Origin: Lacunisphaera sp.
GTDB taxonomy: Bacteria; Verrucomicrobiota; Verrucomicrobiia; Opitutales; Opitutaceae
Assembly: GCA_029945855.1 (NCBI GenBank)
Contig: JAQSDJ010000065.1
Location: 1-38,945, forward strand
Direction: 5' to 3'
Length of the DNA: 38,945 nt
Part shown: positions 1 to 38,945 of the stretch, piece after piece
Layout: each line of letters starts with the position of its first letter
Position numbering within the stretch: the stretch's first letter is position 1
Translations under genes and position numbers: made by a program
Notes under the pieces: generated by a model
Told to the model about the DNA's origin: nothing
Databases searched by the model: none
Seen by the model: the letters and a program-made list of their open reading frames with translations, nothing else

Positions 1-168
1 GCCCACTTTCCGGCCTCGTGGCTCACTGGGACAAGATTCAGGAGTCAGTGTGACATCGTGGCTCGAAAAGAATCGAGGACCAGCGGATGTCCGCGAGGTT
101 TACTATTATAAAGCACTGGATGTTAACGTCATAATAACCATGCGTTATCGAGGCACGGGCATTGCTAA

Positions 169-2126
<1,958 letters not shown>

Positions 2127-2137
2127 TTTTTCGGACG

Positions 2138-2164
2138 AACCCGCTCCCATCACGGGAACGGGTT
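2138..2164 (+). terminator. Hairpin after dnaK
   Basis: AACCCGCTCCC pairs with GGGAACGGGTT with one mismatch around a 5-nt loop. The downstream tract is only weakly T-rich, so termination may be partial, with some read-through into groES. Confidence 0.5.
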
Positions 2165-2212
2165 TGTTCGTTTCAACCCATCCCAATTAAACCCCCAACC
2201 ACAAAAACCAAT

Positions 2213-2509
2213 ATGGCTAAAGTGAACATCAAACCCATCGGTGATCGCGTGCTCGTGCAGCACATCGAGGAAAAAGAACAGGTCCGCGGCGGGATCATTA
2301 TTCCCGACAGCGCCAAAGAAAAACCGCAGGAGGCCAAGGTCATCGCCCTGGGCACCGGCAAGAAGGATGAAAACGGCAAGGTCACGCCCTTCGAGGTGAA
2401 GGTCGGCGACAAGGTCCTCATCTCCAAATACGGCGGCACCGAAGTGAAGATCGACGACCAGAAATTCACCTTGGTCCGCGAGGACGACATCCTCGGCGTC
2501 ATCGGCTGA
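2213..2509 (+). CDS. groES: Co-chaperonin GroES (Hsp10)
   Basis: GroES is the heptameric lid of the GroEL folding chamber. The 98-residue length is typical. [10 protein letters not shown] at the N-terminus, the mobile loop containing [18 protein letters not shown], and [17 protein letters not shown] are all recognisable. It lies 48 bp upstream of groEL on the same strand, so the two probably form the usual groESL operon. The leader before the ATG is A- and C-rich (CCACAAAAACCAAT) and has no Shine-Dalgarno sequence. Confidence 0.97.
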
Positions 2510-2525
2510 TCGCCGCCCGCTTCCC

Positions 2526-2553
2526 ACTTAAACCTTAAAGCTTAAAACTTACA
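2526..2553 (+). repeat. Four heptanucleotide repeats (NCTTAAA) before groEL
   Basis: Four consecutive 7-base units, ACTTAAA, CCTTAAA, GCTTAAA and ACTTACA, end four bases before the groEL ATG. They take the place where a ribosome-binding site would sit. Their function is unknown; they leave the leader A/U-rich and unstructured. Confidence 0.75.
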
Positions 2554-2557
2554 TACT

Positions 2558-4195
<1,638 letters not shown>

Positions 4196-4226
4196 GTCCA
4201 GGCCCCACAGAATCAGAACACTTCAA

Positions 4227-4253
4227 GGCGCGCTCTCCGGAGCGCGCCTTTTT
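4227..4253 (+). terminator. Rho-independent terminator of groESL
   Basis: A perfect 9-bp stem (GGCGCGCTC with GAGCGCGCC, 4-nt loop) is followed directly by TTTTT. Confidence 0.92.
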
Positions 4254-4330
4254 CTTGCGGGAAACAAGCATAGGCTGGCGTCTACTAAACCAATCTGTGA
4301 GTCTGGCAGTCAGCTAAATATAAGTAGCCC

Positions 4331-4912
4331 ATGAAACTTGTCCTCTTAGTGGTCGGGGCTTTGGTTATCATCGGCATTTTCGCGCTGAGGAGCTGGCTGG
4401 TTGCGGGAACCCAGCACCTGGCCGAAATGGAGAAAGTATATAAGCCCGATCCTAGAAATTGGAAATTGATCGATGTAGCGGGATGGAAGCAGGACGAAAT
4501 AGAGAAGATCTTAACTGACTTTCGCGGTATGTATCAGATCCCTGAATCAAGTTTTCTAGTATCAAAGTTGGGCGAAGGGCAATTCCGCCTTACATTTCCG
4601 GATGATGTAACTCCGCCAAAATTTCTCTTCCTTGTTAACTACATCAGGTATCCGAAGGACTTGAACTTACAGAACAGGAGAATCGGTGTTCTTGGACGAG
4701 CGAGAATTGGTCGCGCGTTTGGTGCGTCCGACGCATCGCTTGAGGGCCAAGAGGCCACAGTCTACGTGCCGGCAAATGACACTGAGTTCGACAATGTATA
4801 TGTGCAGATCAACTCGGGACGAACCTTCAAGATTCCGTTTACTCGGTTTATTTGGGAATCGGTCGATAATGCGCGAATTCCAGAAGAAGTGGTAGCGCTC
4901 CAGAAACGCTGA
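4331..4912 (+). CDS. Unknown membrane-anchored protein
   Basis: I do not recognise this 193-residue protein. It has one N-terminal hydrophobic segment (residues 2-18, LVLLVVGALVIIGIFAL), which suggests an anchor with the rest outside the cytoplasm. The remainder is soluble, mixed alpha/beta in character, with aromatic-rich stretches (FLFLVNYIRYP, FKIPFTRFIWES) and no cysteines or obvious catalytic motif. Base composition is visibly more AT-rich than the flanking chaperone genes, and it sits between the groEL terminator and a repeat-bearing toxin-antitoxin patch. It may therefore be acquired, but that is inference. No ribosome site is visible before the ATG. Confidence 0.6.
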   Translation: MKLVLLVVGALVIIGIFALRSWLVAGTQHLAEMEKVYKPDPRNWKLIDVAGWKQDEIEKILTDFRGMYQIPESSFLVSKLGEGQFRLTFPDDVTPPKFLFLVNYIRYPKDLNLQNRRIGVLGRARIGRAFGASDASLEGQEATVYVPANDTEFDNVYVQINSGRTFKIPFTRFIWESVDNARIPEEVVALQKR

Positions 4913-4931
4913 ATCGAAAGTGGCGGGTCAG

Positions 4932-4957
4932 GGCGATCAAAACGAGGCGATCAAAAC
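4932..4957. repeat. 12-bp direct repeat
   Basis: GGCGATCAAAAC occurs at 4932-4943 and again at 4946-4957, separated by two bases. It directly precedes the 42-nt tandem repeat. Confidence 0.7.
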
Positions 4958-4964
4958 AGTGGAG

Positions 4965-5046
4965 GCAGCAAAACAGAGGCAGGCTTTGTAGTTTGTGGCA
5001 TGAGAAGCAGCAAAACAGGGTCAGGCTTTGCAGTTTGCGGCATGAG
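4965..5046. repeat. Tandem duplication, 42-nt period, two copies
   Basis: Copies at 4965-5004 and 5007-5046 match at 36 of 40 positions (both start GCAGCAAAACAG and end GGCATGAG). The repeat lies in the gap upstream of the toxin-antitoxin pair. It could be a duplicated operator or an insertion scar; nothing in it looks coding. Confidence 0.85.
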
Positions 5047-5100
5047 CGGTGTCACTGCTATGGGGAGGCGGGGCTTGACTCTTTGCGTTGGTGAAACAAG

Positions 5101-5361
5101 ATGAGTCACATGAAAACGGCCACCGTCCGCCAGTTGCGCACCGAGTTCCCCAAGGTCCTCGCCTGGGTCAACGCGGGCGAGGAGGTGGCCATCACCCGCC
5201 GCCGCAAGATCGTGGCCAACCTCACCCCGGCCGGTGACGCGCCCAAGAAGAAACCCGCCTTGCCCGACTTCCGGTCCCGGTTGCAGGCCATCTACGGCGA
5301 CAAGATCATCCCGGCGGACGTGATGGCGGAATTGCTGGCCGACAACAAGGGTCGCTACTGA
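5101..5361 (+). CDS. Phd/YefM-type antitoxin
   Basis: This 86-residue protein begins MKTATVRQLRTEFPKVLAWVNAGEEVAITRRRKIVANLTP, the usual Phd/YefM DNA-binding fold in which a short helix-strand pattern ends with (V/I)ANLTP. The C-terminal half (residues 45-86) is the likely toxin-binding arm. Antitoxins of this kind neutralise the partner toxin and repress their own operon. Its TGA stop overlaps the toxin start by one base (TGATG), so translation is coupled. The ATG at 5101 gives MSHMKTATV; the ATG at 5110 is equally plausible. No Shine-Dalgarno sequence is seen. TTGACT at 5075-5080 could be a -35 box, but there is no clear -10. Confidence 0.85.
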   Translation: MSHMKTATVRQLRTEFPKVLAWVNAGEEVAITRRRKIVANLTPAGDAPKKKPALPDFRSRLQAIYGDKIIPADVMAELLADNKGRY

Positions 5362-5792
5362 TGCCGGCTCCCGTCTATGCCGACACGAGCTTGCTTGTGT
5401 CGCTCTATGTGCAGGACGCCAACTCGGCGCGCGTGGTGGCAGATGCGCCCAAGCTCTTTCCGGTCTTTTTCACGCCGCTCATCGAGCATGAGTTGCGGAA
5501 TGCAATTCGCCTGTGCGTATTCCGCCGACAGATCACGACGGCCCAGCGGGAAAAGGCCCTGCATGACCTGGAGAACGACAAGGCGGCGGGCGTGCTGCAC
5601 GTCACGCCGCTGGATTGGCCCAAGGCTTTGAAGCAGGCCGAAGCCCTCGGCCGCCGGCATACGGAGAGCCTCGGCGCGCGCGGCATGGACATCCTGCATG
5701 TGGCCTCGGCGCTGGCCTTGAAGGCCGGACGTTTCGTCACTTTTGACCATCGGCAACGGGAACTCGCCCAGCTGGCCGGCTTGGACACTTGA
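5361..5792 (+). CDS. PIN-domain ribonuclease toxin (VapC-like)
   Basis: This 143-residue PIN protein is a Mg-dependent RNase toxin of a type II toxin-antitoxin pair. The four acidic positions of the PIN active site are visible: D8 in YADTSLLV, E44 in EHELRNA, D110 in GMDILHVASAL and D129 in FVTFDHRQ. Length and order match VapC-family toxins. It overlaps the antitoxin stop by one base. All catalytic residues are present, so it is probably active. The RNA target cannot be told from sequence. Confidence 0.9.
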   Translation: MPAPVYADTSLLVSLYVQDANSARVVADAPKLFPVFFTPLIEHELRNAIRLCVFRRQITTAQREKALHDLENDKAAGVLHVTPLDWPKALKQAEALGRRHTESLGARGMDILHVASALALKAGRFVTFDHRQRELAQLAGLDT

Positions 5793-5903
5793 AGGCTGGG
5801 AGCCGCCCAAGCGGACCGGCACAACTGGTCCGCCCGGGTCGACCAAAATTCGTCAGGTCGGGTGTCTTGCAGTTGGCGGATGCCGTGCTCTGAGCAGTCA
5901 GCG

Positions 5904-6008
5904 TCACTGCGGCATGATGAGCGGCAGCGGCTCGCGGCCGCCGCGGCGGTAGATCGGGAAGTCCCGGATATCGACCGTGATGATCTTCGCCTCTCCAAGC
6001 GTGCATTT
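5904..6008 (-). pseudogene. C-terminal remnant of a second PIN-domain toxin
   Basis: On the minus strand, 34 codons read LGEAKIITVDIRDFPIYRR then GGREPLPLIMPQ and stop at 5904-5906. The pattern hydrophobic-TVD-x-DF-x-YRR-x-GR-x-x-PL is the usual end of one class of VapC-like PIN proteins. Immediately upstream the frame is closed by a stop at 6009-6011, and the Fic gene ends at 6017. The rest of the PIN gene is missing, so this looks like debris left when fic was inserted or recombined here. Confidence 0.5.
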
Positions 6009-6016
6009 TTATCGGC

Positions 6017-7228
6017 CTACAAGGAAAGAAAACCATACACCTTTCCCTTGGGCATTTCCTTGGTGCGGCGGAAAAACTCGGTCTCGGTGATCTTCGTGGG
6101 CCAGTTCAGGTTTATGCTGAGAAGAAATCCGGTCTTGTCCGGCAGGGCCTTGGCGGAGATCGCCTCCAGCCCGATGAGGTAATTGAGGTCGCGGATCAGC
6201 GCCTTGTAGGGATTGCTGACGTTGAAGATGTGCCGCGTGCGCTCGGTCAGCGCGGCCAGGGTCATTTCCTCCTCGTCGAGCAGCAGGTTGAGCAATTGCA
6301 CATGGCGGCCCGAGACCACGCGTTTGCGGGGTGATTTCATCCGGCCGAACAGGTCGGTGACGGTGTTGCGATAGAGCGCCTTGATGACCTGCAGGCGGAT
6401 TTCCTCAAACAGGCGGCGGCACTGGCTCTCGATGCCTCTCAGGGCGAACTTCAGGAAAAGGGTGAGGTCGTGGCCGGCTGCCCGGGTCTCATTCAGGGCG
6501 TTCAGGTAGCCGGTCTTCTGTTCGTAATAGTAATTGGACATCGCGATGAACAACGTGTCACGCAGCCCGGTGCGCTGAAGCATCAGCGCCTCCAGGGCGC
6601 GGGCCGTTCTTCCATTGCCGTCGAGAAAGGGGTGCATGGCGGCAAAGTGGTAATGCAGGGCCAGAGCTTGGATCAGCGGGTCGTGCTCTCGATAGGCCCC
6701 GCGCGCCGCCTGGACGAGAGACTGCAAGGCGGTCGTGCATTCTTCGCCGCCTTCCGCGCCCCGATGACGGGGTGCCCCGAAGGTCACGTTCTGATCGCGG
6801 GTCCGCAGCTGGCCGGGGGCGCAATGGTCGTCGTCGCAATTGTGGACGAGCCGACGATGCACCTCGCAGATCAAGGCCTCATCCAATGGACGATCCGCCG
6901 GAAGCTGGGCGATCCAACGGTAGGTCTGCACGGCCGCCGCCGCCTGCTTTTGGGAACGGGTTTCCAGTTGCGCCGGCGTTTCGCGCATGGCCGCATCGAG
7001 TTCTTTTTCCGTGAACTCAGCTCCTTCAATCCGCGACGTGCCTGCCACTTCACGCTTGAGCTGCACCTTTTGCAGCTCGTCGGCCCAGCTGCGTTGATAA
7101 GGAATCTGGGTGAGGGCGAGCATGGCTGCCTTGGCGGCCATGAGTTCGTCAAAAATAGCCGCCTTGTCATAGACAATCCAATCGCGAGGTAGCTCGTAGC
7201 GCACGATCATGGAGTCATAAAAGCTCAT
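6017..7228 (-). CDS. fic: Fic family protein (AMPylase)
   Basis: Fic enzymes transfer AMP from ATP to hydroxyl side chains of target proteins. The 403-residue protein has a Fic_N-like first 100 residues, then the catalytic motif HPFLDGNGRTAR at residues 199-210 with H199 as base. The inhibitory motif TSRIEG at residues 64-69 fits the (S/T)xxxE(G/N) consensus, with the Glu that normally blocks ATP; its position before the Fic core makes this a class II, self-inhibited enzyme. A C-terminal winged-helix-like region (about 290-380) is probable. It stands alone beside a toxin-antitoxin pair and a PIN remnant. Its upstream region (7229-7330) is strongly AT-rich. Confidence 0.93.
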   Translation of the reverse strand: MSFYDSMIVRYELPRDWIVYDKAAIFDELMAAKAAMLALTQIPYQRSWADELQKVQLKREVAGTSRIEGAEFTEKELDAAMRETPAQLETRSQKQAAAAVQTYRWIAQLPADRPLDEALICEVHRRLVHNCDDDHCAPGQLRTRDQNVTFGAPRHRGAEGGEECTTALQSLVQAARGAYREHDPLIQALALHYHFAAMHPFLDGNGRTARALEALMLQRTGLRDTLFIAMSNYYYEQKTGYLNALNETRAAGHDLTLFLKFALRGIESQCRRLFEEIRLQVIKALYRNTVTDLFGRMKSPRKRVVSGRHVQLLNLLLDEEEMTLAALTERTRHIFNVSNPYKALIRDLNYLIGLEAISAKALPDKTGFLLSINLNWPTKITETEFFRRTKEMPKGKVYGFLSL

Positions 7229-7715
7229 CTCGTTTCCGTTTCAAGTATTCATATTATATTACGCATATTACTAATCATAAACATATAAACGATATACATG
7301 AAAAATGAATGCGCCCGAAATACAACATTTCGTTTCCCGCTCGCTGCCGGCTCTTTCGATTGGGTTTCGACCAATTCAACAGGCCTAAAACGTCCGTTGC
7401 GGAAATCAATCTGTGCAGCGAGTTGGAATGCTCGGTGAGTGCCGGCCTTGTCGCGTCAGTGCGACGGGTGGGATGAGGGGCACTGGAATCGCGGTGGTGC
7501 TTCAGAGTTTATCGGGACGGTTGCGCGTGAGCTCCGTGTTCCTCATGCATGCAGCGCAGCCAGATTTGTTTCAGCAACCGGGCCAATCGGCGTGATCGCG
7601 GTTAACCGGTCCGCTGCCTGCGATGTTACCGCCTGTAGTCTTGACGGCGCGCGGCGAACGCGCTGGCTTGGGCGCAGAAAAGTGCCGCCGAGGGCCGGAC
7701 GGCAAAAAGAATCCC
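7229..7715. other. 487-bp gap between fic and ligA
   Basis: The first 100 bases are AT-rich with repeated TAATAT/ATATTA words and probably hold the fic promoter on the minus strand. The remainder is normal in composition and holds no convincing gene, hairpin or Shine-Dalgarno sequence. Open frames crossing it have no family-like content. Confidence 0.6.
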
Positions 7716-9806
7716 ATGAAGACGACCGGCCCCCGGAGAGGAAATGTGCGCGCAGCCTGCCTGCTGTTGCTGTGGAGCGTGATCACTTGCGTCGGTGTCG
7801 CGCCGGTGGCGGATTCCGCCCCGCGCGAACGCATCGCCGAGCTGCGCACGGAGATCGCGCGGCACGACGAGCTGTATTTCAAAAAAACGAAGCCGGAGAT
7901 CAGCGATGCCGCCTACGACCGGTTGAAGCGCGAGCTGGTCACGCTGGAGGCAGCGCATCCGGAATTTGCCCGTCCGGCCGAGGGCGTCGGCGATGATCGC
8001 AGCGGGCGCTTCCCCGTTCATGCGCACCGGGAGCGCATGCTGAGTCTGAATAAGGCCTACACGGAGGCGGAGTGGCGGGCGTTTCACGCGAAACTCGCGA
8101 AGCAGCTGGGTCGGCCGGACCTGGCCTTCGTGGTCGAGCCCAAATACGACGGTCTGGCCATCAGCCTCACCTACGAGCACGGGGTGCTCGTGCGGGCGGT
8201 GACCCGCGGCAACGGCACAGAGGGGGACGATGTGACCGCCAACGTGCGCACGATTCGTGCTCTGCCAGCCCAACTGAACAGGGAGGCCGGCACCCTGCCG
8301 GCCCTGGTCGAACTCCGTGGAGAAATTTACCTCGAGCAGGTCGAATTTGACCGGATCAACGCCGAACGCGCCGCGGCGGACGAGGAGCCGTTTGCGCATC
8401 CGCGCAACCTCGCGGCCGGCACGCTCAAGTCCTCCGATCCCGCCGAAACCGCGTCGCGCCGGCTCTCCGTGGTCATCTATGGGTGGGGCGCGTGGGAGGG
8501 AGCCCCGGCGCCGGTCTCCCAGCAGACGTTTCACTTGCAGGTGCGGACGTGGGGCTTGCCTGGAATTGCGCGCTATCAGCTGGCGAATTCCGCCGACGAG
8601 GTTTGGACGGCGGTTCGGTCCATCGGCCAAAAGCGGGCCAGCCTGGGCTTCCCGATCGACGGCGCCGTGGTGAAGCTCAACGACACCGCGCTGCGCGCCC
8701 GGGTCGGGGCGGATGAGCACGCCCCGCGTTGGGCGATCGCCTGCAAGTATGAGCCCGAGCGGGCCGTGACGAGGCTGCGGGGCATCACCTGGCAGGTCGG
8801 CCGCACCGGCGTGCTCACGCCGGTGGCGGAATTCGACGCCGTCGAACTCGGCGGCTCCACCGTGGCCCGGGCGTCGTTGCACAATCGCGCCGAGATTGCC
8901 CGACGCGACATCCGGATCGGGGACCTCGTCGAGGTGGAGAAGGCCGGCGAGATCATCCCGGCGGTCGTGGGCGTGAATCTCGCCGGGCGCCCGGCTGATT
9001 CGATGCCCTGCCTTTTTCCCGACCGGTGTCCGTCCTGCGACACGACGCTGGCGGAAAAATCGGACGAAGCCGCCGTGCGTTGTCCCAACACGCATTGTCC
9101 CGCCCAACGGCAGCGGCGGCTGGAGCATTTCGTCTCCGCGCAGGCGGTCGAGATCAAGGGCATCGGGTCCGCGACCATCGCCGCGCTCAGCGAGGCCGGC
9201 TTGCTGCAGGGTTCGGCGGATTTCTACCGGCTGCGCCGCGAGGATCTGGCCCGCGTTCCCGGCCTGGGCGAAAAGACGGCGGACCGGTTGTTGGCCGAGA
9301 TCGAGCGCAGCAAGCAGGCCGAGCTCTGGCGTTTCATCCATGGCCTGGGCATTCCGCAGGTCGGCGCGGCGTCGGCCAGGAAACTGGCGGCGCAGTGCGG
9401 TGATCTCGCGGGGCTGGCGCGGATTGAGGCGAAGGCCGCGGCTGGTGTGATCGGGCCGTCCGCAGCAGCGGCTTTGGCGGAGTTCATGGCACGCCCGGAA
9501 AACCAGGCGGACATCCGGGCCATGCTCGATGCCGGGGTGCGGCCAATATCACCGGGCATGGCGGCAGCGGCAGCAAATCTGCAGGGGAAGGTGTTTGTCT
9601 TCACCGGCACGTTGGCCGGACTCACCCGGGCCCAGGCGGCCGAAAAAGTCCGCGCGGCGGGCGGTATCGTGCGCGACAGCGTAAGCCGGCTAACCGACTA
9701 CATGGTGGCGGGCGAGGGCGCCGGCAGCAAACTGGCCGAGGCGCAGCAGTTGGGGGTGAAAGTCATCAACGAGGAGGAGTTCAGGCAAATGGTGGGGAGG
9801 CCGTAG
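7716..9806 (+). CDS. ligA: NAD-dependent DNA ligase with signal-like N-terminus
   Basis: This enzyme seals nicks in DNA using NAD+. From the ATG at 7716 it has 696 residues. The Ia domain keeps the NMN-binding residues (HDELYF...PEISDAAYDRL), K143 in EPKYDG is the adenylated lysine, and HPRNLAAGTLK and IDGAVVKLND follow. Then come the OB fold, a four-Cys zinc finger (CPSC...CPNTHC), the helix-hairpin-helix region and a BRCT domain (LQGKVFVFTGTLAGLTR). Before the Ia domain lies an extra stretch of about 35 residues: basic start, hydrophobic AACLLLLWSVITCVGVAP, then VADSA. It looks like a signal peptide or anchor, odd for a DNA ligase, although E. coli LigB also begins with a signal-like sequence. 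A more upstream ATG at 7623 is possible but adds no family-like sequence. A second, canonical ligA may exist elsewhere; I cannot tell. Confidence 0.93.
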   Translation: MKTTGPRRGNVRAACLLLLWSVITCVGVAPVADSAPRERIAELRTEIARHDELYFKKTKPEISDAAYDRLKRELVTLEAAHPEFARPAEGVGDDRSGRFPVHAHRERMLSLNKAYTEAEWRAFHAKLAKQLGRPDLAFVVEPKYDGLAISLTYEHGVLVRAVTRGNGTEGDDVTANVRTIRALPAQLNREAGTLPALVELRGEIYLEQVEFDRINAERAAADEEPFAHPRNLAAGTLKSSDPAETASRRLSVVIYGWGAWEGAPAPVSQQTFHLQVRTWGLPGIARYQLANSADEVWTAVRSIGQKRASLGFPIDGAVVKLNDTALRARVGADEHAPRWAIACKYEPERAVTRLRGITWQVGRTGVLTPVAEFDAVELGGSTVARASLHNRAEIARRDIRIGDLVEVEKAGEIIPAVVGVNLAGRPADSMPCLFPDRCPSCDTTLAEKSDEAAVRCPNTHCPAQRQRRLEHFVSAQAVEIKGIGSATIAALSEAGLLQGSADFYRLRREDLARVPGLGEKTADRLLAEIERSKQAELWRFIHGLGIPQVGAASARKLAAQCGDLAGLARIEAKAAAGVIGPSAAAALAEFMARPENQADIRAMLDAGVRPISPGMAAAAANLQGKVFVFTGTLAGLTRAQAAEKVRAAGGIVRDSVSRLTDYMVAGEGAGSKLAEAQQLGVKVINEEEFRQMVGRP

Positions 9807-9817
9807 GTGAATTGCGT

Positions 9818-9883
9818 GTGGGAGGGGCTTTATGCCCCGACGGTTTGGTCCGCGCTTTTGTCGGGGCGTAGAGCCCCTCCCGC
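9818..9883. repeat. Palindromic intergenic element, family A copy 1
   Basis: Two 24-nt arms (left 9818-9841, containing GGGAGGGGCTTTATGCCCC; right 9860-9883) are inverted copies with 21 of 24 matches around an 18-nt loop. The same element recurs at 18644-18724. Confidence 0.88.
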
Positions 9884-9972
9884 GCCCTGAAACTCTCCGG
9901 CTCGTCGGGACGACTCGCCCTACCTTTGCCCTTCACTTTCGGGGGTTCTGCCTGTTCCGTGGTGGCTCCACC

Positions 9973-10752
9973 ATGGAAATCATCTTTCTCGGCACGGGCA
10001 CGTCGCAGGGCGTGCCGATGATCGCGTGTCATTGCCCGGTCTGCACCTCGGCCGACCCGCGCAACCGGCGCACGCGGGCGAGCATTCATGTCGTGATGGA
10101 CGGGCTGCACATCCAGGTGGACGCCACGCCGGAGTTCCGGCTGCAGTGCCTCCGCGAAAAGGTGGAACAGCTCGATGTATTCATCCTGACGCACGGGCAC
10201 AACGACCACATCACGGGCATGGACGACCTGCGGCGCTTCTGCGACCTGCACGGCGGCACGGCACTGACGGTCTACACGACCGATGAAGGGGTGGGGCGCG
10301 TGCTGGCGTTGTTTCCCTATGCCATCGCCGAGCGGCCGGTGGCGAAGGGTTATGCGGCGTTCAAGCTCGTCGACATGCCGCCGGTGTTGGAATTTCCGCA
10401 GGGCACCATCCATTCCACGCTGCTCCCGCACGGCGGCATCAACACCCTCGGGCTGGTCTTCACCGAGAAATCCTCCGGCCGGAAGTTTGCCTATTACTCC
10501 GACTGCAAGCGCGTCCCGCGCGAGGCGGTGGCGCTGGCCCGGGGAGCCGATGCCGTGTGCCTCGACGGCCTGCGGCCCGAGCCGCATCCGACGCACATGA
10601 ACATCGAGGAAGCCTGTGCCGTCGCCGCCGAGATCGCCGCCCCGGTGACCTACCTCACCCACTTGACCCATGCCATCGACCACGCGGCGTGGAGTGAAAA
10701 ATTGCCGGCGGGAGTGCAGCTGGCCCACGACGGCCTCCGGCTGAAATTGTAG
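9973..10752 (+). CDS. PhnP-like metallo-beta-lactamase-fold hydrolase
   Basis: This 259-residue cytoplasmic enzyme begins MEIIFLGTGTSQGVPMIACHCPVC, the usual start of the PhnP branch of the MBL superfamily, including the Cys pair and triad CHCPVC (19-24) that often bind a structural zinc. The metal motif THGHNDH is at residues 73-79, with LPHGG and a late H in THLTHAIDH. Members of this branch hydrolyse cyclic or other phosphodiesters; PhnP acts on cyclic ribose phosphates, but there are no phn genes here, so the substrate is open. A longer open frame begins at 9832, but the family-like start is 9973, after a palindromic element. Confidence 0.88.
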   Translation: MEIIFLGTGTSQGVPMIACHCPVCTSADPRNRRTRASIHVVMDGLHIQVDATPEFRLQCLREKVEQLDVFILTHGHNDHITGMDDLRRFCDLHGGTALTVYTTDEGVGRVLALFPYAIAERPVAKGYAAFKLVDMPPVLEFPQGTIHSTLLPHGGINTLGLVFTEKSSGRKFAYYSDCKRVPREAVALARGADAVCLDGLRPEPHPTHMNIEEACAVAAEIAAPVTYLTHLTHAIDHAAWSEKLPAGVQLAHDGLRLKL

Positions 10753-10851
10753 GGGCGTGGTCGCTGATCCTATGTGCCTCCGGCTTCCAGCCAGTGATGA
10801 ACTGCGGCTGGAAGCTGCAGCCACACGGGTGTTGTCAAGCGACGCCCCTAC
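10749..10851. repeat. Palindromic element filling a convergent junction
   Basis: Outer arms GTAGGGGCG... and ...CGCCCCTAC and a perfect 10-bp inner stem (GCTTCCAGCC with GGCTGGAAGC) occupy nearly the whole gap between the MBL gene and the SLC13 permease. The left arm starts within the MBL leucine codon and stop codon. Confidence 0.82.
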
Positions 10852-10860
10852 CACGCCCCC

Positions 10861-12657
10861 TCAGAACGGCCAGACGGCGGGGATGACGTAGAGGGCGATG
10901 ACGAAGCAGATCACATTCAGCGGCAGGCCGAATTTCAGGAAGTCGGCGAAACGGTAGCCGCCCACGCCGTAGACGTAGGTGTTGGTCTGGTAGCCGATGG
11001 GCGTGGCGAAGGCGGCCGAGGCCGCGAGGCACACCGCGATGACGAACGGACGCGGGTCCACTCCGAGCTGCACTGCCAGGCTGAGGGCCAGTGGAGTCAT
11101 GAGCGCGGCCACGGCGTTGTTCGACAGGATCTCGGTCAGCACCGAGGCAAGCAGGTAGAAGGCGGCCAGCATGACGATGGCCTTGTGTTCCGGCGGGACG
11201 AACTGGTTGACCAGCCAAAGCAGGCGGTCGACGACATAGGCGGAGGTGCCGGTGTCCTCCATGGCCACGCCGAGGGCGAGCATCCCGTAGATGAGGAACA
11301 GGAGGTTCCACTCGATGGCGTCGTAGCCGTCGCGCGGCTTGAGGCAGCCGGTCAGGAACACCACCGCGCAGGCCAGGAGCGCGGCGATCTCGATGTTCAG
11401 CCAGCCGAGCGACGAGGCCAGGATCACGCCAAAGATGCTGCCGAGCACGATGCGCAGGTGATGGGGCGAACGCCCCGCCGGCAACGGCGGTCGATCCACC
11501 AGCAGCAGATCCTCGCTGGCCCGGAGACTTTCCACCGCCTGCTCCGTGCCCAGCAGCAGGAGGATGTCGCCGTTTTTCAGGCGGCGCTCGTCGCCGCCGC
11601 CGCGCAGTTCCCGGCCGTGCCGGTGCACGGCGAGCACCACCAGGTGAAAGCGCCGCCAGAGGCCCGCTTCCTTGAGGTTGTGCCCGATGAGGTCTGAGTT
11701 CGGCGCAATGACGCCCTCGACCAGCACGCCCTCGTGCGCGGTGATCTGGCCGAGGCCGAGCTTGAGCTCCGCCGTCAGGTCGAGACCGGTGATGGACCGC
11801 GCGTGGGTCACCCCCTGGGGCCGGCAGGCCAGCACCAGGCGGTCGCCCGCGGCAAGCGGCGGGGCGGGATGTTCCAGGGGGAGGGAACTCTCGTTCCGGA
11901 CAATCTCGAGGACGCGGATGCCGCGCGCCAGGGTCAGACCGGCGGCGGCAGCCGTCCGGCCGATGATGGGCGAGCCGGGTTGCACGAAGACCTCGGTGAT
12001 ATATTCGCGCCGGTCTTCCTCCGCCAGGGTGAGATGAGCCGGCTGGCGCTTGGGCAGCAGATGGCGTCCGAACAGCCCGATGTAGACCGCGCCGGCGGCC
12101 AGCATGGGCAGACCGACCCAGGCCAGCTCGAACATGCGCAGCGGCGGCAGGCCGCGCGATTGCAGGATGCCGGTCACGAGCAGGTTCGTGCTGGTGCCGA
12201 CGAGCGTGCAGCAACCACCCAGCACGGCGGCGTAGGAGAGCGGAATGAGAAACTTCGACGCCGGCAGCTTCATCTTCCGGGCCAGGCTGATGATCACCGG
12301 CACCAACACGACGACGACCGGGGTGTTGTTGATGAAGGCCGAAAGCCCGCCGACCCCGAGCACCACCAGGGAAATCACGGTGAAGTAACTGAATCCCGCC
12401 AGCCGCCCGAGCAGCGCGGCCAGCCGGTCGATGGCGCCGCTTTTGACCAGGGCGGCGCTGAGAATGAACATGGCGCCGATGGTGAGCGGTGCCGGATTGG
12501 CCAGCACGCCGAAGACCTTGCCCTGGGGCACGATCCCGCTCACGAGCAAAATCACGAACAGGACCAGAGCCGTGACATCGGGCGATATCTTCTCGTGGAG
12601 AAAGCTAAGCAGTGCGCCGATGATCAGCAGCAGCACGAAGACGATCTCCCAAGTCAT
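10861..12657 (-). CDS. SLC13-family permease with TrkA-C domains, probable sulfate transporter
   Basis: This 598-residue inner-membrane transporter has two hydrophobic halves (residues 1-205 and 395-598) with paired transport motifs (SAFINNTPVVVVLVP and LTEILSNNAVAALMTP). They flank a cytoplasmic loop (about 210-370) with two TrkA-C/RCK_C-like modules (GSPIIGRTAAAAGL... and NSDLIGHNLKEAGL...). This architecture is shared with sodium-coupled sulfate and other anion permeases. It is divergent from the Rrf2 regulator that heads the sulfate ABC operon, which makes sulfate or another sulfur anion the best guess. Substrate is inference. Its 3' end abuts a palindrome. Confidence 0.85.
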   Translation of the reverse strand: MTWEIVFVLLLIIGALLSFLHEKISPDVTALVLFVILLVSGIVPQGKVFGVLANPAPLTIGAMFILSAALVKSGAIDRLAALLGRLAGFSYFTVISLVVLGVGGLSAFINNTPVVVVLVPVIISLARKMKLPASKFLIPLSYAAVLGGCCTLVGTSTNLLVTGILQSRGLPPLRMFELAWVGLPMLAAGAVYIGLFGRHLLPKRQPAHLTLAEEDRREYITEVFVQPGSPIIGRTAAAAGLTLARGIRVLEIVRNESSLPLEHPAPPLAAGDRLVLACRPQGVTHARSITGLDLTAELKLGLGQITAHEGVLVEGVIAPNSDLIGHNLKEAGLWRRFHLVVLAVHRHGRELRGGGDERRLKNGDILLLLGTEQAVESLRASEDLLLVDRPPLPAGRSPHHLRIVLGSIFGVILASSLGWLNIEIAALLACAVVFLTGCLKPRDGYDAIEWNLLFLIYGMLALGVAMEDTGTSAYVVDRLLWLVNQFVPPEHKAIVMLAAFYLLASVLTEILSNNAVAALMTPLALSLAVQLGVDPRPFVIAVCLAASAAFATPIGYQTNTYVYGVGGYRFADFLKFGLPLNVICFVIALYVIPAVWPF

Positions 12658-12745
12658 GCCGGAGGTTAGGGTGAGAGCATAGAGGTCGCCGAGAAAAAAA
12701 TCGGTCGACGCCCAGAATTCACGGGAAGGTATTTATGACAACTCA

Positions 12746-12789
12746 TTGAAATAGAGCTTGCTCTAAATCATACCAAATCAATGTAGTAA
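12746..12789 (+). promoter_or_regulatory. Candidate promoter and operator of the Rrf2 gene
   Basis: TTGAAA (12746-12751) is followed at once by a perfect palindrome TAGAGC-TT-GCTCTA (12752-12765). Further on, AATGTAGTAA (12780-12789) resembles AATATAGTAA upstream of cysK. A palindrome between -35 and -10 suits autorepression. The -10 box is unclear. Confidence 0.4.
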
Positions 12790-12802
12790 ATGGAACTGGC
12801 CT

Positions 12803-13378
12803 ATGAAACTCTCCAAACGCGGCGAATACGCCCTCCGCTCCCTGATCAATCTCGGCATTGCGACCAAGGTGGGGCGGCCGCTCCTGCGCGTGACCGAGCT
12901 GGCCAAGGCTGAGGACCTGCCGATCAAGTTTCTCGAGCAGGTCATGCAGCAGCTGCGCGAGGCCGGCATCGTGGAAAGTGAGCGAGGCAAGCACGGCGGT
13001 TACCGCCTGGCGAAGCCCTCTGATCAGATCCACATCGGCGAGATCGTCCGCTTGATCGACGGGCCGCTGGCCCCCATCGGCTGCGTCAGCCAGACGGCCT
13101 ACGAGCCGTGCAACTGCCCGGACGAGGCGCACTGCGGCCTGCGGATGCTCATGCTCGATGTCCGCAACGCCATCGCCGCCATCCTCGACCGCTATACGCT
13201 GGCCGATGTCGTGGAAGTCACCACCCGCAAGATGGCGACCAGCGGCCGTCCCTTGCCCTTCAGCGCACCGAAGGCGGGGACTTCCGTCCCGAACAAGCCA
13301 CGTGCGAAAAACCGCGCCAGCGTGACGAGCCCCACCGAGGGCGTCATCCATCAGCTGTTGGGGGATTACGCCATATGA
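12803..13378 (+). CDS. Rrf2-family regulator of sulfur metabolism, DYAI C-terminus
   Basis: This 191-residue transcription factor has an Rrf2 winged helix (MKLSKRGEYALRSLINL, then the recognition helix and HGGYRLAKP wing near residues 64-72). Cysteines at 94, 103, 105 and 111 lie where IscR and relatives bind an Fe-S cluster. After residue 145 there is a flexible extension of about 45 residues rich in Pro, Lys and Ser, ending GDYAI-COOH; Bacillus CymR, the cysteine regulator of this family, is shorter. The gene is divergent from the SLC13 permease and lies upstream of the sulfate importer and cysK, so a CymR/CysR-like role in cysteine metabolism is likely. Its tail matches the last four residues of CysA in the same cluster. 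No Shine-Dalgarno sequence precedes the ATG. Confidence 0.9.
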   Translation: MKLSKRGEYALRSLINLGIATKVGRPLLRVTELAKAEDLPIKFLEQVMQQLREAGIVESERGKHGGYRLAKPSDQIHIGEIVRLIDGPLAPIGCVSQTAYEPCNCPDEAHCGLRMLMLDVRNAIAAILDRYTLADVVEVTTRKMATSGRPLPFSAPKAGTSVPNKPRAKNRASVTSPTEGVIHQLLGDYAI

Positions 13379-13461
13379 GCAGCCAGCCATAGCCGTTCAA
13401 ACCCGACGGCGCCCGCGACGATGAGCTGGCCCTCATCACCCGCGCCCAGCTCAGCTTCTAA
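13375..13461 (+). other. Possible small ORF with in-frame amber codon
   Basis: The ATG at 13375 overlaps the Rrf2 stop (ATGA). The frame reads MSSQP, then TAG at 13390-13392, then 22 coding-looking codons from PFKPDGARDDE to TRAQLSF and TAA at 13459-13461. If TAG were CAG this would be a 28-residue translationally coupled peptide. It may be a decayed or misread small gene, or chance. Confidence 0.3.
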
Positions 13462-13482
13462 AAACCTTCCTGCCTGATTGTC

Positions 13483-14481
13483 ATGAAAATCAAAAATCTT
13501 CTCTCCGTCCTATTCGCCGTCGTCATCGCCTCGGCGGCCGCCGCCAAGACCGTCGAACTCCTCAACGTCTCCTACGACCCGACGCGCGAACTCTACACCG
13601 AGTTCAATCAAGCCTTCGCCGCTCACTGGAAGGCGAAGACCGGCGATGATGTGAACATCAAACAGTCGCACGGCGGCTCGGGCAAGCAGGCCCGCGCCGT
13701 GATCGATGGCCTGCAGGCTGACGTGGTTACGCTCGCCCTTGCCGGCGACGTGGACGCGCTGCACACAGTGGGCCGGCTCATTCCCGCGGACTGGCAGAGG
13801 CGCCTGCCGCACGACTCGGCGCCCTACACCTCGACGATCGTATTTCTTGTCCGGGCGGGCAATCCGAAGGGCATCAAGGACTGGGACGATCTCACCAAGC
13901 CGGGCGTCGCGGTCATCACGCCCAACCCGAAGACCTCGGGCGGCGCCCAGTGGAATTATCTGGCCGCCTGGGAATACGCACGCCGCAAGCTCGGCGGCGA
14001 CGAGCAGGCGAAGACCTTCGTGCGCGCGCTCTACAAGAATGTGCCCGTGCTTGACTCCGGCGCCCGCGGCTCCACGACCACCTTCGTGCAGCGCGGCATC
14101 GGCGACGTGTTCATCTCGTGGGAAAACGAGGCCTTCCTCGCCCTCAAGGAGTTCGGCGCCGACAAATTCCAGATCGTGGTGCCCTCGCTGAGCATCCTCG
14201 CGCAGCCGACGGTCACGGTCGTGGACAAGGTCGTGAAGAAGAAGGGCACCGCGGAAATTGCCGAAGCCTACCTCGGGTATCTCTACACGGAGGAAGGCCA
14301 GGACATCGCTGGGCGCAACTTCTACCGGCCCGCCGCCAGCGAGGCGGCCAAGGCCAAATACGCGGGCAGCTTCCCGCAGGTCGAGCTCTTCACCATCGAC
14401 GCAGCCTTCGGCGGCTGGACGAAGGCCAAGCAGGCCCATTTCGCCGACGGCGGCACCTTCGACCAGATTTATCAAAACTGA
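13483..14481 (+). CDS. sbp: Periplasmic sulfate-binding protein
   Basis: This is the solute-binding component of the sulfate/thiosulfate ABC importer. The 332-residue precursor has a signal peptide ([21 protein letters not shown], cleavage after about residue 21) and the family pattern [52 protein letters not shown] and [18 protein letters not shown]. These segments form the buried sulfate pocket. It leads the importer genes, 104 bp after the Rrf2 gene, and is probably co-transcribed with it. Sbp and the thiosulfate protein CysP are close paralogues; sequence alone does not decide the preferred anion. Confidence 0.95.
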
Positions 14482-14553
14482 GCCATAAGCCTGGCGCGCG
14501 GTTGTCTTTTCACCCGGCGCGTCGAAACTGACTATTCCTCCGCCCACCTTCAG

Positions 14554-15468
14554 ATGTCACTTTTCGGCAAACGACGCAATGTCCTCCCGGGCTTCGGTCT
14601 GTCGCTGGGCTTTACGCTGGCCTATCTCGGCCTGATCGTGCTCATCCCGCTGTCGGCGGCGTTCATCAAGGCCTCGGGATTGAGTGCGGCGGATTTCTGG
14701 GCGGCCGTGACGTCACCACGGGTGGTGGCGTCCTACAAGCTGAGTTTCGGCGTGTCGCTGTTGGCCGCCCTGGTCAACGCCGTGTTCGGCGGCATCCTTG
14801 CGTGGGTGTTGGTGCGATATACTTTTCCCGGCCGCCGGATGGTGGACGCGCTCGTCGACCTGCCGTTCGCGCTGCCGACGGCGGTCGCGGGCATCGCCTT
14901 GGCGACCATCTATGCCGCGCCTACCGCGGTGGCTCCTGGTGGGTGGGTGGGCAGCTGGCTTAACCCGATTTGGGTCGACGGTATTACCCAACTTGCCGAA
15001 CTTGTGCCTTGGATCGACTGGCAGGGATGGCTGGGCGGCAAGCTGGCCTTCGACCGGCCGGGTGTTTTCCTGGCCCTGACCTTCGTCGGCCTGCCCTTTG
15101 TCGTCCGCACCTTGCAGCCGGTGCTGCAGGAATTGGAGCCGGAACTGGAGGAGGCCGCAGCGACGCTCGGAGCCAACCGCTGGCAGACGATGACCCGCGT
15201 CATCTTCCCCGAGCTGTTGCCCGCCCTGATCACGGGCTTCGCCCTGGCCTTCGCCCGGGCGCTGGGCGAATACGGCTCGGTGGTATTCATCGCCGGCAAC
15301 ATGCCCATGCACAGCGAAATCACGCCGTTGCTCATCATCACGAAGCTCGAGCAATACGACTACCGCGGCGCCACGGCCATCGCGGTGGTCATGCTGGTCG
15401 CCTCCTTCGTCCTGCTGCTGCTCATCAACCTGCTCCAGAAGTGGAGCCGCCGGTATTACCGCGTCTGA
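14554..15468 (+). CDS. cysT: Sulfate ABC transporter permease CysT
   Basis: This 304-residue inner-membrane permease is one of two that form the sulfate channel. It has six predicted membrane segments, and the EAA loop that docks on the ATPase is [35 protein letters not shown] and [15 protein letters not shown] are family signatures. It lies 72 bp after sbp and one base before cysW. The spacer to sbp holds a short GC-rich imperfect hairpin that could lower expression of the permeases relative to the binding protein. Confidence 0.95.
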
Positions 15469-15469
15469 C

Positions 15470-16396
15470 ATGGCCGCCCTCGCCACCACCTCCTCGACGA
15501 TCGCCGCCAAGCCCGCGCCCCGCGGTTCCGGCCCGCGCGTCATCCGCAATCCGCTGTGGGTGCGCGTGCTGTTCATGGGCGTGGCCTTTGTCTTTGTCGC
15601 CGGTTTTCTCGTGTTGCCGCTGGCCGCCGTGTTTACCGAGGCGTTGCGGAAGGGTTTCGGCGCCTATTTCGGGGCGTTCACCGATCCCGACATGCTCAGT
15701 GCGCTGCGGCTCACGCTGTTGACGGCGGCCATCGCTGTGCCGGCCAACCTGATCTTCGGCGTGGCGGCGGCCTGGTGCATCGCCAAGTTCGATTTCCGCG
15801 GGAAAAGCATCCTCATCACGCTGATTGACCTGCCCTTCGCCGTGTCACCCGTCATCTCGGGCCTGATCTACGTCCTGGTTTTCGGCGCGCAGGGTTGGTA
15901 TGGGCAGTATCTCAACGCCGAGGCGCCGGCCCTGCCGTGGCTGCAACAGTGGCTCATCGCGCGGGATTTCCAGATCATCTTCGCCGTGCCCGGCATCGTG
16001 CTGGCGACAGTCTTCGTGACCTTCCCGTTTGTGGCGCGGGAGCTGATCCCGCTGATGCAGCAGCAGGGCAACGACGAGGAATACGCCGCCCTCACGCTCG
16101 GCGCCAACGGCTGGCAGACCTTCTGGTATGTCACGCTGCCCAATATCAAGTGGGGCCTCTTCTACGGTGTCATCCTCTGCAACGCGCGCGCGATGGGTGA
16201 GTTCGGCGCCGTCTCCGTCGTCTCGGGCCACATCCGCGGCGAGACCAACACCATGCCGCTGCACGTCGAGATCCTCTACAACGAATACAACTTCGTCGCG
16301 GCCTTCGCCGTCTCCTCCCTGCTGGCGCTGCTCGCCCTGCTGACCCTGCTGCTGAAGAGCCTGGTCGAGTGGCGCGCGCAAAAGAGCGGAGCCTGA
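15470..16396 (+). CDS. cysW: Sulfate ABC transporter permease CysW
   Basis: The second channel subunit, 308 residues. After a Ser/Ala/Pro-rich cytoplasmic lead of about 28 residues come six membrane segments. [13 protein letters not shown], the EAA loop [22 protein letters not shown] and [16 protein letters not shown] identify CysW. It begins one base after the cysT stop, so the two are translated together, and it is followed after seven bases by cysA. Confidence 0.95.
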
Positions 16397-16403
16397 TTTT
16401 TCC

Positions 16404-17456
16404 ATGAGCGTCCAAGTCCACCACATCCGCAAGACCTTCGGGCAATACACCGCGCTCGCCGATGTGAGCCTGTCCGTCAAGAGCGGCCAGCTCACCGCCT
16501 TGCTCGGGCCCTCCGGTTCGGGCAAGACGACCTTGCTCCGCATCATCGCCGGCCTGGAATACGCCGACGAGGGCAGCGGCCGCATCCAGTTCCACGGCGA
16601 GGACGTGACCGACGTCGAGGCGGGTCAGCGCAAGGTCGGGTTTGTCTTCCAGCACTACGCCCTTTTCCGGCACATGACCGTGTTCGAGAACATCGCCTTT
16701 GGTCTGAAGGTGCGGCGGAAGAACCGTCCGCCGCAGGCCGAGATCGCCGACCGGGTGCACAAGCTGCTCAAGCTCGTCCAACTCGACAACCTCGCCGATC
16801 GCTTTCCCCACCAACTCTCCGGCGGCCAGCGCCAGCGCATCGCCCTGGCCCGCGCCCTCGCGGTCGAGCCCAAGGTGCTGCTGCTCGACGAGCCGTTCGG
16901 CGCGCTCGACGCGAAGGTCCGCAAGGAGCTCCGCCGCTGGCTGCGGAAATTCCACGAGGAGATCCACCTGACCACGCTGTTCGTCACCCACGACCAGGAG
17001 GAAGCACTCGAGATCGCCGACGAGGTCGTGATCATGAACCAGGCGAAGATCGAGCAGGTCGGCACCCCGCAGGAAGTCTATGACCGGCCGGCCACGCCCT
17101 TCGTCTATCAGTTCCTCGGCAACGTTAACGTGCTCAAGGCCGCGGCCTTGGCGGCCGGCACCGCTCCGCCGTTTCCGACCGGCGGCTTGCAGAGCAACGG
17201 TCACATCTATGTCCGGCCGCACGACATCGAGGTCGTCCCGCACGAGACCGGGGCGCCGGGCATCCCCGCCGTGCTGCGCTACATCCATGCCGCCGGACCC
17301 GCGGCCCGCCTGACCCTGGAGCAGGTCGAGTCCCGCGAGACCGTCGAGGCTGAGATTTCCCGCGTCGAGCTGGAGCGCTTGGGGCTCAAGCTCAACAACT
17401 TGGTGCTGCTTCGCCTTCGCCAGTCCCGCTCCTTTGCGGAAGATTACGCCATTTAA
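16404..17456 (+). CDS. cysA: Sulfate ABC transporter ATPase CysA, DYAI C-terminus
   Basis: This 350-residue ATPase drives sulfate import. Walker A is GPSGSGKT (35-42), the signature LSGGQ is at 138-142, Walker B VLLLDEP at 158-164, and the switch histidine is H196. A C-terminal TOBE-like regulatory domain follows from about residue 240. The final residues are [13 protein letters not shown]. The same last four residues end the Rrf2 regulator of this cluster, encoded by an identical 11-nt stretch (GATTACGCCAT) in each gene. cysK lies 82 bp downstream. Confidence 0.96.
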
Positions 17457-17470
17457 GACAATTCCTGATA

Positions 17471-17500
17471 TTGCAATTAGGACTAATATAGTAATGTAAT
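17471..17500 (+). promoter_or_regulatory. Candidate cysK promoter with ACTA-N3-TAGT operator
   Basis: TTGCAA (17471-17476) and TGTAAT (17495-17500) are 18 bases apart. Between them lies the inverted repeat ACTA-ATA-TAGT (17482-17492), a plausible Rrf2 site; AATATAGTAA differs by one base from a word before the Rrf2 gene. Confidence 0.4.
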
Positions 17501-17538
17501 CAAGAAACGTTTTTCAACCGATCAACCCCCGGAATACC

Positions 17539-18522
<984 letters not shown>

Positions 18523-18552
18523 GATTGATCTCGCCGTAGGGGCGTCCCTTCC

Positions 18553-18599
18553 GCCGTCGCGCTGACAGGCGTGGACGCCCGCGGGCGCCGGCTTTTTTT
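18553..18599 (+). terminator. Terminator after cysK
   Basis: GCCG-tc-GCGC (18553-18562) pairs with GCGCCGGC (18585-18592) around an inner GGCGT-GG-ACGCC hairpin, followed by seven T residues at 18593-18599. Confidence 0.6.
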
Positions 18600-18612
18600 G
18601 TTCGGCACTTGC

Positions 18613-18635
18613 CCGGCCTTCCGGACGAAGGCCGG
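18613..18635. repeat. Perfect hairpin
   Basis: CCGGCCTTC and GAAGGCCGG form a 9-bp perfect stem with loop CGGAC. It is the first of four palindromes in the 515-bp gene-free gap between cysK and rsmH (18523-19037). Confidence 0.75.
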
Positions 18636-18643
18636 AGGATAGG

Positions 18644-18724
18644 AATGTGGGAGGGGCTTTATGCCCCGACCCGATCTACGCGGCGGTGCCGCAAAGTCGG
18701 GGGCGTAAAGCCCTCTCCCACATT
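18644..18724. repeat. Palindromic intergenic element, family A copy 2
   Basis: The left arm (18644-18670) contains GGGAGGGGCTTTATGCCCC, identical to the copy at 9818. The right arm (18696-18724) is its near-perfect inverse. Loop sequences of the two copies differ. Confidence 0.88.
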
Positions 18725-18790
18725 CTGAGCCAAACTCATGCAGTAGGGTGGATATTCCGCTCTAGTCATGCGGAACTGAATGAGGTCAAG

Positions 18791-18846
18791 GTGGGCCAGC
18801 CCGCTCGCGGGCGCTCTGCAGAGCGCGAGCCAGCTCGCTGGCCCAC
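18791..18846. repeat. Palindromic intergenic element
   Basis: GTGGGCCAGC (18791-18800) and GCTGGCCCAC (18837-18846) enclose a perfect 16-bp palindrome GCGCTCTGCAGAGCGC (18811-18826). Confidence 0.85.
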
Positions 18847-18912
18847 GCAAACGGCATGATCTCGGCTGAGAGCCAAAGCTGTTTCCTGGGAATATAACCG
18901 CCCTGCGCAAGG

Positions 18913-18981
18913 CTACGGACGGCAGGCTGGATGGGTTGTTGGGCGTGCGCCTGGAAAACCGGCCCGGCCTGCCGGCCGTAG
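18913..18981. repeat. Palindromic intergenic element
   Basis: CTACGGACGGCAGGC (18913-18927) and GCCTGCCGGCCGTAG (18967-18981) are inverted copies with one mismatch. No gene is seen in the rest of this gap up to 19037. Confidence 0.8.
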
Positions 18982-19037
18982 GCTTGGCGAAGGATGGAGG
19001 ACCGGTTCCACCCACTTCAACTTCGCCATGATCCCGT

Positions 19038-20123
19038 TCAGGCGCGCACGGCCCAGCGGAGCTTGGCGGAGGAACTGCGGGGATTGGCGCGGAGTTCCTC
19101 GCGGCCGGCGCGGATGACGTCATCGCAGGCGGCGGCATAGACTCCGTCGCGCAGACCATCCTTGAAGGCGTGCTTCACCCGGCGGTCCTCACCGGAATGG
19201 AAGGTCAAAATCGCCACGCGTCCGCCCGGCTTGAGGCAGGCGGGCAGGTGGCGCAGGAACTGGTCGAGCACGCTGAATTCGTCGTTCACCGCGATCCGCA
19301 GCGCCTGAAACACCCGGCGCACCGGCGTGTCGTCGGTCTCCACGTCCGGGCCCGGTTTGGGCAGGCGGAGAATCTCGCGGACGGCCTCGGCGAGCTGGCG
19401 GGTGCGGGTGAAGGGCTGCCTTTGCCGCCGCATGGCGAGTTCGTGGGCGAGCAGCTCGGCGCGCGGCTCATCGGCGTTCCCGGCGAGCGCGGCGGCCAGA
19501 TCGGCCTCCTTGACCCGCGCCAGCCACTCGGCGGCGGAGGGTGGGCGGGTGGGATTCAGGCGCAGGTCCAACGGGCCGTCGGTCTTGAAGGTGAAGCCGC
19601 GGGCGGGGTCATCCAGTTGCATCGAGGAAACGCCGAGGTCGGCGAGGATGGCGTCGGCCCCCGCGAACCCGAGTTCCGCCAGCACCGTGGACAGGCCGGC
19701 GAAATTGCTGCGCACCGGAGTAAAAACGTCTTCGCCCCAGCCGGCGGCACGCAGGCGGGCGATCGTCTTGGGGTGTTCGAGCGGATCGACATCAAGGCCG
19801 ATGAGACGTCCGCGTAGAGGCGCCGCGGGCGGCGCCACGCGGCTGAGCAACTCGCGGGCGTGGCCGCCGTAGCCCAAGGTGCAGTCCACGGCGACCTCGC
19901 CCGGGTGCAACGCGAGGGCCTCGAGGATCTCGGCCACCATGATCGGACGGTGGCTGCCGGCGGGGGTTTTGCCCGCTGCCAAAACCTTGGCGACATCGCC
20001 GGCGTAGCGTGCCGGGTCGAGCTCCTTGTATTTTTCGTCAAAGCGCCGCGGGTTTTTTCCCGCATAACGCGGGCGGCGCTTGTGGGGAGAGGGATTGGGC
20101 GAAGCAGAATCGAGCTCAGTCAT
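19038..20123 (-). CDS. rsmH: 16S rRNA m4C1402 methyltransferase RsmH
   Basis: RsmH methylates N4 of cytosine 1402 in 16S rRNA using SAM. The core starts at HRPIMVAEILEAL (about residue 58), with the SAM motif DCTLGYGGHA and the later signatures DLGVSSMQLDDPARGF and ILTFHSGEDRRVKHAF. At 361 residues it is longer than the usual 310 because of a basic N-terminal extension of about 55 residues (KRRPRYAGKNPRRFDEKY). It is usually in the division and wall cluster with ftsL and ftsI; here it is apart from them, between cysK and ctaG. Confidence 0.94.
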   Translation of the reverse strand: MTELDSASPNPSPHKRRPRYAGKNPRRFDEKYKELDPARYAGDVAKVLAAGKTPAGSHRPIMVAEILEALALHPGEVAVDCTLGYGGHARELLSRVAPPAAPLRGRLIGLDVDPLEHPKTIARLRAAGWGEDVFTPVRSNFAGLSTVLAELGFAGADAILADLGVSSMQLDDPARGFTFKTDGPLDLRLNPTRPPSAAEWLARVKEADLAAALAGNADEPRAELLAHELAMRRQRQPFTRTRQLAEAVREILRLPKPGPDVETDDTPVRRVFQALRIAVNDEFSVLDQFLRHLPACLKPGGRVAILTFHSGEDRRVKHAFKDGLRDGVYAAACDDVIRAGREELRANPRSSSAKLRWAVRA

Positions 20124-20131
20124 CAGATTTT

Positions 20132-20266
20132 TTGACCACGGATGGATCCCGGATTACCACGGATGGAGAAACCGAGACCACGAGAGGAAAGGCAGTGACG
20201 CTTGCGTTCAACGTGTTTCTCGCGGTCCCAGGCTTATCCGTGATCATCCGTGCAATCCGTGGTCAA
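20132..20266. repeat. CCACGGAT palindromic element overlapping the ctaG 3' end
   Basis: The left arm begins TTGACCACGGATGGATCC and the right arm ends CAATCCGTGGTCAA; inverted copies of CACGGAT-type words repeat in both arms. The right arm includes the ctaG stop codon (20263-20265). A related element lies at 38225-38317. Confidence 0.82.
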
Positions 20267-21150
20267 GCCGTCTTGCGGGTCGCTGGGTTTTTTCCGAGCG
20301 CGGGATGGTTTTTCTCGGCGGCCTGATACCAACGATAGAAGCTGATCCCGAACGCGATCAGGGCGACGGACATCCCGATCAGCTTCATCATGGCGCCGGC
20401 CAGCAATTGGTCGTTTGCGGCGGTGAGGCTCGTGATGCGCGGGGCAAACTCGTAGGTCGGGTAGAGCACGTCCTGCGAGAACGTGATGTAGGCGAAGACC
20501 GGCGTCATGCCGATGATGACCGCCACGAGGTAGAGCATCTGCCAGGCGTAGCTGGCGGGGGGGAATTCCTTCGAGGGACTCAGCAGCGGCCACCAGAAAA
20601 ACAGGGCGGCGCCGAAGAACATGAAATGCTCGGCGATGTGCACGGGGCGGTTCTGCAGCGCCAGGTCGTAGAAGGCCGGCATGTGCCAGACCGTGATCAC
20701 CGTGATGTAAAGGACCCCGCAGACGACCGGATGAGTGAGGACGTGCAGGATCGGGCGCAGGCCGGGTCGGCCGGTGAGCGGCCGCACGAGCCAGTCGGGC
20801 AGGCCGAGCAGGAAAAGGATGGCGGCCGGGTAGATGATGAGCTGGTGCTGCAGCATGTGCGCGCTGAGCAGGAAGCGTTCGGCGATCTGGTCCAGCGGCG
20901 AGCCGACGGCCAGGTAGAAGCAGACCAGCGCCAGGTAGAACCGGATGGCATGGCCGCGTGGGTAGGCAGCATCCGCCATCACCGTTGCGGGCTGCTGCCC
21001 GCCCGGTGTCTGTCCCCGGTTCTCGCTCTGCGAAACCAAGGCAGACAAACGTGAACGCAGCGGACCGGTCATGACGGCATACAGCCAGCCGAGAAAGATG
21101 AGCCCGCCGATGAGGAAGGGTTCATTGTGCCAGTGGGTCCAGTCGATCAT
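20263..21150 (-). CDS. ctaG: Cytochrome c oxidase assembly protein CtaG (caa3 type)
   Basis: This 295-residue polytopic membrane protein belongs to the caa3_CtaG family, needed for assembly or copper loading of caa3 oxidases in Gram-positives; it is unrelated to Cox11. About seven membrane segments and the signatures HMLQHQLIIYPAAILFLLG, WHMPAFYDLAL and HFMFFGAALFFWWPLL are visible. It closes the ctaCDEF operon on the minus strand. Its last codons run into a palindromic repeat, so the C-terminal tail (KNPATRKTA) may partly derive from the repeat. Confidence 0.88.
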   Translation of the reverse strand: MIDWTHWHNEPFLIGGLIFLGWLYAVMTGPLRSRLSALVSQSENRGQTPGGQQPATVMADAAYPRGHAIRFYLALVCFYLAVGSPLDQIAERFLLSAHMLQHQLIIYPAAILFLLGLPDWLVRPLTGRPGLRPILHVLTHPVVCGVLYITVITVWHMPAFYDLALQNRPVHIAEHFMFFGAALFFWWPLLSPSKEFPPASYAWQMLYLVAVIIGMTPVFAYITFSQDVLYPTYEFAPRITSLTAANDQLLAGAMMKLIGMSVALIAFGISFYRWYQAAEKNHPALGKNPATRKTA

Positions 21151-21162
21151 GAGCAGAAAAAA

Positions 21163-21183
21163 GGCGGGGTCAGCGACCCCGCC
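21163..21183 (-). repeat. Covarying hairpin, family B copy 1 (terminator-like)
   Basis: GGCGGGGTC and GACCCCGCC form a 9-bp perfect stem around AGC. On the minus strand it is followed by TTTTTT, so it may attenuate transcription between ctaF and ctaG. It shares 27 of 29 bases, including the flank CTACAGTC, with 30403-30431. Confidence 0.8.
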
Positions 21184-21209
21184 CTACAGTCGGCAACTTG
21201 CCGCAGACG

Positions 21210-21572
21210 TCAACCCACCGCCAGACGGGCGAAGTCGAGCGCGGCGGAGCTCAGCGGCTTGCTGGCGTCGGCGCCGAAGAGGTGGAGCAGCGCCCACATC
21301 GTGCCGCCGGCGAGCACCAGACCGATGAAGAACAGAATGGTGCAAAACACCTTGTCCCAGCGCAGGTGCATGAAGAAGAAGATGACGAACAGGAACTTGA
21401 TGGCGGAGAGCAGGAGGAGCGTGGTGACCACGAACCATTTCGCGATGGGCAGGTAGACCAGCACGACCTCGACGCCGGTGATGACGGCGAGGATCATCGC
21501 GATCGCGATGTAGAAGTGGAACTTGCTCGGTTCGTGGTGGCCGGCGTCGGCGGTGGTGGCGGGGGCGGACAT
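21210..21572 (-). CDS. ctaF: caa3 oxidase subunit IV
   Basis: A 120-residue protein with a His-bearing hydrophilic start and three membrane segments (residues 20-42, 48-70, 77-97). The pattern KFLFVIFFFMHLRWD is typical of the small prokaryotic subunit IV (COX4_pro) of caa3 and bo3 oxidases. It stabilises the complex rather than carrying cofactors. It follows ctaE after a 145-bp repeat-filled gap. On the mRNA strand the start is preceded by CTTCTTCCTCCC and no Shine-Dalgarno sequence. Confidence 0.87.
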   Translation of the reverse strand: MSAPATTADAGHHEPSKFHFYIAIAMILAVITGVEVVLVYLPIAKWFVVTTLLLLSAIKFLFVIFFFMHLRWDKVFCTILFFIGLVLAGGTMWALLHLFGADASKPLSSAALDFARLAVG

Positions 21573-21717
21573 GGGAGGAAGAAGTAGCGGGTAGTGAGTA
21601 GGAAGAGAAGACAGGGCAAGAGGCGAGGTGTGAGATGGTAGGGGAAAAGCGTGGAGCGGCTGAGGTCGTCGGTTTGTTATGCTCGCTACACGCTACTCGA
21701 TGCTCACTCCTTCTCGC
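21573..21717. repeat. Low-complexity inverted spacer between ctaE and ctaF
   Basis: One side is purine-rich with GTAGCGGGTAGTGAGTAGG. The other is pyrimidine-rich with CTACACGCTACTCGATGC and CTCACTCCTTCTCGCTCAC, roughly inverse. It is similar in style to the two GAGTGA spacers flanking ctaD but not a clear copy. Confidence 0.55.
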
Positions 21718-22551
21718 TCACAGGTATTCCAGCAGGTAGACGGCGGTGAAGATGATGATCCAGACGATGTCGACGAAGTGCCAGTAGAGGCCGATGGACT
21801 CGACATCGATGGCGTTCTGCTCGCCGAAATCGACGGCGCCACCGGTGCGGGCGAACCAGAACACGGCGGCCAGGGCCGCGGCGCCGGCCGCGTAGGGCTT
21901 GGCGTGGGCCGAGAGCAACTCACTGATGTTGGCGCCGTAGACGGCTTGGATCAGGTCCGGGACGAACCAGATGAAGGACACGCCCATCACGACGCACACG
22001 GCCGCGAGGTGGACGATGTTCTTCAGGAGGCCGCCGCCGGTCGCGGGCTTGAAGGTGCGGACATACATCATGCCGAGGAGCAGCACGCCGATGGCGACGT
22101 GGGTGCCGTGGGTGCCGGTGAGGGTGTAGAAGGTGGAGCCGAAGATGCTGTTCGAGAGCGTCATCTTCTGGGCATGCACAAAGTGGTCGAACTCGTAGAC
22201 CTGGCCGCCGAGGAAGATGCAGCCGAAGAACATCGTGCCGAGCAGCATGGTGCGGGTGCTCTTCAGGTTGCCGTGCTGGATGGCGTTCACCGCGAGGGCC
22301 ATGAGCAGCGAGGACATGAGCAAAATGAACGTCGAGAAGGACGTGAGCTCGATGTTGAAGATCTGCGTGGGGATGGCGTTGCCCGGGGGCGGGTTGAGCC
22401 GGTAGACGAGATGCGTCGAGATCAGCGCGCCGAAGAACATGCAGTCCGAGGCGAGGAAGGCCCACCAGAGGAGCTTCTTGTTCGGAATGCCCGTCGTGGT
22501 GGTGTGATCGTGATGGTGGTCGATGTGACCGGTGGCCGCGTGGCTGCTCAT
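21718..22551 (-). CDS. ctaE: caa3 oxidase subunit III with internal insertion
   Basis: Subunit III of the haem-copper oxidase, 277 residues, membrane-embedded and without metal ligands. LLWWAFLASDCMFFGALISTH, FYTLTGTHGTHVAIGVLLL and the closing YWHFVDIVWIIIFTAVYLL are the family signatures. In ordinary subunit III the last two are joined by a short loop. Here about 80 residues (168-247) intervene, with hydrophobic stretches at 178-200 and 220-234 that could be two additional membrane helices. A His-rich start (HIDHHHDH) is also present. On the mRNA strand CACCTCCTC directly precedes the ATG. Confidence 0.93.
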   Translation of the reverse strand: MSSHAATGHIDHHHDHTTTTGIPNKKLLWWAFLASDCMFFGALISTHLVYRLNPPPGNAIPTQIFNIELTSFSTFILLMSSLLMALAVNAIQHGNLKSTRTMLLGTMFFGCIFLGGQVYEFDHFVHAQKMTLSNSIFGSTFYTLTGTHGTHVAIGVLLLGMMYVRTFKPATGGGLLKNIVHLAAVCVVMGVSFIWFVPDLIQAVYGANISELLSAHAKPYAAGAAALAAVFWFARTGGAVDFGEQNAIDVESIGLYWHFVDIVWIIIFTAVYLLEYL

Positions 22552-22596
22552 GAGGAGGTGAAAGTGAGAGTGAGAGGGAGAGGGAAGAGTGGGCGG

Positions 22597-22684
22597 AAAA
22601 GAGTGAGAGTGAAAGTAAGAGTGGAGGAAAGAGGGTGAGGTTTTGCTGGTGTTGGTCAGGACACTTTCACTTTCACTCTCCCTT
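22597..22684. repeat. GAGTGA repeat, copy 1 (between ctaD and ctaE)
   Basis: The block from GAGTGAGAGTGAAAGT through GTTGGTCAGGACACTTTC to the C/T-rich end is repeated at 24730-24823 with few differences. Its two ends are inverse of one another (GAGAGTGAAAG and CTTTCACTCTC), so it can fold. Confidence 0.85.
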
Positions 22685-22693
22685 GATACTTCC

Positions 22694-24697
22694 TCAGTGC
22701 CCGCCGCGGGACTCGGTGACCTTGCCGTCGGCGGCGATGTGGAGGTGGTAGCCGGCCGGGCCCTCGAGCGCCCACAGGTAGAGGGCGGAGGCCATGATGA
22801 CGCCGCCGGTGATGGCGAGCGGCAGGTGGGAGGCGAGCACCTGGTTGCCGAACATCACCACCGGGTGGTGCAGCTGGGCGAAGTTGTAGGCGCCGACCAG
22901 CAGGCCGAAGGCGGAGAACAGCGGATACCAGGACTGGTCGGGCATGTGAATGCCGCCGTGGGCCTCCTCGGCCTTGATGTGCTCGGCCTTCTCGGCCGCG
23001 ATTTCGTCCTTGTGGGTCTTCTCATACCACCAGGCATCGCGGGCGTGGACGGTCGGGATGGCCGCGAAGTTATGCTCGGGCGGCGGCGAGGGAATGGACC
23101 ACTCGAGGGTGCGGGCGTCCCACGGGTCGTTGCCGCAGACCTTGCCCTTGAACAGGCTCCAGACCAGCACGGCGAAGTAGGTGAAGATGCCGACGCCGAG
23201 CAGGTAGGCGCCCCAGGTGGCGAACATGTTGCCCTCGTTCCAGCCCATGTTGGAATCGTAGGTCCAGGTGCGGCGCGGCATGCCGTTGAGGCCGAGGAAA
23301 TGCATCGGGAAGAACGTGCAGTTGAAGCCGACGAAGATGAGCCAGAAGGAGACCTTGCCCCAGACCTCGGGCACCATCCGGCCGAAGAACTTCGGGAACC
23401 AGAAATGGATGGCCGCCAGCAGCGCAAAGGTGGCGCCGCCGATAAGGACGTAATGGAAGTGGGCGATGACGAAGTAGCTGTCCTGCTGCTGGGCGTCGGC
23501 CGGGGCGGCGGCGTGCATGACGCCGGAGAAGCCGCCGAGCATGAACATCCAGATGAAGCCGAGGGCGAACATCATCGGCACGCGGGTCGTGATCTGGCCG
23601 CCCCAGAGGGTGCCGATCCAGTTGAAGATCTTGACGCCGGTCGGCACCGCGATGGCCATGGTGGCGATGGAGAAGGCCGCGGTGGCGACCGTGCCCATGC
23701 CGGTGGTGAACATGTGGTGGCTCCAGACGCCGAAGCCGATGAAGCCGATCGCCACGCCGGAGAAGACCACGATCGGGTAGCCGAAGAGCGGCTTGCGGGC
23801 GAAGGTCGGCAGGATTTCCGACACGTAGCCCATCGGCGGGAGGATGAGGATGTAGACCTCGGGGTGGCCGAAAACCCAGAAGAGATGCTGCCAGAGGATC
23901 GGCTGGCCGCCGCCCGAGACCTCGAAGAAGTTGGTGCCGAAATTGCGGTCCATCATCACCTCGACCAGCGCGATGGCGATGGCGGGCAGCGCGAGGATGA
24001 GCAGAAAACTGGTGACGAGGGCCATCCAGGTGAACACCGGCAGGCGCATCATGGTCAGGCCCGGGGCCCGGAGGTTGATGATGGTGACGATGAAGTTCAG
24101 CGAGGCCACGATCGAGGAGAGGCCCAGCACCTGCAGGCCGAGCACCCAGAGGTCGGTGGAGATGTCGGGGGAGAAGGCCTTGGAGGTCAGCGGGGCGTAG
24201 CCGAACCAGCCGATGTCGGGGGCGCCGCCGAAATTCCAACTGGGGAAGAAGTGCGAGAGCCAGCCGACGTTCAGCAAGATGGCGCCCACGACCCAGGTCC
24301 AGAGGGAGAAGGCGTTGAGGCGGGGGAAGGCGACGTCGCGGGCGCCGATCTGCAGCGGGATGAGCAGGTTGAAGAACGCGGCGTTCAGCGGCATGACCGC
24401 GAGGAAGATCATCGTGGTGCCGTGCATCGTGAACAGCTCGTTGTAGAGCTGCGCGCTGATGAAGCGGTTGTTCGGCACCATGAGCTGGGTGCGGATCATG
24501 AGGGCCTCGAGGCCCCCGATGAGGAAGAACAGGATGGCGAAGCCGCCGTAGAGCATGCCGATCTTCTTGTGATCGACGGTGGTGAGCCAGCTGAGGAGAC
24601 CGGTCTTGGCCGTCGGGCGGGCCATCAGGTCGAACGTCGCCTTGGCGGGCGGATGACCGGCGCCGGTGAAGGCGTGCTTAACTAATGCTTCTGCCAT
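22694..24697 (-). CDS. ctaD: caa3 oxidase subunit I
   Basis: This catalytic subunit reduces O2 and pumps protons. In 667 residues it shows H92 (haem a), H278 and Y282 in GHPEVYI (CuB and the cross-linked Tyr, with E280 typical of the A1 type), H327-H328 (CuB), and H413 and H415 in HFHYVL (haems a3 and a). The D-channel loop is NAAFFNLLIPLQIGARD. After the usual core an extra C-terminal part (about 560-667) adds a hydrophilic segment and two membrane helices, as in Bacillus and Thermus caa3 enzymes where subunit I carries extra helices. The gene is flanked on both sides by copies of one repeat. CACTCCTT directly precedes the ATG on the mRNA. Confidence 0.97.
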   Translation of the reverse strand: MAEALVKHAFTGAGHPPAKATFDLMARPTAKTGLLSWLTTVDHKKIGMLYGGFAILFFLIGGLEALMIRTQLMVPNNRFISAQLYNELFTMHGTTMIFLAVMPLNAAFFNLLIPLQIGARDVAFPRLNAFSLWTWVVGAILLNVGWLSHFFPSWNFGGAPDIGWFGYAPLTSKAFSPDISTDLWVLGLQVLGLSSIVASLNFIVTIINLRAPGLTMMRLPVFTWMALVTSFLLILALPAIAIALVEVMMDRNFGTNFFEVSGGGQPILWQHLFWVFGHPEVYILILPPMGYVSEILPTFARKPLFGYPIVVFSGVAIGFIGFGVWSHHMFTTGMGTVATAAFSIATMAIAVPTGVKIFNWIGTLWGGQITTRVPMMFALGFIWMFMLGGFSGVMHAAAPADAQQQDSYFVIAHFHYVLIGGATFALLAAIHFWFPKFFGRMVPEVWGKVSFWLIFVGFNCTFFPMHFLGLNGMPRRTWTYDSNMGWNEGNMFATWGAYLLGVGIFTYFAVLVWSLFKGKVCGNDPWDARTLEWSIPSPPPEHNFAAIPTVHARDAWWYEKTHKDEIAAEKAEHIKAEEAHGGIHMPDQSWYPLFSAFGLLVGAYNFAQLHHPVVMFGNQVLASHLPLAITGGVIMASALYLWALEGPAGYHLHIAADGKVTESRGGH

Positions 24698-24729
24698 AAG
24701 GAGTGAGAGTGAAAGTGAAAGTGAGAGTG

Positions 24730-24823
24730 AAAAGAGTGAGAGTGAAAGTGAGCGTGGAGGAAAGGGGGTGGTGTTCTGCTGGTTGTTGGTCAGGACACTT
24801 TCACTTTCATTCTCACTTTTCCC
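24730..24823. repeat. GAGTGA repeat, copy 2 (between ctaC and ctaD)
   Basis: Near-copy of 22597-22684, including GTTGGTCAGGACACTTTC. The gap before it (24698-24729) has additional GTGAGAGTGAAA units. The block reaches the ctaC stop codon. Confidence 0.85.
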
Positions 24824-26110
24824 TTATTTCAGGCTGTGCAGGTAGGCGACGAGCGCGTCGATCTCCGGGTCGGTGAGCTGGAACTTGGCGGTGCCGGTGT
24901 CGACGTCGACGTAGCCGCCGTTGAACATCTTGTTGCCGGGCTTGTAGTGGTTCGGGTCCTTGATCCAGGCGTGCATGCGCTCGGGGGTGTTTTCGAGGAC
25001 GCCGGCGGCGATCGTGGTGCGGGCGCCGACGCGGGTCAGGTCGGGGCCGGTGATGCCGATGCCCTCGTGACCGCGGACGGCGTGGCAGGAAATGCAGGTC
25101 TTGTCGGCGAAAAGCTTGCGGCCGGTCGCGATGAGCTGGGCATTCTCGCCGGGCTCCGGTTTCTGCATGTCCTGCCAGGCGGCCAGCGGGTTGGCGTCGA
25201 AGCCGGGCGAGGCGGCCAGGGCGGAGCCGGCCTCGAACTTCAGGCTGGCGAATTTCGCGGTCGGGGTGGCGGCGGCCGCGGCCAGTGATTCGGCCGTGAC
25301 GGTGCGGGCGGCTTGCTTCTGATTTTCCAGCCACCGGGCGTATTCCGGGGCGGAGAGGGCGATGACGCGGAAGCGCATGATGGCGTGCGACTCGCCGCAA
25401 TACTCGGCGCACTGGCCGTAGAAATAACCGGGCTTGTCGGCCTTGAACCACAGGAAATTGCCGCGGTTGGGCATCATGTCCACCTTGCCGGCCAGCTTCG
25501 GGATCCAGAAGCTGTGGATGACGTCCACCGTGCGCAGCTGCACGCGGACCGGGACGCCGGCCGGGACGACCAGTTCATTCCCCGTGACGAGCGGAGCCTC
25601 GCCGCCGGTCGGGAGCGGCACCATCTCGGAGGGATACTCGAACTTGAACCACCACTGGTAACCCGTGGCGGTGACTTCCATGGCGTTGGCCTTCTCGTCC
25701 TCCGGGACATCATGGGTATACCAGATGCCACGCAGCGTGGGGATGGCGATGATGACGAGGAGCAGGACGGAGCCGGCGATCAGGCCGATTTCCACGAAGG
25801 GATTGCCATGCCCCTGCGGCGGCGGCGTGGCGTGCTCGTCCGCCTCGGTCTTCGCGCGGAACTTGAACTGTGCGTAGGCCAGCACGGCACCGACCACGAT
25901 GAAAATGAAGGTGGTCACCCAGACCGTCACCATGAAGAGATCCCACTGCGCCTTGGCAACCGGGCCGGCGCTGACCATGGTCGATTGCGGGCCGCTGAGG
26001 TTGAAGATCTCGGTCAGTTTGCAGCCGGACAGGAAGATCAGGCTGAGCCCGGCGAACAGGGCGGTCGTGAGGCGCGAAAATGTGCGGGGGGCGGAGCGTG
26101 GGCTGGTCAT
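24824..26110 (-). CDS. ctaC: caa3 oxidase subunit II fused to cytochrome c
   Basis: Subunit II accepts electrons at the CuA centre. From the ATG at 26110 it has 428 residues: a lipoprotein signal (FLSGC30), two membrane helices (about 58-80 and 107-127), the aromatic YQWWFKFEYP, and CuA ligands H199, C234, E236, C238, H242 and M245 in GQCAEYCGESHAIM. A covalently joined cytochrome c domain follows with haem motif CISCH (339-343) and a late Met in NKMFNGG. The fused cytochrome is what defines caa3 oxidases. Longer in-frame starts exist, but only 26110 places a proper signal peptide at the N-terminus. It leads the ctaCDEFG operon. Confidence 0.96.
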   Translation of the reverse strand: MTSPRSAPRTFSRLTTALFAGLSLIFLSGCKLTEIFNLSGPQSTMVSAGPVAKAQWDLFMVTVWVTTFIFIVVGAVLAYAQFKFRAKTEADEHATPPPQGHGNPFVEIGLIAGSVLLLVIIAIPTLRGIWYTHDVPEDEKANAMEVTATGYQWWFKFEYPSEMVPLPTGGEAPLVTGNELVVPAGVPVRVQLRTVDVIHSFWIPKLAGKVDMMPNRGNFLWFKADKPGYFYGQCAEYCGESHAIMRFRVIALSAPEYARWLENQKQAARTVTAESLAAAAATPTAKFASLKFEAGSALAASPGFDANPLAAWQDMQKPEPGENAQLIATGRKLFADKTCISCHAVRGHEGIGITGPDLTRVGARTTIAAGVLENTPERMHAWIKDPNHYKPGNKMFNGGYVDVDTGTAKFQLTDPEIDALVAYLHSLK

Positions 26111-26212
26111 TTTTGGCAATAGTGCCGCCACCGGGGTGTGGCCGGGGCAGGTGAGTGGGGGGACAGTTTGCAAAAAAACCCTCATTTCAACTACAAAACC
26201 GCGCATATTATG

Positions 26213-26223
26213 GCAATTATTGC
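26213..26223. promoter_or_regulatory. Short palindrome between ctaC and azurin
   Basis: GCAAT-T-ATTGC is a perfect 11-bp palindrome in the AT-rich part of the divergent ctaC/azurin region. It could be an operator or part of the ctaC promoter. Confidence 0.3.
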
Positions 26224-26274
26224 ACAGACTTGCGTGTTTTGCCCCGACTCCCGCTGAGGAGAAAAGCACGAACC

Positions 26275-26288
26275 TTGACTTGAGTCAT
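26275..26288 (+). promoter_or_regulatory. FNR/Dnr-like box upstream of azurin
   Basis: TTGACTTGAGTCAT has the TTGAC-N4-GTCAA layout with one mismatch. It lies 38 bp before the azurin ATG and can also supply a -35 hexamer (TTGACT). Confidence 0.35.
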
Positions 26289-26326
26289 TGCGAGTCCGGA
26301 CAGCTTGTGCGATAGTCCGCGTTCTT

Positions 26327-26815
26327 ATGAAAAGTCCACTCATCCTCTCCCTGTGTGTCGCCGGCCTGCTTCTCGCGGGCTGCGGCCAGAAAAACGACTC
26401 GGCCGCCACGGCGGTCGCTGCCAACGCCCCGGCGGTTGCGGTCATCGAGCTCACGGCCAACGACAGCATGAAGTATAACCTCACCCGCTTCGAGGTGAAG
26501 GCCGGCCAGGAGGTCACCGTCTCCCTGACCAACATGGGCAACATGCCGAAGGCCGCCATGGCCCACAACTGGGTGCTCCTGAAGCAGGGGGCCGACCCGA
26601 AGGCCTTTGTGGATGCCGCCGTCACGGCCGCCGCGACCGATTACATCCCCCCCGCGCTGGCCGACCAGATGATCGCCCACACCAAGCAGCTCGGGCCGAA
26701 GCAGACCGACGAGATCAAGTTCACGGCCCCGACCGAGCCGGGTGAATATGTCTTCCTGTGCAGCTTTCCCGCGCACTATCTCGCCGGCATGCACGGCGTA
26801 ATGGTGGTGAAGTAA
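26327..26815 (+). CDS. Azurin-family blue copper lipoprotein
   Basis: This 162-residue precursor carries electrons on a type 1 copper site. The lipobox LLAGC19 predicts a lipid-anchored periplasmic protein. Azurin signatures are FEVKAGQEVTVSLTNMG, then the copper ligands H80 (AHNW), C145 and H150 (CSFPAH) and M155 (AGMHG). It is divergent from ctaC with 216 bp between them, which suggests it donates electrons to, or is regulated with, the caa3 oxidase. The ATG at 26327 is chosen because it starts the signal peptide. Confidence 0.94.
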   Translation: MKSPLILSLCVAGLLLAGCGQKNDSAATAVAANAPAVAVIELTANDSMKYNLTRFEVKAGQEVTVSLTNMGNMPKAAMAHNWVLLKQGADPKAFVDAAVTAAATDYIPPALADQMIAHTKQLGPKQTDEIKFTAPTEPGEYVFLCSFPAHYLAGMHGVMVVK

Positions 26816-26840
26816 GCGTTCCCGACCGCCTGATATTTCA

Positions 26841-26866
26841 AAGCCGGACCCGCGGGTCCGGCTTTT
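26841..26866 (+). terminator. Terminator after azurin
   Basis: A perfect 11-bp stem (AAGCCGGACCC with GGGTCCGGCTT) with a 2-nt loop, followed by T residues. It is symmetric enough to act on both strands. Confidence 0.88.
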
Positions 26867-26871
26867 CATTT

Positions 26872-26932
26872 GGTAGGGGCGCTTGCCCTCAAGCGCCCTT
26901 GGGCCGGGCCGTTGAGGGCAACGGCCCCTACC
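26872..26932. repeat. Palindromic element at the azurin/DUF420 convergent junction
   Basis: GGTAGGGGC and GCCCCTACC arms enclose inner arms TTGCCCTCAA and TTGAGGGCAA. A related word (GCGTTGAGGGCAACGC) lies at 29334-29349. Confidence 0.85.
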
Positions 26933-26938
26933 GGGCAA

Positions 26939-27376
26939 TCAGCCAACCGCCGGCCACCACAGGTAAAGGAAGCAATACACCAGCACACCCGTCACCGACA
27001 CATACAGCCAGATGGGGAAGGTGACCTTCGCCCATTTCTTGTGCGTCTCATAGTCACCCTTGAGGGCGAACAGGAAGGTGCGGGGCACGAGCCAGGCGAT
27101 GGCGATGGCGAGGACGATGTGCGAGATCAGCATCGTGTAATAAAAGGCGCGCAGCGCCGGCGCCTCGCCGCCGAAGGGCGTGTGCACGCCGCGCATCAGC
27201 GCCTTGTGCGTCACGTAGCCCACCAGAAACAGCGCCGATACGGCGCCGGCGGTCAGCATGGCGGCGCGATGCTGGTCCTTCTTGCCCTGCTTGATGAAAT
27301 AGAAGCCGAGGATGATCATCACCGTGGAGGTGGCGTTCAGGGCGGCGTTGAGGGTGGGGATGTCGGAGACGGTCAT
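26939..27376 (-). CDS. DUF420 membrane protein of oxidase cluster
   Basis: This 145-residue protein has four or five membrane helices (from TSTVMIILGFYFI to VTGVLVYCFLYLWW) with conserved histidines (QHRAAM, THKAL, SHIVLA, THKKWAK). The DUF420 family, which includes Bacillus YozB, is repeatedly found beside caa3 oxidase genes, but its biochemical role is not known to me. It starts two bases after the ctaB stop, so ctaA-ctaB-DUF420 is one operon. The true start (MTVSDIP) is at 27376; the frame stays open further upstream only inside ctaB. Confidence 0.87.
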   Translation of the reverse strand: MTVSDIPTLNAALNATSTVMIILGFYFIKQGKKDQHRAAMLTAGAVSALFLVGYVTHKALMRGVHTPFGGEAPALRAFYYTMLISHIVLAIAIAWLVPRTFLFALKGDYETHKKWAKVTFPIWLYVSVTGVLVYCFLYLWWPAVG

Positions 27377-27378
27377 GG

Positions 27379-28299
27379 TCAGAACCGGAAGATCACCCGG
27401 TCGGCCACGAGCAGGCCGAGCACCAGGGGCAGGTAGCCGAGGGTGATGTGGAACAGCCGGCGCGCCTCGGTCTCGCGGATCGCCGGGTTCAGGAAATTGA
27501 AAGCCGACTTGAGGATCCACAGGCCGAGGGCCAGGGCGAAGGCGAAGTAATACCACGAGCAGTAGCCCAGCAGGGTGGGCATCACGCTCGCGGCCACCAG
27601 CAGCACCGTCCAGATGAAGGTCCACCGCGACAGGCTCACGCCACTCGGGTCGGTCACGGAGTGCATCGGCATGCCGGCGGCGGCGTAGTCCTTGCGGTAG
27701 GTCCAGGCCAGGGCGAAGAAATGCGGCATCTGCCAGGTATAGAGGATGGCGAAGAGCATCCAGCCGAGCAGCGGGTTGGACCGCCCGGCGGCGGCCCAGC
27801 CGATCATCGGCGGCAGGGCGCCGCTGATGGCCCCGATCTCGGTGTTCCAGCGCGACCAGCGCTTCGCCGGGGTGTAGATCGCGAGGTAGGCGACGATCGT
27901 GGCGAGCGCGATGAAGGCCGACAGGCCGTTGACCAGCTTGAAGAGGACCGCCAGCCCGACGATGTTCAACCCCCAGCCGAGCACGAAGGCCGAGCCCGGG
28001 GCCACGATGCCGGCGGGGATCGGCCGGTCGGCCGTCCGCTGCATCAGTGCATCCGTGTCGCGCTCCATATACATGTTGAGCGCCGCCGCCCCGCCCGCAC
28101 AGAGCGCCGTGCCGAGCACGACATAAAAGGTGCGCGACCAGTCCCAGAAGGAATACGGCACCGCCGCCAGGTAGCCGAGCATCGCGGTGATGACCGACAT
28201 CATGCTCAACCGCGGCTTCGTCAACTGCAGGTAATGCCGCCACGTCGCGGCGGTGGGCGTCGCGAGGCCGGTGGGGGCGGACTGTTCGTGCGGGATCAT
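27379..28299 (-). CDS. ctaB: Protohaem IX farnesyltransferase (haem O synthase)
   Basis: This UbiA-superfamily membrane enzyme attaches a farnesyl chain to haem B, giving haem O. Across 306 residues and about nine helices it shows the first prenyl-diphosphate motif ALNMYMERDTDALMQRT and the conserved QMPHFFALAWTYRKDYAAAG loop. It overlaps ctaA by four bases (ATGA) and precedes the DUF420 gene by two, so the three are translationally linked. It supplies the haem A pathway of the adjacent oxidase. Confidence 0.97.
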   Translation of the reverse strand: MIPHEQSAPTGLATPTAATWRHYLQLTKPRLSMMSVITAMLGYLAAVPYSFWDWSRTFYVVLGTALCAGGAAALNMYMERDTDALMQRTADRPIPAGIVAPGSAFVLGWGLNIVGLAVLFKLVNGLSAFIALATIVAYLAIYTPAKRWSRWNTEIGAISGALPPMIGWAAAGRSNPLLGWMLFAILYTWQMPHFFALAWTYRKDYAAAGMPMHSVTDPSGVSLSRWTFIWTVLLVAASVMPTLLGYCSWYYFAFALALGLWILKSAFNFLNPAIRETEARRLFHITLGYLPLVLGLLVADRVIFRF

Positions 28300-29258
28300 G
28301 GCTGGGTCGGCTCCATCGAGTCGCGCTGGGTGAAAAAAGCCACCACGAACGTCGTCGCCAGCGTCAACGCGCCGATGATCACATGCCCCGTGGTCGTGTT
28401 GACGCTCCGGCCGGTCCAGATGATTTGCGCGCCGAGGTAGATCTGGAGCGCGACGAGCCCGACCAGCAGCAGGCTGGTGCGGCGCAGCAGTGGAGACAGC
28501 CCCCGGTCGCGGATGAGAAAATGTCCGTAAGCCGCCACGCCGAGGCCGATGAGCACCGCCATCACCCGGTGGGCGAAGTGCAGGACCACCCGATAATCCC
28601 AGGTGGCCGGCAGCAGGTCACCGCCGGCGGTGGACCAGGGGAAGACCGGGATGGCCAGGCCGGCGTAGTTGTGCCGCATCGTGGCCGCGATGGTCAGCTG
28701 CACCAGGAGCAACGCCACGCACCACCAGCCGAGCCGGCGCACCAGCGGGCTGGCCGTGCCCACGGTGTTCTCAATCCAGGGCCGCGACAGCCCGGCGGCG
28801 ATGGCGAAAAGCATGCAGACGTAGACATGGGCGAGCACCCCGTGCGGGATGCGCAGCATCTGCCCGAAGGACATCTCGAAGCCCGGCACATGCACCCGGT
28901 CGAACAAGACGCGGGTGCCGCCGAACAGGCCCTGGACCACGACAATGCCCAGCGCCCACCAGCCGAGCCGGCGCAGCCAGGCCCGCTCCTCGCGGCGGTG
29001 CAGCCAGCCGGCCAAAATCAGGGTGATGAGACCCATCATGGTGCCGCTGAGCCGGTGCGAGTGCTCGGCGAACTTGTCGATCTCCTCCAGCCAGCCGTGC
29101 GGGTTGATGGAGCCGTTGGACAGCGGCCAGTCGGCAAAGGCCATGCCCGCGCCGATGGTGGTCGTGAACGCACCGAGCGCCACGAGCACAAACACCCAGG
29201 CGCTGCCGAGGGCGGCGAACCAGGCGAGGCCGGGCTGATAGGTGGCGGTGCGGCTCAT
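28296..29258 (-). CDS. ctaA: Haem A synthase (Cox15/CtaA)
   Basis: This 320-residue membrane enzyme oxidises the C8 methyl of haem O to the formyl group of haem A. Eight membrane helices in two homologous halves carry the haem-ligand histidines: EHSHRL (H66/H68), RIPHGVLAHVYV, VVLHFAHRVMA and TTTGHVIIG. Loop cysteines that form a disulphide in Bacillus CtaA are absent from the first loop here, which places it with the Cys-lacking class. It heads the ctaA-ctaB-DUF420 operon. Confidence 0.95.
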   Translation of the reverse strand: MSRTATYQPGLAWFAALGSAWVFVLVALGAFTTTIGAGMAFADWPLSNGSINPHGWLEEIDKFAEHSHRLSGTMMGLITLILAGWLHRREERAWLRRLGWWALGIVVVQGLFGGTRVLFDRVHVPGFEMSFGQMLRIPHGVLAHVYVCMLFAIAAGLSRPWIENTVGTASPLVRRLGWWCVALLLVQLTIAATMRHNYAGLAIPVFPWSTAGGDLLPATWDYRVVLHFAHRVMAVLIGLGVAAYGHFLIRDRGLSPLLRRTSLLLVGLVALQIYLGAQIIWTGRSVNTTTGHVIIGALTLATTFVVAFFTQRDSMEPTQP

Positions 29259-29270
29259 GCGGATGTTCTC

Positions 29271-29321
29271 GCGGGCGGGGTCGCCCGCGCTCCATCTGGA
29301 GCCACGGCGACCTCGCCGTGG
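29271..29321. repeat. Three abutting perfect hairpins upstream of ctaA
   Basis: GCGGGCG-GGGT-CGCCCGC (29271-29288), GCTCCA-TC-TGGAGC (29289-29302) and CCACGGCGA-CC-TCGCCGTGG (29302-29321) follow one another without a gap in the ctaA/sco divergent region. Confidence 0.8.
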
Positions 29322-29435
29322 GATGTAGGAGGTGCGTTGAGGGCAACGCGCTCAACCAAGCTGGTTCTGTGGGCAAGGCTCATGAGTGGACGGAAAAGTG
29401 GAAGTGATAGCCCGGACGGGCGCGGCGCAAACCTT

Positions 29436-29463
29436 TTGACAATTTTCCCATTTGGCAAATGGG
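29436..29463 (+). promoter_or_regulatory. Candidate sco promoter with palindromic operator
   Basis: TTGACA (29436-29441) is a consensus -35 box. CCCATTTGGCAAATGGG (29447-29463) is a perfect palindrome overlapping the expected -10 region, ending eight bases before the ATG at 29472. A repressor site, perhaps metal-responsive, is plausible. Confidence 0.45.
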
Positions 29464-29471
29464 TGGTTTCG

Positions 29472-30398
29472 ATGAAGCTTGGTTTTTCGATCCTGCCCCG
29501 ACTGGCCGCCTGTTTGCTGCTGCTGCCCGGACTCCTCGCCCCCGGTTGCGGCAAGCCGGCGGCGAAGACGGCTCCGGCCGTGGCCGCCGACGCGCCCGCC
29601 CAACCGGCCGAGAAACGCCATCCGCTCACGGGTGAGATCGTGCAGGCCGACGCCGAGCGCTCCGTGCTCATCGTGACCCATGACGAGATCAAGGGCTACA
29701 TGCCGGCCATGACCATGGAGTTCAAGGTGTCGAAGGGCGACCTGGCCATCGCCAAACCCGGCCAGCACATTCGCGCCGAGCTGGTGGAGCGCGGGGAAGA
29801 CTATTACCTGGAAAAGATCTGGCCGGACGACGCGGCGACCCAGCGCGCCCTCGACGCCGCGGCCAAGGCGCTCGCCCAGGACACGGCCATGCGCGGCAAG
29901 GAGGCCTACCGTGAGATCGGCGAGACCCTGCCCGACTTTACCCTGCTCGACCAGGAGGGGCGCGCGGGCGCCGCCAGCCGGTTCCGGGGCAAACAGGTCG
30001 TGCTCAACTTCATCTTCACCCGCTGCCCGATCGCTACGATGTGCCCGGCGTCCACCCAGCGGATGTCCGAGTTGCAGCAGGCTGCGCGGGCGGCCGGGGC
30101 GAAGGACTTTGAGCTGGTCTCCGTCTCGCTCGACCCGGAATACGACACCCCCGGCGTGCTCAAGGAATACGCGCAGATCCGCGGCCTCGACACGTCGAAC
30201 TGGTCGTTCCTCACCGGCCCCGACGCCGCCGTGCGCCACCTGCTCGCGCAGCTGGGCGTCATCCGCGAGTTCGAGGGCGCCACCATCAAGCACACGCTCG
30301 CCACCGTGCTCATCAACGAACAGGGCAAGATCACCTACCGGGCCGACGGCAGCGCGTGGCAGGTTGGCGATTTTGTGCGGTATCTGAAAAAGGGATGA
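29472..30398 (+). CDS. CusF-SCO fusion copper chaperone
   Basis: This 308-residue lipoprotein-like precursor (Cys26 after a hydrophobic signal) probably delivers copper to the oxidase CuA site. Residues 50-118 form a CusF-like copper-binding domain with the Met motif YMPAMTMEF. Residues 150-308 form a SCO1/SenC thioredoxin fold with C185 and C191 in TRCPIATMCP (CX5C spacing instead of the classical CX3C) and H274 in IKHTL. The frame is open far upstream over ctaA, but only the ATG at 29472 begins a signal peptide. It is divergent from ctaA and followed by the HxHP protein. Confidence 0.92.
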   Translation: MKLGFSILPRLAACLLLLPGLLAPGCGKPAAKTAPAVAADAPAQPAEKRHPLTGEIVQADAERSVLIVTHDEIKGYMPAMTMEFKVSKGDLAIAKPGQHIRAELVERGEDYYLEKIWPDDAATQRALDAAAKALAQDTAMRGKEAYREIGETLPDFTLLDQEGRAGAASRFRGKQVVLNFIFTRCPIATMCPASTQRMSELQQAARAAGAKDFELVSVSLDPEYDTPGVLKEYAQIRGLDTSNWSFLTGPDAAVRHLLAQLGVIREFEGATIKHTLATVLINEQGKITYRADGSAWQVGDFVRYLKKG

Positions 30399-30402
30399 AC
30401 GA

Positions 30403-30431
30403 GGCGGGATCAGCGATCCCGCCCTACAGTC
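30403..30431. repeat. Covarying hairpin, family B copy 2
   Basis: GGCGGGATC and GATCCCGCC around AGC, followed by CTACAGTC. Compared with 21163-21191 the only differences are G to A in one arm and C to T at the paired position in the other, so pairing is kept. Confidence 0.85.
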
Positions 30432-30436
30432 TGACC

Positions 30437-31333
30437 ATGACCCCGCGCAACCAGATCCTCCTCCTCACCGCCGGTGCCCTCGCGCTCTACCTGCTGGTGC
30501 GCCTGCTGCCCACCGGCCCCAGCCTGAACCACATGGATTTCCGGATGGAAGGGAAGGGGGCGCTGGAATTCTGTGACCCGGCGAACCCGCAGTTCATTCC
30601 CGTCGTGCAGGTGCGTTCCCCGATCGCGCTGACGCTGAAACCCGACCGCGAACCGGTCCGGGGGCAGGAGGTGAAATTCATCCTCACGATGCGCACGGCC
30701 AGCGGGAAACCCATCGGGCCCGAGGACCTGCTGGTGGCGCACACGCGCAAACTGCATCTGCTCGCCGTCGATCCCACGCTGTCCGACTACCAGCACCTGC
30801 ATCCCGAGCCGGGGCGGCGGGCGGGCGAATGGGTCTTCACGATGACGCCCGAACGCGCGGGCCTCTACCGGGTGTTCGCCGATTTCACGCCCGCCGCCAC
30901 GGCGCGCGGCCTCTACGGCGTGGTGGAGTTCACCGTGCCCGGTTCCGTGGCGGTCGTGACCCGCAGCCCGAACTCCACCTGGCAGGGCGCCGGGCGGTTC
31001 AACTTCGAACTCGTCATGCCCCCGGTGCTCCGCGCCGGCCAGGCGGCGGACCTGGTTTTCCGCATCCAGAGCCAGGGCGCCGTCAAGCAGCCCGTGCCGC
31101 TGCAGCCCGTGATGGGCGCGTTCGCGCATCTCGTGGCCTTCGACGAGGCGCGCAGCGGCTTCGCCCATCTTCACCCGATGGAAACCGACCTGTCCAAGCC
31201 ACCGGACGCGCTGCGGCCCGAGCTGAACTTCAAGGTCACGATCCCGGCGCCCGGTCGCTACGCGATCTGGGCGCAGGTGAACCTCGGCGGCACCGAAGTC
31301 TTCGCGCCCTTCTGGGTGGACGTGCTGCCGTAG
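30437..31333 (+). CDS. Membrane-anchored periplasmic protein with paired HxHP motifs
   Basis: I do not recognise a named family for this 298-residue protein. It has one N-terminal membrane segment (residues 7-24) and then a periplasmic part built of two similar beta-rich halves. Each ends in a His cluster: H102, H107, then QHLHP (119-123); and H231, then AHLHP (243-247). Such spacing suggests metal, probably copper, binding. It follows the CusF-SCO gene by 38 bp on the same strand, so a role in copper supply to the oxidase is the natural guess. The start MTPRNQILLL is chosen as the beginning of the anchor. Confidence 0.72.
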   Translation: MTPRNQILLLTAGALALYLLVRLLPTGPSLNHMDFRMEGKGALEFCDPANPQFIPVVQVRSPIALTLKPDREPVRGQEVKFILTMRTASGKPIGPEDLLVAHTRKLHLLAVDPTLSDYQHLHPEPGRRAGEWVFTMTPERAGLYRVFADFTPAATARGLYGVVEFTVPGSVAVVTRSPNSTWQGAGRFNFELVMPPVLRAGQAADLVFRIQSQGAVKQPVPLQPVMGAFAHLVAFDEARSGFAHLHPMETDLSKPPDALRPELNFKVTIPAPGRYAIWAQVNLGGTEVFAPFWVDVLP

Positions 31334-31339
31334 GCGCAA

Positions 31340-31394
31340 GGTGGAGCGCGACCTCCGGGCGCGCTTCGAACGCGTCCGGAGGCCGCGTTCCACC
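31340..31394. repeat. Palindromic element at a convergent junction
   Basis: GGTGGA...CCTCCGG...CGCG and CGCG...CCGGAGG...TCCACC form an interrupted stem nearly filling the 65-bp gap between the HxHP gene and the MBL gene. It could terminate both. Confidence 0.82.
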
Positions 31395-31398
31395 GGCC

Positions 31399-32091
31399 TC
31401 ACACCGGCCGACCGGAGAGTTCGAACACCTCGTTGCCGTCGGTGGTGAGGAAGCGGTGCAGCTCCGAACCGGGGAAGCTGCCGAAGTTGCCGGGGTGGCA
31501 GCGGAGCAGGCCCTCGCGCGCGAGCCGCACGATGCTCCGCCGGTTGAGCTCGGGGTCGTTGCAGAAGTAATGGTCGCGGGCCTTGTTCGGCCAGACGAGG
31601 CTGCCGCGCAGCACGTCGCCGATGACGGCCTCGCCGCTGCCGAGCACGACGGACGCGGAGCCGGAGGTGTGGCCGGGGGTGGCGATCACGCTGCCCTTCA
31701 CGCCGTGCGGTTCGAGCGAGAAGCCGTCGCGGAAGAGCATGTCGGGTTCAAACGCCTCGAATTCCTCGTCGACGAACGGCCGCACGATGCGGCCGAGGGC
31801 ATCCTGCGGGGCGAGCACGCCGTTCCGGCCGGTGCGGACGAGCGGGGCGTCGCCGGCGTGCAGGACGATCTGCGCCCCGCTGCGGCGGCGGAGTTCCGCG
31901 GCGCAGCCGGCGTGGTCGCTGTGGCCGTGGGTGAGGATGATGAGCGCGAGCTGGGCCGGCTCGAGGCCGTGGCTGCGCAGGACGGCCAGGATGCGCTTGA
32001 GGTCGCCGGGGGCACCCGTGTCCACCAGCACCGGCCGCTTTTCGACCAGCAGGTAGCAGTTGGAGATGGCGCCTTTGATCCGGACAAGCAT
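31399..32091 (-). CDS. MBL-fold metallohydrolase
   Basis: A 230-residue cytoplasmic enzyme of the glyoxalase II-like metallo-beta-lactamase superfamily. THGHSDH at 54-60, the H141 of TPGHTSGS and D159 of IGDVLRG supply the dinuclear metal ligands. It begins MLVRIKGAISNCYLLVEKRPVLVDTG, typical of the general Lactamase_B family. The substrate cannot be assigned. It is the downstream neighbour of amn on the same strand, 130 bp apart, without an obvious pathway link. Confidence 0.85.
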   Translation of the reverse strand: MLVRIKGAISNCYLLVEKRPVLVDTGAPGDLKRILAVLRSHGLEPAQLALIILTHGHSDHAGCAAELRRRSGAQIVLHAGDAPLVRTGRNGVLAPQDALGRIVRPFVDEEFEAFEPDMLFRDGFSLEPHGVKGSVIATPGHTSGSASVVLGSGEAVIGDVLRGSLVWPNKARDHYFCNDPELNRRSIVRLAREGLLRCHPGNFGSFPGSELHRFLTTDGNEVFELSGRPV

Positions 32092-32221
32092 GGCTGCTGA
32101 AACCGCTAAATCGGACGGACCGGGAGAAGTGCCCGCGAATCACCCGAATGCACCCGAATGGCGGAAAAGACGAAGAACGAGTTCATTGGAGTCAATGCGC
32201 GCGATTAGCCGGCAACACGCC

Positions 32222-32992
32222 TCAGAACTTCAGGTGTTTCACCGTCACGTTGCGGTTGATCAGCTGCTTCAGCGAGTCGATGCCGATGCGCAGGTGGATC
32301 GAGACGTGCTTGTTGTCCACGGTCTGGTCGCTCTCCTCGGTCTTCACGCCCTCCGGGGTCATCGGTTCGTCGGACACCAGCAGGAGCGCGCCGGTGGAAA
32401 TCTCGTTGGCGAAGCCGGTGATGAAGATGGTGGCGGTCTCCATGTCGACCGCGATGGCGCGGATCTTCTTGAGGTAGCGCTTGAACTCGGCGTCGTGCTC
32501 CCAGACCCGGCGGTTGGTGGTGTAGATGGTGCCGGTCCAGTAGTCGCGCTTGTGCTCACGGATGGTGGTGGAGATGGCCTTTTGCAGCGCGAAGGCCGGC
32601 AGCGCGGGCACCTCGGGCGGAAAATAGTCGTTGCTCGTGCCCTCGCCGCGGATGGCCGCGATGGGCAAAATGAGGCTGCCGAGCTTGGCGCGATGCTTGA
32701 GCCCGCCGCACTTGCCGAGGAACAGCGCGGCCTCGGGCTGGATGGCGCTGAGCAGGTCCATGGCCGTGGCGGCCGTCGCGCTGCCCATGCCGAAGTTGAT
32801 GATCGAGATGTTGCCGGCGGTGGCGCTGAGCATGGGCTTGTGCCGGCCGTGCACCGGCACCCGGTGCCACTGGGCGAAGAGTTCGACGTAGCGGTCGAAG
32901 TTGGTCAGCAGGATGTAGCGACCGAAGTTCTTGAGCGGCACGCCGGTGTAGCGCGGCAGCCAGTTTTCAACGATTTTTTTCTTGGTTTCCAT
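32222..32992 (-). CDS. amn: AMP nucleosidase, short form
   Basis: This enzyme splits AMP into adenine and ribose 5-phosphate. It has 256 residues from METKKKIVENW, corresponding to the phosphorylase-like catalytic domain only; E. coli Amn is about twice as long with an N-terminal regulatory domain. The nucleoside phosphorylase-like core shows INFGMGSATAATAMDLL, FLGKCGGL, GEGTSNDYFP, AVDMETAT (181-188) and SDEP (207-210). An ATG seven codons upstream is possible but less family-like. The short form is common in Bacteroidetes and relatives. Confidence 0.9.
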   Translation of the reverse strand: METKKKIVENWLPRYTGVPLKNFGRYILLTNFDRYVELFAQWHRVPVHGRHKPMLSATAGNISIINFGMGSATAATAMDLLSAIQPEAALFLGKCGGLKHRAKLGSLILPIAAIRGEGTSNDYFPPEVPALPAFALQKAISTTIREHKRDYWTGTIYTTNRRVWEHDAEFKRYLKKIRAIAVDMETATIFITGFANEISTGALLLVSDEPMTPEGVKTEESDQTVDNKHVSIHLRIGIDSLKQLINRNVTVKHLKF

Positions 32993-33106
32993 GTCAGGTT
33001 GCTTTGCCCGCAAAAAATTAGCCCCTCGCTGGTTTTCCGCGAGGGAAATCCGCCGCTTACGGACCGGCGCTCAGCCGATACGGGATCATGCTGTTGCTGG
33101 GGGTGG

Positions 33107-33128
33107 AACCGGTCCTCCGTGACCGGTT
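33107..33128. repeat. Perfect hairpin between phoD-like gene and amn
   Basis: AACCGGTC-CTCCGT-GACCGGTT, an 8-bp perfect stem in the 218-bp gap. Confidence 0.65.
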
Positions 33129-33210
33129 TTCCTTGGTGTGCGTCCCACAACCTGTCCGGAGGACGGGTTCCTCTCCAGTGGAGATGGGCCGTCCAACGGC
33201 ATAAGTTGGC

Positions 33211-34602
33211 TCAGTTGCCGCGCCGGCGCGGCACGTAACCCAGCTCGGTCGCCTTGATGGTGTGGGTGAAGCGGGTGGCGCCCTGCTTGTCGGTGCAGGT
33301 GAGCGTGAGCGCGCGGTCGGCGCCCTGGCCGGCGACGGCGACGGTCACGAAGTTCTGGTCGCCGACCAGCGTGCCGGGGATGACGTAGGGATCCTTGGCC
33401 TTGTTGCTCTTCTCGACTTCCCACGAGGCGCTGGAGAACGGGGACGACGTGATCTCGTAGACCCACGGGCCGCCGGGGGACAGCTGGCGGCGGTAGAGGC
33501 CGGAGTGGTGGACATCGCCGGTGAGGAAGACGACGCCGGTGATCTGGTTTTCGCGGATGAAATCCATCAGCTCCTCGCGCTCGCGGCGGTAGAGCTCGTG
33601 GGGTTCGCCGCGCGGCTCGGTCTGCAGCATCTGGTTGCCGGTGGCGATGAACTGGAAGGTGAAGTGCCGCAATGCCTTGGCCTGCAGGAGCGACTGCTTC
33701 AGCCACTCGAGCTGGCGACGGCCCCACTGGGATTTCTCCGGGTGCTTGTCCTGGTCGATATCCGCAGCGTCGCGGTGATAGTGGTTGTCCATCAGGAAAA
33801 ACGCGGCGTCGCCCCAGTAGAACTTGGAGTAGACCCCGGGATTCTCCGGCTCGCCGTAGCTGTGGTTGCCCCAATAGGCCTGGAAGATTTTCAGGGTCTC
33901 GGTCTTGTATTCATAGCTCCAGTTGGAGTCGTTGGGGCCGTAGTCGTGGTCGTCCCACACGGCGTAATGGTGCATCGAGGCGAGCAGCTTGCGCATCTCG
34001 GGGATGGCGCGGTCGTGCTGGGCCCGATACCAAAGGCCGCTGATGGAATCGTAGTCGGGCTCGCGGTAATACCAGTTGTCGCCGAGCCAGACCATGAAGT
34101 CGGCCCCGCTGTCGCCCATGAGGGTGAAGGTGTTCACGGTCTTGCCGTAACCCTCGCCGGGGCGGTCGTAGGCGGGGTCGTTGATGTAGGCGCAGGAGCC
34201 GACGAGGAACTTGAAGTCCGGCGGGGGCGTCCGCCATTCCCAGAGGGCCTGGGTGCGGAACTTCGCCGGGGCGGCCGTCGTTTGCGCCACGCCGTCAATG
34301 CTCAGCGTGTAGTCGTAGCTCGCCCCGGGCGCCAGCAGGCCGGGGCGGAAGTGCGCGATCTGGCCGCCGGCGGGCGTGGCCGTGGGGTTCACGTGCTCGA
34401 TGGTCTTTTTCGACTCGGGGCGGCCCGCGAGCCAGTAGTCGAGCGTAACCTTTTGGGCATCCTTCGTCTCGACCCAGAGAAACACCTCGCGGTGGGCTTG
34501 GTAACCAAGCATCGGACCGGACACGAGGGTGCCGGCGGCACTGGTGACCGAGGCCAGCAGCGAACAACCGGCGGCGAGCAGGAGGACGGGGCGGAGTTTC
34601 AT
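33211..34602 (-). CDS. PhoD-like secreted phosphatase
   Basis: This 463-residue enzyme belongs to the alkaline phosphatase D (PhoD-like) metallophosphatase family, which hydrolyses phosphomono- or diesters outside the cytoplasm. It has a signal peptide (MKLRPVLLLAAGCSLLASVTSAAG), an N-terminal fibronectin-like domain (about 25-120), and the metallophosphatase motifs GSCAY, VWLGDNWYYR, VWDDHDYGPNDSN and FLTGDVHHSG. No twin-arginine pair is present, so Sec export is expected, unlike many PhoD proteins. The start is the Met four codons inside a slightly longer frame because it opens the signal peptide. Confidence 0.9.
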   Translation of the reverse strand: MKLRPVLLLAAGCSLLASVTSAAGTLVSGPMLGYQAHREVFLWVETKDAQKVTLDYWLAGRPESKKTIEHVNPTATPAGGQIAHFRPGLLAPGASYDYTLSIDGVAQTTAAPAKFRTQALWEWRTPPPDFKFLVGSCAYINDPAYDRPGEGYGKTVNTFTLMGDSGADFMVWLGDNWYYREPDYDSISGLWYRAQHDRAIPEMRKLLASMHHYAVWDDHDYGPNDSNWSYEYKTETLKIFQAYWGNHSYGEPENPGVYSKFYWGDAAFFLMDNHYHRDAADIDQDKHPEKSQWGRRQLEWLKQSLLQAKALRHFTFQFIATGNQMLQTEPRGEPHELYRREREELMDFIRENQITGVVFLTGDVHHSGLYRRQLSPGGPWVYEITSSPFSSASWEVEKSNKAKDPYVIPGTLVGDQNFVTVAVAGQGADRALTLTCTDKQGATRFTHTIKATELGYVPRRRGN

Positions 34603-34717
34603 GTCCCCAAGCAAATAAAACTCCCCCGGTGGTGCAACGCCGCAGACATAACGATTGGGTCAAAACCTTCGCGGCGGTATGGGGGGCAGGACCGGCCTGC
34701 CGTTTGACCCCGGCGGC

Positions 34718-37231
34718 TCAGTGCGGGCCGCGCAGCGGATCGGCCCCATGGCCCCAGAGTCGGGTCGCGCCGAGCACCAGCAAGGCCAGCATGAACCAAT
34801 GGCTCGGGGCGCCGCCCCCACCACTCCCGCTGCCGGAAGAAGCGGGTGGCGGCGGTGGGACCGGCGCCGCGGTGACCGTCAGCGTGGCCTTGCTGCTGGT
34901 GACGCTGCCGAGGGCGTTGGTCACCCCGACGGTGTAATCGCCGGCGTCGGAGGTGCGGACGGCGGTCAGGGTGAGCGTGCTGCCGGTGGCGCCGCTGATG
35001 GCCGTGTTGCCAAGAGACCATTGGTAAGTGGGTGCGGGGTTGCTGCCGGCTGTCACGCTGAAGGTGACATTGTTGCCGGATACCACGGTCTGGCCCTGGG
35101 GGTGGGCGGTGATGACCGGCCCGGTGGCGAGCAGGCCTTTGCGGACGGTCGTCCCGCTGCTCACATAGAGGGCGCCGGTCGCATCCACCGCGATGCCAGA
35201 CGGAAAATAAAACCGGGCGTCACGTCCTGCGCCGTCCGTGCTTCCGGGTGTTTCCGCCAGGCCGGCGACCGTGGTCACGGCTCCTTGCGGCGTCACCTTG
35301 CGCACGGTCTGATTGTAGGATTCGGCGATGAACAGATTGCCGGAGGTGTCCGCGGCCACACTGCAGGGGTTGTGAAAGCGGGCGGATGTCACGTTGCCGT
35401 CAACGTAGCCATGCTCCGCGCCGGCGAGCGTGGTGACGCTGCCGGAAGGCAGGATTTTTCGGATCCGGGCGATGGCTGGACCGTCAGGAGGCTCGGTCAC
35501 GTAGACGATGCCGCCGGCATCGACGGTGATGCCATAAGGGGCAGTGAAGCGGGCGTTGCCGCCGATGCCATCGGCGCTCCCCATCTGGAGGGCGGAGCCG
35601 GCCAGGGTCGTCACGTCGCCGGCGGGGGTAATTTTCCGGATGATTTCGTTGGAGGTGTCGGTCACGTAGAGATTGCCAGCTGCGTCCACCGCGATGCCGC
35701 GCGGATACCAGAACTGGGCGGCAGCGCCCTGACCATCCAGATAGCCATAGGCACCGGCGGTGCCGGCGAAGGTGCTGACGTCACCGGTCGGCGAGACGCG
35801 CCGGATCGTGTGGTTGCCGGAGTCGGCGACAAACACCGCGCCCGCCGCATCCACCGCAATTCCAGCCGGCGCCGAGAAACGGGCGGCCGTCCCGGTGCCG
35901 TCGGCGGAGCCGGATTCGCCGGGTGCGCCGGCGAGCGTGGTGACCACACCCGCGGGAGTGATCTTGCGGATGCAGTGGGCGGAGGAGTCGGCGACGTAGA
36001 TGTTGCCGTTGGCATCGACGGCGGTGCCGGTCGGCGCGGTGAAACGGGCGGCGGCGCCCGTGCCGTCGAGCGTGCCGGTCGCGGTTTCCAGCGCCACGCC
36101 GGCGAACGTCGTCACCGTGCCAGTTGTGCTGAGCCGGCGGATGTCATTGTTGCCCGTGTCGGCGACGTAGAGCGTGCCGTTCCGGTCGGAGGCGAGGGCC
36201 AGTGGGAAACCGAATTTGGCAGAAACGGCCGGGCCGTCGCTGCCGCCGATCGTGCCGTCACCGGCCACCGTGGCGAACGTGCCGTCGGCGGGCGAATACC
36301 GGAAAAGATTGTAGCCGCCGGCGACCAGGAGCCGGCCGCCGGCGTCGAAGGCGAGCGAGCTGGCGCCGCTGCGGGTCACGCGGCCGCCGAAGTAACGGTA
36401 GTCGGAGGTCTGCCACAGGTTCGTGCGGGTGCCGTCCGGGGTGATCCGAGTCACGAACCCGACATACTGGAAGTAGTTGTCCGTCCAGTTCACGGCGTGG
36501 GTCTGCTCGTTGCGGAATTCAAACCGGGAAACGTAGACATTGTTGGCGGCGTCCACGGCGATGGCGCCGTAGGCCACGGACAGCACACTGCCGAGGTCGC
36601 CGGTTTCCGGGAACCAGACGCCGATGGCGAAGGTGGTGACGGCCCCTGCGGGGGTGATCTTGCGGACCGCGTGGTTGCCGGCCTCGGTGACGTAGAGGTT
36701 GCCGGCGGCGTCCAGGGCGAGTTTGCGCGGGCGATCGAAGCGGGCGGCGCCGCCGGTGCCGTCGGTGTTGCCCGTCACTCCGGCCAGTCCGGCGAGGGTG
36801 GTGACTACGCCGGCCGGGGTGATCTTGCGGATGGTGTGGTTGCCGGTGTCGGTGATGTAGAGGTTGGCGGCGGCATCGGCGACGATGCCCTGCGGACTGT
36901 CAAAGCGGGCGGCGTCCCCCGTGCCGTCGGCGCTGCCTGGCAGGCCGGCCGTGCCGGCAAAGGTTGTGACCGCCCCGGCCGGGGTGATCTTGCGGACGGT
37001 GTGGTTGCCCTCGTCGACGATGAAAATATTACCCGCTAAGTCGGTCGCGATGTCCTTGGGGCTGTAGAAGCGGGCGGCGGCGCCCGTGCCGTCGGTGCTG
37101 CCGATGCTCGAGGTGCCGGCCAGCGTGGTGAAGACGTAGGGGGTCGCGTAGTCCGCGGCCCCCCGGGCGCAGAGTGCGGCGGCCAGGGACAGGATGAGCG
37201 TGCAGGGCAGGGCCAGGACAGATGTTTTCAT
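34718..37231 (-). CDS. Surface NHL-repeat beta-propeller protein with Ig domain and GGGGAPSxWF anchor
   Basis: An 837-residue exported protein. After a signal peptide (residues 1-25) come about ten NHL repeats with the recurring pattern DGTGAAARF...P.GIAVDA.GNLYV.D.GNHTIRKITPAG.VTT.AG, which fold as beta propellers and usually bind ligands or proteins. Residues about 695-775 form an Ig-like domain (HPQGQTVVSGNNVTFSVTA, YQW, DAGDYTVGVTN). Then follow a Pro/Gly/Ser linker and the terminal SGSGGGGAPSHWFMLALLVLG, a hydrophobic helix and short basic tail. This tripartite end resembles PEP-CTERM or MYXO-CTERM sorting signals but with its own motif. The ligand is unknown. Confidence 0.9.
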   Translation of the reverse strand: MKTSVLALPCTLILSLAAALCARGAADYATPYVFTTLAGTSSIGSTDGTGAAARFYSPKDIATDLAGNIFIVDEGNHTVRKITPAGAVTTFAGTAGLPGSADGTGDAARFDSPQGIVADAAANLYITDTGNHTIRKITPAGVVTTLAGLAGVTGNTDGTGGAARFDRPRKLALDAAGNLYVTEAGNHAVRKITPAGAVTTFAIGVWFPETGDLGSVLSVAYGAIAVDAANNVYVSRFEFRNEQTHAVNWTDNYFQYVGFVTRITPDGTRTNLWQTSDYRYFGGRVTRSGASSLAFDAGGRLLVAGGYNLFRYSPADGTFATVAGDGTIGGSDGPAVSAKFGFPLALASDRNGTLYVADTGNNDIRRLSTTGTVTTFAGVALETATGTLDGTGAAARFTAPTGTAVDANGNIYVADSSAHCIRKITPAGVVTTLAGAPGESGSADGTGTAARFSAPAGIAVDAAGAVFVADSGNHTIRRVSPTGDVSTFAGTAGAYGYLDGQGAAAQFWYPRGIAVDAAGNLYVTDTSNEIIRKITPAGDVTTLAGSALQMGSADGIGGNARFTAPYGITVDAGGIVYVTEPPDGPAIARIRKILPSGSVTTLAGAEHGYVDGNVTSARFHNPCSVAADTSGNLFIAESYNQTVRKVTPQGAVTTVAGLAETPGSTDGAGRDARFYFPSGIAVDATGALYVSSGTTVRKGLLATGPVITAHPQGQTVVSGNNVTFSVTAGSNPAPTYQWSLGNTAISGATGSTLTLTAVRTSDAGDYTVGVTNALGSVTSSKATLTVTAAPVPPPPPASSGSGSGGGGAPSHWFMLALLVLGATRLWGHGADPLRGPH

Positions 37232-37248
37232 GCAGAGGATTCCTCTGC
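37232..37248 (-). promoter_or_regulatory. Perfect palindrome abutting the NHL gene start codon
   Basis: GCAGAGGATTCCTCTGC is immediately next to the ATG. On the mRNA strand the SD-like AGAGGA is paired within it, so it could hide the ribosome site or serve as an operator. Confidence 0.5.
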
Positions 37249-37309
37249 CTGATATGACAACCGGAGCGGTGATATCCGCTACTGGCCGCTGGCCCCGTGG
37301 ACGGACCGG

Positions 37310-38209
37310 CTACGCGTTCGCCAGCAGGTTCGCCGTGTTCAGGTGCTCGACGCCGGTGTATTTGAGCGACTGTTCGTCGGCGTGGTAGCTCGAACGCACC
37401 AGCGGACCCGACTCGACGGTGCCGAGGCCGGCGTCGAGGGCGAATTGCTTCCAGCGGGCGAATTCCTCCGGCGCCACCCAGCGGTCGATCTTCCAATGCT
37501 GCGGGGTGGGCTGGAGATACTGGCCGAGCGTGAGGATGTCGGTCTTGTCGCTGGCGATGTCGCGGAGGCATTGCGCGATCTCCTCCTGCGTCTCGCCGAG
37601 GCCGAGCATGATGCCGGTCTTCGTCGTGAAGCCGCGGCTCTTGGCGTGGCGGAGCACGGCGCGGCTGCGGTCGTAGCGGGCTTGCACGCGCACGGGCTTT
37701 TGCAGGCGTTCGACGGTCTCGACGTTGTGGTTGAAGATGTCGGGTTTGGCGTCGAGCACGGTGTCGACCTGGTCCAGGTGGCCCTTGAAGTCCGGCACGA
37801 GCACCTCGATGGCACAGGACGGGCTCCGGTATTTCGTGGCGCGGATGGTCGCGGCCCAGACACTGGCGCCGCCGTCCTTCAGGTCGTCGCGGGCGACGGA
37901 GGTGATGACGCAGTGCCGCAAGCCCATCTTGGCCACGGCGTCGGCCACGCGCGCGGGTTCGCCGAGGTCGAACTCCGTCGGGCGGCCGGTCTGGATCGCG
38001 CAGAAATTGCAGGAGCGCGTGCAGATGTTGCCCAGGATCATGACCGTCGCGGTGCCGCGCGACCAGCATTCGCCGATGTTCGGGCACTGCGCGCTCGTGC
38101 AGACGGTGTGGAGCTTGTTGTCGTCGACCAGCCGGCGGGTCGCCTGGTAGGCGGGGCCGGCGGGCAACTTGGCGCGGAGCCAGTCGGGTTTGCGGTTGGT
38201 GGGCGTCAT
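37310..38209 (-). CDS. lipA: Lipoyl synthase
   Basis: This radical SAM enzyme inserts two sulfurs into protein-bound octanoyl groups to make lipoamide. In 299 residues it has the auxiliary cluster cysteines C37, C42 and C48 (CTSAQCPNIGEC), the radical SAM triad C63, C67 and C70 (CTRSCNFC), and the C-terminal RSSYHADE whose Ser ligates the auxiliary cluster. An in-frame Met 13 codons upstream is less likely because MTPTNRKPDWLRAKLP matches family starts. lipB is not adjacent. A palindromic repeat lies just upstream. Confidence 0.97.
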   Translation of the reverse strand: MTPTNRKPDWLRAKLPAGPAYQATRRLVDDNKLHTVCTSAQCPNIGECWSRGTATVMILGNICTRSCNFCAIQTGRPTEFDLGEPARVADAVAKMGLRHCVITSVARDDLKDGGASVWAATIRATKYRSPSCAIEVLVPDFKGHLDQVDTVLDAKPDIFNHNVETVERLQKPVRVQARYDRSRAVLRHAKSRGFTTKTGIMLGLGETQEEIAQCLRDIASDKTDILTLGQYLQPTPQHWKIDRWVAPEEFARWKQFALDAGLGTVESGPLVRSSYHADEQSLKYTGVEHLNTANLLANA

Positions 38210-38224
38210 CTCTGGAGCGCAAAG

Positions 38225-38317
38225 AACCATAGATGGCCACAGTTGCACACAGATTTTTCAGGCATCTCCTGACAGTAGCGGGCCTTTATCCGTGTTTATC
38301 TGTGTTAATCTGTGGTT
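38225..38317. repeat. CACAGAT-type palindromic element upstream of lipA
   Basis: The left arm (AACCATAGATGGCCACAG...) and right arm (...TTAATCTGTGGTT) are imperfect inverse copies built of (C/A)ACAGAT words. It is related in pattern to the element at 20132-20266. Confidence 0.75.
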
Positions 38318-38364
38318 TAGAAATTTGGCGCGCGAGGGCTGGCCTGACTCTGACCGCGGAAACA

Positions 38365-38945
38365 TCAGCGGGCCCGCGCGATGGCGAGGTTGCGCGCGGC
38401 CTCGGCATCGCCGGGGTTGAGGCGGAGGACGGCCTCGTATTCGGCGATGGCCTCGGCCTTCCGGCCGGCCTGGAGCAGGGCGGTGGCGTGGTTGAAGCGA
38501 TAGTCGGCTGCGGTCGGGGCGAGCCGGACGGCGGTGCCGAAATGGCTGATCGCCTCGGGCAGGCGGCCGAGTTCGATGAGCGTGTGGGCAAGTTGGAAGT
38601 GGGCCGAAGGTTGCTCCGGGGCGAGCCGCACGGCCCGGGCGAATGCCTCTGCCGCCTCCGTAGTGCGGCCCAGTTGAAGGCACGCGCGGCCAAGATTGAA
38701 GGCGACCCCGGCGTGGTCGGGATTGAGCCGGAGCGCCGTGGCGAGGTGCTCCGCGGCCTCGGCGGGCCGGCGCAGTTCGAGCAGCGCCAGGCCGAGGTCA
38801 AACCGGGCGGTGATGTAGTTGGGCTGCAGCTGCAGGGCGGCGGCGAAACGGGCGGCGGCCTCGGCCGTTTGGCCCGCCCGCGCGAGCTGCTCGCCCGCGT
38901 TGAGCAAAGCGCGCGGATTGGCCGGCGCCGTCTCGGCGGTCGCCT
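38365..38945 (-). CDS. TPR-repeat protein, C-terminal part (runs off the window)
   Basis: The reading frame is open to the window edge, so only the last 190 or so residues are visible. They form at least five tetratricopeptide repeats of 34 residues with the pattern A...LG.AL..LGR..EA...F..A..L.P, for example YITARFDLGLALLELRRPAEAAEHLATALRLNP. Such arrays mediate protein contacts. The N-terminal domain, which would tell the role, is outside the window. The last visible residues NLAIARAR and the stop are intact. Confidence 0.85.
   Translation of the reverse strand, partial: ATAETAPANPRALLNAGEQLARAGQTAEAAARFAAALQLQPNYITARFDLGLALLELRRPAEAAEHLATALRLNPDHAGVAFNLGRACLQLGRTTEAAEAFARAVRLAPEQPSAHFQLAHTLIELGRLPEAISHFGTAVRLAPTAADYRFNHATALLQAGRKAEAIAEYEAVLRLNPGDAEAARNLAIARAR

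Follow-up and report, generated by a model that had tools for sequence, protein, structure and literature searches.

Pyrimidine-rich leaders and intergenic word repeats in a cytochrome oxidase operon of Lacunisphaera sp.

Genes and repeats of the cta operon

The cytochrome oxidase operon of Lacunisphaera sp. (Opitutaceae) lies on the minus strand of the window, the whole 38,945 nt stretch of DNA that was analysed. Its genes have Pfam matches to COX2 plus cytochrome c, COX1, COX3, COX4_pro and Caa3_CtaG. From ctaC to ctaF the order is:

24824-26110, minus strand: ctaC (coxB) with a C-terminal cytochrome c, the gene upstream of the first gap (Pfam COX2 4e-21, Cytochrom_C 5e-12)
24796-24817, minus strand: purine arm of GTGARA words, 6 nt past the ctaC stop (I3, a 22-nt inverted repeat with 95% complementarity to 24702-24723)
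24731-24756, minus strand: second pyrimidine word array of the ctaC/ctaD gap (direct repeat family D3)
24702-24723, minus strand: pyrimidine arm that stops 4 nt short of the ctaD ATG and makes up most of the ctaD CU-rich leader (I3 and D3; loop 72)
22694-24697, minus strand: ctaD (coxA), Pfam COX1; leader 24698-24717, 85% pyrimidine, no Shine-Dalgarno (SD) sequence
22662-22683, minus strand: purine arm past the ctaD stop (inverted repeat I6, 86% complementary to 22602-22623)
22602-22623, minus strand: pyrimidine arm (I6) in the ctaD/ctaE gap, ending 50 nt before the ctaE ATG (53 nt for a slightly different arm) and so not flush with it
22553-22578, minus strand: second pyrimidine word array, directly 5' of the ctaE ATG (direct repeat family D3)
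21718-22551, minus strand: ctaE (coxC), Pfam COX3; leader 22552-22571, 85% pyrimidine, no SD
21683-21710, minus strand: purine heptamer array (GGAGTGA GCATCGA GTAGCGT GTAGCGA, words divided by reading the sequence) past the ctaE stop, part of array pair 21584-21710
21584-21601, minus strand: pyrimidine heptamer array CTACTCACTACCCGCTAC (exact pattern match), 11 nt 5' of the ctaF ATG
21210-21572, minus strand: ctaF, Pfam COX4_pro; leader 21573-21592, 85% pyrimidine, no SD

The predicted fold of the ctaC/ctaD gap is -38.8 kcal/mol. The sequence AAGGAG lies directly 3' of the ctaE stop and is a candidate distant SD that a hairpin might bring near. Stop codons are present within the repeat words.

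Leaders and starts of ctaD, ctaE and ctaF

A preliminary description of this DNA had pointed to CU-rich leaders before three oxidase start codons. Read on the minus strand, these are ...CACTCTCACTCCTT-ATG for ctaD (ATG at 24697), ...CACTTTCACCTCCTC-ATG for ctaE (ATG at 22551) and ...CTACTTCTTCCTCCC-ATG for ctaF (ATG at 21572); all three are indeed CU-rich over 20 nt and SD-free. That description had missed the inverted repeats between the genes, of which the leaders form part.

Such leaders could result from wrongly assigned starts, or from chance in a GC-rich genome where C is common in the gaps (the sampled GC content is 65.5%). However, each of the three ATGs is the earliest ATG, GTG or TTG past the upstream in-frame stop; relatives align by tblastn from residue 1 in 33 of 39 ctaD, 32 of 35 ctaE and 21 of 32 ctaF loci, and in the closer relatives the first codons are similar to those found here. 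The start assignments are thus sound as far as sequence goes. At least 85% pyrimidine is reached by 10.1% of 228 unambiguous leaders (gap at least 40 nt), against 1.3% of 158 control 20-mers taken at -80 to -61, and it is scarcely credible that error or chance accounts for the leaders. The same figures indicate that the cta leaders differ from background but not from the other leaders of their own genome, in which they fall within the top 10% of a general G-poor, C-rich trend. The CU-rich leader feature is real and mostly explicable, and rather than being peculiar to the three oxidase genes it is common in this genome and in the sampled relatives.

SD sequences and leader composition in the genome

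The 16S rRNA 3' end, on inspection, is canonical (...GGCTGGATCACCTCCTTT) and keeps its CCUCC (GGATCACCTCCTTT). Leaders were surveyed in 1,317,538 of 5,008,298 nt of the genome (contigs picked arbitrarily, many of them small), with genes called by a home-made codon score and 368 of 975 predicted genes kept because they have an unambiguous 5'-most ATG and a known neighbor; an earlier, smaller sample gave the same picture. At gaps of at least 40 nt, SD-like tetramers at -20 to -4 occur in 11 of 144 codirectional leaders (shuffled 6%) and 11 of 84 divergent leaders (shuffled 11%); they occur in 5 of 32 leaders at gaps of 15-39 nt (shuffled 5%) and in 30 of 108 at gaps below 15 nt (shuffled 14%). 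In this genome a textbook ribosome-binding sequence is missing from most genes separated from their upstream neighbor by a gap, and the excess kept at close starts indicates that SD sequences are scarce rather than absent. Both features examined for the "SD-scarce with conserved CCUCC" class, the 16S CCUCC and few SD-like leaders at gaps of at least 40 nt, are found here, where tetramer words were counted in place of the pairing energies used in PMC10783764.

One way to reconcile a canonical tail with scarce SD sequences, as in Bacteroidia, is that bS21 hides the anti-SD tail, so that SD motifs became useless and were lost. The bS21 protein is found in 59 of 61 genomes of the family, this one included. 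In many Bacteroidia and Chlorobia, however, rpsU itself has an unusually strong SD, according to PMC9976891, whereas an SD-like tetramer at -20 to -4 is present in 0 of 31 rpsU leaders from this genome and 30 relatives; Bacteroidia-type bS21 control of rpsU is thus not supported. The SD excess at gaps below 15 nt also speaks against bS21 occlusion, which we consider improbable.

The leaders had also been likened to the anti-SD. One of the words CTCC, CCTC, TCCT and CCTT is found in 44% of codirectional leaders (64 of 144; shuffled 39%) and in 17% of divergent ones (14 of 84; shuffled 30%), so CCUCC is rejected as a specific signal, its occurrence not being above composition; the leaders are CU-rich, and their CCUCC-like words are composition only. 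Leader G is 18.1%, against 26.8% at -80 to -61, and the leaders are C-rich.

Ribosomal protein S1, or a cold-shock-type protein, might bind such leaders and recruit the 30S subunit, the pyrimidine tracts being selected for binding. An intact rpsA is present (matching profile positions 10-516 of 516 and scoring 636 bits above the curated cut-off), and the pyrimidine content of this genome's leaders is highest beside the start. S1 sites are, in most descriptions, rich in U or in A and U, whereas the enriched base here is C (0.53 at -5 to -1 of codirectional leaders) and not T (0.19). A U-rich bias is also spoken of in PMC5397173. For the intergenic TAACTGA repeats of Beggiatoaceae three candidates have been named, S1 among them (PMC4679880). 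With CCUCC-like words no commoner than composition predicts, and with low G and openness accounting for the same data, S1 recruitment to the cta leaders is possible from their sequence, though rather unlikely.

Openness here is that of predicted folds. The unpaired probability at -20 to +5 is 0.575; shuffling the leaders lowers it to 0.531 (n=226, p=1.6e-8), and the value with an upstream piece in place is 0.472 (n=156). There is thus less predicted structure than in controls round the AUG in the sampled genes, the exception being genes behind the purine-first repeats described below.

Intergenic word repeats

Inverted repeats built of iterated words of 6-8 nt occupy the cta gaps, with the purine arm after the stop and the pyrimidine arm towards the next start. 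The heptamer pattern has 151 overlapping matches with one mismatch allowed, and the octamer pattern 87, against 0 for either pattern reversed; matches of these and other word patterns overlap within arrays, so that the counts are of words and not of elements. For the hexamer family the reversed-pattern control is uninformative, as the pattern is identical read backwards. The purine-first order holds in 22 of 22 array pairs from three families at 19 distinct places, and purine-first pairs also occupy one convergent and two divergent gaps. In purine-first codirectional elements (n=36) the median distance is 5 nt from the stop and 13 nt to the start, compared with 16 and 51 nt for mixed-arm REP-like elements (n=61). 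Two N-masked runs were scored as inverted repeats in the scan of this genome; gaps containing N were excluded from the 45-mer pairing and mismatch counts given below.

Y1 transposases are present. No internal sequence of the kind that copies of a transposon or MITE would share was seen, the loops being unrelated between the copies inspected by eye, except for two in the cta operon. Nor are the repeats 20-40 bp palindromes with GTAG at one end, as expected of GTAG REPs: loops are 21-84 nt in 18 flush copies from this genome, and GTAG is confined to one of the three word families (F2), where it is repeated in nearly every word. We found no description of this kind of word repeat in the literature.

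The same gaps in relatives

Gaps in which no inverted repeat was detected are shorter in the cta operons of relatives, with medians of 32 nt (n=34) against 146 nt with a repeat (n=5) for ctaC/ctaD, 26 nt (n=33) against 116 nt (n=2) for ctaD/ctaE, and 10 nt (n=26) against 95 nt (n=6) for ctaE/ctaF, where detection is possible only in gaps of at least 40 nt and ten repeat-free gaps are 82-107 nt. Repeats are absent from many of these gaps, others carry different word families, and the families are patchily distributed among relatives. Twenty stretches from relatives were picked round heptamer matches, and element counts there are not rates.

The leaders themselves are more widely shared. Mean pyrimidine content is 0.74 for ctaD (n=39), 0.70 for ctaE (35) and 0.74 for ctaF (32), with 0, 1 and 0 SD-like leaders, respectively, where the 20-nt leader window lies partly inside the upstream gene at short gaps (15 of 32 ctaE/ctaF gaps are at most 15 nt and seven ctaC/ctaD gaps at most 13 nt). 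Leaders of ctaC (0.61, 38 loci) and ctaG (0.62, 31 loci) have three SD-like cases each. CU-rich, SD-free leaders thus precede ctaD, ctaE and ctaF in most closer relatives; in distant relatives (at most 70% identity) the ctaD leader is less CU-rich (0.40-0.60 in 11 of 12 loci). SD-like tetramers are found in 3 of 75 codirectional and 0 of 16 divergent leaders of five other genomes of the family, and at relatives' cta loci in 2 of 66 codirectional starts and 5 of 15 divergent ones (shuffled 9%).

Pairing of the repeat arms

The stop-to-start hairpins might be functional RNA devices in which a purine arm, lying under the ribosome as it terminates, controls access to the next start and keeps the oxidase subunits in step. 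The purine-first codirectional elements hug both codons, and in codirectional gaps the 45-mers taken beside the stop pair more strongly with those beside the start than with permuted partners (mean -26.4 against -22.1 kcal/mol, n=181, REP-like palindromes included), which is not so in divergent (-26.8 against -26.6, n=60) or convergent gaps (-28.0 against -27.9, n=37). In predicted folds the ctaD leader goes from 0.12 unpaired to 0.51 when -15 to +15 round the ctaC stop is masked, and the mean for purine-first genes from 0.43 to 0.57; the effect is small at three other junctions (C118, 0.21 to 0.26; C74, 0.40 to 0.40; C102, 0.45 to 0.44). The ctaE leader is predicted to lie outside the best stem (0.72 open), and the ctaF arms fall below the arm-score cut of the inverted-repeat test and were scored as having no repeat.

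Several observations oppose such a device. Hugging is expected of any element that fills a short gap, the families are patchy between relatives, and such coupling is impossible in the convergent and divergent gaps that also hold purine-first pairs. Whether an intergenic hairpin is under selection for mRNA pairing can be asked from sequence alone, by comparing A.C with G.U mismatches. Among 36 flush codirectional elements the arms have 69 A.C and 23 G.U mismatches on the sense strand, the opposite of what selection for mRNA pairing would favor: 35:14 in this genome (18 elements, sign p 0.057), 14:6 in five relatives (10 elements, p 0.070) and 20:3 at relatives' cta loci (8 elements, p 0.008), where elements may share descent and mismatch direction cannot tell which arm changed. 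Flush means a 5' distance of at most 16, a 3' distance of at most 20 and a loop of at least 20, limits fixed after viewing this genome and unchanged for relatives. Non-flush codirectional elements of the five relatives lean the same way (42:20, n=20) and all codirectional elements of this genome pooled do not (86:73, n=66), neither of which fits a flush-only effect. The arms thus do not look selected for mRNA pairing, a selected mRNA hairpin is not supported, and hairpins acting as such devices are doubtful. Nor do the repeats simply make good leaders, since the predicted openness of genes behind purine-first repeats averages 0.43 (n=12) and rises to 0.47 when the gap is shuffled, and their own gaps close ctaD (0.12 against 0.55 shuffled) and ctaF (0.46 against 0.73 shuffled).

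Proposed explanation

The CU-rich leaders of ctaD, ctaE and ctaF are probably the ribosome-binding region of an SD-scarce lineage, here lengthened by repeats. Judged by sequence, the most likely reading is that initiation takes place without an SD, at leaders that lack structure, and that the gaps tolerate repeats: the 30S subunit would find its AUGs through an unfolded leader and not by SD pairing, and repeats gained in gaps would be tolerated because the arm next to the start can itself serve as a leader poor in G. An unknown initiation mode, which the preliminary description had considered, is not needed, since absence of mRNA structure suffices for SD-independent initiation in the model of PMC3121790. 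With its arms paired, the ctaD start might be shut unless a ribosome terminating on ctaC opened the stem, in which case ctaD translation would be coupled to that of ctaC. This is the weakest part of the explanation; coupling is possible but weakly supported by the predicted folds, and the A.C excess, which weakens the mRNA stem, counts against it.

More tentatively, the inverted repeats may represent a class, not yet described, that fills gaps between genes in the Opitutaceae: purine words of 6-8 nt are iterated behind a stop, and the complementary words stand ahead of the following start. Such elements would form at, or insert into, the junctions between genes and would be replaced quickly from one species to another. 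Because the downstream arm would act as the next gene's SD-free ribosome landing site, their evolution would be asymmetric with respect to the direction of transcription.

What looked like a curiosity of three genes points to a wider rule, namely that leaders in this GC-rich lineage of Verrucomicrobiota are poor in G and seldom carry an SD. This provides a system other than Bacteroidia in which start recognition without an SD can be tested. The repeats are natural experiments, in which one operon gap is empty or holds one of several word families across relatives.

Comparison with known systems

The published SD-scarce class with conserved CCUCC names a verrucomicrobial strain, IMCC26134 (PMC10783764), and shares with this genome a canonical 16S tail and few SD:anti-SD pairings at starts; the present leaders are in addition C-rich, G-poor and, in one operon, extended by repeats. 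As in the SD-independent initiation of PMC3121790, leaders round the AUG are less folded than controls, although openness here is only predicted and the ctaD leader can be covered by a repeat arm folding onto it. Bacteroidia (PMC9976891) likewise keep the anti-SD and largely lack SD sequences; unlike what is described there, rpsU has no SD in any of the leaders examined here.

GTAG-tagged REP elements are reported to be highly enriched in O. terrae, and REP ends often supply stop codons (PMC3733652). Many intergenic inverted repeats in Opitutaceae and the presence of Y1 transposases are common to both cases; however, REPs as described there are small palindromes, and the mixed-arm REP-like repeats of this genome lie farther from the start, whereas in the word repeats the loops are wider and show no relation from one copy to another, the arms consist of words of 6-8 nt, and the order is fixed with the purine arm first. 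The TAACTGA heptamers of Beggiatoaceae, for which a role in translation was proposed (PMC4679880), are also short words iterated a few nt before starts, but they consist of one word in direct repeats, in contrast to the several word families in inverted pairs found here.

The cta operon and its leaders

The cta operon is read from the minus strand of the window, and its genes carry the following Pfam matches:

ctaC, minus strand, COX2 and cytochrome c
ctaD, minus strand, COX1
ctaE, minus strand, COX3
ctaF, minus strand, COX4_pro
ctaG, minus strand, Caa3_CtaG

The closest named matches of ctaD come from Lacunisphaera and other Opitutaceae, Opitutia and Verrucomicrobia MAGs, at identities of at most 92%. 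Re-reading of the minus strand reproduced the leader sequences that the preliminary description had given for ctaD, ctaE and ctaF, and the three start assignments are sound as far as sequence can tell: each is the earliest possible start in its frame, and most relatives concur. That description had also set these leaders apart as CU-rich; their pyrimidine content is indeed high (0.85), but it is not exceptional, as 10.1% of 228 leaders in the same genome equal or surpass it. Between ctaF and ctaG a strong hairpin (the stretch 21140-21215 folds at -33.5 kcal/mol) is followed by a T-run in a terminator-like arrangement, and the ctaG ATG comes almost immediately after it.

Leaders were tallied in 1.3 Mb of the genome (the sample), using the 368 starts whose 5'-most ATG was unambiguous. 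The pyrimidine fraction of codirectional leaders climbs from 0.52 at -60 to -51 to 0.71 at -5 to -1, where it is mainly C (0.53; T only 0.19), and G makes up 18% of the leader compared with 27% farther upstream. Predicted openness (unpaired probability) at -20 to +5 is 0.575, against 0.531 for shuffled leaders (p = 1.6e-8, n = 226). In relatives, mean pyrimidine is 0.74, 0.70 and 0.74 before ctaD, ctaE and ctaF, and 0.61 and 0.62 before ctaC and ctaG. The ctaD leaders of closer relatives are strongly pyrimidine-rich; among distant loci (at most 70% identity) the value is 0.40-0.60 in 11 of 12, seven of these 11 having gaps of at most 13 nt, so that the leader window lies partly within ctaC.

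Shine-Dalgarno use

The 16S 3' end, which the preliminary description had proposed to inspect, is canonical. SD-like tetramers at -20 to -4 precede 11/144 (8%) codirectional starts with gaps of at least 40 nt (6% when shuffled), 11/84 (13%) divergent starts (shuffled 11%), 5/32 (16%) starts with gaps of 15-39 nt (shuffled 5%) and 30/108 (28%) of those with gaps under 15 nt (shuffled 14%). The SD is therefore scarce in this genome, with a remnant at overlapping or short junctions, where it may be retained for re-initiation. The same pattern holds in five other genomes of the family, which have SD-like tetramers at 3/75 codirectional and 0/16 divergent starts and at 8/32 of those with gaps under 15 nt. 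The relatives' cta loci (L007-L044 and L055) give 2/66 codirectional and 1/24 at gaps under 15 nt; their divergent starts run opposite to the general trend (5/15, shuffled 9%), possibly a single conserved gene counted repeatedly. An AAGGAG directly 3' of the ctaE stop (21683-21717) is SD-like but remote, about 140 nt upstream of the ctaF start.

Word repeats between stop and start codons

Between ctaC and ctaD, a purine arm begins 6 nt past the stop and a pyrimidine arm ends 4 nt short of the ATG, with 21 of 22 positions pairing. The ctaD/ctaE gap holds a related arm pair with a similar loop, plus an extra pyrimidine array before the ATG, and the ctaE/ctaF gap a looser pair of the heptamer family. 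Of the 521 gaps in the sample that measure 45-450 nt, 80 contain an inverted repeat of score at least 13, where shuffles predict 2.5; two of the 80 are masked runs and many are REP-like.

At least three families of word arrays are present in the sample: GTGARA hexamers (25 matches), GTAGYGR heptamers (151 overlapping matches; none for the reversed pattern), each with one mismatch allowed, and CTGAANNN octamers (87; none reversed). Their array pairs are purine-first in 22 of 22 cases, at 19 distinct places (one inside a predicted gene, one lacking a left neighbour), as in the cta operon, where the purine arm follows the upstream stop and the pyrimidine arm faces the next start. At 13 of these places each outer end is no more than 13 nt from the adjacent start or stop codon. 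A fourth family, of TCGTTC/GAGAAC words, has the opposite polarity: all 12 of its pairs, at 11 places (e.g. G000:C97:20893-20953 in the same genome), are pyrimidine-first, and they lie at varying distances within gaps. It is also seen in the cta gaps of relatives L008, L009 and L018. Another purine-first family, of ACAGGAG/AACGGAG words, is flush with stop and start at G000:C102:11917-12014 and C84:6723-6811. By eye, loops appear unrelated from copy to copy, except for the two in the cta operon.

Other repeats are present. Two convergent gaps (26816-26938 and 31334-31398) hold compact REP-like palindromes, GGTAGGGGCGCTTGCCC... and GGTGGAGCGCG..., resembling ones in further gaps of the sample; six Y1_Tnp (PF01797) matches at six places in the genome are candidate movers of such elements. 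Two tandem 42-nt copies, 88% alike and each ending in ATGA, lie between predicted genes at 4962-5045, and a 165-nt repeat occurs eight times within a long open frame (35264-37120), the other copies being 60-76% like the reference copy.

Among relatives, where gaps of at least 40 nt were covered by repeat detection, junctions with a repeat have median gaps of 146 (ctaC/D, n = 5), 116 (ctaD/E, n = 2) and 95 nt (ctaE/F, n = 6), and those with none detected 32 (n = 34), 26 (n = 33) and 10 nt (n = 26); ten gaps of 82-107 nt gave no repeat. The 13 repeats (8 purine-first, 3 pyrimidine-first, 2 mixed) belong to families that vary from species to species. Of 288 genomes from the phylum, 21 contain the exact heptamer: 15/25 within the family, with as many as 119 matches apiece, and 6/263 beyond it, with 1-3 matches. 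Within the family the octamer is found in 38/120 genomes and the hexamer in 17/120. Locus L007 has a native CU-rich leader, CCCTTTCCTCCC-ATG, in a 33-nt gap. The short repeat-free and long repeat-bearing junctions, together with the patchy families, are consistent with elements having been gained and lost in gaps that already had CU-rich native leaders.

Pairing in the mRNA

Arms kept for pairing in mRNA should favor G.U over A.C mismatches in the sense strand; otherwise the two should be equal. The 36 flush codirectional elements (5' distance at most 16, 3' distance at most 20, loop at least 20) contain 69 A.C and 23 G.U mismatches; counted by element, A.C predominates in 26 and G.U in 4 (sign p 6e-5). 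Purine-first elements, 26 of the 36, account for 59:19 and the remaining 10 for 10:4. The controls are close to parity, with ratios of 71:72 among 61 codirectional elements that have mixed arms and 43:51 among 43 that are divergent or convergent. The genome's codirectional elements pooled show no skew (86:73), and non-flush codirectional elements of five relatives have the same A.C lean (42:20). Maintenance of the arms for mRNA pairing is thus not supported. Relative to transcription, the arms carry extra C in the leader and/or extra A past the stop; this makes the stem looser, in keeping with the openness model.

Some starts are nevertheless predicted to be closed by repeats: mean openness is 0.43 for the 12 genes that follow purine-first repeats, against 0.47 once their gaps are shuffled, and that of the ctaD start is 0.12 (0.55 shuffled). 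When a ribosome is placed at the ctaC stop, the ctaD value rises to 0.51, and in such a model the hairpin might have a coupling role for ctaD; ctaE is predicted to be open regardless (0.72) and ctaF intermediate (0.46).

Comparison with known systems

The SD-free initiation of this genome belongs to an already known kind. Among possible recognisers of the leader, ribosomal protein S1 is intact, and bS21 is found in 59 of 61 family genomes. SD-like tetramers are absent from all 31 rpsU leaders examined, unlike many Bacteroidia, in which, according to PMC9976891, an SD precedes rpsU. No description of stop-to-start word repeats was found in the literature searched (mainly open access, leading matches only). 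The nearest published relatives in that literature are TAACTGA heptamers before starts (PMC4679880) and REPs (PMC3733652); it is with the latter that the compact REP-like palindromes compare, as a kind distinct from the word repeats.
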